In this document: positions 1 to 64,000 of the stretch, in pieces
Numbering within the stretch: the stretch's first letter is position 1
Layout of the letters: every line of letters starts with the position of its first letter
Assembly (NCBI RefSeq): GCF_036785885.1
Contig: NC_092312.1
Location: 13,844,001-13,908,000 of the forward strand
Direction: 5' to 3'
DNA length: 64,000 nucleotides
From: Coffea arabica
Taxonomy: Eukaryota; Streptophyta; Magnoliopsida; Gentianales; Rubiaceae
The notes under the pieces: model-generated
Database searches by the model: none
What the model saw: only the letters and a program-made list of their open reading frames with translations
What the model was told of the DNA's origin: nothing
Position numbers and translations under genes: made by a program

Positions 1-1180
1 GTATTGATTTCTTGCTATATATGCATTTTTATTGAATTGATCTTTCTTTATTTTTTTTTGTATCCATGAGTCCGTAGTTTCAAACACTATTAATTTTGGT
101 TTACTAAATCATTAATTCTGCGTTGATTTTTTAATTAATCAACTCATAGCTTTTGCTATTTCTATTATTTGGCTTGATTTGTTAATAGTTCTAAAAAGTT
201 GACAATTTTAATTTTTTTAATCTTTTGGTATTCCACATTTTTAGCATATACATTTAAGTTTTATAATCAGTTATATTTTTTGAATTTCTTCATTGCTCAT
301 TATGTTTTCTCCTTTATATACAAATTTCTTAGCAACTTATTACAGGCCAAATTTTTTTTTTTTGCCACAAGCATAGATTTGGAAAAGTGCTTGGTTTTCT
401 TTATATAGTCCTTTTACAATCATGACCAGTTGCTATTTATGTGGATATCTTTTTTTTTTTTCCTTTAAAGGATTTTCCTTTTTAATTTTTTTTCTTTATA
501 TTTTTTAGGAAACAATCGAATATTAATATACTCCCCAATATATTTACTTTTCTCACATGATACTTTTCCATCACTGGATTAAGATTTGTTGACAACTAAT
601 GATCATTGTTTTATGCGAGAGTAACTATTTTTATTTCATTTAGTTTCATGGTTTGTCATATATTTAGTATCTCAAATTTAACAATTTTTTTTTAATTTTA
701 GTTCTTTTGTCTCCGTATTCATCTAAAAATAAAAAATTTTGAAAAAAAAAATGCCCTTGCGAATGCAAAGTTTACTTAACCAACTATTAGAGTAGCCACC
801 AAGAAATAACCAACTATTAGAGTGGCCACGAAGAAAGTTTTAAAACTCTATTTGGATGTAAGTCAAGAGATCAAATTGTTTGGCCCGCATTCTAATATCC
901 AGGCTCTTCTAGAAAATTTTATCAATGGGTGCGTAGACACCGGTCTGTATTGGTGGTGGTTCACCGGGTTCTCCTTGACCTCTTTAGGTTCCTCATTTTT
1001 TTAGCATAGAGTAGAAGTAAATGTAGAATAGAATCTATCGTGTTGACAAAACAAAAATGCACATTTTACTAAGGGGTTATCCAATAATACTTGCCAATTG
1101 TCATTAATATTTCCTTGCTGTCGCTTAAATTTCCAAACAGCTAAAATTGCAGTTTCTGTCCTGCTTGTGTTCATGCGCAC
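1..1180. other. AT-rich intergenic DNA
   Basis: This stretch is very AT-rich, with many short T and A runs. The short open frames in it (for example 199-408 and 822-1004) match no protein family I recognise and have no sign of exon structure. I see no transposon ends here. Confidence 0.6.
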
Positions 1181-1187
1181 TATAAAG
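1181..1187 (+). promoter_or_regulatory. Putative TATA box of the inhibitor gene
   Basis: TATAAAG lies 63 bases before the ATG at 1244, a plausible core-promoter distance for a short 5' leader. Assignment rests on motif and position only. Confidence 0.45.
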
Positions 1188-1243
1188 AGTACCATTCGTT
1201 TTAGCAAAATTATGCCTGATCATATTAAAAAAAAAGGGGGGAG

Positions 1244-1804
1244 ATGGACTTGTCCTTATCATTATCAATTTTCCTTTCACTTCTTTTTCAGAAGTGTAGC
1301 GTTCCAGCATTGGCGGCTACCACCAACGAGCCTCCAGATGCCTTGATCTATGTCGTTTGCTTTCAGACAAAAAATGAATCGCTTTGTCAAGAAGCTTTAA
1401 GATCATATCCTCTACCCCCTGAAGGCTTAGATTTTAAGATTCTTTGCCAAGCTTCAATTGCTGTGTCAAATGCTGATGCCAAGTCAACATACAACTTGAT
1501 CGGCTCACTTAAAAGAAATGAATCAGATCCCAAGATCCTGCATGAATTAGACTTGTGCTTGTATGCTTATGAACTGAGTATTAGAGGCATTGCAAAAGCC
1601 AACAACTCCTTGATTGCTCGTGACTATGATGGGCTCTATAAAATTGCAGTCAATAACCAGGTAATCGAAAGTAATTGTGAGACGGGATTTGTAGAAAAGG
1701 GTCTGGATGAACCAATCCAACTTAAAGAGGCCGGAAAAAAGTTTCAAGATCTTGGCGATATTACTGTGGTTATTGCAAAACATCTAAAGGATATGAAGCA
1801 TTAA
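1244..1804 (+). CDS. Pectinesterase/invertase inhibitor (PMEI domain)
   Basis: This is an intronless 186-residue protein, the normal size for plant pectin methylesterase or invertase inhibitors. These are secreted four-helix proteins that bind and block cell-wall pectin methylesterases or acid/vacuolar invertases. Residues 1-25 form a hydrophobic signal peptide ending near Ala-Leu-Ala. The family's four paired cysteines are visible as C39/C48 (the N-terminal hairpin, within VVCFQTKNESLC) and C105/C145, with an extra C68. The C-terminal part (EPIQLKEA...FQDL) is repeated in two broken copies downstream, so this is the intact member of a small tandem array. The ATG at 1244 gives the signal peptide directly. 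Sequence alone does not say whether the target is a pectinesterase or an invertase. Confidence 0.85.
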   Translation: MDLSLSLSIFLSLLFQKCSVPALAATTNEPPDALIYVVCFQTKNESLCQEALRSYPLPPEGLDFKILCQASIAVSNADAKSTYNLIGSLKRNESDPKILHELDLCLYAYELSIRGIAKANNSLIARDYDGLYKIAVNNQVIESNCETGFVEKGLDEPIQLKEAGKKFQDLGDITVVIAKHLKDMKH

Positions 1805-2150
1805 ATGCAGATCTTATCTAGGCATTTCATAGTATTTTATAGAAGAATCTTGTCCTCCGAACTTATTTTATGTAAGGGTAGGCATGGAGCCGTTCTTGGT
1901 CAATTATCTATCTATGGCTATGCTTAAACTCCAATATTTTAAAGTTTTTTTTGGTAGAAACTCTTAATTTCTTAAGGCTCTTATTGTTTACAGAAGGAAG
2001 ATATCTTCTATTGTTTGCAAATAATTTAAATTTCAACGAGAATTGTTTCACATAGTACATATTAATTAGAAGTATCCAAAAAAAGACATATATAGTAACA
2101 AAAAATTAACAATATCAATATTTAAGCCATAGTTTTTATTATAGGTGATT
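1805..2150. other. Spacer between inhibitor copies
   Basis: This holds the 3' flank of the intact inhibitor gene and AT-rich DNA. I looked for the N-terminal half of the second inhibitor copy here and did not find it. Confidence 0.5.
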
Positions 2151-2175
2151 TTTTTACTGCGAGTCGAACAAACAC

Positions 2176-2373
2176 TTGATTGCTTTTGAATATGAAGACC
2201 TCTAGTGGAAAGCAATTAACATTGACAGTGCCGAAGCTAATTGCAAGATGAAATTTAACATTAGTGGTGCGGATGAACCAATCCAACTTATAGAGGCCAG
2301 TCAAAGGTTTCTGGATTTTGGTAGTATTAATATTGCCATTGCAGAACGTCTCTGGGGAAGACATGAGTATTAG
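2176..2373 (+). pseudogene. PMEI-domain pseudogene, C-terminal fragment
   Basis: In one frame this encodes a recognisable relative of the last third of the inhibitor at 1244-1804. It starts at the LIARDYDGL-like segment (here LIAFEYEDL), retains the fourth conserved Cys (EANCKMKF) and the DEPIQLIEASQRF block, and ends at TAG 2371-2373. An in-frame TAG at 2203-2205 breaks it, and the signal peptide and first cysteine pair are absent. It is a truncated tandem duplicate, not a functional gene. Confidence 0.75.
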
Positions 2374-2496
2374 TTTCTTTGAATCTGTGTAATCTAGTTA
2401 ATGATGCATTATCTGCTTAACAAAATCTAGTATTTTCTTTTTGATTGAACAAAATGGTAGTGCAAGTATTTAAGATCTTCCTCGTGATATTCTTTT

Positions 2497-2650
2497 GTTT
2501 TATTTTTTCCTTCCACCCTACATTCTTTCTGCTCCTAACTCTCAGATACAGGATTTGAATCATGAACCTGATAGCGGGAAACATTCCAAGCTCATTCGTT
2601 CGTTCCCTTTAATATTTAATCAACCAAGTTATCCAATAACTTTATAAGCA
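2497..2650 (-). repeat. Probable degraded tRNA-type SINE
   Basis: A T-run followed by CCTTCCACCCTAC, then a region that on the minus strand has a B-box-like GATTCAAATCC and a TAACTTGGTTGAT box-A-like stretch. The same layout recurs at about 4378-4540, which supports a repeat family. No clean target duplication was found, and the limits are approximate. Confidence 0.4.
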
Positions 2651-2959
2651 TCAAATTGACATCATCAGACTTTTTTTTTTCCCCTTTTGTGATGGTAACA
2701 GTTGCACAAGGAGCCTTTTCTCGTGGAAAATTTGAATTATGTCGGTGGAGGTGAGGCTGATCCAAAATCTATTGTCATTATTGTTTCGCACGAACTGCAA
2801 ACCTGCACGTAACTTGGCTTCATAATATTCTGCAATGCAACCTTTCTTTCAAAAAAAAGGGGTCTAGACTGCATTGCAGTCCTTGCTTGCTTAAGTATCG
2901 GAGAGAAGATGAGACCCACATTTTTTTTTTGGTTCTTGACACAACAGCAACAATCAAAT

Positions 2960-3120
2960 CAAGGCAACTGTAATCCTCTCGTTGCTGCATTGCATAAATC
3001 TGTGAGATTTGTTTATGATACACGAAACATTAAGCTGTGTGAGGGGGGAGGGTTGGGTTGGGTGGTACGGGGGGAGGGAGTGTAAGCAAGAGGTCTCGGG
3101 TTCGAGTCCTCCCGCTTACA

Positions 3121-3155
<35 letters not shown>

Positions 3156-3581
3156 GTGTGATCAAATTCTCAGATCAAATCCTATACCACCTCGTGGTTA
3201 TGATCGTAAGATCCTTTGCAAAAAATTGCTGGACGTGTCAAATGCTGCTGCCGAGTAAGCATGCAACCTGATCAGCTCACTTCTGAACAATCAAACAGAT
3301 TCCAGAATCCGGGTGTCAATTAGACCAGTGCTTGGGTGACTACAAATCCACCATTGGACTCATTGGTGAGTCCCGCAAGTTATTGATTGCTCGTGACCAC
3401 TAAGTCCCTCAAAAACAAAGCCGTTGATATTGTTGATGCTGAAATTAAGTGTGAGAGGGGTTTCAATGACACTGGTCTGGCTGAACCAATCGAACTTACA
3501 GAGGCTAGTAACAGGTTTCAAGATTTGTGTAGTATTATTGTGGCCATAGCAAAATGTCTCAGTCGGCGGAAAAAATTATAG
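2960..3581 (+). pseudogene. PMEI-domain pseudogene interrupted by a SINE
   Basis: This is the third member of the inhibitor array. Reading from about 2969 the frame gives a segment like the first conserved hairpin (VYDTRNIKLC, with the first Cys replaced by Tyr). It is then cut by a SINE (3042-3150) and resumes as LCDQILRSNPIPPRGYDRKILC. Further lesions are an in-frame TAA at 3256-3258, a frame change before LDQCLGDYKSTIGL, another stop after LIARDH, and a further frame change before the last block (CERGFNDTGLAEPIEL...). The frame ends at 3581. All four helical segments of the family can be traced, so this was once a complete copy. Removing the SINE and one target copy restores continuity across the insertion point only. 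Confidence 0.8.
3042..3150 (+). mobile_element. tRNA-derived SINE with target-site duplication
   Basis: A short G-rich head is followed by a RNA polymerase III B-box (GGGTTCGAGTCC) near 3095 and a run of about 30 A residues. It is bracketed by the 10-bp direct repeat AAGCTGTGTG at 3032-3041 and 3151-3160. Direct repeats plus a poly(A) tail are the products of LINE-driven target-primed insertion. The body is only about 80 bp, so it is either a very short family or 5'-truncated. Confidence 0.8.
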
Positions 3582-3599
3582 TACTTATAAATCTATGCA

Positions 3600-4377
3600 A
3601 GCTGAGTTACATAGTTCATGCATCGAATGGATATATTGTTCCTGTGTTTTTCTTTATTTTGACAGAAAAGAATGTTAGGAACAAATAATTTCCAATAGTC
3701 TGATGGTAGTGGTTATTTGCACTCTCTATTCTCTAAGCTGTTTTACAAGTAATCTGTGAAGTATGATAATAAAAGTAATCATGAATTTGTTATATTGGTT
3801 CAGGCAAAATGGGAGAGAAATTTCTGTAGTTATATAATTGGGCAATTAGATGTCTTGAACAAAATCAAAGCTAGAAAATCTAATGCCACAACAAGATGCC
3901 TCAATTAGTTTCTATAAAGCGAATAAGTGCAATTCGTTCAAAAAGTTAAAAAAGGAACCTCCAACTCCCTGTTGAGTTACATGTTGTGGACAAATATAAC
4001 CGAAAAGAAAAAGGAAAAAAAAACTGTTCTGCTCTTGAACCCCGGACTGTATCCCTTCTTAATTTTAACACTCTCCAGCACTCTCCCTCCAAATTCCAAT
4101 GGCTTCTCACGGCCAGCCCCAGCCCGATCCCCTGTACCTTTGTTTCCGAATGCTTCACCAAATTTGACTAACAGCAACAAGTATCATTATCCACCAAGCA
4201 GGCAAGAACTTATATCCAATTGTTTTGACATTGAATCAATCCGGTACTTCAAGTTCAAAAAAGGAAAAAAAAAAAGAAGATATAGGCAGACCTTTAATAT
4301 TTTGATTTGGAAAATTGACATAAAAATTGGTGAGTTTAAGGTGTAAAAACTATTTCAATTGTGTGCAATTAATCAAG
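3600..4377. other. Intergenic DNA, no gene recognised
   Basis: The region contains A-rich patches and an open frame at 3927-4346 with biased composition and no family resemblance. The segment near 4020-4070 has a weak B-box-like sequence next to an A-run on the minus strand and may be an old SINE fragment, but I could not define its ends. Confidence 0.45.
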
Positions 4378-4540
4378 TTTTTTTTCCCATCTCCCACCTC
4401 TTCCACCCTACAGCAAGCTAGGTACTCGATTCGAATTTTAAACTTGATAGTGGAGAAAACTCTGATAACCCTCCCCCGGCTACTGTGAGTTAGTTGAATA
4501 TTGATTCTCAATCCAATTAATTGAATTTAATATTTAAACA
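4378..4540 (-). repeat. Probable degraded tRNA-type SINE, second copy
   Basis: T-run, then CTTCCACCCTAC and a minus-strand B-box-like AATTCGAATCGAG, in the same order as the copy at 2497-2650. The shared arrangement and orientation support one repeat family. Boundaries and target duplication were not resolved. Confidence 0.4.
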
Positions 4541-5136
4541 AAGGCTAATGCAAGTTGGTTTAGTTGACAAGAACGGATTACTTTTTCGCAAAAAATAGTA
4601 TGTTCGAATATGTTTTTCAATAAATTTCATAGAGTTTCACAATAATTTCATTTTTCTCCAATTTTTGTGTTTGAAATAGGACTAGCCACATATATGTTAT
4701 TTCTTATCCATAATTCACTATTGATCATCTCATTTACCTTAATATCTATTTAAATTTATTTTATTAATATTAAAATTTTTGAGTATAAAGAACGAATTTT
4801 TCTTCAAAAAGTTTTATCAATAAAATTTTTGAAACTATTTGTCGAGGTTCGTATATCTAAAAGTGTGGGTAAAATGAAATTGAGAGTTGTGCTGTTTTAA
4901 TCTTATTACTATGACTTGAATATATTTTTGGGAGAATTGTAATTTTGATCCCCAATCTATAGTGCATGTGTGGAATTATCCCCAATCTATTTCGAAAATC
5001 AATTTTGGTCCCCAATCTATTCAATTTTGCGCTAAAGTGGACAATTGACGGAATCTCTTCAATTTCAATCGGAACTAAGTCACGTGAGATCACGTGCCGG
5101 CACCTAAAACCCTTTTTCAATTTTTTAATTTCTAAA

Positions 5137-5445
5137 TAACATTTTTTAATATTTTCAGCTTTATTAAACAAAGACATGCAAAGGTTAATCTCACAATCCG
5201 AACTACTCCTCTTGTTGGCCACTGCCTTCAAACCCCCAAAACCCACAGCACGAGTAAGAAGCTCAGCTTGGCCTCCAAGTCCAAGTCTCGTTCCTGCCTC
5301 CATTAGTAATAGAGATATCTGCAATCAACGCCAGAGACGGACCTAGTTCAACTCTCCTGCACAAACAACAGGAGCAGCAGCAGCAATACTACTTCATAAG
5401 CAAGCAAGCAAGCAGCCGAGAGAGAAGAGCGGATGATGATAATTG
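5137..5445. other. Possible second captured fragment in the Pack-MULE
   Basis: This internal segment is richer in GC than its surroundings. Its minus strand has an open frame of unrepetitive composition (including GGQAELLTRAVGFGGLKAVA). The plus strand has CAG/CAA repeats and AAGC repeats at its right end. I do not recognise the source gene. It may be a captured exon or untranslated region. Confidence 0.35.
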
Positions 5446-6147
5446 GAAATCAATGGGATTATACAGACCAAATGATCAAAGGAATTATACTGGTAAGTAT
5501 ATTCTTTCCCTATTAGCCATTCTTCACCGTTGAACTGGAATGAGCATTCATTGAACCACTAGTATATTATTGGTAGGTCATGCTTACGGCTAGAACCGAC
5601 ACTTCATCAGTAACTATAGAATGGGCCTTGTCTCTTTTGCTCAACCACCCGAGGTGCTAGAGAAAGCTCAAGCTAAATTGGATGCTCAAGTAGGGATTGA
5701 TCGATTGGTCGACAAACATGATCTATCCAATCTTCCTTATCTTCATAACATTATTTTAGAAACACTTCAGTTGTACCCAGCAGCACCAATGCTAATGCCA
5801 CATGAGTCGTCCGATAACTATAAAATTGGGGGATACAATATTCTGCGAGGCACAATTTTGCTAGTTAATGCATGGGCAGTTCACAGGGACCCAAACGTAT
5901 GGGATGATCCAACAAGCTTCAAGCCAGAGAGATTCGAAGGCTTGCAGGTTTAGCCATCAAAGTTGATTCCATTTGGGATGGGAAGGAGATCTTGCCCTAG
6001 TTCTGGCCTAACACAGCGGGTGGTGGGTTTGGCCTTGGGATCTCTAATTCAGAGTTATGATTGGAAAAGAATTGGCGAGGAGGAAATTGATCTGGCTGAA
6101 GGGACAGGAGTGTTCATGCCAAAAGCCAAACCACTAGAAAAAGCGTG
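5446..6147 (+). pseudogene. Cytochrome P450 fragment (CYP81-like), captured
   Basis: This is the C-terminal third of a plant P450, a heme monooxygenase normally anchored in the ER. In order it shows YTDQMIKGIIL, an 84-bp intron (5493-5576, GTAAGT...TAG), the I-helix region ([15 protein letters not shown], with AGTDTS changed to ARTDTS), the K-helix (ETLQ where ExxR is invariant), the PERF region, and the heme loop [13 protein letters not shown] (usual CPG changed to CPS). It then runs to the usual C-terminus. A frameshift near 5650 ([10 protein letters not shown]), a stop at 5951-5953 and the lost ExxR Arg exclude P450 activity. The N-terminal two thirds are absent. CYP81 assignment is from memory of the family and is tentative. 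Confidence 0.85.
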
Positions 6148-6364
6148 TTTTAGAAATAAAAAATTGAAAAAGGGGTTTTAAGTGCCGGCACGTGATCTCA
6201 CGCGACTTAGTTCCGATTGAAATTGAAGAGATTCCGTCAATTGTCCACTTTAGCGCAAAATTGAATAGATTGGGGACTAAAATTGATTTTCGAAATAGAT
6301 TGGGGATAATTCTGAGCATACACTATAGATTGGGGACCAAAATTACAATTCTCCCTATATTTTT

Positions 6365-6973
6365 AGTACTTGGAACATTATCCTCTATCTCATATGATGC
6401 TAAACAACAGTGGCACCTAAAGATGTACTTTTAACAATAATAGATGGGAGATGTCATTACACTCATATTTTGGATGGAGTTAGATCTTTTTTTTTTTCTT
6501 AATGCAAAGCTTGTCTTCATTGTCAAAATTTAGATTTTTTAAGCAGTTGAGATCCTCTATGCCACTACTCGGTGCCAATCCAGTGCCCATCCCACTTATC
6601 ACATGATGATAGAAGAAATTTAAATAAACAATACATGACAAATTAAATAAATAGGACACTTAGCATAAATATAGAAATGACACTGAATTGCCACTGAAAA
6701 AGTAGCACTGAGGATCCCGTGTGTTTTCCAAGTGTAAATAATCTCTAAAGTTTAGGGTGTAAACTGCGATTAATTAACACTATTCATTGTTATTCTGTTT
6801 TTACGATTGCCATCTAAGTCAACGCTAGCTCTTGCCAAATCAACCGGTAAGATTAGAGCTTTTTTTTTTTTTTTGGTTTCTAGGAATCATCAAATACTGT
6901 ATAGCACAATTTATACCTTATTTCTCAAAAAATTCAAATGGTTAAAGCAAGGAGGGTGGATGTCTCTAATTAC
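6365..6973. other. Spacer where the OMT second exon should lie
   Basis: This is AT-rich DNA between the Pack-MULE and the O-methyltransferase exon. I read the minus strand for the expected C-terminal exon (catalytic His region HDW, then the conserved GKVI block) and found no trace. No other gene is seen. Confidence 0.55.
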
Positions 6974-7717
6974 CTTGAGTAAGATTGCATTATCAGGAGG
7001 TACCATCTCTAGCATATTCCCTGCAACAAAGTCCAAGTTCTCAGTTCTCTGTTGGTTGGACACCACATGTGGGAGATCACATACAAGACATTCTAAGTTG
7101 GGAAAATTTTGGGCAATGGCCTTAACAAATTCACCAGTGCCTCCTCCAACATCAACTAAAGATGTTAGGTCCTCAAACACAGACTTGCATTGGGTCATCA
7201 CCACCTCAACGATTAAACTAGAGTCACCAGCCATGGCTTCATTAAAGATTTTCCCAAATTGAGGTTCTGCAGCAGCATAAGACCAGAAGTTTTTCCCATG
7301 TGCTGTATCAAATGGAGAGGGATCATCGTTCTTGAACCACTCAGTCAAGAAATTCCAGGGCTTCAGTGCAATAGGATCGCTCACATAATATAGAAATGCC
7401 CTCATATTGAAAGGCTCATTCTTTAAAAGAAGACGGCCTGTAGTAGAGAGCGAATAACCTTCATTTTGCCGGACAAAGAAGCCAGCATTTGATAAGAATC
7501 GCATTAAGCGATGGATGTGGATAGATTTAGAAGGGTTGATTGGGAGGGCAGAAATGAGGCCAGAAAGCGTGATGGGCTTCCCATGTTGAGCAATGACATC
7601 TGGGATTCCCAATTCAATTGCACATTTTAGAGATGCACATTTTCTGAAGTTGAATATTTGGCTCCCTGCATAGTCTTGAGCTTCACGAAGCTCAACAAGA
7701 TTCTCAACCTTTTCCAT
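6974..7717 (-). pseudogene. Class II O-methyltransferase, first exon only
   Basis: The open frame encodes residues 1-248 of a plant COMT-type S-adenosylmethionine-dependent O-methyltransferase, which methylates hydroxyls of phenolics or alkaloids in the cytosol. The N-terminal dimerisation/winged-helix region (about 20-100) and the SAM-binding glycine loop LVDVGGGTG (187-195) are intact. The exon ends at AILLK followed by a consensus donor (AAG|GTAATTAG), exactly where such genes have their intron. The remaining ~110 residues, with the catalytic His, are not found downstream. There are no stops or frameshifts in the exon. The gene is therefore truncated in its genomic context, or its second exon was moved by a rearrangement near the adjacent Pack-MULE. 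The substrate cannot be inferred. Confidence 0.75.
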
Positions 7718-7789
7718 TCTTAGAACTTTTGGAATTACATGGAGTTAGGCTACTTAATCGCTCTACAAGTTGAACAAACACCATTTCCA

Positions 7790-7797
7790 TATTTATA
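7790..7797 (-). promoter_or_regulatory. Putative TATA box of the OMT gene
   Basis: TATAAATA on the minus strand, about 75 bases before the ATG at 7717. It suggests the 5' end of this gene is preserved even though its 3' exon is missing. Confidence 0.5.
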
Positions 7798-7853
7798 GAG
7801 GAATAATGCAAAAGGAATTGTCGCTTATAACTCCATGCATATAAAAGTGGCTA

Positions 7854-8140
7854 CTCTTTTTCCGTCCCATTGTTAATGTTATGTTTTCACTTTTTGAATA
7901 TTCAAAATGAGAGTAATTTTCTAAAGGTTAACATAATATTTTATTAGCTCTCCCACTTACTTAACCATTTGAAAAAGTTACATTTTTCACCTGCCAATGC
8001 ATTACTCATACTTTTAAATTTTGAATTTGAGGATAGTATTGTAAAATCACACAAATCTACCTTATTCGGACACAATAATTACATATTCCCTTAAAAAGTT
8101 AGTTTCCTGAAAAAATGACTCAAATATAGGACAGAAGAAG
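7854..8140. mobile_element. Stowaway-like MITE, degenerate
   Basis: This 287-bp segment starts CTCTTTTTCCGTCCCATT after TA and ends with a diverged complement (GGACAGAAGAAG). Both ends resemble the CTCCCTCCGTCCC ends of Stowaway (Tc1/mariner) MITEs. The right target base pair reads TT rather than TA, so the element is old or the end slightly misplaced. Confidence 0.5.
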
Positions 8141-8984
8141 TTTTATTTGTATTGAAAATGTAGAATGTTTGTTTGGCTTTTACGTTTTCAAAAATTAGAA
8201 GTTCTTTCCAAAAGCATTTTGTGGGCTCTTTAAGAATCAGCTTTTTCAAATTAATAACCCAATATAATAACTAAAAAAAAAAGAAAAAGAGAAAAAGTCA
8301 GCTCTTAAATGGTGAGGGTGTAGTTCGAACTTCCAAAAAGAATCAGCTTTTATTTTAAAGAAATCATATTTTCCATGAAGACCATACAGTTGTACAAAAC
8401 TCTTAAATTGTACTAAACAGCCATCCCTGCAAGTGAACTCCATCCATGTCTTACAAAGCAATTACAAATTACAAATCCCAATAAAGATTTAGTCAATAAT
8501 AACCAGCCGGAACAGATTGTGTCATGAGCTCACCGCCAAAAAACCGGCATCAATCAACAACAAATGGACCAAATTTACAGAATTGTCCACCTACTTCAAG
8601 TGCTAATAGGGGACCAAAGTTTACTGTTCATATCTCAAACTCCAATGTTTATTATTGTTAAGCTTGAGATTAAGATATTCAGTATTTTTTTTTAAAGATA
8701 GATATTCAGTTTTATAAATAAATACCTGACTGAGGACAGCAGGCAGGAACGGTTGCAGGGTTTTTGTCATTTTACATAGCGCGTAACTTTGGTTGCACAC
8801 AGCGTAACTTTGTTTGTACAACGTGTAACTTTAGTACAAAAATTTGCGAACCCCACACATGTTGTGAAAATCGATATACAATTTGTGATTTGGACCACAC
8901 ATTTTTTTTGGCCAAAATCTGGCCGTTGATTGTTCAGGGACGGTCATTCTGATGACCATCCCTGCCCTTTGTGCCCCGACTGAA
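8141..8984. other. Intergenic DNA with short repeats
   Basis: No gene is seen. A short motif GCGTAACTTTG-like is repeated three times at about 8780-8832. A 10-bp stem around six bases (8937-8962, GGGACGGTCA...TGACCATCCC) forms a hairpin. These look like worn transposon ends. Confidence 0.4.
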
Positions 8985-10483
8985 TAAGACAATGGGATAA
9001 TGTATTGATATATAAGACAAAGGGGTGTCTTATCTTGAAAATACACCAAAAACTGGTCGGCTACCAAAACCCCATTAAAAAATAGATAAAAGCCAGCTGA
9101 ATACAGAGTTATAAGGGTGTGGGTGTGTTCTTCTCTCACGAATTGAGAATCATATGATTCTCAAAATGACAAGTCAAAGTCCAAGAAATTAAATCCCAGA
9201 TTTTTAGATGTTATTGTTGTCGTTAAAATAAATTTTGTTCGGTGATTTCCAAATATAAGAGGTAAACGACCAAATACTTAATGTCAATGATGTTTATTTT
9301 GGTGGATTCTAAAATGAAAGTATCAAAGAGAGTTAAATCTCATGGATTATCAAATAGCAATGGAACCTAGCACTTGAGCAAGAGCATATGTCTGGAGGCT
9401 CAAAACACTGTCAAGTTTAATCGAGCATTAAAAAAATAAAAATCTTAATTGAGCATATGTAAAACTTTTGTTTATTAGTTTCAAATGTTTACTGTATGTC
9501 TAATCACAATTAAATGGATAAAGTTTTACTAAGGATCTGTTTGATAACATAAAAAAGTGCTGAATCTGAATTTTTTCAGACATTAGATGTTTTGACTGTT
9601 TGATAAATGAAAATCCATTTGCTAAATTTGTTAAGTAGTGCTGAACTTGTGTGTATTTTTTTCAGCACAAGAAGCCTAACTGAATGCTTAATTCTGATAA
9701 GAATCAATAAAATTATTTCAATTACCTTATCTTATCTACCAAATATACCCTTGTTTGATAATTATGTTCAAAATTTTTATCTAATTAAACAACTTAATAT
9801 TTTCTATCTAATGATTTTCTATTTCTCTTTTCTCCCTTTTAAATGACTTTCACATCTTCTGCATACTCCTCATATAATATATTTCATCTTTTATATTAAT
9901 TTGATTTAAAAATAAATATTGTCATTTTCATATCTAACATTTTTAGCTAATTAAATCATAGGTTCTATTTCTTTTTTGGATGAAACGATATAAGGGCAAA
10001 ATTATCAAATTTAACTTATTAAGCATTTAGTTATAAATATTTATCAAACAGTATAAATAGGTTTAGCATTCAAATTCAGACATTTATATATTTCTTTTCA
10101 ATGCTTAAAATTCAGCAAATTAATTGTTTCAATATTCAGATTTTAGAATTCAGACTTCAGAATTCAGATTCAGTTTTATCAAACGGAACCTAAAACGTGC
10201 ACACTCTAACTCGGTGTAAGTTAAGGTTTAACAACAACAATGACATTTAAAAATTTGGGATTTAATTTTCTTGGATTTTGAAAAATTCTTGTCATTTTGA
10301 AAATCATGTGATTCTCAATTATTGAGAGAAGAATAGATCCTTATAAATCTGTATTCAGCCGGCTTTTATCTGTTTTTTTTAATGGGGTTTTGATTGCCGA
10401 CCATTTTTTGGTGTATTTTCAAGATAAAACACTCCTTTGTCTTATATATCAATCATTACCTCTTTGTCTTACATGTCAATCTC
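8985..10483. mobile_element. TIR element with ~250-bp inverted repeats
   Basis: The DNA at about 8985-9235 recurs inverted at about 10235-10483 with roughly 85% identity by eye (for example TTGATATATAAGACAAAG and CTTTGTCTTATATATCAA). The interior has no coding sequence and holds a separate MITE (9533-10190). Long inverted ends without a transposase suggest a non-autonomous MULE-type element. The target duplication could not be recognised, so the superfamily is uncertain. Confidence 0.65.
9533..10190. mobile_element. PIF/Harbinger-type (Tourist-like) MITE, nested
   Basis: The inverted termini are GGATCTGTTTGATAA and its near complement TTATCAAACGGAACC, and the flanking 3-bp duplication is TAA (9530-9532 and 10191-10193). 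That end sequence and a TAA target are typical of Harbinger-derived MITEs. It sits inside the larger inverted-repeat element at 8985-10483, so it is the younger insertion. It has no coding capacity; the open frame at 9607-9846 is A/T-rich noise. Confidence 0.7.
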
Positions 10484-11748
10484 CATTACCGGCCGCTTGT
10501 TGATTTATGATGCCGCCTTATACATCAATTCATTTCCAACCTGCCTTAGATATTGTATTTTCGAAATACAGAGTCTAATGCATGCATCTGCTACTTTCTT
10601 TTGAGGTTTTCTCTGTGGTCTTGGAAAGTCAATCCATCTACTCGGGTGCCCCAATCCTGAATTGGATACTCTTGCTTTGACTTTCACTATGGTACTCTAT
10701 TTTTGTGGAGTAAACGACACAAATATTTTTAAACTATTCAAAATTTATTATTTTGATCTTCAAATAAAGGACTCTTATGACAATTGTGTTTTAAAATGTA
10801 TTATGAAAGACTTGTTTAGATCAGCCTTGCTTTGGTTGTTTTATTTGATAATTTTTGTATATAGAATTAGGCTATAGCAGTAAATAGTTGTATTTTGTAT
10901 GGCAGGTTGAATTTCGGGTTCATCTTGGTTGTTGCCAATTGCTACGGACGTACATGGCAGGAAGACTTAAAAGTTAGTATGTACAAAATTTTAGTTATTT
11001 TGGTTTTGATTCTAGACAGGGTGGTTACTTTTTTCCTTGATTCTAGATAGGGTGGAGAGGTTGAGGCTCATGAACCTTGATTCTTTTTTTTTTTTTTTTC
11101 CTTTTTCATTCTATTTTTTGAAATTTTTTTTTTTTTAACTTTTCGACAAGTGGTTTTCTGGAACCATCAACTTCCCGAGTTGGGGTGGTTACTTCAACAA
11201 CCCATATGTTTTTTGAGGTTTTTTTCATTAAGTTTTTCAAGTCATCTTTTTCCTCTCAAGGAATAATTGATTTAAAAGTCTTTTGAGGTATATTTTGGAC
11301 AGTTAGACTGACAAAATTGTAGGGCATCCATGTTTAACTTTGTGATTGGTAGTTTTTGGTTATGTTCAAATTTGCACTAATTAACAACAATTCAAAAAGA
11401 TGCTACAAGACTGTTTTACCAAGATCCATTAATGTTAAACCAAATTAGTAACATAATCAAGAATTAATTATAGATTGTCATCACATTTTTCATAGTAAAA
11501 CATGGAATTCAAAATAGTACCTTTATAAATCTCTAATTTTTATCGATTATCAACATATTTTCCCCCTATAATTCATCTAGAATGATTTTTTTTTAATTCC
11601 TATTAATCTTAGATCTTGGCTCCACCACTAATTGATAGCTCCAACTCCCATTTCGGTTTTGACATGGTCTCGTGAGCAGAAAGATTACAACTATTGGTTT
11701 GAATCAGTCAGGATAAGCACAAAGTAATGGAACCGTCGCTATGGACGT
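10484..11748. other. Intergenic DNA with one copy of a 143-bp repeat
   Basis: No intact gene is recognised. 10881-11023 is the first copy of a direct repeat described separately. 11085-11145 is T-rich. The open frames at 10505-10877 match no family I know. Confidence 0.4.
10881..11023 (+). repeat. Direct repeat, copy 1, with an exon-like core
   Basis: This 143-bp segment recurs at 12059-12201 in the same orientation with about 93% identity. The core 10906-10972 is bounded by GGCAG and GTTAGTATG, which look like splice acceptor and donor sites. It is open in one frame and reads VEFRVHLGCCQLLRTYMAGRLK. I do not recognise the protein. It may be a captured exon of a host gene. Confidence 0.55.
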
Positions 11749-12057
11749 TTAATGTAGATGTTTACAGGATAAGCCAATTGATCTAATTGATCTAGGAATA
11801 GGTCCTTCAAATCTATTAAATGCAAGGGAAAGATCAATCACATCTTGCATACCTCCAATTGTACTAGGGATGATCCCTGAAATTTGATTCATAGAAACAT
11901 TTAACAGTGTTGCAGCCTTTAAACTTCCGATTTCTGAGGGAAGAGAGCCACTCAAATAGTTTGAAGACAAATCAAGATGCAAGAGATCACCGAGGCTCCC
12001 TAAGCTTGAAGGTACAGCAGAGTTAAATTTGTTGGAACTTAGATAAATGTATCTTAG
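11749..12057 (-). pseudogene. LRR fragment of a receptor-like kinase
   Basis: About 100 codons on the minus strand form four to five plant-type leucine-rich repeats (for example LHLDLSSNYLSGSLPSEIGSL and SGIIPSTIGGMQDVIDLSLAFNRFEGPIP). They match the distal LRRs of the receptor kinases further right. There is no signal peptide, transmembrane segment or kinase. It lies exactly between the two copies of the 143-bp direct repeat, so a duplication or insertion event placed it here. It is a non-functional scrap. Confidence 0.75.
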
Positions 12058-12058
12058 A

Positions 12059-12201
12059 TAAATAGTTGTATTTTGTATGGCAGGTTGAATTTCGGGTTCA
12101 TCTTGGTTATTGCCAATTGCTACAGATGTACATGGCAGGAAGATTTAAAAGTTAGTATGCACAAAATTTTAATTATTTTGATTTTGATTCTAGATAGGGT
12201 G
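12059..12201 (+). repeat. Direct repeat, copy 2
   Basis: Second copy of the 143-bp segment at 10881-11023, offset 1,178 bp. It starts immediately where the LRR fragment ends. The exon-like core and its flanking AG and GT dinucleotides are preserved. Confidence 0.55.
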
Positions 12202-13181
12202 ATGTTATGTCCCGATTTTGGGATGTGACAACACATATAATGGCTTCTTTTCTTCTAAATTCTCTTGTTCATTGCACGAATGAGGAGAGAGTTATCTTGG
12301 CTGAAAATTTTTGAAGGCTTTTTTGAACTGAAATGGAAAAGTGAATTAAAAAGGATCAAGTGATGATATTCCATCCAACTTGCTTGGGAATCCATCAATG
12401 GTTGTCAATTAATCAAAATTATGAAATTATGAAGATGAAATGTGTTTTGACTTGAAGAACAAAATTAGTCCAAACCCCAAACATTGGGAATCAAAAGTGC
12501 AATTTTCCCTTCATGATAGAAATGATACACCATGAAGGCCTAAACTGGTTTCTATCAAATATGGTTTACTTTTGTCATAGGTTGTAAATTATTTTCGTTG
12601 AAGTGGTAATATAAAAATCTTCTATTATGCTTGAATAACAAATTGATTGTCGAAAAATGTTTTTGATTTCTTCCACAAAATTCTGTAGTTTCCCAGCTTG
12701 CAACAAGTTGAAGTTCAAAAAGCCAAATTGAATACATTTTTTCCACCAGCTAAACAAATGCGCTTACTATCATTACAATACAAGTATTATAGAGATTAAA
12801 TACTTGGCCTTTGTGGTTTCACAGAACTTGAACTGTAACAGAGTATATTTAATATCAAAACAAGCCAATGTTCCACATATCATATACCAACCAATGAATA
12901 TTAAGCGCAAATAAGTAAAATCGATGTATATAAAAGGCAATGCTCAAAAGCTTTATGCGTAATAGAATTTTTTTCAGCATATATATTTGCTACAAAATAA
13001 AAAGTCTAACTATATGAAACAGAAGCTGACTTGTCTTGCACGGTGGACACCCGCTAACCTTGATGCTATAGTCTCTGAAGACTATTCTAATGTCACCGAA
13101 TAGCGACCTGATATTGTGCGAAGTTCTAACCCAACAAGATGTTTAAAGAAGACTTGACGGTGGCCCTTCGCCGCCCCGGTC
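12202..13181. other. Intergenic DNA, no gene recognised
   Basis: Mostly AT-rich DNA. A segment near 12625-12715 recurs in altered form near 14270-14345 (shared AACAAATTGATTG and TGTTTTTGATTTCTTCCACA), which indicates an old local duplication. No open frame here resembles a known protein. Confidence 0.4.
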
Positions 13182-13189
13182 CCTTAGGG

Positions 13190-13725
13190 TAGGGCTGTAA
13201 TCGAGTCGAATCGAGCGCGAGTATTGCTATACTCGAGTTCAATTCGACAGTAGAGATATATTGCTCGACTTCGAGCGAGTAGCAGAAATGGAGTTCGCAC
13301 TCGAACATGAAAAATTGCTCGAAAACTCGAGATCGATTCGATTTCTTGTGAGTATGACTCGAGCTCGAGATTCTTGTCCACTTCTAGAATTATTTTTTCC
13401 TCTCAAATTATTTTTTTCCTTGTGAAATGACTATATGACCTATAAATATTTTAAAGCTATAGCCAACATTTTGGTAATTTAGACAACTCCAAGCCTAAAA
13501 GAGTAAAATTGTAATAACTAAATATATAATTTTTAATTAATTAATTTGTGCTCGTTAAGGCTCGAAGAGCCATCGAGCTTGACAAATTAATACTCGAACT
13601 TGGCTTGATATATTAACGAGCTACTCGAGCTCAACTCGCTCTCGGTCAAAGCTGAGTGCGAGTCAAGCTTTTGACCGAACTACTCGCGAGCTGCTCGCGA
13701 GGAGTTTGGTTCGTTTACATCCCTA
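13190..13725. mobile_element. hAT-type MITE rich in TCGAG
   Basis: The termini are TAGGGCTGTAATCGA and, inverted, TAGGGATGTAAACGA. The flanking 8-bp repeats are CCTTAGGG (13182-13189) and CCTTAGGT (13726-13733), seven of eight matching. The 8-bp target and TAGGG ends indicate a hAT element. The interior is full of TCGAG-containing palindromes and has no transposase. The open frames at 13126-13381 are within it and are not genes. Confidence 0.75.
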
Positions 13726-13733
13726 CCTTAGGT

Positions 13734-14880
13734 TCCCTCCTTACTGGCGTGTTTAAAAAGCACGTTATTCATACCTTATTTACACACACTGATTTGTTTG
13801 CATCATCAACACATTTTTCAATCACCTTTTTATCTCATATACATCACATAAAAAAAGTGCTACATTCTTGCACAAAATTATCTCAAATAATTTACAATCC
13901 AAACGCCTAAATTTGAACTTGGTTAGAAATAAATGTAATGAGCTTTTTCCAATGTGGTGAAACTTTTAAAGTAATGACGACTAGATATGAAAGTGTTGAA
14001 AATATGCTTGAATTTTCTAAAAAGCAGTGACAAAAACCAAATTATATATATATATATATATATAGAAAGTAATATTATGATACTTTATTGGAACAAGTAT
14101 TTGTCCGATTAAAAAGATGATAGGAGTTAAAAGAATAGTTCATAAAATATTTTTCAAATAGTAGCAGATCAAACAAATATAATTTGCAAAAAATTGTTTG
14201 TTCATGATATACCACAAACTAGTTAATTTACGTTTTTAATAAAATCTGAGCAATCATATCATCTGTAGTATAATGCTCGGATAACAAATTGATTGCCCAA
14301 AAAATGTTTTTGATTTCTTCCACAGGATTATATAGTTTCTAAGCTTCCACAGGATTATATAGTTTCTTCCACGTCAACAATCAAAATTGAAGGATATAAT
14401 AAATTGGAAGAGAAGAAGTCTAGAGCTCACTTTCAGGGGAGACTTCAGAGACGACCGGAGGTAAGATAATGAGCTGCATCTTCCCCGATATTGAGACTAC
14501 TTAATAATTTGAAGCATTAATGTTCCACCCACCTTGGATACACAAATAATTTGAAAGCCGTATTCAATTTTAAAGCCGTATTCAATTTTAATTCACATAT
14601 TTTGCTAGAAAGTGACCCTACGGAATGATAGACATCTATGCTAGTTGGTCATAGCTACGTCTATCTCGATTCGATGCATAGAGCCGATGATTTGATTTCA
14701 TATGAACTAGATGGTATAATAAAAAGATCTTGCAAAGTTTCGTGCAGAAGCAAATATTTTAGCTCAAAAAAAAAAAAATACTTTGAAAACTTTAAAACAT
14801 TTAAGGGATGAAAATGAAATTTTCACAATCTATCTGGGGACGATGACTCCTATTGATGTTATCATAGTTAATTGCTGTTC
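13734..14880. other. Upstream DNA of gene A
   Basis: No gene recognised. It contains a (TA)n microsatellite at 14044-14064 and a short tandem repeat of CCACAGGATTATATAGTTTC units near 14320-14370. The right part is presumably the distal promoter of the receptor kinase starting at 15002. Confidence 0.45.
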
Positions 14881-14888
14881 CCCACATC

Positions 14889-14894
14889 CACGTG
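14889..14894. promoter_or_regulatory. G-box (CACGTG) upstream of gene A
   Basis: A palindromic CACGTG lies 113 bases before the ATG. G-boxes bind bHLH and bZIP factors and occur in many stress- and light-responsive plant promoters. The context (CCACGTGCGTG) fits, but the function is inferred. Confidence 0.35.
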
Positions 14895-14934
14895 CGTGTT
14901 ACTGTGTCATGAAGACTTCCACGCTCGTCTTCAG

Positions 14935-14941
14935 TATATAT
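14935..14941 (+). promoter_or_regulatory. Putative TATA box of gene A
   Basis: TATATAT lies 61 bases before the ATG at 15002, within a region of otherwise mixed composition. Position and motif only. Confidence 0.4.
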
Positions 14942-15001
14942 GATTTTGCTGCTGACACTAATTCATGCGAGTTTCGGTCAAAAAAAATCTCAACTTGATC
15001 A

Positions 15002-18000
15002 ATGAGCAAGGCCATGGGCAAAATTCACTACCTTTTCTTGATAAATTTTAGCTTAGTTTCGTTAGCCATGATGGCTGCCGGCAACAGTAATGTTACAACG
15101 GATCAATTAGCGCTTCTTGCACTAAGAGATCGCATGATCAATTCAGAGCCTCGAGAAATCTTGGCAAAAAACTGGTCCATTACCTCCTCCGTCTGTGATT
15201 GGATAGGGGTCACCTGCGGCTCTCGACACCACCGAGTGACTGCCTTGAATATCTCAAATATGAACCTTACTGGTACCTTACCTCCTCAACTTGGGAACCT
15301 GTCCTTTCTGGTTTCCCTTAACATTAGCAAGAACAATTTCCATGGAGAGTTGCCCCGTGAGTTAGTTCACTTGCGCAGATTGAGATACCTTAATTTTAAG
15401 ATCAACAATCTCGGTGGAGAGCTTCCCTCCTGCTTTGGTTACTTACATAAACTCCAATACCTGTCTCTCGCAAACAATAGCTTTTCGGGTTCTATCCCGC
15501 CTTCCATCTCTAACATGTCAAAATTGGAGACGCTATATCTGTCTTTCAATTCCATTGAGGGGACCATTCCAACAGAATTTCAGAATCTTCATAATTTGAA
15601 GACTTTGATTATTGAGTGGAATCAGCTTTCCGGTCCTTTGCCTCTCCATGTATTCAACATTTCCTCACTGGAAAACATTGCCTTCTGGAATAACAACCTA
15701 TATGGCACTCTTCCGGACGACATCTGTCAGCGCCTTAAGAAACTCACATGGCTTAATCTAGCGGACAACAATTTGATCGGTCGAATACCTTCAACGGTGT
15801 CTCAGTGTTCACTGCTTCGGTATCTTTGCTTGTCTGGGAACCATTTCACTGGACCGATACCCATGGGAATTGGGAACCTGACAATGCTGGAGGAAATACT
15901 CCTGCAGACGAACAAATTAACAGGTAAAATGCATTAGTGACTGCTTTCATTCCTATCTTTTAAGTATAGATTAAGCTTATGTTTCTGTTCTTGTATATGC
16001 TTCATAGATATCTAGTAAGCTTATGCTTCTGTTCTTCTATATGGAGGTTTCATAGAAACATAATAACTATACCAACATTTGTCCTTTTTTTTTTTTTTGC
16101 GGTTTTGATAGGCAGTGATGTGAAAGCCCAGCCTCTCTCTATTAGTCTAGATTAGTCTAGATGCAAGTTACATTTCTAGAATCTTCCCGAAGGAAATCAG
16201 CACCGCCTTAATTGTGGTAACTTAGTGCATGTATAAATGGACGGCAAGTGTTTAGTACAAGTGTACGGTAATTTTATGAGTTTTAAATTGGTGTCTTAGT
16301 TTAGAGTATAATTGTTAGGAGTTCTAGTTATTTTGGTATAGTGCGTGTTGTGTATAAATTATGATTATTATTTGTGGATTTCATTTTGGATTTTGGGATT
16401 CACATACGCCCACATAAACATTCACGTTTATGTACGAGCGTGCATATATTCTTTGGTAAATTACATTTACCTCTTTTGAGGTTTGATTAAATTACGTATC
16501 AGATCCTAAGGTTTGTCAAATAGATTTATAACATAAACACTCTTTTCGCATGGGTCTTAACCCTTTAACATTACAGGCCTTCATCAAATCCACTTTTATG
16601 ACAAATCTTGGCTTTCCTCTGATATTCTCTTACCAATGCATGCATTAAAAGAACACTATCTGCTAAAGCAGCATCAATTGTTGGAAGGGGAGATCGATGT
16701 CTGCCTTTCACAAAAGCATTTTGAGTAGTTGAAATGAACGTGGGAAGCACGTTCTTCAATCTAACAGCAGGCATTGCAGCAATACACTTGTATAAGTGTA
16801 TTAAAGTAGGAAATATATCTATAGTCCTTCATATGAATAGCATCCTTCACCTTTGGAATCAAAGTACAGAAGTACTGTTTAGGGGATAGAACATATAACA
16901 TTGTTCAAAACAGAACTTTATAGCATCTGCAATCTCCCTTCCAATTGTATCCCCGCTGCCTTTAAAGAATTCACTGGCATATCAATCTGGTCCAGGTGAT
17001 TTCCCATTCTTCAAGCCAGGTGTTTGCAATTGTTGTTTCTACTCATCAGAGATAATAGGAGAGATCATCTCTAATAGATACCTTGATTTTAGAACTAAAA
17101 AGATTCTTATAATATTGAACTGCTATTTCCTTCATCAACTCATAATCAGTTACTCTTTCTCCAGCATCTGTGATTAAGGACAGGATTTTATTTCTAGCAA
17201 TATTGCTCTTCATTTTTCTAGAGAAAAAAATAGTATTTCTGTCCTCCATATTTAGTCACTGAATTCGAGATTTTTCTTTGAAAAATTGCTCCTCAGCTAT
17301 CACTAGTATTGCAAACTTATTAGTTGTTGACTTACACTTCTAGATCAGCTCACTATTTCTAGGTTCTGATTGGAAAGCAACATGAATGCTATCCAATTGA
17401 GCCTTCTTTTGCAGCATTCTGGCACTGGTACTACTGAAGTGCTTTGTATTCAAGAGTTTGAGCTCAACTTTCAATTTTCTAGGCTTTTCACACACTTTTG
17501 AGTGGATTACCAACAACAACAAGTGACCAAGAAGCCCTTAGCACATCACTAAACTGCTCATGCTTCAACCAAAAACTGTGAAATTTAAAGGGCTTGGGAC
17601 CAAAGTCTATAGTATCTACAGTTCTGACAGAAACTTGAGAGTGATCAGACACATTTGGAGGCAAAAATTCAACTTTCATTCCTAGAAGAGGAGTACCATG
17701 CATCATTTGCAAACACCCTATCAAATTTACTATATATTTTAACTCCATCATCTATCAAACTACACCAAATATAATATAGTCCTATACTAGGAACTTCATC
17801 TACATCCATCGTCTCAATAAAGGTATTAAACTCCTCTATTTACCTAAAGTCAAAATCATAACCACCAAATTTATCCTCAGCAGATCTCAGAGCATTGAAA
17901 TCTCCAAGGATCGCCCAAGGATTACCACCTATTTGCCGGTTCAACTCCATCAAATACTTCACAAAGGTCTTCTATCTGCAGGTTTATTCATACCATATAC

Positions 18001-21000
18001 CATAGTTACCATAAAAGGGATCTTTAAGGTCACAACTTGTACTAAGCAAGTGATTGCTTCATGGTGCATTTTAAAAAGTTGACACTGCACATTTGTCCCA
18101 TTTCACCAAAACAAGACTCTACCAGCAGTATTACTAGTAGCACTATGAAAATAGCTCCATCCAGGCATACATCTTTGCATCACATTATCTATGTTATGCA
18201 TTTTGACTTTATTCTCAAAAATGCCAATACTATCCACATGTAATTCAGATATTAGTTTTTACATAGCTATTTGTTTTACAAGTATATTGAGACCTCTAAT
18301 ATTCCAACATATGACTTTATGATGAGATAGGCATCTTGTTACACTTTCCCTTCCGCCTCTGCTTCAACTTTACACTTTTTGAACTTTTTGCAGTAATATT
18401 ACTATCACTATCCTCTCAACTCGATAAAGAAGAATAACTATTTGCAATTAGTAGAGCAATCTCAATACCAATGATAGGAATTGACTTTCCCATCATATCA
18501 GCAACTGGCTCACTACAACCACTCTCAGGGATCATGTTACTATTCTCTTTTGGTAAAGCCATTTCCAATATTTTATGATCCATCACATCTTTCCCTTTGT
18601 CATGATTCTGTTCAAGCTCCATAATAGACTTGCCAGCCTTTGCAACAATCATTCTTTTTTCTTCTTGGATAGTAGGTTTACTGTTCTTTACACCAACCAT
18701 TGTCTCTTCTTTCTGTTTGGGCATCCATTTTTTAATCACCTGGGGAACTGACAGACATTTATTTGCCTAATGTCCAAAACTCCAACAGTGGTTACAACTG
18801 GATAATACCCACTCATACTCCACTTGCTAATAATCCTTCCTCCAAAATTCATTGACAAATGGGATGCTCGTAGGTCTTGCTGTCTTTATATCTAATTCAA
18901 CACAGACCTTAGCAAATCCAACTCTTGTTTGAGCTGCGGTATGATGATCAGTATATAGTGGTTTTCCCACAACACTAGCTAGTTTGCTAAGAACACTAGG
19001 GGTATAATAGTGCAATTTGCCAGTTTCAAACTTGGAAATCGAATCCAAATGGGCACAGTGGAATAGATATCCTTAGACAGATCAAAATCCAGACTCCAAG
19101 GCTTTAAGAAAAGCATTTTACTACCCCATAGCCAGGGTGATTGCTCGAGTACCTCATTTTTACTAGCCTCGTCAGAGAAGTTAAACACAAAGATCCCCTG
19201 CTTAGCACAGAAAATTTCCATTTTTCCCAAGTGGTTCCACTTCGTATCAACAAATTTTTTGATTACAGAGAAAGGAGGCAAAGTTCCCACCATAAACCCA
19301 ACTACTGCATATTTCCATTTGTTGATGCCTTCAAGTACATCATCCAGATCCAATTTTACCAGAGACAAATGCTCATTAGCAGTCTTTTCCAGAGGATCAA
19401 AATTAAGATGCATACCTCTGTAAGAAGACTTGGATTTGACAACTTGCACACACAAATCTCTTGTCAACAGATCCCTTTGTTTTCCTGCACTAGATTCCCC
19501 ACAATCCACCTATCGCAAACCTTGCGCTTCAACTAGAGTTGGAAATTCATGATCGTCCTTCCCATTCATAACCATTAGCAAATTTCGCCCATTCCCAACA
19601 TCAGGCCATTGAATTCGCTTGGAAGGAACCATTGCATGTCTTCCTTTCGCTGAATTAGTATGCAAAATAGGCACTAGTTCTGAAAAAGGAGCCATAAGTG
19701 TCTAGTTCAAAGATCCCACCAGATCACGCAAAACAAGATGAAACAAAGAAATTTGACCGAGGAAAAGTAATCGGGGAAGTAGACGCTCACAAACCACTGT
19801 AAAAAAACTACCCCATTGAAGCAGGAGAGCTCCAACAATAGCAGGAAGAAGCAGCGTGCACCTTGGTAAGTGGTAACTCTCCTCGGCGCACGTTTTGACT
19901 TTATTAATTTTGCTACTAACAGTATCACTGTGATTCTAACTTCTAAGGTTAAAAATATCAGTTGTTTCTCCCATTTTTAAAATTTTGTAATATTTTCAAC
20001 CCAATCAAAATATATGATTAAACCACTTATTCTAGTGAAAGGAAAATAATTTCTTTCTAACAATGCCGTTTGTTACACTATTATTTTACACAGTTACAAT
20101 TATATTAATTAAGACTTGAAAACAAAAACAAAAAACATGAAGATGCAAGTCTGCTGTGATAAATTATGGCAACTAAAAACATAAGCAGCATATTCATTTA
20201 ATCCGCAAACAATTAATAAAAGTTCATTTAAGATATTCTCAAGCGACAAAAGTAATTTTTTTTCTTTGGGATTTGTCTATTTGGTGGTCTAAGATCACAT
20301 AACAAGTTGTAGATTTTTTTTTTTTTTTTTTGGCGAAAGGAATGGACCCAAAAATTTTGCAATTTAGGGGGTCAGTTTTGTTTTTAGAACTTTAATATTG
20401 GGCTTATCTTCATTTTTTAACATGCTCTTAGAGTACCGAATAAAAGAAATCTTTCCTTTTATGTAATATGTTTTGAGTAAATTTAAGAAATTTTATAGAC
20501 TGTTTAGTGTCCATACTTTTTATTTCTCCAACTCGATGGCTTGAAAATTAGAAAGAAGAGAAACTATTCATAATCATATTTAAAATTCATTTGAGATGTT
20601 TTCAAGGTGCAAAGAAGTTATTTTATTCATCTTTGCAGTATTTTCAAATGCTTTTTATGCATTTCATAAAATATTCAGAAGTTGAGCTTTTTTTTTATAT
20701 ATTTTTTGTCCATATTATTACCAAAAAATATTAAAGGATCTCTCAACTTGGTTAAGAAATATTTCTATTTAATTACCACATTAGTCAAGTTTTCAAATGT
20801 TAAGGAGTTTTTAATTAGTTTATCATAACAATAACGTAGCAGGTTCAGTTGGTAAGATGCTTTACCTATAAGTCAAAAATCATTATTGATCCTTGTTGAG
20901 AAGAAAATAGTTTATCTTGGTGAGTTAGGGACCACAAAAAAAAGAGTAACTTTGGAATGATGAATTGGTACTTTTTTATAATCAACATGTAAGATCCAAA

Positions 21001-24000
21001 ATCCTAACGGATTTGAACTCCTCTGTACAAGCAACCGATCACTAATGGCCAATTGGCAAACTGGACTTACTAATTGAAACTACAACTAAATGATACAAAA
21101 TGCAAGTAAAATAATAAGAAACAACAATTGCCTTGTGCTCTTGTCATACATTTTAGGTTTTCGTATACTTGTCCAGCTATCATTTTTTTTTTTTTTACAT
21201 AATATAGTGTACGTTTATTAGAAATAAATTGGTGTATATCAACTCAATGTAAAATACAATTGCAACCATACCTACCCTGACCCCGTAGTCATTGATCTGT
21301 TAAATTTATGGGTTTGTTTTTCTTTCTATAAACAAATTAGATAAGCTATTATTTCTTGAATAGTTTTTTATTTGATACCTTCTTCTTTTTTTTTTTTTGG
21401 TGTAAATCCTTGTTGAATTTTAGTAATGTCTCACTAGTTTTTGACAAAATAGAAATTGGTTCCTTTTCCTTGATTTAATGGAGCACTCATTTTTAGGAAT
21501 TCAATAGGAAAAAGCTCTTATCTAATTTTCTTTGTTAATTTAGTGATTTATGCTTAAAAATAGAATTTAGTGCGTTAAATGAGTAGGGAAAAATCAGTTT
21601 TGTATTCATTGGGTACTTTTTTGTATTCAATAGTTCTGTTAGTTGGATTTAAACACTGGGATAGACAAGCATGACCGTAAAACCTGATCTATGTTCGGTT
21701 AAATCTTCCCCTGCTATGTTATAGACATTCTATAATCATTTTCAATTAATGCATTTGGAGAATTCAATTATCTCCTTAGCGTTGTTATTATATACTTCCA
21801 TTACAAGTCAATTCAAACTCATAAAAGTTGCAATTTTGCAGGTGCAATTCCAAATGAAATAGGGAATCTTACTATGTTGAAGACTTTAAATTTTTGCAAC
21901 AACAAGTTGACAGGTATGCCTTTGCTCCTAATGACAAGTTCTTGATTGCTTAAACCATAGGCAAAGCTCGGCATGCGATTGGATTTATGCTTAAAAATCA
22001 GTTTTATATTCATTGGGTACTTTTTTGTATTCAATAGTTCTGTTAGTTGGATTTAAACACTGTGATAGACAAGCATGACCGTAAAACCTGATCTATGTTC
22101 GGTTAAATCTGCCCCTGCTATGTTATAGACATTCTATATATAATCATTTTCAATTAATGCATTTGGAGAATTCAATTATCTCCTTAGCGTTGTTATTATA
22201 TACTTTCATTACAAGTCAATTCAAACTCATAAAAGTTGCAATTTTGCAGGTGCAATTCCAAATGAAATAGGGAATCTTACTATGTTGACGATTTTAACTT
22301 TTCGCGACAACAAGTTGACAGGTATGCCTTTGCTCCTAATGACAAGTTCTTGATTGCTTAAACCATAGGCAAAGCTCGGCATGCGATTGGATTTATAGGA
22401 TAAAAGGATCACGACTATTTCCAATTAATGCATTTGGAAAGTTAAAATCTCATCATTGTTTGTTACTACATTGTTTCATTACAAGTCAAATCAAACTCAT
22501 AAAAATAGCAATTTTGCAGGTGTAATTCCAGCTGAAATAGGGAATTTACTTATGTTGACGGCTTTAGACTTTCATAACAACAAATTGACAGGTATGTCTT
22601 CGTTCCTAGTGACAAGGTCTCAATTGCGTGGACTGTCTTTAAAACTCCACATCAGTTTGATCTATAGGATAACTTAGGCCTATGTTCAAAGAGGTTAGTT
22701 TTAAAGCCTTGCTGGAAGGATTTGGGAAGACCTATAACTTTCTATTATTCTAAAAGATTTTTTTTTTAAATTTAAATTTTAGAACCTTGCTAGGCATCGC
22801 CAAGGGAAAGTTGCCGATTGTATGCTAACGCAAAAGCAGTTCAATTACCATATTACAGGTGGAATACCCGAAAATATTGGGAACCTTCACAGATTGGAGG
22901 AGCTTTATTTATACAACAATACACTATCGGGTTCCATACCGGCAGCAATTTTTAACATTTCATCTCTCCAACATATTGAACTTAATCAGAACAAATTCTC
23001 AGGACCTATTCCTTTGACAGCGAGTAATAAGCTAAGCAATTTGGAGTCTCTTCTTCTTGATGACAATTACTTGAGCGGAGTTATACCTAGCACCATCTCA
23101 AATGCTACTAAGCTAGTTTTTTTGGGGCTTTACAATAATGAGCTCACAGGTTCAATCCCCACCTCTTTAGGAAGTTTAAGAAATCTAAAATTTCTAGGCT
23201 TGGCTCGCAACAAGCTGTCAAGTCAATCCTCAGAATTGAGCATTTTCACTTTCTTGACGAGTTGCAGAACTTTGAAATATTTAGTGTTGGATAATAATCC
23301 TCTAAATGGTTTTCTACCGGCTTCCTTTTCTAACTATTCGACTTCACTTGAAGCCATAAGTGCAAACAGTTGTAAAATCAAAGGAAACATCCCAGATGGA
23401 ATCAGCAATTTGAGCAGTTTAGTGCTACTAGAATTTTCAGGTAATGAATTGATTGGATCTGTCCCAAGAACTATGCATAGTCTGGCAAATCTTCAGGTGT
23501 TGTACTTGGACTCCAATCAAATAAGAGATGTCTTGGACATTTTCTGTGGATTACATAGTTTGGGGTTGTTAGACTTGAGCCAAAATCAAATTTTTGGTAG
23601 TATCCCAGAATGCTTAGGAAATATGACAAATTGGAGACAGCTTTACTTGGACACCAATAGGTTGACTTCTATGATACCTGCTACCCTATTGAGCATGAAA
23701 GATCTCCAAATTCTCAACCTTTCATCAAATTTCTTAAGTGGATCACTACCTCTAGAGATCAGGAACCTCAAAGCAACGTACAGTTTGGATCTCTCGTCTA
23801 ATCAATTGTCAGGCATCATTCCTACTACAATTGGGATGCTACAAGTTTTACAGAACCTTTCATTGGCGAGAAATAATTTGCAGGGCTCCATACCAGAATC
23901 ATTTAGCCATATGGTCAACTTGGAATTCTTGGACCTTTCACACAATAATCTCTCTGGTGTGATACCCAAGTCAATGGAGGCACTCAAATCTCTTAAGGAA

Positions 24001-25312
24001 TGCAATGTTTCTTTTAATAGATTAAGTGGCGAAATTCCTAGAGATGGTCCCTTCAGAAATTTTACAGGTCAATTGTTCATGAACAATGAAGGACTCTGTG
24101 GTGACCCAAGGATTAGTGTTCCACCATGTCAGAGTAATTCAATTAGAAGATCGAGCAAAAGAAAGGTGCTTCTACTTGTCATTAGTGTGTCAGGGATTGC
24201 AGCAATACTGATAATAGCAATTGGAGCATTATTGAATCTAAGGTGGCTAAAGAAACCAAAGAGTTCTGGTGGAACAGAGTTGATGTCAATGGAAAAATAT
24301 GATAGATTTTCATACTATGACCTTTTGCGCTCAACTGATAACTACAATGAAAGCAATTTGCTTGGAGAAGGGAGCTATGGTTCTGTTTACAAAGGGATCC
24401 TAAGCGATGGCACTGTTGTGGCTATCAAGGTATTCAACTTGCTAGCGGAAGATTCATTAAAAAGCTTTGATAGAGAATGCGAGGCACTAAAGAGTTTACG
24501 CCATCGAAATCTTACAAAAGTGCTCGGCTGCTGCTCTAACCCTGATTTTAAAGCCTTGGTACTCAAATACATGCCCAATGGGAGTCTTGAGAAGTGGTTG
24601 TACTCTCACAACCATTTTTTAGATATGTTTCAAAGAATAAACATAATGATTGATGTTGCTTGTGCATTGGAATATCTCCATTATGGTTGTCATACTCCTG
24701 TGGCACATTGTGACTTGAAGCCCAGTAATATCTTGCTTGATGAAGATATGGCTGCTCATGTAAGTGATTTTGGTATAGCAAAAATGTTTGGCCAAGGAGA
24801 AAGTATTTTGTATACCAACACCCTCGCAACACTGGGATACATTGCACCAGGTTAAGCATTTAGCTTTTGCTGTCTACATTTTCTTTACTTCTACGATGCT
24901 GTTCATCTGTTGTTAATCTTTTAACTAATTCTATTATTCTGACTATTGTAATCTTACGACAGAGTATGGATCCGAGGGGATGGTTTCGACAAGAATCGAT
25001 GTATACAGTTTTGGAATAGTTTTGATTGAAACTTTTTCCAGGATGAAGCCTAGTGATGAAATGTTTTCAGGAGATTTAAGCCTTAAAAGCTGGGTAGAAG
25101 ATTGTCTTCCTGATGCACTTCAAGTGGTTGATGCGAACTTAATAAGGCCAGAGGATCAGCATTTCACTCACAAGCTGAAGTGTGTTTTATTGATCATGAA
25201 CTTGGCTCTAAACTGCTGTAGAGAATCTCCAGGGGAAAGGATGAACATGAAAGATGTTTTAGCAAATTTGAAGAAGATTAAACACCAGCTTCTTATGACA
25301 GTAAGTGCTTAG
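15002..25312 (+). CDS. LRR receptor-like kinase, subfamily XII type (gene A)
   Basis: Predicted exons: 15002-15923, 21842-21913, 22250-22321, 22520-22591, 22859-24850 and 24963-25312. All have GT-AG borders and join in frame to 1,159 residues. Layout: signal peptide (1 to about 27), LRR N-cap with SSVCDWIGVTC, about two dozen extracellular LRRs, a paired-Cys C-cap, transmembrane helix (about 815-839), and a Ser/Thr kinase with P-loop GEGSYGSVYKG, Lys903, HCD motif (Asp998) and DFG (1016-1018). The catalytic loop is Cys-Asp, not Arg-Asp, so this is a non-RD kinase as in the immune receptors FLS2, EFR and Xa21. It probably perceives an extracellular ligand at the plasma membrane and signals for defence. 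The three 72-nt exons each encode one LRR; the first two are a recent duplication. Intron 1 is 5.9 kb and holds a LINE. No lesions were seen. The ligand is unknown. Confidence 0.85.
16085..16098. repeat. T-run inside intron 1
   Basis: A run of T near 16085-16098 could be the complement of the poly(A) tail of the minus-strand LINE whose coding part ends near 16566. No target duplication was identified, so the link is a guess. Confidence 0.25.
16566..19880 (-). mobile_element. L1-type LINE, decayed and lacking most of its RT
   Basis: This minus-strand non-LTR retrotransposon lies in intron 1 of gene A. ORF1 (from ATG near 19695) has a DUF4283-like nucleic-acid-binding domain (FSDEASKNEVLEQSPWLWGSK, then IWIRFPSL) and a CCHC zinc knuckle near 18740-18800 (CNHCWSFGH...C), with a stop inside the knuckle. 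ORF2 begins near 18310 with the endonuclease start CWNIRGLN. It continues through SDHSQVSV and a linker, and stops in the reverse transcriptase at IKVDLMKA (about 16570), just before the first catalytic Asp region. Many stops and frameshifts interrupt it. The rest of the RT is gone, so it is dead. 5' and 3' limits are approximate. Confidence 0.85.
19881..21560. other. Intron 1 of gene A, remainder
   Basis: This intronic, AT-rich DNA has long T-runs (20315-20330, 21180-21196, 21386-21400). I found no exon, no complete transposon and no gene. A tRNA-like GTTCAGTTGGTAAGATG near 20840 might be the head of an old SINE. Confidence 0.4.
21590..22397 (+). repeat. ~408-bp tandem duplication carrying one LRR exon
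   Basis: Two adjacent units, about 21590-21992 and 21993-22397, are nearly identical, and each holds one 72-nt LRR exon (21842-21913 and 22250-22321, offset 408). Upstream intron parts differ at about four bases plus a 4-bp TATA indel; the ~75 bp downstream of the exons are identical. A third, clearly older relative lies at about 22420-22600 around the exon 22520-22591. Confidence 0.9.
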
Positions 25313-26490
25313 CAATTTTGTGCAAATTTTATCTTTCAATATAGAAGTTACTTTCCTTATTTGTTTGCACTCATGGCCTACTATTTCTTGTAGCCAACTC
25401 TCAGACCTTGAGTGGATCAAATACAATGTTTTGACCAGATCAAACAGATATTGCTATATAATTCAAAAGCTTGATTATTTTGAAGGCTCAAGAGTTATGT
25501 ACTTGATTCCATGGGTGCCATTATATATGCCGAATTTGGACTTTCAGTTATGGGGCATAATAGATAATTGGTTTTATTTTGCTTTCTTTGAATTTTGATT
25601 AAATTCTTGGTTACTTCTTATGTGGACCTGATTATGTATCTTTTAGCCTTATCATGTATTAAGATTGCAATAAATGTTTCGTTTCTACAAATGAATGCAT
25701 CAGGTTGCTTAGGTTCCTCTCTAAACTACAGAAAGAATAGTAGCTGTTATTTGTTTTTCTTCCTTTACAACAGTTATATCCTACAAGTCGTTTAAAAGAG
25801 TTAAGTGAAAGCATGGCTTTTGTTGGCAACTGTCACTTCCCTTTGTTCTTTTGGGATTCTTTGAATCATCACATATCAGAACTTTAATATCCCTACCTAA
25901 TTTGAGCTGTCCATTTATACGTGGAACGAAAATTGTGAGAATATAAAACTCTATTGGACTTGGGGTGTGGAACAGAAACAGAGATGTGCAAGTATGAAGT
26001 ATCAGAGAATTGGTGAAGCATTTTTATAAAGAATGTACTTAATCAAGCTTCAGCTATCAGCCTTTAATGCACCATTTTAATTTAAAGAATGGTTAACTAT
26101 TGACTGTACTGAGGACACTAATGTAATAGTTACTAGCTAGAGATAATAACAACGTCCTTCTTGTTGGAGTCTTTTGATCTTATGGACTTTCTGCCAGCAT
26201 CCTTTGATTTTTTTTTTTTTAGTTTTAACAAAAAAAAAAGTCAAGTCTAATAGAATTCATGTAGATAATATTAAAGTGAAACATTGCAATTCTTGACATA
26301 GAGATTTGCTAAAAAGTTTCCAAGACTAGGGTGGTAGAGCTACCTCAAAGGAAAAGTCTATTGACATCCGAGGCAAGTAAAGAAGAACATGCTTCCACTT
26401 ACCAGGAAGTTTCTAGCAAAAGTCATCCTAGACCTAAATATATGTCCTTTCAAACTATTTACTTGTACACAATATAAATAAGCTCAGTTG
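25313..26490. other. 3' flank of gene A and intergenic DNA
   Basis: AT-rich DNA. The open frames at 25305-25795 start inside or just after the end of gene A and show no family resemblance. They are probably untranslated sequence. Confidence 0.4.
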
Positions 26491-26511
26491 GCACAGATTC
26501 TCTATTTGGTT

Positions 26512-26693
26512 TTTTTTTTGTCGGAAGGTAGAATTCTTATAACTAATCTAGGGAGGAGGGGGACTCGATGTAAATAGAGACTCTATCGAAGAAGACCAAT
26601 TAAGGTCGTCACATATTGTGACAAAATTTTGGTGGGAAGTCAAGGGTTCAACCCTTAACCTCCCACACCACTGGGCCAAAGGTCGGGTGGCAA
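26512..26693 (-). mobile_element. tRNA-derived SINE with 15-bp target duplication
   Basis: On the minus strand this reads from a tRNA-like head with box A (TTGGCCCAGTGG) and box B (GGGTTGAACCC), through a unique body, to a run of A. It is flanked by ATTCTCTATTTGGTT (26497-26511) and ATTCTCTGTTTGGTT (26694-26708), a 15-bp target duplication with one mismatch. All hallmarks of a full-length plant SINE of about 180 bp are present. Confidence 0.85.
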
Positions 26694-26708
26694 ATTCTCT
26701 GTTTGGTT

Positions 26709-27206
26709 ATGCCAAGTTGTTTAGGGAATTGAAGTGAACCAGTGTTACCAAAAAGAGAACTTTATCTTGATTAAATTCAATAAATAACATACCAAGAAAA
26801 AATGTACGAGTAAAGGGGAGAATTATATACATGCTTTAGAGGACAACATTTGTTAGTTGTTTTACAAGAGAAGAAACAAAGTCTACAACCACTTAGCTCA
26901 TATAAAATCAAAAGATCAGTTATGATGTTATCACTGTTAACCTAAATTATTTGCACCTATATTTGGTCTAAATGTGGCAATATTTACGATGACATCAACC
27001 TATATCACTCTAAATTTCTCTTATGCGTACTATCTTTGGGGCTTTTGTCAGCTCTTAATGTGGAGAATTTTTTTTTTATTTTTTTAAAGTGAAGTTAGAA
27101 CATCTCCAATCAGTATCCTCTCCTCAGGTTGCTCTCCTGAGCACTTGAAAGGTAATTCCATTATTGATGGCGTGCACTTTTACTATCTCTATTGGATTCT
27201 CTTCAA
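26709..27206. other. Intergenic DNA, no gene recognised
   Basis: AT-rich sequence between a SINE and a diverged LTR fragment. Nothing coding or repetitive was recognised. Confidence 0.4.
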
Positions 27207-27790
27207 ATTGGCTTAATTTCTTTTAGGTGGGTTCTTTATTTTGTATGAAAGTAACTAGTTTCCTAATTATTTTAATTACTTGAAGTAGTAGTTAAAAAAT
27301 TTCCTATTTATATGAGTTTAGGAATTAGAAACTATTTCCTGTTTTGTATGAGTTTAGGAATTAGCATTTAAATCCTATTATTATTTTGATGTTGGTCCGG
27401 TAGTAATGTGACTTATAAATAGGCGGGGATTGGTATACTACAAAGTGGCACACAAGGAGCCATGTAGCTTTGTACATGGGGTAAGAGAGGACTCTTAGGT
27501 GTGAGAGATGGTATATAAGCGTTGGGTTTGGATTCAAATTGTATTCTTGTGTAAAGTTTTTTATCTCATAACAAAAACGGGTATTCTTTCTATGGATGTA
27601 GACTCAATAAGGAATCACGTTAAATTTTGTGTATTGTTTATTTTTGTATTAGTGACTTGTTTATCATTAAATTATTGTGTACTTAATTTTTCAATAGTGA
27701 TTTATTCCGCGTCTGAAACCCAATAAACTGGTACTACAGTGGGGTTCATGATTGAATCTTGATTGACTATTGGCATCAGAGGTCTGAATC
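27207..27790 (+). mobile_element. Diverged LTR fragment of a copia-like element
   Basis: This segment aligns over most of its length with the LTRs at 62242-62931 and 63588-64000 (shared GGCTTAATTTCTTTTAGG, TATAAATAGG, GAGAGATGGTATA, GTGGATGTAG-like blocks). It is diverged and continues into a region like the primer-binding side (ACTGGTACTACAGTGGGG). No second LTR is nearby, so it is a remnant or a solo LTR with some flanking internal sequence. Confidence 0.65.
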
Positions 27791-27952
27791 CCATCAAACT
27801 AAATTTTTTTCCTTCTATTCAAAAGGATGCTGTTATTTCGAGATCTAACAAAACGTTTTATTAAGTGGCTAGGAAAATGATTTACAGGCATTGGTGCTCT
27901 ATTAGGACTTCGAACTGTCAACTACAAAAAATCAAATCTAGAAAGCAGAGTT

Positions 27953-30521
27953 TTAAAACTGAACCTTAATCTTCTCTAGAGCTGCAAGAGCATCTTTCAT
28001 GCCGATCCTTTCTTTAGGAGATTTTGCAGTGCAATGCATAGCCAGTTCCATAACTAAAGAAACACACTCCAATTTTCCTGTGAAGTTCCCTTCATTTGGC
28101 TTTAGTAAGTTAGCATCCAGAACTTCATTTATACACTATGCGGCATGGAGTCTTTTATCCAGAGTTTGAGACTCGAATTTCCTGTAAACTTTTCATCACT
28201 GGGCTTTGTTCTCGTAAAAGTTTCCATCAACATGATTCCAAAACTATAAACATCACACCTCCTTGATACTAGTCCTTCCAAACCATATTCTGCAGTGGTA
28301 ATCCATTATATTTAAAGAATCAATTACATGACCTCTGTTGCAAAGGACCTGAAGCAAAATTGGAATTTAAAAGAAAATTGAAGAGTTAGTTTTAGACTTT
28401 AGCCGTGCAATATAACCAAAGGTGGCTAGCGTTCTTGTGTAGACGATGCTGTCGTCTTTATCCATCAATTTTGCGATGCTAAAGTCGGTTACATGAGCAA
28501 CCATTTCTGCATCTAGCAGGACATTACTAGGCTTCAAATCGCAATGAATCACTGGTATCAAGTAGCCATTATGAAAATAATCAATTGCACGCACCACATC
28601 TATCATTCTGTTTAATCTCTGCATTATATCCAAGAAATAGTTGTGGGAATACAACCACTTTTCAAGACTACCACCAGGCATGAATTCAAGAACTAGAGCT
28701 TTGAAATCATTATTACAGCAACTGCCAAGTACTTTTGTGAGATTTCAATGGCGAACGTTGCGAAACACTTCACATTCTCTTTCGAAACTCCCTGGTGAAA
28801 TTTTCACTTGTAAATTGAGCATTTTAACCGCCACTAGCATCCCATCTTTTAAAATCCCTTTGTAGACAGATCCACAACTCCCTGTGCCAAGCAAATTGCT
28901 TTTCTCATAACCATGAGTTGCTTGTAAAAGCTCATAATATGAAATCCTTTGCACAGTTCTGATCTCCAATATCCCTTCAGTCCTACCCACCTCAGTTTTG
29001 TTTCGATACATTAGAAATACTATTGTTAAGGTTATAGCCATTAATGCTGCTCCAATACCAGAGGTAATGAATATTACATGAGATGTTTTCTTCCTGGTTG
29101 ACTTGTGACCCATGGAAGTGCTGCAAGGAGGAACAAGAAATCTTGTACTACCACATAGCCCTCCATTAGACATGAATGATTGACTCGTGAAGTTTTTGAA
29201 AGGGCCATCAGATGGAATTTCACCCCATAAATTGTTTAAAGAAAGATTGACGTAACTGAGAAATTGAAGTGCCACCAAGGACTTTGGGATTAGACCTGAA
29301 AGATTATTATTGGATAAGTCCAAGAACACCAAATTTGACAAGTCACCCATCGAGTCTGGAATAGATCCTTGTAGCTTATTTTCTGCCAAAGAAAGTGTCA
29401 ATAGCATTTGCAGACCTCCAGTTGAGCTCGGAATGTTTAAATTGCATAGGGCACCAACCGCTTTTGGAATTGAACCTGTGAAAATACAATGAACTTGTGA
29501 CAAAAATTTGCAAGAACTCGGGTCATTAATAATTAATTGAAAAGCACGTATCATTCATCCATCGACTTACTCATTTCTATAACAGAGTTGATGACTAAAG
29601 TTATACCTACCTCTAAAATTGTGGTCACCAAGATATAATAATTCTAGTGTCGTCAAGTTCCAAATTTCTTTTGGAATGAGCCCACCAAAGTTGTTGTAGG
29701 ACAAGAAGTATTTCAAGTCGTGAACACCGAGATAAGCTAGATGGTATTTGGCCACTTAACTTATTCGAAGACAAACTAAGCTTTTTCAGTTTTGTAAGAT
29801 TGAGACATACATCAGTAGGCAGATTTCCAAACGGGCTATGTCCAAGCGCTATAGTTTCTGGCGTTGATATGTTGAAGACTGAAGATGGTATGGAGTCATT
29901 AAGTTGGTTGGTTTCAATGTCTACATACTTCAGGCTATGAAGATTTCCAATCTCCTCTGGAATGATTCCTTGAATGGAGTTGGATGATAGAATCAAGTTT
30001 TCAAGCTTTAAAAGGTTGAAGAGAGAATGAGGGATCAAACGTGTAAAATTATTCTTTTTCAGATTCAAGTATTTGAGGCAGGTTAAGAAGCTAAACCAGG
30101 AAGGAATTTGTCCAGTGAAGTTATTGAAACTTAAATTGATCACCCGAAGTCTGTGCAAATAAACAATCTCCTGAGGCAGACTTCCCTGGAATTTGTTGCC
30201 ACTCAAATCCAGAGTAACCAGAAATGAAAGGTTTCCAAGTAGTCGAGGAATGGTGCCTGTAAGACCCATGTTTGAAATATTTAAGGCAGTCACCCTGTGA
30301 TGGCGAGAACTGCACGTAACTCCATTCCAGATGCATGTAGATGCAGAAGTAGTTCAATTGGTTTTCAGAAGATTGCGAGGGTCTGCAGTGAGATGGGATT
30401 TTAAGGCGAGAAGAGCAGATTGATCAGTGGTGATGTCGTTTGCTGCAATGATTGAGCAAGTTGTCAAACAAAGTATCAACAAATGATGAATCAAAAGGCA
30501 TGTTTTGTGAGTTTTCTTCAT
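27953..30521 (-). pseudogene. LRR receptor-like kinase pseudogene (B)
   Basis: The gene starts at the ATG at 30519-30521 with a signal peptide. Exon 1 (29611-30521) has N-terminal LRRs, exon 2 runs from 29475 to about 28385, and a last kinase exon ends at TAA 27953-27955. Lesions: the N-cap Trp codon of NWT is TGA, a frameshift follows LSRCSRLE, and the middle LRR block is deleted (GSIPKAVGALCNLN joins directly to IPSSTGGLQ). A stop replaces Arg in RHRN of the kinase, the last exon has frame changes, and the usual CCAG|GT donor after GYIA is lost. DFG is DFS. The catalytic loop HCDLKPSN is still non-RD. It is one of the cluster's dead members and cannot encode a receptor. Confidence 0.85.
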
Positions 30522-32419
30522 GATCAAATTGTAATTTCAGACCAGAAGGCTATACTTTCTTGGATGAGAGCAGAGGTCAACTTAATATGATTGGCCTGGA
30601 GACAAAGGAGCAAATTTTTTTCGGATCCTTGACCAATTATATCTGATTTGTTGTAATTTAATTTCTGCAAACTAAGTCAATATTGTTGGGTACTAGTTAA
30701 ATATTTAATGCCTGGTTTTTTAGTCCAAGTCATTACTGCAATTTATTTGAACAGATTCGACAATTATGCCCTGATACTTTAGCCAGGTTTTGCTATAGTC
30801 AATCATGTTTGAAATTTAATATATGCGCAACCTTATGATTTCAAAGCTTAGGTACTCTCACACCAATTATACCGTCCTTATATCTCTAAGAGCACCTCCA
30901 TCTATATAGTTAGCGAAAACTGACCTTTTTTTTTGCCAAAAAAAAGAAAAAGAAGTTAAGGAAAATTGAAATTTTAATCCTCAATGTTTAGTGTGTGAAC
31001 CAAATTGAACTCTGATCCTTGGTCATAGGAAATGTAGTCCCTAACATATTCAATTTTGGCCAAACTTATTCCCCAATGTTTTAATTTGAACAAATATAGT
31101 CCCTAAAATATTTAATTTGGCAAAATTTGTCCCCGGTGTTGCATTGAAAAGTTGCAGGACGTCACCAAAAATGTATTTAAAAAACAGCAGAATCCGTTGA
31201 ATTACAAGAACTAAATGAGATTATATAAAAAGCACAAAGGTTGAAAAAAATTTAGAAACTGTAAAATAAGTGTAATACTAAATTCTGTCCAAATGAAGAC
31301 AATGCTAGATTTGGCAGATTTACTGAATTCATAAATCATGTGATGTGCTCCGTTTGTTTATTTGTATACTTTCTTATAATCATGGATTAAGTAATATAAA
31401 ATGTACAATAATCAAGTTTTGGTTGTTAAACTTATTTTGCTTTATTTACAAGGTGTAATAATAAGTCTAGGACCTGAAACAATAATCTAGTTTTAGGGCA
31501 TTTTCTAAAGTTGTAAAATGTGTTTTTCTCTTCATAAGTGTAAATTTTATTTACAAATACTATGCAAAATAGAAAATAGTGTATTTATTTTATATTTTTA
31601 TTATTTTTTGTAATTTTTGTTTTTTTCCTATAGTATTTATCATTCTAATACCTTTTTATGTAATTATCATAACTTTTTATGAGATTTTTATGCAACATGA
31701 CAGACAATTGAATACTTTTGGGCTACATTTCTCTAGGTCAAGACATTCGAGATCAATTCGGCCAAACTATGTATTTTTGTTTTTTGGATGGGGGGCTGTA
31801 TATGTTTTGGCCCAAATATTGGGGATTAATTTGGTTCACATCCTGAAGAACTAAAATGCATTTTTGCCATTAGTGTTTGAAGTCATAATTAAAACTTGAA
31901 AAGAATAAATTAGGATTTACTCATGGTACAATAGAAAATGAAACTTGAGAAATTGCTTAAACTCCCAAATACAAATATCATCATCTAAAGTTATATAGGA
32001 ACTTATGCAAAGCAGTATAGAATGAAGCCATAGTAGGAGTTTTGGGGTACTATTCCCATTTCCACTCTAAAAGAGAATATGTTGAAATTAACAGAATAAC
32101 TAATGATAAAAGTAAAATTAACACGGGGGACCAAAAGTTGTAATTCTTGGAATTAGAAAAAGCACCATTTTTTGTCTGGGAAGTCATTATTTTATCCAAT
32201 AATTGTTATTGTCATTTTCATGGGGCTCCATTAGGTTTAGGTATTTAAAAAAAAGGCAAATAAAATATATTTCCCCAAGGACAGATTTACACTGCCCCCT
32301 CCCCCCGCCCCCCCCCCCCCCCTTCCCCAAAATATTTTAAAATCTTTGTTTTGTACCCCAGGTTTTAACAAAAAAAATTCATAATATCATACTTCTTGTC
32401 CCCTCAAAATTTTTTCATG
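30522..32419. other. Intergenic DNA, possible old MULE-like ends
   Basis: No gene found. The segments near 30960-31140 and 31760-31870 contain phrases of the type seen in MULE termini (GTGAACCAAATT in opposite orientations, and repeats of GTCCCTAA/GTCCCC). I could not define ends or a target duplication. The open frame 31579-31854 is AT-rich noise. Confidence 0.4.
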
Positions 32420-32690
32420 TTTATTAATGAAACTTTTTCGAGAATGAAGCCTAGTAATGAAATGTCTTAAAATGAATTTGGATTAAAGATTCCGTTCAAA
32501 TTTTTTCAAAAAAAAAAAAAAAGAAAGATTCCGTTCAAATGAATACGGCCAGAGGAAGAGTATTTCACTGACAAGCTGGAGTGCATTTTATTGATCTTTA
32601 TATTAACCTTAACTGATGTAGAAAGTGTCCAGGTGGAAGGATCAACATGAAACAAGTTGTAGCTGACCTGAAGAAGATTAAACCAGGGAG
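32420..32690 (+). pseudogene. C-terminal kinase tail remnant, plus strand
   Basis: In shifting frames this reads ETFSRMKPSNEMS, then IRPEEEYFTDKLECILLI, then VVADLKKIK. These match in order the last exon of gene A (ETFSRMKPSDEMF, RPEDQHFTHKLKCVLLI, VLANLKKIK). It is interrupted by a stop, an internal deletion and a poly(A)-bearing insertion at 32503-32523. It is on the opposite strand to B, C, D and E, so it belongs to another lost gene copy oriented like A. Confidence 0.75.
32486..32540. repeat. 17-bp duplication around a tiny A-rich insertion
   Basis: AAAGATTCCGTTCAAAT occurs at 32486-32502 and 32524-32540, flanking 21 bp that is a short T/C piece followed by a run of A. This is the structure left by an extremely truncated LINE-type insertion. 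It lies inside the kinase remnant. Confidence 0.65.
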
Positions 32691-32699
32691 AGGTTTAAT

Positions 32700-33292
32700 G
32701 CTTTCCTGATGATCAACTACTCTAAAGATAGTTTATTATAAATAAAGTAACACAGATTGCAAAAAGATTTTGATTTGGGATTCACGAGAATATTTTATTG
32801 CATGTAAGGAATTCTTTTGGTTAAATACTAGCTAATAAGTCTATAACCCTATAATTAGTCAAAAGACATTAATTTCATATCAATGTTCGCGCTATGGACT
32901 TGGTTTGACAGTAGACCATCAATCCCTGAGAGGTCAACCTATTTCTACAATTTTACTTTTTTTTTTTTTCTAGGGAGCTGGTAGATACATCTATTGCAAG
33001 TTTGGACCCAAAAGCTCCCAACTGTTGGGCATGAAAATTAGAACTACTAGACACTAAGTCCATTTTGGCAAATACTTCAAATTTGTCAATTATGATTATA
33101 GCCCTTGTGTAACTATTACAGGCGTTGGTTTCAATTGAATTAAAAGTCTAATGTGATACATTATTATAAGTTCAAGTAACAAAATGCTTTACAAGAAATT
33201 TTAAGGAAGAAATGATGAATTCTAACAGTTCATAAACAACTGTAGAAGTTCTACCATTGACCGGAGATTATGATTCAGTGCATTCTATCAAT
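32700..33292. other. Intergenic DNA, nothing recognised
   Basis: AT-rich spacer between the plus-strand kinase remnant and the 3' end of pseudogene C. No gene or repeat ends were found. Confidence 0.4.
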
Positions 33293-36074
33293 TCATAACA
33301 GTTTAGATTTGATATTGTTCATTTCTCTAAGCACTGTCTCAATATTGCATGCTCCTCTCTCTTGGGGATTCTCTTGAGCAATTTAGAGCTATTTCCATGA
33401 TAAACGATATGCAATCCAGCTTTTCTGCAAAGTGTTCTTCATCCTCCTGCAACAAGTTGGCATCTATAATCTGATATAGAGCATTAGGCATAGAACTTTG
33501 CACCAAGTCCTTCAAGCTTGAATTGCCGTTGAATCTTGCATCATTAGGCTTTGTCCTTGTGAAGACTTCCATCAGCATGATTCCATAACTATAAACATCA
33601 CATTTTGTCGATACGAGTCCTTACAATCCATATTCTGCAAAGAATGCCAGGTTTAAACAGAGATTCACCAAAAAAAAAAAAATGTAAAATTTTGAAGGTA
33701 AATTAATTACAGAAAAACAGTACTTGATATATATGTTCAAGAAATCTACTAATCTGGTACTACATAACCAAACGTAGCTATCGTTGCAGTGTGTGTAATA
33801 CCATCTTCCTGATTCAACAGCTTTGCAATCCCAAAATTACTTACATGTGCAATCATATCTTGATCAAGCAAGACATTACTAGGCTTCAGATCACAATGAA
33901 CGACTGGGGTTGAATAACCATTATGGAGATAATGCAATGCGCATGCCACATCAATCATTATGTTTAATCTTTGTTTCATATCTAGAAAACAGCTGGGAGA
34001 ATGCAACCATTTCGCAAGACTTCCATTTGGCATTAATTCAAGCACCAAAGCCTTAAAATCATTGTTAGAGCAACCGCTGATGACCTTGGTTAGATTTCGA
34101 TGGCGAAGGTTCCGTAGTACTTCACATTCTGTGTAAAAACTCTTGAGTGCCCTTTCAAGTTGTACATGGAATACTTTTACAGCAACTTTTCTCCCGTCAT
34201 TAAGAGTACCACAGTAGACCGATCCAAATCCCCCAGTACCGAGCAAATTGCCTTCATTATAGCGATCAGTTGCTTGCAAAAGCTCATAGTAGGAAATCCT
34301 TTCATATGTTCCCAATGATAATAAAGCATTGTCATTGGAAGCTCTATCTTTCTTCTTGTGGTATCGTAGGTACACCAGAAAGACGGCCAAAGCACCCAAA
34401 ATTGCAATAATCCCTAAAAAAATTAATACAATCCTAGTTGTCTTTGATTTGTGATGATTGGAGATTTTTGGGCATGGTGGCACATGAAACCTTGTAGGTC
34501 CACATAATGCTTCATTGGAAATGAATGATTCACTAGTGAAATTTTCAAAAGGGCCTCCACTAGGAATTTGGCCTCTCAATTTGTTGAAAGAAACATCGAA
34601 GTACAAAAGGGATTGAAGCCATTCGAGTGAGCTTGGGATCAAACCTGACAGGTTGTTGTGTGACAGGTCTAATGTTTGCAAGCTTACCATCTTCCCCATC
34701 GACTCAGGCATTGAGCCCTGAAATTGGTTTTGTGCTAAAGATAGATAATTCAAGTTCCCTAATTTCCCTATTGCACTTGGAATATCTCCTGAGAACTGAT
34801 TCACTGACAAGACCAATGTTGTTGCAACCTCCAAATTTGCAACTTCAGGTGGTAAAGAACCTGTTAAAGAATTAGAGGATAGGTTGAGCTCTATTAGATC
34901 TTTGAGCTGCCACAAGTTCGAAGGGATACTAGAGTCCAGCCTATTTGACTCGAGGTAAAGATATCTCAAAGCAGTAAGATTTCCTAGACATTCTGAAATT
35001 GGCCCCGAAATCTGGTTCGTATCATAGTACACAGAATATAGTGTCTGTAATCCGCACAGAGATTTTGGAAAAAATCCACTAAGTTTGTTTTCATAAAGAA
35101 ACAAACCTTGAAGATTCTACATACGTCCTACAGATGTTGGAATTGGCCCCGTCAACTGATTCCCATACAAACTTAGCAACAACAAACTGCTTAAATTTCC
35201 AATTGATTTTGGGATTCTACCTTGGATGTTAGATTTATATCCATAAATTCTTTCAATGGAGGTAGAAAAATTTCTAATGGAAGCTGGAAGTTTACCATTT
35301 AATAATGGCATTTTGTCAAACCCCAGAGCTCTCAGATTTCTGCAGTTTGTTAAAGAAGTAATAAATCCCAGTTCTTCATTTGAAGAATCACTTCTTAGAA
35401 GGTTGGAAGATACTAATATCCTTTCAAGCAGTTGTAGGTTTCCAAGGGATCCAGGAATAAAACCACTGAATTTGTTTTCATCCAGTTCAAGGACGATGAG
35501 TTGAGACAGATTTGAGATTGAGCCTGGTATAACTCCACTAAGGTTGGTTGTGTCGAGATGAAGAAATTGTAGCATGGGAAACCCATAACCGATGCTTGAT
35601 GGAAGATTTCCTTGAAGAGAATTGTTTGAAAGTGATAGTATTCCTAATGTGGAGATGTTGAAGATCCCTACAGGTATGGAACCTGTTAATCTATTATTTT
35701 CTAATACCAATGTTTGCAAGTTGGATAGATTGACAAGCTCAGAAGGCATTGCACCTCTAAAAAAACCACAAAACTTTTCCAATTATTTGTGGGTATAAGA
35801 CATTTACATAAGAAGATCTTAAATTTTGTTAACTTAAGTAGCAAGCTTCATTAAGCAAATAACAATTTTAGTTATAGACGTAGTACTTATATTTTAGTTG
35901 TACACGAGTAAGCGTATCTTACCACTATCTTAACAAAATTTAGTATTTTTTTGATTATTCACTTGTAGTGCCTTTGAATACTTCAAACCACCGCAGCGTT
36001 TTCCCACTTAGATTCTCTTACTTTATATTTGGTTCCCTTTTTTATTCTCGACTTTGATTTGCTTAAAATTTTAA

Positions 36075-36545
36075 GGATGAACTACATATAATCTCCCGTG
36101 ATTTTTCATATTGCCACATAACCCCTCTTAAGGTTTCAAAATATCCTCGTAACCTCCTTTAATTTTATGCAAAGTGAAAAATTGATTCAAAGCACTAGCA
36201 ATTATGGTGATTAAGCTAGATGTGTTTTAAAAAATGTGTGTAATAGAATCATAACACCTACTCAATCCCTCTTTAATATGCAATCCACTTTATTCGCATG
36301 CAATTTTTGTATTTATTCATGTAAACCCTTTATAGTTCTACACAAGGTGGTCAAGGTATTGTTTGATTTAGTACTTAGATAAGAGCAATATTGGTATTTC
36401 AATTAACAACTTATAGAAGTTATTTTTCATCAAGTTTCTACTTTACATAAAATAATAGAGGATTATATAGATATTTTGAAACATTTGACAAGTTATGTGA
36501 CGCTCTTGGAATCCACCGGGGAGGGGGAATGAGCGTAATTTACCC
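36075..36545. mobile_element. MULE-like MITE in intron 2 of pseudogene C
   Basis: Inverted ends can be paired over about 90 bp (left GGATGAACTACATATAATC, right complement GGGTAAATTACGCTC, then shared TTTCAAAATAT). Flanks are AAATTTTAA (36066-36074) and AAATTTGAA (36546-36554), a 9-bp target with one mismatch. The 9-bp target suggests the Mutator superfamily. No coding sequence. Confidence 0.6.
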
Positions 36546-36755
36546 AAATTTGAATGATAAATTTCCACTAACGTGTTGTTGTCTTGTACGATTCGTTTAT
36601 AATCCCCATACACTTTTATAGAGCTACCGCATTCTATTCCAAGCGTTTTGCTTAAAATTTACTTTAATTGCAAATCTATGATTCATTTCCAGTTACAAAG
36701 GACATTCTCATAAAATTCCATAATTAAGTTTAATTTTGTTAGGAAAGGTATGGAT

Positions 36756-36973
36756 GAGGGACATTACAAGTTGAATTTTATCCAATTCAAACCGATTCGT
36801 ATAATTTTTACTACTTTTGATGTAGACTCGTACAATTTTGATGCAATTATAAACTTAGTTGTATAAGTTTAACAAGTTGAAGTTTATACCCAAATTATAC
36901 AACCTTATACCCAAAATTATAAGAATTATATAAACTAATTTGTACTGGACAGAACTCAATCTGTTACGCCCCT
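36756..36973. mobile_element. Small TIR element, probable hAT-type MITE
   Basis: The left end (GGGACATTACAAGTTGAA) and the complement of the right end (GGGGCGTAACAGATTGAG) pair over about 60 bp. The element is about 218 bp. A target duplication was not clear, so class and borders are approximate. Confidence 0.4.
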
Positions 36974-38275
36974 AATCCGAAAAGGCAGTTGTCATACACT
37001 TCTAGTTGTATGGTAGACACGGTTTTCACATTCATGTAAATTTTCCTCCGTCCATAGGACTTGTTCACACGGTTAAACTACTTCAAAGCAGATAAGGGAA
37101 ATAACTAGCTTTGTTCCATCTTTAATGACCGCTTCTTGTAGAAGGGTATATATGACCGATTGCAAATATATAACAACAACTTAATTATAGGCTTGTGTCG
37201 CTTAAACATCAAAACTTTTTCAAAATCATGAAGCCTGCCAGAAATGTAAGCTGCTGTTTAGTGTTTACTATGGAAATTTATGTTGAGGTAAGTTATCCTT
37301 CATAAAAGCGGGGACAGTAAACTGATATGGACGAAAACTTTGAAGAATTTTGACCTTAAAACAATTCTTTCAAAGACTTCAAGAAGGCAAGATGTTACTT
37401 TGCAATTTGATAACGCTCTTACCTGTTAGGCCGCTAGTAGGAATTGATAAAACCTGAAGCATAGTTAAATTACCGATCTCTTTTGGAATCACCCCTGCGG
37501 AAAAGGATGTGGGATAAGGAATATGAATATTTATTATTTCGGAGAAATTCATCATACTCAATATAACGTGGTTGACATGGTGCGTCATACTTGACATAAC
37601 ATGGTAGACTTGATGCATCATACTCAATATAACGTTTAGAAAATCTTCAACAATCATTTGTATGTCACTGGATACCTATTTATGGGTGGGAAGTTTATGT
37701 ACTTTATTTTACTATGTCGAAAGCAGATAATTATGGTTAGAAATGAAAATGGAGAATAAAAAAAAAGTAAATAAATAATCGATAGAAGTACCAGACTCGA
37801 TAAATTATGCAGAATCTACAATTGTTCGTCATGACATTTAAGAATTACTAAATAGAAATTATAAATAACATGACATCCATTTCCATCCATTCTTTGAGAA
37901 CAATCTAATACACCAAATCCAAATTAACCAAAGCACTAAAAGATTACTATCTTCTCATATTTTTTTTATACATCTTAGCTTATGCTCGAAGTGATAGAGC
38001 ATAACAAGAGAAAGTTAGATGGCCGCACCGCCTAGATGGCAGACACATTTCAACTTGAGAGTTTGTTTAATGAATCAGACGCATAAGGACGTGGGCAGCT
38101 CGCTAACCTGTAGGGTCCGGATGGTGGGAGATGCAGTAGACTTTGAAGTATTCCAAGTGGCCAAGCGGAAGAAGAATTGGTGGGTTGATTTTCAAAAATA
38201 TACTTACTATCACTACTTGTGATGAATGATGCTGATTCAGTGCTTCAATTATGAAGTTTCCTTGTGTTCTTTTCT

Positions 38276-38276
<1 letters not shown>

Positions 38277-38306
<30 letters not shown>
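38277..38306. repeat. 30-base poly-C tract
   Basis: An uninterrupted run of 30 C, unusual in plant DNA where A/T runs dominate. It lies in intron 1 of pseudogene C. It could be a real homopolymer or a sequencing/assembly artefact. Confidence 0.8.
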
Positions 38307-38308
<2 letters not shown>

Positions 38309-39530
38309 TCTTTGCTCCTCCCGGCTGTTAAAAAGAAAAAGACAAACAAGATGTAGCCTTTGGGCAGTCTAACTCAACAAATTCCTTTTCTCTTTTTTTG
38401 CATTATGGTACAAGAGAGACTTAAAACAGTTCATTTGCTAAAGGGTGAAGGTCAGGTGAAATGTCGAAAATTTTTTGTTTAGGCATAGTTGATTTTAGTA
38501 GTGGACTAATTTGTTTCCAATTAAGCGTCATATTTTGTTATATTATGTGTATTCAAAGACGAAAGTAAACTCAACAGGTTTGCATTTGCCAGTAAAGGCA
38601 AGAATGAAGATTTCACCTGTAAAATTGTTCAAGCCAATGTATAGCAACTGAAGCTGCTTCAAATTGCCAATTCCCTTGGGTATGAAACCACTAAAATTGT
38701 TGACGGACAAGGATAATACTTGAAGTTGTGAACATTGAGATATATTTGATGGTACTGGACCATATAAATTGTTCACTGATAGGGAAAGCCACCAGAGTTT
38801 CTGAAAACGGTTGCAGAGATTTGTTGGAAGACTGCCAGAAAGCTTGTTGCCCACCAAGGCAAGTCTTTCAAGAGAGGAAAGATTGAAGATCTCAAATGGC
38901 AATGAACCCGACAACTGATTGAAGTTAATGGCTAGTGTCCTGAGATTACCAACATGTCCAATCTCTATTGGGATCCTTCCTTGTAAAGAATTGGACGACA
39001 GGACTAATTGCTCCAGCTTTGACATGTTAGAGATGGAAGTAGGAATCAGCCCAGAAAAGCTAATGTTTCTCAGAGACAAATATTGAAGTTCGGTGAATGA
39101 ACCAAGCCAAGTTGGTAACTCTCCATCGAGATTATTAATGCCGAGATCGAGGACTTTAAGTCGATGCAGGTGGGATAAATCGTGGGGCAAATTCCCATGA
39201 AAATTGTTGGCACTCAAGTTGAGATAAACAAGGAAGGAAAGATTTCCCAGATGAGGAGATATGGTTCCAGAAAGATTCATATTTGGGATATCTAATGCGG
39301 TCACTCTCAGGTGCCGAGCTACAAGCGACTCCAATCCAGTTGCAAATTGAGGATGTTAAAGTCCAGTTTTTGGACAAGATTTTGTTGGGGTCTGATGTTA
39401 TTTGGGATTTGAATGCAAGAAGAGCTGATGGATCAGTGGTGATGTTCACTAGATTTTTGCCTAATGAGGATGGCATCATACATTGGACTAGGAAAACTGC
39501 AAAAATAATGTATTTGCACATTGTTCCCAT

Positions 39531-39627
39531 CGTCCAGTGTTAAATTGAGTAGCTGCTGTGCGTTCCAAGGTATTGCAAGTCTACATGTATATATATTAGT
39601 CTGGCAACAGTGGGAAACAGATTTTCC

Positions 39628-39686
<59 letters not shown>

Positions 39687-40755
39687 CATAGTATTATAAT
39701 CAGGATAATGAAAAATCCATAGCCTTTACAATATTGGTGGAAGACGACCATAAACATGTCTATTTTTTAATTTTCTTTAAGTGCTTTTACAATTAGATTG
39801 AACCAATTCCACGAAAATATATGTCCTGTATTCTCAAACAGTTAGCTGAACAGGGCTTGTTTAAAGCACCCCGCATATGGTTTGGGATTTGTTGTGTGCC
39901 AATTTCATTCTGAGTTAACTGAATTCCCTGCATATGTTTGGAAAAAAAATTCCTAAAGCTATTGTTTCATTTTTAGCTACAAATGTAGAAAAGAATTGAA
40001 GGATTATTTAGTCATGTAAGACTGGGCCAATATTAATGCAAACATGAGGACTCCATTCATCAAATGGTTACAGCGAAACTACTAGGAAACCGATGGTTAC
40101 CAATAAATTTCAAAATTATTAACTTCAAAAACTTTAAAAAAATTTTTTTTTTGTCTTGTTCTTTCTTTCTTATCTTTTTTTGGGCTCTAAAAACCAATAC
40201 TTTTTTGTTTTATCTTTTATATGTATAGTAGATACGAAATTTATTTACCAACACCTGTATTATTCTATACTAATGGAAAAGATGTTAACTATAATTAGAT
40301 TAGAGGAAATGACTCATCTTAAACCAAAGGATTGTATTAGCACACTTTGTAAATATTTCTTTTTTTACTGCATGGTGCAGGACCATAAACCGACTGACAG
40401 CTTAGAGGGATTGAATACTTGGTGGTGGCATGGGGTTTTTTTCTCTCTCTCTCTCTCTCTCTCTCTCGTTTTGGGGTAAGAAAGAAGAACTGCATTAATA
40501 TAAAAAGCTAGGCCTTATTCTCATTTGATTTAGATAGAAATTTGATTATAGAGAATAATTAGAATCTATAAAAACTACTCTTTGATAGATTATAGATTTT
40601 AGCTTTTTCAGATAATTACAAAAATCTAGAATCTAAATACAAATGTAAATGGGAATGTTAAAAAAAACTAATTATTTAAAATTAAAATATATAATTAGCT
40701 AAAATAATGAATCGAGAACAAACTCTAAGTATCAGAGTAATTTACTACCATATGA
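39531..40755. other. Upstream of pseudogene C, microsatellites
   Basis: Contains a (TA)n tract of about 51 bp at 39632-39682 and a (CT)n tract at 40442-40467. Otherwise AT-rich with no gene recognised. Confidence 0.5.
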
Positions 40756-40759
40756 GGGA

Positions 40760-40990
40760 ATTCACACCTCTATATATCCTCCAGGCAAAAGGTCCCGTAC
40801 ATCGGGGGATACAAAACAAAATCTTCCTGTTGTAATGCTCAAATCTTTGCCAAGCGGTAAGCATAAACCATTTGCTTCTCTATGGATGTGCTCAAATCTG
40901 ATTTGCGATCCAGATTCAAGAATTAGCACTATGTTGAATTCCCGTTTGGGCAAATATAATATACAGTAGCAAGCCCCCAAATAATTGTGC
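40760..40990 (-). pseudogene. Possible RNase H-domain remnant of a LINE
   Basis: The minus-strand frame contains FEHIHREANGLC...LGKDL followed by an aromatic-rich stretch, P, and D...GGYIEV. This follows the spacing of the C-terminal RNase H module of plant LINE ORF2 (H-x-x-REAN-x-x-AD-x-LA-x-x-G). The usual Ala-Asp after REAN is replaced. There is no RT next to it. The resemblance is short, so this is tentative. Confidence 0.4.
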
Positions 40991-40999
40991 AAGTGGGAA

Positions 41000-41913
41000 A
41001 TATGTGCTCAACATTCATTGATGAGCTGAATATCTTCCGTATAGAAGACATGGGCAAGTCTACTTGTAAATTGAATGATTGCACTCGCAAATTTCTCCAA
41101 AGTGCATCCTTACATCACAATGGACTTTTGCCTTCCGCTTTTCAATACTTAATGCGTAGAAATAATGGATCAAGTTTTTGGATGCTCACAGGTTATACGG
41201 GATAGTATTAATTGTTATAGTGCGTTTTCTTCTCTTTTTTTTTTTTGGTTTTTTTTTTTGGGGGAAAGAAGTGGGACTAAAGAAACAGAAAAGGATTGGG
41301 ATAATAGACCAAGGGACTCATTAATTTTTTGAGATAATATTTCTTTTACAATAAATAATACAAGAGTATCATTGTTTGATATTAACATATAACGTACTTT
41401 CTTATATCTTTAATCGTACCTTTGATTAGTTGAAAGAAAAAAGGTGTTCAATCTATAGAACCTGAAAAAAAAAAGTACTGAATTTGAGTACTTTTACCTT
41501 TACAACTGTATACTAACAATGTTCCTCAATCCTAGAGAACCCCAAGCAGGAGTGCGATTAGACATTGTATAGATTTTGTATTTTTCTACAAAAAATAATA
41601 CTATTTGGTTTTCAGAAATTCCCAAACAACGTCTAAACGAAAAAAAAAAAAAAAAGAGTGAGACAGAAAATGAATTCACCCTTGGACAATTGCATTTGTG
41701 GATTAAACACTACAAGTTTGCAAGTTGAGAGCTTTAAAGTCTTGAATACTGGCAGAAGAGTAGCACTAATCCTCTTGTTGGAACTATGTTATCCCATAAA
41801 ACTTCACAAATCAAATTGCCAGCCAATTTCTGCACCCATAAACCCCTATTTTTTTGGTGTTGGTGGAGCAAATATCAGCCCAGGCAACTTCTTTCACATT
41901 GGCGTTTCCATCT
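41000..41913. other. 3' flank of gene D, nothing recognised
   Basis: No gene found. The right edge, near 41930, is where similarity to the E block begins, inside the last codons of gene D. Confidence 0.4.
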
Positions 41914-44900
41914 TCAGGTATCCAATAAAGAGTCAAGTTGACGTTTTATCTTCTTAAGTGCTGCCACAACTTCTTTCATATTGATCCGATCTTGTGGGCA
42001 TTCGGTGCAGCAACTTAGAGCTAATTTGAAGATCATTGAAACACACTCCAATTTCTCATTGAAATGCTTATCTTGTTGCCTGAGTAAGTTGCCATCTATA
42101 ACCTGAACTGTTGCATTAGGTACAGATTCTTCTATCCAATTCTTCAGGGTCAAATCTTCTTTGAATATCTCATCACTAGGCTTCATTCTTGAAAATGTTT
42201 CCATCAAAATTATGCCAAAACTATACACATCAATTCTTGTTGACACTAGGCCTTCAAGTCCAAACTCTGTACTACAAGAGGAAATCTATCAATCTATCAT
42301 AGTTGAAGGGAAAGAGAAAACTCATGAAATTGACACATTTTCATACAAAAAAGAGATATAAAAGTAATTAAAGCAAAAGTCAAATATGCTCAACCTGGTG
42401 CCATATATCCAAGTGTTGCAAGGGTCTTGGTATGCATAACACTGTTTCTCTCATCCAAGAATCTTGCAATACCAAAATCACTTACATGCGCAACCATATG
42501 TTCGTCAAGCAATATGTTACTAGGCTTCAAATCACAATGAACCACTGGTGTTACATAGCCAAAATGGAGATATTCCAATGCCGAAGCAACATCCGCCATC
42601 ATGCTTATTCTTTGCACTAAATCCAAGCAATGGTTGTGGGAATATAACCATTTCTCAAGGCTCCCATTGGGCATATATTCAAGCACTAAGGCTTTGAAGT
42701 CTAGGTTAGAGCAACTACCAATCACTTTGATCAGGTTTCTGTGGCGAAGGTTGCGTAGAACTTCACATTCCGTATCAAAACTCCTAGAAGTGACTTCTAA
42801 GAGGAAAGTGAAAACTTTCACAGCAACAACTGTCCCATCTGTTAAAGTACCTTTGTATACAGATCCAAAACTTCCTTTGCCAAGTAAATTACTTTCATCA
42901 TAGTCATTGGTTGCTTGGACAAGTTCATAATATGAAATCCTTCTCGCCAGTCCCATGGGCAACAAATCAGCATTTCTTGAAACCTCATTCTTCCTTTGGC
43001 ATCTTAAAAGTAAAATTGCAACAGTTGCAACAGCAATTACTGCTGCTGTTATACTCAATATAATGCCTAACATGTGAAATACTTTTTTGTGACCCCAACA
43101 TGGAGGAACATGAAATCTTTGGGCGCCACACAATTCATCATTATACATGAACGATTCGTATGTGAAGTTCTCAAAAGGACCACCAGAGGGAATTTCTCCT
43201 CTTAAGTGGTTGAAAGAAAGATTAAGATGAGTGAGATATGAGAGTACCTCCAAGGACTTTGGGATTGGACCTGATAGATTATTATTGGATAGGTCCAAAA
43301 CCTCCAAGCTTGTAATATGACCGAGTGAGTCTGGAATAGGTCCCTCAAACTTATTTTGTGCTAAAGAAAGGTTGGCTAGACTTTGCAAACCTCCAATGGA
43401 ACTTGGAACATTCCCACTAAGATGATTTCTTGACAGACCCAATAGTGTTATTGCCTTCAAATTTTGAACTTCTTGAGGTAGTGAGCCACCCAGTAAATTA
43501 GAGGACAAATCCAAATACAAGAGGTCAGTGAGGTTCCACAAGCTAGTAGGAATGCTTGAGTTAAAGAAGTTTCCATCAAAGAAAACTTCTCTCAGCGAAC
43601 TAACATTGCTTAAGCATGATGGTATTGACCCACGAAGCTGATTTGATGTCAGATACAATTTGTATAAGCTCTTTAACTCGCAAAGACTATTTGGAATTGA
43701 ACCACTCAGTTGATTGGATGTCAAACTTAAACCTTGGAGTTTTTGCAAGTGTTTCACTCCGATGGGAAGGGGTCCACTCAATTGATTTCCATGTAGACTC
43801 AAAGTCAATAGATTGCTCAAATTCCCAAATGCATCGGGAATGCTTCCCTTGATTCTACAATAATAGGCATAGAATTTCTCCATAGATGTTGAGAGATTCC
43901 CTACCGATACCGGAAGAAAACCATGCAATGGATTGTCACCAAATGATAAGTGTTCTAGATGCTTACAATTTGTCAAGTAATTGATAAAACCCAATTCTCT
44001 TGATGACGGTTCAGTTGTCAAATGATTTTCATAGAGAATCAGCCGTTTTAGAAGTCTTAGGTCCCCAAGAGAGTTTGGAATTGGACCACTAAATCTGTTT
44101 GAATTCAAGGCCAACACAGTTAATTTAGATGCATTTGAGATTGAGGCTGGTATTACTCCATCACACTCGTTCATATTGAGATAAAGTCCTTCGAGGTTGA
44201 TTAATCCATAACCCATGGAGCGTGGAAGTCTTCCAGAAAGCGTACTGTTCGATAGGGCCAGTACTTGCAGTGTTGAGATGTTGAATATTTGGGCTGGTAT
44301 GGATCCAGTTAGGCTATTGAAGCCCAAAAGAAGTTCTTCAAGAAGCTTTAGGTTGCCAAGCTCTTGCGGAATACTACCTAGAGAGTTAGTTACCACGTTT
44401 ACAAATGTTAGCGCATGCTACGGATTAATTTACTCATGTCAGAATGTTTTAAAGAATTTACTTAAAACCTTCACACAAGTAATTGCTTTTTTTTTCGGAT
44501 AAAATACTTTCACAACAACCAAGAGATATCTAAGTCAATAGGGTTTGAAGACAATAGAAAGGCAAATTTGCGTATATAGTCAACATGGAATTGTTTTTTC
44601 TTTCATATAAATGCATATATTTTTGCAGATTAATATGCTTAATAATTACAAACATGATAAAATCTAGAAAAAAACCATATAAAAAGATTCAAGCTTATAT
44701 ATATACATATATATATATATATAACTTCACACAAAATTTTTTTAAAAAAAAAAGGGAAGCCTAAGCTTTGGTAGTTTGCTGAGGTGATTTTGTCATTCAT
44801 ATTTTGATTATTACGTTGGGAAATGTTATATGGTCTTTTTTACTACCACATATGTTTAATAAGAAAATTCTTTGTATTCTTCTTTAGTTACCGAAAGTGT

Positions 44901-46424
44901 TACCAACTATTTTTTCAGGTTTGATAAGTAATTACCTTTATGTTGTTCTATAATTTGTGTACCTCGGGATTTCCTTCATACAAGCCTTCAAATTACTAAT
45001 CAATATATTATTTAATTGTTTGAGAATATATAACTAGTAATATGTAGCTCTTTTTTTTTTTTTTCTAATTTCAGCTAAAATGCAAAAAGAGTTGGGCTAT
45101 TACCAGCAAAAGTAATAGTCTCCAATGGCGAAATATTGAACACTATCTTCAATTTGATTGTTAATTGTTGATGTTCACTATCTTCAATTTGTTTAGATTC
45201 CGAATCTCTATTAGAATTGTCCCTCGTAGAGAATTGATGTTTCTAGCTTTGGTGATTAATTAGCTTTGAAATATTTATTCTAAAATATAAAACAAAGTTA
45301 CATTAGATTACGAACTTTGTAATGCATGCCAAGGTCAAGAAATACTTATTAATACACGCAACTTATTATGTAAATGCCTCTTTACACTTAGTCAAATTTC
45401 CCTAAATGACAATTAAAACATGGAGCAGGATGGTACCAATCAAATTGTTCCGGCGAAGATGTAGTCGCTTGAGCGCCGTCAAGTTCCCAAATCCTTCCGG
45501 TATCACTCCAATCAAATTGTTGTCCCGAAGAAATAGTTCCACTAGCGCCGTCAAGTTCCCAAATCCTTCCGGAATCACTCCACTAAAGTTGTTGGCAAAC
45601 AACCTCAGTACCTGAAGCTTCGAACACTCCGATAACGATGGTGGTATCACACCACTTAATTTGTTGAAGCCAAGGTCTAGCCATGTGAGTCCTTGAAGAC
45701 GGGGACATATGCTGGATGGAAGACTGCCAGATAAGCTATTATTTTGAAGAGCAATAACTTCCAGTGAGGAAATATTGAACATCCCCAGTGGCAGAAAACC
45801 GGAAAGCTGATTAAAGTCGAGGAGAATTTGCTTCAACTTTTTTAATTTCCCAATCTCCATTGGTATTGCTCCTTGTAGAGAATTAAACTGCAGATTGAAC
45901 GTCTCTAGCTTTGACATGTTGGAGATAGAAGGTGGGATAAAGCCTGTAAAGCTATTGTTCTTTAGAGAAAATTGTCGGAGTTGTTGGAAGGAACCAACCC
46001 AAGAGGGAATATTTCCGCTAAGCATGTTAATGCCTAAACTAAGGACTCGTAACCTGGACAGACGAATCAATTCATTGGGAAGTTCTCCGTAAAAGTTGTT
46101 CCTGCTCATATCGAGGGACATGAGAAATGAGAGATTGCCCAGTTGTGGAGGAATGGTGCCGGTAAGGCCCAAGTTGGAGATATTCAAGGCAGTGACTCTG
46201 CGGTGGCGGGAGCCGCAAGTGACTCCTCTCCAGTCACAAACTGAGGAAGTAGCCGACCAGTTGCTTGCCAAGATTTCGTGAGGATCCCCAGTGATTTTGG
46301 CTTTCAATGAGAGAAGGGCTGATTGATCCGAGGTAATGTTGGGGGCGGCCATGGCTAAGCAAGATAAGAGAGAACCTAGCAAGAAGAGTCCAAGGGGAAA
46401 ATACAAGTGAGATAATTTCTTCAT
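41914..46424 (-). CDS. LRR receptor-like kinase, subfamily XII type (gene D)
   Basis: Predicted exons, in transcript order, are 46424-45437, 44377-42395 and 42266-41914. They join in frame to 1,107 residues. Signal peptide 1 to about 25 (MKKLSHLYFPLGLFLLG...), N-cap with SSVCDWRGVTC, about two dozen LRRs, transmembrane helix about 764-788, and a kinase with GKGSFGSVYKG (829 on), Lys850, non-RD HCD (Asp945), DFG (963-965) and a complete C-lobe (VSTRIDVYSFG). The last two LRRs of exon 1 are a near-exact repeat (VIPEGFGNLTAL twice). It lacks the 72-nt LRR exons of genes A and C. No lesions seen. It is the tandem paralogue of gene E and shares its promoter region. The likely role is plasma-membrane perception of a microbial or self ligand. 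Confidence 0.87.
44695..44723. repeat. (TA)n microsatellite in the gene D intron
   Basis: An interrupted TA repeat. The counterpart in the gene E intron (58873-58910) is longer and uninterrupted, so the locus has changed length since the block duplication. Confidence 0.7.
45110..45245 (-). pseudogene. Decayed LRR piece in the gene D intron
   Basis: Within intron 1 of gene D the minus strand reads SKLETS, then NSLRGTILIEIRNLNKLKIVN in shifted frames. This is clearly related to exon 1 residues SKLETFNLQFNSLQGAIPMEIGKLKKL. Stops and indels exclude use. Gene E lacks this part of the intron. It looks like the relic of an unequal exchange within the LRR array. Confidence 0.6.
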
Positions 46425-46951
46425 GATTAATTATACTTTCAGTTTTGCTAGCATTTAAGACAACAGACACGGGCTAATAATGTCTATTGCATGTACTTAT
46501 ATATATACATACCAGACACTTGGTACATCTAATGCACGTATGCCAGGACAAAGATAGAGACAATAATAGCATGAATTCTGACCGGATGAAATTTGGTTTT
46601 GGAATTATCTTCCAGATTAAAACATACTTCTGTATGGCAAGTCAAAGCTGGTTCTTTTTTACTTTTTACTTTACATCAAATTTTAAAAACCTAAATACCC
46701 TCTATTTTCTCCCAGATCATTTATAGGGGATATTAGGTGTCAATCCCCCAGAAAAAATTGTCAATTACCAATGGTTTTCAATTTCTTTATTCTTTAGATA
46801 ACCACAAATTGAAGCAAGTAAATCGAATCTACAATCATAAAATTAAATAAAGTAAAAATGACATTAAAAAACTCCTAGGGTTATGAAATTCCTTCCTACT
46901 CTTACAAGTAAAATTACTGGTTAATTGAATGTTATTATCTTAACTAAACAT
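46425..46951. other. Promoter and upstream DNA of gene D
   Basis: This DNA is about 95% alike by eye with 60027-60534 upstream of gene E. It includes shared blocks such as GAATTCTGACCGGATGAAAT near 46573, so the two genes inherited the same promoter. Confidence 0.6.
46498..46508 (-). promoter_or_regulatory. Putative TATA box of gene D
   Basis: TATATATATAA on the minus strand, about 74 bases before the ATG. The same element is present at the same distance from gene E. Confidence 0.5.
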
Positions 46952-46959
46952 TGTGTAAT

Positions 46960-47619
46960 TAGGGGTGGCAATGGGGCGGGGGACACCTCCCCCAACCCCC
47001 GCCCCGTTGCATTTTAATTCCCCCTGCCCCCGCCTCGCCCCGCTTCCCCCGCGGGGGCACCCGTGGGGTTAAAAAAATTTTATTATATAATTTCATTATA
47101 ATTAAATTTGAGCAAATAATCAAGTACTAAAATATCAACACATCACCAAATTATTATTCATTGTAACCTCACAATTGAAACTCATAAAATAATTAAACAA
47201 AGGTTATTTGAATACAATCTAATATAATAAAACAAATATAACTAAAATAATCAAGTTTTCACTTTTGATACAATTACAATCACTAAATTATTATTGTGTT
47301 TTTTTAGAAAAAAGTGTTATTGTATTAAGTGTAGTTAGGAATTTAACATAAATGTATTAATAAATTTAGTATAAATAATTAATAATTTTTATTAATAGAC
47401 ATGTATAATTAGTAGTATAATTGATAATATCATTATATATATATATAATTATGTACATATATATATATATATATTTTTTCAAACGGGTGGCGGGACGGGG
47501 GAGTATACCCCCGTCCCCTGCCCCATTTCTAAACGGGGGGAAAAAATTCCCCCCCCCACCCCAACCCCTGCTCCAATGACCCCCCACGGGGCGGGTGCCT
47601 GTCCCCGTTGCCATCCCTA
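46960..47619. mobile_element. hAT-type MITE, GC-rich ends, empty site known
   Basis: The termini are TAGGGGTGGCAATGGGGC and, inverted, TAGGGATGGCAACGGGGAC. Flanks are TGTGTAAT (46952-46959) and GGTGTAAT (47620-47627). The duplicate block of gene E has the uninterrupted site GGTGTAAT once, at 60535-60542. That empty site confirms both ends and the 8-bp duplication expected of hAT. The 660-bp element has no coding capacity; its GC-rich ends contrast with its AT-rich middle. Confidence 0.9.
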
Positions 47620-47627
47620 GGTGTAAT

Positions 47628-48548
47628 TTCCTAATCTATGTAAAACATGTTTTTGTAGTGAATCATCTATACTTGTTATTAAACTATAACTACTCTCGTA
47701 GTTATAAAATTAACTACAAGTTCATTTTGTCGGAGAAATTACATGAAATAATACCACCAAAGCCAAAAAAAAAAAAAAGTGCACATCTACTCTCGTGAGT
47801 GCATTTAGTGTTAAATTTTAATTCTCATTGCAAATCTAATACATTGAAATTACCATAGTTAATGTCCAGTAATCATGATTACATAAATAAAATTGCTAAA
47901 TAACTTGTTCAAAATCATAGTATCAAATAACCAAGTAAACATCACAAACAAGATACAGGAAGTTCATGCATAACTCTAGACATACACTTTAACAGCACAT
48001 GATGAATATAAAATCCAAATTTGTATAATAATTAAACAATAGAATCCAATACAAAAGACAAAAGAATCCAACCATGAATCTTTTATTAATCGGGCTAATG
48101 TCTCTTCAAACTAAACTCAATCTTCTTTAAAATTAGAAACATGCTTGGAAAATTGATTTTTTTTTAAAAAAAATGAAAGTTGAAAGGTGATTGAACTTGT
48201 TGGGCCAAAGTTTTTTTTTTAATCAAAAGTTATTTGTTTAAGCAAATAAACTATCAAATGAAAGTATAAAAAATGACACTGCCTAAACCCAACAAGCAAC
48301 AAATGAAGTATCAAAGAATTAAATTACCAAAATTGGAAGAAAGTGTCTGAAAAACTTGGAAGAAAGTATTAAAAAAACCCTTTTACATAATCTTTTAAAG
48401 ATTAAAACCGTAGAAACATATAAAAAGATGCATATTACACTTAAAAGAATATTTGGATAACTATTTCATTCACATTTTGATCTTTAAGAAAACATATATA
48501 AGTCACAACATTAAGTGCTCGTGTCCTTCCATACAGGCATTTTTCGAA
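47628..48548. other. Distal part of the D block
   Basis: Similar to 60543-61495 upstream of gene E, including an A-run and the following GTGCAC. No gene recognised on either strand. Confidence 0.55.
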
Positions 48549-48554
48549 AAGAAC

Positions 48555-49833
48555 TAATAGGTTGCATTTTGTCATTTAATTTATGATTGTTTTCCCCTTA
48601 ATTTTGGCCAAGCATTGCATTAATTGGTAGATTTTATTTATTTTTTGTGACTGGTGTTGTTTGTAGGGATCTGGAGCGAAAAGAAGTTAAGAACGTGATT
48701 TTAACTAGGTTTCTATACACTTCGACGTAGGTGCATCAAAGTCTAACTTTACATGACCAGAAACTCGGGATTTGACACGTGATTTTTAATCTTGAATTTT
48801 AGTTGATTTGAAGCCATGGAAGTCAAACTCTACAGCGCATACTAGTCTCCTATTTCTATTAGGACACCAGTTTAGTTAGTTATCTTGACTTTTTGGAAAC
48901 AATCTTTTTATAGGAGATATAGGAGATGAAATCCAAAAAAATAGCATCGTAACTTTTTCTGTTCTCCTTTGTCATAAGAAATGAACGGACGTCTTTTCTT
49001 TTCTTGTTCATCGCACTTTTTGGAGAATGGTTGCAGCACTAAACTCAAATATTTCACGCGTGGCTTTTTCCATGATGATGAACTAAACATTTTATTCTAA
49101 TAAAAAATAACAGAGGATTTGGTTCATCTAAAATTGTGAGATCGAATTGATTATATTTAATTTTTTTATTACTGGTATTCGTACATTCTCTAATTTAATT
49201 TCTTATTGTTATTATATTGTTTGAATATCAAGGGCGTCTGATATTTAATTCAATCTAATAACCTAAAATCAATTAGAGTAGTTAAATCCATAATTATTTA
49301 ATTGCTTTACAATAATCGTAACTGGCATGATTGGATTTGTGTCAGGGAACATATGAGTTAATTTAAAATAACTCTCGTAACGTCTTATTTGGTTAGAATA
49401 GGGTTTCTCTAATTCTTAAACAATTGAAAAATTGAACTCTAAGGTCGTACCCAGGGTTATTTTCTTGATTAGGGCAGTAGTTAACGATCGTACCTTAATC
49501 ACCAATATAGCAAGAAGAAATTGATTATCATCGCGTGTTTGACAGTTATAACTTTATTTATCCGTTAATAAGTTAAATTATTATTGCATCAGTGATCAAT
49601 TTTAGTGAACCATTTCCGAAATTATTCCTTGGTTAGAATTTATTTATTAATGTTTCAATTTAATAACTTATCAGTTAGGCCTTGTGGCTATATTGAGCAC
49701 TCGCTCTCAACTCACTTTCGGTCGGTATTACCTATTTGAAACGAATTATTTTTAGTTCCTGTGAATTCGACCATTTTCACGGTTATATGTAAAATTTATA
49801 CTTTATTTGAATAGATATTTATTATTCAAGAAC
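48555..49833. mobile_element. 1.28-kb insertion unique to the D block
   Basis: The E block reads straight through AAGAAC at 61496-61501. In D the same six bases occur at 48549-48554 and 49828-49833, with about 1.27 kb between. The insert has no recognisable protein. It contains TTCCTGTGAATTCGACC near 49757, a phrase resembling part of some Ty3/gypsy LTRs, but it does not start TG or end CA. It also contains a ~44-bp copy of DNA lying just outside its right end. Confidence 0.65.
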
Positions 49834-50450
49834 AACCGTTCATTACACCAATTTTGTGGCTATATTGAGCAGTCGCTCTCAACTCACTTTCGGTCGCACT
49901 CGCTTTCTCAACTTCTTCATCTGTTTTTTCTCCAAGACATTTTTACAAGTCTTCGACGTGTATTCTGGGCTAACGGGCTAAGACAAACCGAGACGACCAA
50001 GACTTTGGGATGTACAACGACACTACAATGCCATTTTTCCACATAATCGGAACATTATCTTCCCATTCGACATAGAACACAATTTTGTATTTTATACTCA
50101 TCTTCCCAATCAAGCCGAAAGACATACAAACAAATTTTGCTGATCTTAGACGTAAATCTATGAAATTGTATTGCTTAAATTCACCATTCAATCGTTTTCC
50201 TCAGTTGCAGTCTTCATTGCAGACAGTGCCATAGTCGTCAAGGTGGTGAGGTGACTACAAATATGAAAGGGTACTTTGCCAGTGTTAACATTCTCATTTA
50301 GTGATACAAATTTATCTCTTTTTTTTTTGTTCCCACTATTTCAAATATAGTCCAATGAGAAGCAAATTGAAGGTGTGAGTAAAAAATCTTTGCTTCCTAT
50401 CTTTTAACTTCATTTGATGACATGTAGAAGTATGTTGAAGGGAAAAAATC
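49834..50450. other. Right end of the D block
   Basis: Similar to 61502-62113. No gene recognised. Similarity to the E block stops near GTTGAAGGGAA (about 50440 and 62112). Confidence 0.55.
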
Positions 50451-52479
50451 TTTGAGTTTACACAAAATGAACAAAAGAAAACAAGAAAGAAGAAAATTTT
50501 TGTCATCACAAGATGATTTGAAATAAAGCAAGAGATGCAGACACTTATGTAAACTACAAATGAGTTGCTCTATGCTCTCTTATTTTGGAAAATAAGTCGA
50601 TCTCGGATCTTAAATAGGAAGTATGGATTAAATTATCTTCATATATATCTTATAGATTTTCATGAGAAAATTTCTGACCAATTGTAATTTCAATTATTTG
50701 AGATAATTTGTACAAAAGGAAGACCAATTATTAATAGAGCTGCTATATTAAAATGCAATAATACTTTATCCAAGAGAATTCACAATTAAAACAATTAAAG
50801 AGCATTGTCCAAAATGAGGAACGAAAGTTATAAAAAGTGGACCAACTATAGCCAAACGCAAAATCTAAGAACATTGGACAAGTAAATTTTTAAAAGCTTT
50901 TCTTAAAGCAAAAGCTTGGAGAGGAGGCGAGGTGGAAGGCAATGGGCATAGGGCATTTTCCCAAAATTATAGGCCAGCGAGATAAGGACTTCAAAAGTAT
51001 TTCTCAAAATTTATGGGGGATCAAAGTTCAAAACCCCAGCCACCCTCTCTTTTGCAATTTCTCATTTGCACCTAACCGGCCGAGATTCATCTTTACGTAC
51101 GTCAAGTTTTATACTGCTAAGAGAAAGTAACATTATTCATGGAAAGGTATAAATAGAAAATAGATAAAGCCAGCAATTTAAGATACTGATCCAAATTGAA
51201 TTTGAAAAAAAAAAAGGATATTAAACGGGTTCATAGAAATAGCCTTGTACAAAATCTTCAGCTGATGCTTGCAAATGAACCCTCATTCCTTATTATTTTA
51301 CTTTATTTAGTTATTTATCTATTTACTTGCTCGAATTTTCTCATATTTTTAAACAAAAAAAAAAAAAGACAAAGATCAAAATGTAGGACAACTTTCAAGT
51401 GATTTTTGAGACCTATCAACATTTCAAATCAAGACCGCAATCTCGACACCTAATAAATTTTTCCACCTGCAAAGAATGATGACAAGGGTATTGATTAATT
51501 ATATTACTCTTGTGACACGTCTTTGGGTAGTTCAATAGGCCAACTGTCGTGCTTTCATTTTGACAAGTTTTATAACGCGTATCTTAAATATTTCGGTTGG
51601 GAAAATGTTACGCTTTCATTTTCAAATTTATAGCATGTGCTTATCCAGTTCTAACATGCCCAAGACTTGCAACTAACACCGACAATGGAAGTGTTTCTTT
51701 CCACAAAAATCGGCGCATCATCTTCCCAATCAACCCAGAGCTACTAATTATACCAATTTTTGAGCTTTCAAAAAACAAATAATGAGAGCTTGGGGTTAGT
51801 TGGGATTATTTTACCAATTCAAGTCTCCAATCTTTGTAGTCAAGGTCTTCTTTGAAAGTGAATGTTGGACTTTCTCAGCCAAAATGTTAGAGCTTTATGG
51901 AGATGATGACAGGTGGGCGACATTTAATTTCTGGAACGTCTCTATGGTTCATTTTGTGGCACAAGTCAAGCTTCAATTACTATTTGATACGGTAGCAATT
52001 CGCATATACAGTGTGTTGGTACCTACATATTTACATGGTTTTATTACGTTGTCCAAAGTCTTTACTTTTTATACACTTGTTTTACGTTGTCCAAATTTAA
52101 CGGTAAATTTAACGGAATCCGATAAATTTAACGGGCGATACCGTTATTTTCGTTAAATTTAACTAATTCTGTTAGTTTACAATTTAATTTAAAACATGAG
52201 ATATTATTTTATATATTTTGAAACCACGAGAGATTTTTTTGTATATTAGGTATATTACAGAGCTTTTTTACTTTTAACCCTTTTTCTAACCCGTACCGAT
52301 TCTTTGGCAAATTTTTTCTACCCGTCGAGAACCAAGATTTCGCAAAAGGTTATAATAGTTCCCAAACCAGCATATCATAGAAAAATGAAAGAAAAAAGCA
52401 GTGCAATCCGCTTACAGTGTATGTCGATACTACATTATCAGAAGCCTACACACACATACATGTATACATCTTAAAGAAA
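50451..52479. other. Spacer between blocks D and E
   Basis: No gene recognised. The segment about 51590-51750 shares phrases with 50040-50110 of the D block (for example the CATCTTCCCAATCAA type), so it is a diverged older copy of the same upstream DNA. Confidence 0.4.
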
Positions 52480-53170
52480 AATCTATCTATCCAGCTATTA
52501 AACTATTCTTATTGCCCATTTATAGCCCCTTAATAATACATTGTCGCAAACAAGTCCCTTAAAACAAAGTTGGTGCTAACGGAACGAGGGGTAATATTGA
52601 TCAAACACAATAATTTCTAAACAGTTTTTTGACGAAATTGTCCGTGCGACCATTGAACTATTTTTTTGCACTCCTTTGGCCCCTCAATAATGCACTGTTG
52701 CAACCAAACCCTTCAAAAAAAAAGTGTCACACTGAAGGACTTACGTCAAATTTAGCTATTAGTATTTACGAAATAAGGGGTAAAATTGACCAAGACATCA
52801 AGAGAAATGTTCTAAAAGGCGTCACAGATGAAATTGCCTCATTATTTCATCAAAGCCCAATGAAGGTTAAGAAAAATGTCAAGAAGAAAAACATTAAGAA
52901 ATTTTCTTGTTTGGTCAATTTTACCCCTCATTCTGTCAACACTAACGGCTAAATTTGATGTAAATACTTAAACATGACACTTTTTTTTGTTGAGGGGCTT
53001 GTTTACGACAATGTATTGTTGAGCAGTTAAATGAACATAATAGGAATAGTTTAGGGTCGGGCAGATAATTTCCTTGATACCTTCTTGTGTTTGGTCAATT
53101 TTACACCTCATTCCGTTGGCACTAATGGCTACATTTAACGTAACCCCTTAAACGTGACACTCTTTCTTAT
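52480..53170. repeat. Cluster of related TIR-like modules
   Basis: Four related segments alternate in orientation: about 52480-52625 and 52679-52810 in one direction, 52895-53065 and 53090-53165 inverted. Each carries phrases such as GGGGTAAAATTGACC/GGTCAATTTTACCCC and TAACGGAA-type words. This looks like nested or internally duplicated ends of a MULE-type element. No coding content; the open frame 52629-52952 is inside it. Confidence 0.55.
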
Positions 53171-56071
53171 TATTTTATTTTATGCACTTTACTTGCTAAA
53201 TGGCTCACACTTGAAGCTACCTGCCCATCCCAAGTCACTCGAATCTCCCATAGCATGAAGAGCTGTAGGGATACAATATGTTGAACACACCAAAGCTAAT
53301 CTCTTGTACGTTCAAATGTGATATTTATCATAAGAAAAGACAAATGATATGTTTACTCCAAAAAAAAAAAAAAAAAAAAAAAACCTCCGTGCACTCTACC
53401 CTTCTTTTTTAACTTAATGAAATAATATAAAAATCTATCAAATATTCTTGGAGACAGCATTACCCTTCTATGTATTCGCCAGTAACTCTGTCCCTTCAAT
53501 TTGCTTAGTTTTTCCTACTCTAAAATGAGGTTTAAATTGTTATACAACCAAGAAAATTTCTGATACTTTATATACAAAATCACCTAATTGTGTTTACTAT
53601 ATTTTTCTAAAATAGTAATATCCGGGAAAAAAAGTTTTTTGGTGGTTTTTTTTTTTGTTGGGGGGGGGGGGGGGGGGGGGGGGGACGGGGGTGGTTGTAT
53701 TGGGGATACCTTTTCCCAGTTCTATTGGAGTCCAAGTCTTCTTTGAAAATGAAATATGAAATTTTTCTCAGCCACAATATCAGATCATAATGTGGTTGAT
53801 GGCAAGTTAGCAACATTTAATTTTTCTGGGCCTTATTTGAAGGGCTTTTCCTGTATAGCAATCTGTCAACTGTTTGTGCTCTTCATATCGGTTGGGGTGT
53901 TCAACAGAACCGCATATATGGTGTTCAGAGCGACTTGATTCCGGGGAAATGTCTCGATATGGAGCAAAAGGCCAAGAACACAAATAGTTAACTAACCGAG
54001 GAAGATGATTAACCAACAAATAGCAGAATAAGAGCGTTGAAGAAATCAGCAAACGACTACACAATGGAAAACGCTGATCAGCAATGACGCCCCACCTTAT
54101 CAACCTGTCTTTAGTATCCAATCGATATTTCTACACATAACTCATATGATAAAGGCAGGTCACAACAATTTCATGGCTGGCTTAACAAATGGAAAAAAAA
54201 AAAAAAAAACACAATCTCATTCCTTTCTTCTTCCCATTGGCAGTTTAATTCCATTGAACTTCACTAAAAATTGAAGAGGACTTGGCCTATAAAATACTAC
54301 CAAACTGCCTCACTATAGTACGGCCATGTTTCAGCAACGGAGGTCCATGAGGGTAACATTAATTTTCGAACCATATAAAAGCGGAATCTCCATTGCCAAT
54401 CACTGACACGATATAATCTGGTGTTAAATGTGTCTTAGTTTCACCATTTTTTCTCCAAAATCAAGAATAGTCAATAGGACTAGATATTGCCAGGCCAGAG
54501 TAATGTCACACAAGTTTTAGAAGTTTGATGGGAAGTTGTATCCTCACGTAGAAACTCAGCGTGTACCCTTTTAGTGTTAATTAATTTTTTTATGATACGA
54601 GGAACACATTGCAGAACCATCCTTAATCAACCAATGCATTTTTTGAGTGTGTTTGTTTTTTTTTTTTTCACTAATTCTGACTAAGGTTTCAAAAACCTCA
54701 CTCGTTGAAAATCTTTTAAAAATTATCCTTTCTCGTTGAAAATCTTTTAAAAATTATCTAATCCATTTAACTCTAAAAATGTTGAGTATCTAATCCTTTT
54801 ATCCCAAATGGTATGCCATATGGAATTGCAATTAATATGTTACTGAATGCTCTGATAAGTAATATAGTGAAACTGTTTTGGCATCCATATAGACAATTCA
54901 TATGGACTCTTTTCTTTTCTTTTATTTATGCCCTTGTGACTGCTATCCATCTTAGTTCTACACAATCATGACTCTTTTCTTTATGCCCACCTTGAGTAAA
55001 TTCAAAAACTTTTTTGGTCTTGAAGTATATTGAGCGTAGCCCTACACATTGATGCCAATTTCACAAGTTGGTTGAGATTGTTAGGAGACAAACTCAACTA
55101 GTTAAGGCCCAACCTTCCTAGCTACAAATTTTTTTTTTTTTTTTTTTTTGGGTAGCGACATAGGTTTAATCATATTGTAGTAGGACTTTTTTTGTAGTAG
55201 GACTAATATCCCTTTGCAGGGTTATGCAAAGATTAAAAAATCCCCAAATAATCTCCCTATACTTTAGACTAATCTGGAATTTGGATGGAACCGTTTGTCT
55301 AAATGAAAGTTTGTGAAATTTCAATATTTCCCTATTTAATTATATTATCATTTTTATATTTAAAATTCTTATTTTTCCTATTTGCGTTTTTTTTTTCTTG
55401 TTTCCCCTTTTCTTCTTCCACCATCATCACCAGACCCAAACTTTTCCTATCTCTGTCGTCTCTCAAGCTATCACCATGGTCCGCCGCTCCTTCACAAACT
55501 CCTCCCATCACCACCACTACTGCGACCTTTTAATTGAAAAGCAAATCAAGACAAGACCCAAGATTTTGCTTTCTAAATCCTCTTAGAGCTTCCGAATCTA
55601 TAGACGAATATACCACTATCATCACCCAAAATCGAAAGACGCCGTGAATGAACAATAAATCTCCAGCACCCCAAGAAATTCACATTCCACCCATTTTAGT
55701 ACTAGTGGTGCCACTGCCAATTCAAGGTTCATCATTGTCATCATCATTCTTGGTCGCAGAAGATTAATGCACAAGCAAAGGAAAAAAGGAAGAAACAGGT
55801 TTATGCGTGCAAAATATAAAACTCTAATAAAGATTTTCATGAAACAGAACTATGCAAATGCAGTTTTTCCTCAGGATTCCTTTCAAATGACAACTTAGAA
55901 AATGAACTTAAAACAAATATATGATTGATATATCAGCATACTTAAGGTGGATAATATAACTCATTTTGCTTCATGTTTCAAATCTTGGCATCATCCTGCA
56001 ACAAAAGACATTGGAAAGATTATTTGAGCGGAGCAAACTTGATCAGTAGGATTAAGTAAAAGAACGTACTT
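53171..56071. other. Spacer left of gene E, no gene recognised
   Basis: AT-rich DNA with an A-run (53360-53383), a poly-G tract (53660-53684) and T-runs (55126-55150). The minus-strand frame 53807-54121 and the plus-strand frames near 55303-55586 match no family I recognise. The latter are low-complexity (Ser/His-rich). Confidence 0.4.
53660..53684. repeat. 25-base poly-G tract
   Basis: An uninterrupted run of 25 G following a T-run. Like the poly-C tract at 38277 it is out of character for this AT-rich DNA. Confidence 0.75.
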
Positions 56072-58871
56072 TCATGCCGAGATATTCGAAAAATACTCAA
56101 TTTGACGTTTTATCTTTTGAAGTGTTGCCACAACATCCTTCATATTAGTCCGATCTCGCGGGCACTTAGCACAGCAACTCAAAGCCAATTTGAAGATCAC
56201 TGAAATACACTCCAATTTCTCATTGAAATGCTCATCTTGCCGCCCAAGTAAGTTTGCATCTATAACCTGAGTGGTTGCATTAGGCAGAGATTCTTCAATC
56301 CAACTCTTCAGGCTCAAATCATCTTCGAACATTTCATCACTAGGCTTCATTCTTGAAAAGGTTTCCATCAAAACTATACCAAAACTATAAACATCAACCC
56401 TTGTTGACACCTGCCCTTCAAGTCCATACTCTGTGATATGAAAGGCAATCCATCATGCTTAAAGTGAAAAAAATAGAAAACTTGGAAGATTGACATATAA
56501 TTCATGAAAAAAAACAGATAAAAAAAGCAACTAAAAAGAAGTCAAATATGCCAAACCTGGTGCCAAGTATCCAAGCGTTGCAAGTGTCTTGGTATGCAGA
56601 ACACTATTTTCTTCATCCAAAAACTTTGTCATGCCAAAATCACTTACATGAGCAACCATATTTTCGTCGAGCAATATGTTGCTAGGTTTCAGATCACAGT
56701 GAACCACTGGTGCTGTATAACCAAAATGGAGATATTCCAATGCAGAAGCAACATTCATCATTATGCTTATCCTTTGCAGGAGATCCAGCCAACGGTTGTG
56801 GGAGTATAACCATTTCTCAAGGCTCCCATTAGACATATAATCAAGGACCAAGGCTTTAAAGTCCAAGTTAGAGCAGCTACCAATCACTTTGGTTAGGTTT
56901 CTATGGCGAAGGCTGCGTAGAACTTCACACTCTGTATCAAAACTCCCGGAAGTGACTTCTGCTAGTAAAGTGAAAACTTTCACAGCTACAACTGTCCCAT
57001 CCGTCAAAATACCCTTATATATAGATCCAAAACTCCCTTTGCCAAGTAAATTGCTTTCATCATAGCCATTGGTCGCTTCCACAAGTTCATAATATGAAAT
57101 CCTTTTTGGCAATCCCATGGGTAGTAAATCAGTGTTTCTTGAAACCCCATCCTTTCTTCGGCATCTTAAAAGTAAAATTGCAGCAGTTGTAAGAGCAATT
57201 ATTGTTGCTGCAATACCTGATAGAATGCCTAGCATATGAAATACTTTCTTCTGAGTCGATTTGTGAATCCGAGGAGAAGGACATGGAGGAATATGAAATC
57301 TCTGAGCGCCACACAAGTCATCATTAGATATGAATGATTCATATGTGAAGTTCTCGAAAGGACCACTAGAGGGAATTTCTCCTCTTAAACGGTTGAAAGA
57401 AAGATTAATGTGTTTGAGATATAAAAGTGTCTCCAAGGACTTTGGTATTGGACCTGATAGATTATTATTGGATAGATCCAAAAATTCCAAGCTTAACATG
57501 TGACTGAGAGAGTCTGGAATAGGTCCCTGAAGTTTATTTTGTGCTAATGAAAGCGTTGCTAAACTTTGCAAGCCGCCAAAGGAACTTGGAATATTCCCAT
57601 TAAGGCGATTTCCAGACAAATCTAATAGTGTTACTACCTTCAAATTTCCAGTTTCATAAGGTAGTGAGCCACTCAATGAATTATATGACAGGTTCAACTT
57701 CAAGAGATCAGTGAGATTCCACAAGCTAGCAGGTATGCTTGAGTCTAATAAGTTCCCGGCAAAGTCAATTTCTCTCAGGGAACTAATATTATTTAAGCAT
57801 GATGGTATTGACCCACGAAACTGGCTTTGCCCCAAATAGATTCGGTACAATCTCTTTAACTTGCAAATGCTATCTGGAATTGAACCACTTAATTGATTAG
57901 CACTCAAATTCATACTTTGAAGATTTTGCAAGTATTTCATTGTGCTCGGAACGGGCCCACTCAGGTGATTTCCATCTAGACTCAAAATCATTAGGCTGCT
58001 CAAATTCCCAATTCCATCGGGAATGCTTCCCTTGATTCCGCAACCATATGCATAGAATCCCTCCATAGAAGTTGAGAGATTCCCAACTGACATCGGAAGA
58101 AAACCGTGCAGCGGATTGTCACCAAATGATAAGTGTTCTAGATGCTTACAATTTGTCAAGTAATTGATAAAACCCAATTCTCTCGATGAAGGTTCAGTTG
58201 TCAAATGATTATCATCGAGATACAATTTTATTAGAAGTCTTAGGTTTCCAAGAGAGTTTGGAACTGGACCGCTGAATCTATTTCCACCGAAGTCTAAAAA
58301 AGTCAGCTTAGACGCATTTGAGATTGAGGCTGGTATGACTCCATCAAAATCATTTGAGAAGAGATCAAGCCATTCAAGGTTGATCAATTCATAACCCGAG
58401 GATGACGGAAGCCTTCCAGAAAGCGTATTGTTCGATAGGTCCAGTACTTGTAGTGTCGAGATGTTGAATATTTGGGCTGGTATGGATCCAGTTAGGCTAT
58501 TGAAGTCCAAAACAAGTTCTTCAAGATGCTTTAGGTTGCCAAGCTCCTGCGGAACACTACCTAGAGAGTTACCACGTTTACAAATGTCAGTGCATGCTAC
58601 GGATTAATTTACTCGTGTTAGAATGTTTTAAAGAATTTACTTAAAACCTCATTACAAGGAATTGCTTTTTTTTTTGGGATAAAATACTTTCACAACAACC
58701 AAGAGATATTTAAGTCAATAGGCTTTGAAGACAATAGAAAGGCAAATTTGCATATATAATCAACATGGAATTGTTTTTTCTTTCGGATAAATGCATATAT
58801 TTTGCAGATTAATATGCTTAATAATTACAAACATGATAAAATCTAGAAAAAACCATATAAAAAGATTCAAG

Positions 58872-58910
<39 letters not shown>

Positions 58911-60026
58911 CTTCGCACAAAAAAAAGGGAAGCCTAAGCTTTGGTAGTTTGCTGAGGTGATTGTGTGATTCATATTTTGATTATTACGTCTGGAAATGTT
59001 ATACGGTCTTTTTTACTACCACATATGTTTAATAAGAAAATTCTTTGTATTCTTCTTTAGTTACCGAAAGTGTTACCAACTATTTTTTCAGGTTTGATAA
59101 GTAATTACCTTTATGTATTCTATAATTACCTTTCAGGATTTCCTTCATACAAGCCTTCAAATTACTAATCAATATATTATTTAATTGTTTGAGAATATAC
59201 AACTAGCAATATGTAGCTCTTTTTTAATAGTATATCAAATAGTTAGGAAGGTACCAATCAAATTGTTCCCGCTAAGACCTAGTTGCTTCAGCGCCGTCAG
59301 GTTCCCAAATCCTTCCGGTATCACTCCACTAAAGTTGTTGTCAAACAACCACAGTACCTGAAGCTTCGAACACTCCGATAACGATGGTGGTATCACACCA
59401 CTTAATTTGTTGTAGGAAAGGTCAAGCCATGTGAGTCCTTGAAGACGGGGACATATGCTGGATGGAAGACTGCCAGATAAGCTATTATTTTGAAGAGCAA
59501 TAGCTTCCAGTGAGGAAATATTGAACAGCCCCGGTGGCAGAAACCCTGTAAAGCTATTGTTCTTTAGAGAAAAGTGTTGGAGTTGTTGGAAGGAACCAAC
59601 CCAAGAGGGAATATTTCCGCTAAGCATGTTAATGCCTAAACTAAGGACTCGTAACCTGGACAGACGAATCAATTCATGGGGAAGTTCTCCGTAAAAGTTG
59701 TTCCTGCTCATATCGAGGGACATGAGAAAGGAGAGATTGCCCAGTTGTGGAGGAATGGTGCTGGTGAGGCCCAAGTTGGAGATATTCAAGGCGGTGACTC
59801 TGCGGTGGCGAGAGCCGCAAGTGACTCCTCTCCAGTCACAAACTGAGGAAGTAGCCGACCAGTTGCTTGCCAAGATTTCGTGAGGATCCCCAGTGATTTT
59901 GGCTTTCAATGAGAGAAGGGCGGATTGATCCGAGGTAATGTTGGGGGTGGCCATGGCTAAGCAAGATAAGAGAGAACATAGCAAGAAGAGTCCAAGGGGA
60001 AAATACAAGTGAGATAATTTCTTCAT
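56072..60026 (-). CDS. LRR receptor-like kinase, subfamily XII type (gene E)
   Basis: Predicted exons, in transcript order, are 60026-59255, 58560-56557 and 56430-56072. They join in frame to 1,044 residues. The start is ATG at 60024-60026 (MKKLSHLYFPLG), matching gene D; the frame can be extended upstream only without an ATG. Signal peptide, N-cap SSVCDWRGVTC, LRRs, transmembrane helix about 696-722, and a kinase with GKGSFGSIYKG (764 on), Lys785, non-RD HCD (Asp880), DFG (898-900) and full C-lobe. Compared with gene D, exon 1 lacks 216 nt, exactly three LRRs, while exon 2 is 21 nt longer at the juxtamembrane region (PSPRIHK segment). Exon 1, intron and promoter are very similar to D; exon 2 is visibly more diverged. 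No lesions seen. Confidence 0.87.
58873..58910. repeat. (TA)n microsatellite in the gene E intron
   Basis: About 19 TA units, at the same intron position as the shorter, interrupted tract at 44695-44723 in gene D. Confidence 0.75.
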
Positions 60027-62113
60027 GATTATACTGTCAGTTTTGCAAGCATTTAAGACAACAGACACGGGCTAATAATGTCTATTACATGTACTTATAT
60101 ATATATGCCAGACACTTGGTACATCTAATGACAAAGATAGAGACAATAATAGCATGAATTCTGACCGGATGAAATTTGGTTTTGGAATTATCTTCCAGAT
60201 TAAAACATACTTCTGTATAGCAAGTCAACGCTGGTTCTTTTTTATTTTTTACTTTACATCAAATTTTAAAAACCTAAATATCCTCTATTTTCTTCAAGAT
60301 CATTTATAGGGGATATTAGGTGTCAATCCCCCAAGAAAAATTGTCAATTACCAATAGTTTTCAATTGCTTTATTCTTTAGATAACCACAAATTAAAGCAA
60401 GTAAATCTGATCTACAATCATAAAATTAAATAAAGTGAAAATGACGTTACAAAGCTCCTACGGTTATGAAATTCCTTCCTACTCTTATAAGTAAAATTAT
60501 TGATTAATTGAGTGTTATTATCTTAACTAAACATGGTGTAATTTCCTAATCTATGTAAAACATATTCTTGTAGTGAATCATCTATACTTGTTATCAAACT
60601 ATAACTACTCTCTTAGTTATAAAATTAACTACAAGTTCATTTTTTCAGTGAAATTCTATGAAATAATACCACCAAAGCCAAAAAAAAAAAAAAAAAAAAA
60701 GTGCACGTCTACTCTCGTGAGTGCACTTAGTGTTAAATTTTAATTTTCATTGCAAATATAATACATTGAAATCATCAAAACTAATAGCCAGTTAATTATG
60801 ATTAGATAACCAAAATTGCTAAATAACTTCTTCAAAATCATAGTTTCAAATAACCAAGTAAACATCACAAACAAAATACAAGAAATTCATCCATAACTCT
60901 AGACATACATTTTAGCAACACATGATGGATATAAAATTCAAACTTGTATAATAATTAAATGATAAAATCCAATACAAAAGATAAAGAGTCCAACCACGAA
61001 TCTCTTATTAATCAGGCTAATGTCCCTTCAAACTAAACTCGATCTTCTTTAAACTTAGAAACATGCTTGGAAAATTGATAAAAAAAAAAAAAAAAAAAAC
61101 AATGAAAGGTGGTTGAACTCGTTGGACCAAATTTTTTTTTTCTTGACTGAGACCAAAAAGTTAATTGTTTAAGCAAGTAGACTATCAAATGAAAGTATAA
61201 AAAATGACAATGCCTAAACCCAACAACCGACAAATGAAGTATCAAAGAATTAAATTACCAAAATTGGAAGAAAGTGCCTAAAAAACTTGGAAGAAAGTAT
61301 AAAAAAAAAAACCTTTTACATAATCTTTTAAAGATTAAAACCGTAGAAACATATAAAAAGATGCAGATTACACTTTAAAAAATATTTGGATAACTTTTTT
61401 CATTCATATTTTGATCTTTAAGAAAACATATACAAGTCACAACATTGAGTTACATTAAATGTATCCCGGGTCTACCCATACAAGCATTTTTCGAAAAGAA
61501 CAACCGTTAATTACGCCTATTTTTGTGGCTATATTGAGCACTCGCTCTCAACTTACTTTCGGTCTCACTCACTCTCTCAAGTTCTGTTCATCTGTTTTTT
61601 CTCCAAGACATTTTTACAAGTCTTCGACGTGTATTCTGGGCTAACGGGCTAAGACAAACCAAGACGTCCAAAACTCTGGGATGTACAGCAACAATACAAT
61701 GCCATTTTTCCACGTAAGCGGAACATTATTTTCCCATTCAACAACACAGAAACAAATTTGTATTTTATACTCATCTTCCCAGTCAAGCCGAAAGACATAC
61801 AAACAAATTTTGCTGATCTTAGACGTAAATCTATGAAATTGTATTGCTTAAGTTCATCATTCAATCGTTTTCCTCAGTTGCAGTCTTCATTGCGGACAGT
61901 GCCACAGTCAAAGTGGTGAGGTGACTACAAATACAAAAGGGTACTTTGTCAGTGTTAACATTCGCATTAAACGATACAAATTTATCTCCCTTTTTTTGTT
62001 CTCACTCTTTCAAATATAGTCCTATAGGAAGCAAATTGAAAGTGAGTAAAAAAATCTTTGCTTGCTATCTTTTAACTTCATTTGATGACTTGTTGAAGTA
62101 TGTTGAAGGGAAG
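60027..62113. other. Promoter and upstream DNA of the E block
   Basis: Duplicate of the D upstream DNA without the two D-specific insertions. It contains a putative TATA box (60095-60106, minus strand, about 70 bases before the ATG) and two A-runs. No genes recognised. Confidence 0.6.
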
Positions 62114-62240
62114 ATTTTTTTTTTTATCACAATGATAATATTCTTATAAACTAATCTATTCTATTTTATAAGGAGGGAAGTCTAAAGAGGCTGTATAAGG
62201 AATTAACAAGTATACAGATCCGACTAAACTAAAGAAATAT
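62114..62240 (-). mobile_element. SINE 3' half, cut by the LTR element
   Basis: A T-run then ATAATATTCTTATAAACTAATCT and AAGGAGGGAAGTCTAAAG-like sequence. This follows the poly(A) side of the SINE at 26512-26693 (GAATTCTTATAACTAATCT...GGAGGAGGGGGACTC). The tRNA-like half is missing because the LTR element starts at 62242. It probably lies beyond the window, on the far side of that element. Confidence 0.5.
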
Positions 62241-62241
62241 T

Positions 62242-64000
62242 TGTTGGGATATCAAGTGTGAATCAATGTCCCACATCGGAAAGAGATGAGTAGAATGAGG
62301 AAAATATAAGTGGGAATGATCCATAGATCCAATGCCTTAGGGTTTTGGGTTGGATGTGGTGTCAAGCCCATGGTTGTGGTTCTCATTCTAGCTCATGGTT
62401 AAATTCTCCCCGAGTTTGGCTCTCTCAGAGCCCAACTTGGTAGATTTCTTGTTTTGTGTGGAAGTAACTAGTTTTCTAATTGGTTTTAGTTACTTGAATT
62501 AGTAGTCAAGTAAAGCCATATTTAGCTAAATGCTATTTTCTACTCTATATGAGTTTAGGAAATAGTATTGGTTTCCTATTGTTATTTGATTTTTTGCCAG
62601 TAATGTTCTCTATAAATAGGTGGGTTGGCATACTACACAAAGGGAGATACAAGGGCAAGATGTAGCCTTATACCTAGGGTGTGAGAGAGGGTTTTTGGGA
62701 GATGAGAGATGGTATACAAGGGTTGGGTTTGGGTTCAAGTTGTATTCTTGCATAGGATTTTCCTCTCATAATAAAGAACGTATTTCTCTCCGTGGATGTA
62801 GGCTCAATGGTGGAGCCGAACCACGTTAAATATTGTGTGTCGTTTATCTTTCATGCTTGTGGCTTGTTTCTCATAAATTGTTGTGCACTTGATGTCTCAA
62901 TAGTTGTTTGTTCCGTGTCTGGATCCTAACAAGTGGTATCAGAGCCTAGTTGCGAGACTGGGCAATAGAGCAAAGTTCGTGGTTGGATCCTAGTTAACTA
63001 TTGAGATCAAGTGAATTGGTAGCTGTTACTAATTGAACAATTTAATGAGTGATATCCTTATTTCAATGGCTTGGCAAAAAGCATTGATGGTGAAGGATAG
63101 GAAGTCGAAAAGCTTGAAGATACTTGACGGTGAATCTAGGCAGGTGATTCAAGGGTCAAGGAAAAGGTGGAGTCCAATGCTGATTTTAGATGTGAATCGG
63201 TGGAGAATTTCTCACACCTCCAACGGCTGATACTTCATCCCGGTGGAGTCTTGGAAACCACACGTGGCAAGACAGTCCTGATGATGGGAAGAAGTATGGT
63301 GATTTTATCACTTGGTTGTCTCAATGGTTAGGGTTAGAGCTCATAGAAGGGGATTCCGGATTGCAAGTGGTGGTGAGAAGAAATCCTGCAAAGGGAGATG
63401 GTGAATTGAGACACCTTCTCGCGAGTTAATAGGAGGTTAAACTTGGGGGCAACTACACATGTTTATTTGCCGATTGAATCAATTTGGTATCAGGACTGTA
63501 TTGATTCGAGTGTGTAGTTTGGTACCATATTATTTGGTAGTTGAAGGCAAATGGTTGCTAAAAAAAATTTTCGCCAAGGTGGAGATTTGTTAGGAAATTG
63601 GCTTAATTTCTTTTAGGTAGATTTCTTGTTTTCTGTGGAAGTAACTAGTTTCCTAATTGGTTTTAGTTACTTGAAGTAGTAGTCAAGTAAAGCCTTATTT
63701 AGCTAGATGCTATTTTCTACTCTATATGAGTTTAGGAAATAGTATTCGTTTCCTATTGTTATTCGATTGTTTGGCAGTAATGTTCTCTATAAATAGGTGG
63801 GTTGGCATACTACACGAAAGGAGACACAAGGGCAAGATGTAGCCTTATACCTGGTATGTGAGAGAGGGTTTTTGGGAGATGAGAGATGGTATACAAGGGT
63901 TGGGCTTGGGTTCAAGTTGTATTCTTATATAGAATTTTCCTCTCATAATAAAGAACGTGTTTCTCTCCGTGGATGTAGGCTCAATGGTGGAGTCGAACCA
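62242..64000 (+). mobile_element. Non-autonomous copia-like LTR element, right end off window
   Basis: The left LTR 62242-62931 starts TGTTGGGA and ends TCCTAACA. It is followed by the primer-binding site TGGTATCAGAGC (62934-62945, complementary to initiator Met-tRNA). A 656-bp interior has no gag-pol, followed by a polypurine tract (about 63575-63587, AAGGTGGAGATT). The right LTR begins TGTTAGGA at 63588 and is cut by the window end. Both LTRs have TATAAATA (62611-62618, 63788-63795) and an AATAAAG signal. The shared parts are about 95% alike, so insertion was fairly recent. The two LTRs differ in their first part, where the left one is about 190 bp longer. The element depends on proteins from other elements. 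Confidence 0.8.

Follow-up and report, generated by a model that had tools for sequence, protein, structure and literature searches.

Probable diversifying selection on the ligand-facing residues of a Coffea arabica non-RD LRR receptor kinase that includes single-repeat exons

Gene A and its single-repeat exons

The window, the whole 64,000-nucleotide stretch of Coffea arabica DNA that was analysed and to which all positions refer, carries a leucine-rich repeat (LRR) gene on its forward strand, here called gene A. Its spliced model, composed of exon 1, three mini-exons (E1, E2 and E3), a large exon and a last exon, forms a single open frame of 1159 amino acids.

15002..15923, forward strand: gene A exon 1, with the N-terminus, LRRNT and nine LRRs by motif; hypervariable between alleles at x sites
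21842..21913, forward strand: mini-exon E1, 72 nt, one LRR of 24 amino acids, a phase-1 intron on each side
22250..22321, forward strand: mini-exon E2, the tandem duplicate of E1
22520..22591, forward strand: mini-exon E3, a third and older copy
22859..24850, forward strand: gene A large exon, with the remaining LRRs, a transmembrane (TM) segment recognized by eye and most of the kinase
24963..25312, forward strand: gene A last exon, with the C-terminal part of the kinase and the stop

The products of the mini-exons are AIPNEIGNLTMLKTLNFCNNKLT (E1), AIPNEIGNLTMLTILTFRDNKLT (E2) and VIPAEIGNLLMLTALDFHNNKLT (E3). Each mini-exon is 72 nt long with AG and GT borders on both haplotypes, and the flanking introns, as read from the sequence, are in phase 1 and split a Gly codon 1+2. 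The signal peptide in exon 1 was identified by eye only.

Pfam matches to LRRNT_2, LRR_1, LRR_8 and Pkinase identify gene A as an LRR receptor-like kinase (LRR-RLK); against NCBIfam, a library of bacterial and archaeal proteins, only matches below the cut-off were obtained, and these were disregarded. The concave x residues of the repeat motif LxxLxLxxN touch ligands in plant LRR receptors, FLS2 among them, and non-RD kinases are frequent among receptors for microbial molecules. The translated catalytic loop of gene A, VAHCDLKPSN, is of the HCD, or non-RD, type, so that gene A appears to have the feature tied to LRR-RLK subgroup XIIa in the part of PMC4982124 consulted. FLS2 (4mn8) is a sequence match, with BRI1 and BAK1 ranking above it in a search of the PDB with the kinase. 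A single-sequence fold of exon 1 (mean pLDDT 64.5) showed roughly one strand per repeat and was too weak for surface mapping.

Other features were noted in the window. An open frame on the reverse strand (18979-19509) lies within the first intron of gene A and presumably encodes a retroelement-type, DUF4283-like protein. More LRR receptor kinase-like frames cluster on the reverse strand between 28000 and 60000, and a neighbouring minus-strand LRR gene contains one 72-nt mini-exon of a divergent type (37423-37494). Past about 34 kb, some of the matches to the other haplotype seem to be paralogous.

Duplication of E1 and E2 on both haplotypes

The first-pass annotation of this locus described two tandem units, each with a 72-nt exon. 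Both are present, and the older E3 (22520-22591) had been overlooked.

21545..21981, forward strand: duplicated unit 1, starting at GATTTAT and including 33 bp absent from unit 2
21982..22389, forward strand: duplicated unit 2, its junction being the 7-bp microhomology GATTTAT

The 33 bp absent from unit 2 sit between AAAAAT repeats. Alignment of 21589-21992 with 21993-22396 bore out the differences first described. E1 and E2 differ at 5 of 72 bases (21881, 21884, 21890, 21895 and 21898), all nonsynonymous and one in each x codon of LxxLxLxxN; the non-exon parts differ by four substitutions (21602, 21659, 21707 and 21798) in 328 aligned sites and by one 4-bp TATA indel. For five random mutations to hit each x codon once and all be nonsynonymous, the probability is ~4e-6 to 6e-5, a range set by the transition and CpG weights. 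Nonsynonymous x-site differences on this haplotype (5 of ~12) exceed those of the introns (4/332; Fisher p = 2.4e-6), as do those of the whole exon (5/72; Fisher p = 0.011).

The assembly is of a 1.2-Gb phased diploid plant in which some neighbouring contig numbers act as haplotypes (C3/C4, C9/C10, C17/C18), paired here on the basis of matching positions. The other haplotype has three mini-exons too and the same duplication with an identical GATTTAT junction. E1 and E2 therefore stem from a tandem duplication that both haplotypes share. This sharing led us to reject an assembly error, and it also means that the duplication is not entirely new. The description of a newborn repeat holds only in part, given the shared junction and the 7/332 differences between units on the other haplotype.

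On that haplotype, the exons of units 1 and 2 differ at 2/72 sites and the introns at 7/332 (p = 0.50), with 2/12 changes at x sites (p = 0.035 against introns). Across all four copies, the whole exon gives 5/72 against 9/332 in introns (p = 0.084), and nonsynonymous x sites against introns give p = 3.5e-5. The claim that the exon changed faster than its introns thus stands on this haplotype, at the p value of 0.011 given above, and does not extend to the other haplotype or to the four copies together; what is general is the concentration of changes at x sites.

Changes were polarized with a relative on contig C21 that may be a partial gene and whose x residues are T, I, N, R and D. By this reference, T->K in E1 and N->T in E2 occurred on both haplotypes, and I->T, R->C and D->N are private to E1 of this haplotype. 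R->C and D->N are CpG transitions from CGCGAC. With two of the five changes being CpG transitions in a CGCG context, the case from this single exon is weaker.

Allelic and family-wide divergence at x codons

Gene A frames are open in both haplotypes and keep the 24-residue periodicity. The two alleles differ at x sites far beyond their introns, mainly in LRRs 1-10. In a comparison leaving out three gapped codons, exon-1 x codons show 15 nonsynonymous and no synonymous differences (15N/0S) in 13 codons, a pN of 14.1%, relative to 56/6653 (0.84%) in introns (p = 1.6e-13). Significance was retained with the opening kilobase of intron 1 (12/1000; p = 1.5e-9) or a more divergent upstream kilobase (28/977; p = 4.6e-6) as the reference. 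The exon-1 framework shows 10N/4S (pN 1.7%, pS 2.1%); because its pN is hardly below pS and lies above introns, some relaxation is possible. Elsewhere, we counted 3N/0S in mini-exon x codons, all within E1, 3N/0S at x and 5N/3S in the framework of the large-exon LRRs, and 11N/7S in the TM segment and kinase. E1 alleles differ at 3 of ~12 x sites relative to 9/925 in local noncoding sequence (p = 3.3e-4; whole exon, p = 0.05).

Among 22 LRRs delimited by motif, x changes affect nine of LRRs 1-10 and three of the last five, and the seven in between have none. The seven unchanged LRRs lie in a difference-free stretch, so the boundary is uninformative on constraint.

22067..23276, no strand: difference-free interval between two allelic differences, 1209 bp, covering E2 and E3

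Reading the allelic identity of E2 and E3 as constraint was rejected since this interval spans both. Its lack of any base difference amid ~1% divergence suggests a recent exchange across E2-E3. At 22 of 29 allelic sites in exon 1, one allele's base is shared by at most one of 12 paralogous segments, and such rare-base sites are present in both alleles.

We had expected an x-site excess in other allelic pairs, and two of three were without it. The C9/C10 pair has a milder excess in exon 1 (x pN 4.6% vs introns 1.7%) and none in the large exon (x pN 10.8% vs x pS 10.1%). The C3/C4 pair at 62 Mb and the C17/C18 pair showed no x-site excess between alleles. Gapped codons were excluded from these comparisons: exon 1 of C3/C4 lost 40, and the large exon of C17/C18, where the C17 stretch is shortened, lost 292. 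Introns of these pairs were represented by their BLAST-aligned parts only, with mini-exons included. Gene A is therefore an outlier among the four pairs.

With E3 as query, the genome yielded at least 27 mini-exon matches; the true number may be higher, as only the best candidates enter the scoring. Of the 27, 23 are intact 72-nt exons, comprising 19 distinct sequences. Four degenerate matches were left out of all counts: C11:21595305 (a 4-nt insertion), C9:35990870 (an altered acceptor), and C17:7086738 and C18:5720351 (broken second copies). All 23 intact mini-exons can be read as 72 nt between phase-1 introns that split Gly. Five of nine mini-exon loci, among the best candidates scored and under the contig pairing adopted here, were found on one haplotype only (C11:21.59M, C7:47.77M, C21:2.78M, C21:2.80M and C9:35.99M), which may reflect presence/absence variation.

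Codons 15, 17 and 20 are TTA, TTT and AAC in all 19 distinct mini-exons, and the x codons carry four to nine amino acids; framework codons 4 and 11 are variable too, with five and four. In pooled pairs, which are mutually non-independent, x pN was 0.43-0.49 in four divergence bins with introns at 0.10-0.29. Framework pS in those bins (0.12-0.24) was near introns, and framework pN was below introns except in one bin, where they were nearly equal (0.095 vs 0.101). x pS, based on few sites, was 0.21-0.36 and also at or above introns.

A codon model of the 23 intact mini-exons gave omega_x of 3.3 and omega_framework of 0.44 relative to neutral, and rejected omega_x = 1 (2dlnL 37.6). It was implemented in our own script, which took the neutral rate from introns, used a single tree built on the intron flanks, scaled its branch lengths, and modelled neither recombination nor CpG effects. 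The statistic was 29.5 when E1 and E2 were removed, 28.6 when gene A was removed, 45.9 for a single haplotype and 19.9 to 36.8 on dropping any single x codon. Family-wide in this genome, scaffold codons evolve below the neutral rate and the five x codons about threefold above it, the signature of diversifying selection at the x codons of xxLxLxx; the view that x sites are merely neutral fails at this level.

Selection, alternatives and known receptors

We regard it as probable that gene A, a non-RD LRR receptor kinase assembled in part from phase-1 single-LRR cassettes, is under diversifying selection at its ligand-binding face. Such selection had been proposed at first from E1 and E2; it is now supported by omega_x across the family and by the exon-1 counts between gene A alleles. 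Part of the LRR domain would consist of 72-nt cassette exons between phase-1 introns, one repeat each, and tandem duplication of a cassette via intron sequence would add one LRR with the frame intact. E1 and E2 are predicted to be both spliced into the mRNA. The x residues may bind a variable ligand, probably a microbial one, with new binding surfaces presumably favoured by selection.

Relaxed constraint, under which a redundant new repeat drifts at neutral x sites while purifying selection holds the scaffold, would make five of five changes at x much less surprising if framework nonsynonymous changes were forbidden (p 0.007-0.065), and the closeness of pN to pS in the exon-1 framework fits it. 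We nevertheless consider it unlikely, as it predicts omega_x = 1, which the codon model rejects, and as the x changes between E1 and E2, like those between alleles, run above the intron rate. Mutation bias, with methylated CpG in the CGCG of the ancestral exon mutating fast and happening to fall in x codons, accounts for R->C and D->N, yet it is very improbable as a whole: the three other changes are non-CpG, x sites across the four copies stay above introns once both transitions are removed (3/12 vs 9/332, p = 0.006), and the one-per-x-codon pattern has p ~6e-5 even at a 20-fold CpG weight.

The first-pass annotation had also raised conversion from another LRR exon, a short patch being copied into E1 or E2. 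Tandem copies and paralogues are available as partners, and the difference-free stretch shared by the haplotypes over E2-E3 implies that local exchange may occur. Our searches of this genome found no donor exon for a patch in either exon, leaving the proposal unsupported: an E1 30-mer with up to three mismatches matches only E1 and its allele, and an E2 30-mer on the same terms only E2 (both haplotypes), the other E1 allele and C21. An 18-mer spanning the private sites has E1 as its sole exact match, and none of its 28 one-mismatch places is at a family locus. E1 of the other haplotype equals E2 at 21884, 21895 and 21898 but not at 21890, which does not fit a single conversion by E2. A donor in other individuals is possible; overall we judge conversion improbable. 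A non-functional gene or an assembly artefact, for which the four degenerate mini-exon matches among 27 could speak, is extremely unlikely in view of the duplication, open frames and AG/GT borders found on both haplotypes.

Beyond selection on the x residues, we tentatively raise a broader and rather speculative reading, in which phase-1 cassettes act as an evolvability device: intron positions between the repeats would let the entire ligand-facing strand move together, microhomology within introns would mediate cassette duplication, and every new copy would soon be adjusted at its five contact codons, the gene A alleles being receptors of different specificity under balancing selection. Because each repeat is flanked by introns, neutral divergence can be read only a few bases away from the codons under selection, and selection on individual contact residues becomes directly measurable in a plant receptor of immune type. 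Two alleles and a recent cassette duplication in gene A offer a test of how a new LRR gains specificity.

Gene A resembles expansions of LRR-RLK subgroup XII (the FLS2, EFR and Xa21 class) in selection at variable x residues. In the portions of the following sources consulted, the LRR receptor kinases of oak have expanded, in many cases in tandem, and positive selection on them centres on the variable residues of LXXLXLXX (PMC6086335); x-site selection is also described in recently expanded LRR-RLK paralogues, with no such pattern on ancient branches (PMC5380761); Fischer 2016 is cited for selection in LRR-RLK expansions; and extracellular domains of RLKs show more positive selection than kinases (PMC12382012). 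Selection in subgroup XII was inferred from divergence of whole paralogues, whereas gene A offers cassette exons and two alleles with introns as a neutral yardstick.

Among the titles and abstracts covered, with subscription papers mostly outside this scope, we found neither phase-1 one-LRR exons in plants nor within-gene LRR exon duplication under selection described. Tandem LRR exons of equal length and uniform intron phase also occur in the ciliate Tetrahymena, where, in the sections of PMC6564038 seen, the arrays are thought to have grown by unequal crossing over; those exons are 90 bp, in phase 2 and mostly under purifying selection, whereas gene A mini-exons are 72 bp and in phase 1. Equal in exon length are the 72-nt exons of rice, which encode one LRR each and for which, in the excerpts of PMC3050792 consulted, an origin of LRRs by exon duplication was proposed; selected sites lay mostly in xxLxLxx, and positive selection was judged a limited contributor overall. 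Rice introns are in phase 2 and interrupt xxLxLxx at its first Leu, whereas the phase-1 introns of gene A cut within the Gly of LxGxIP, which keeps the complete ligand-facing strand in a single exon; the gene A family falls outside the phase-2 class of plant 72-nt one-LRR exons. Receptors of this class are already known to undergo selection at x sites; the arrangement in cassettes is unusual, and its phase-1 cut at Gly differs from the known one-LRR exons of rice.
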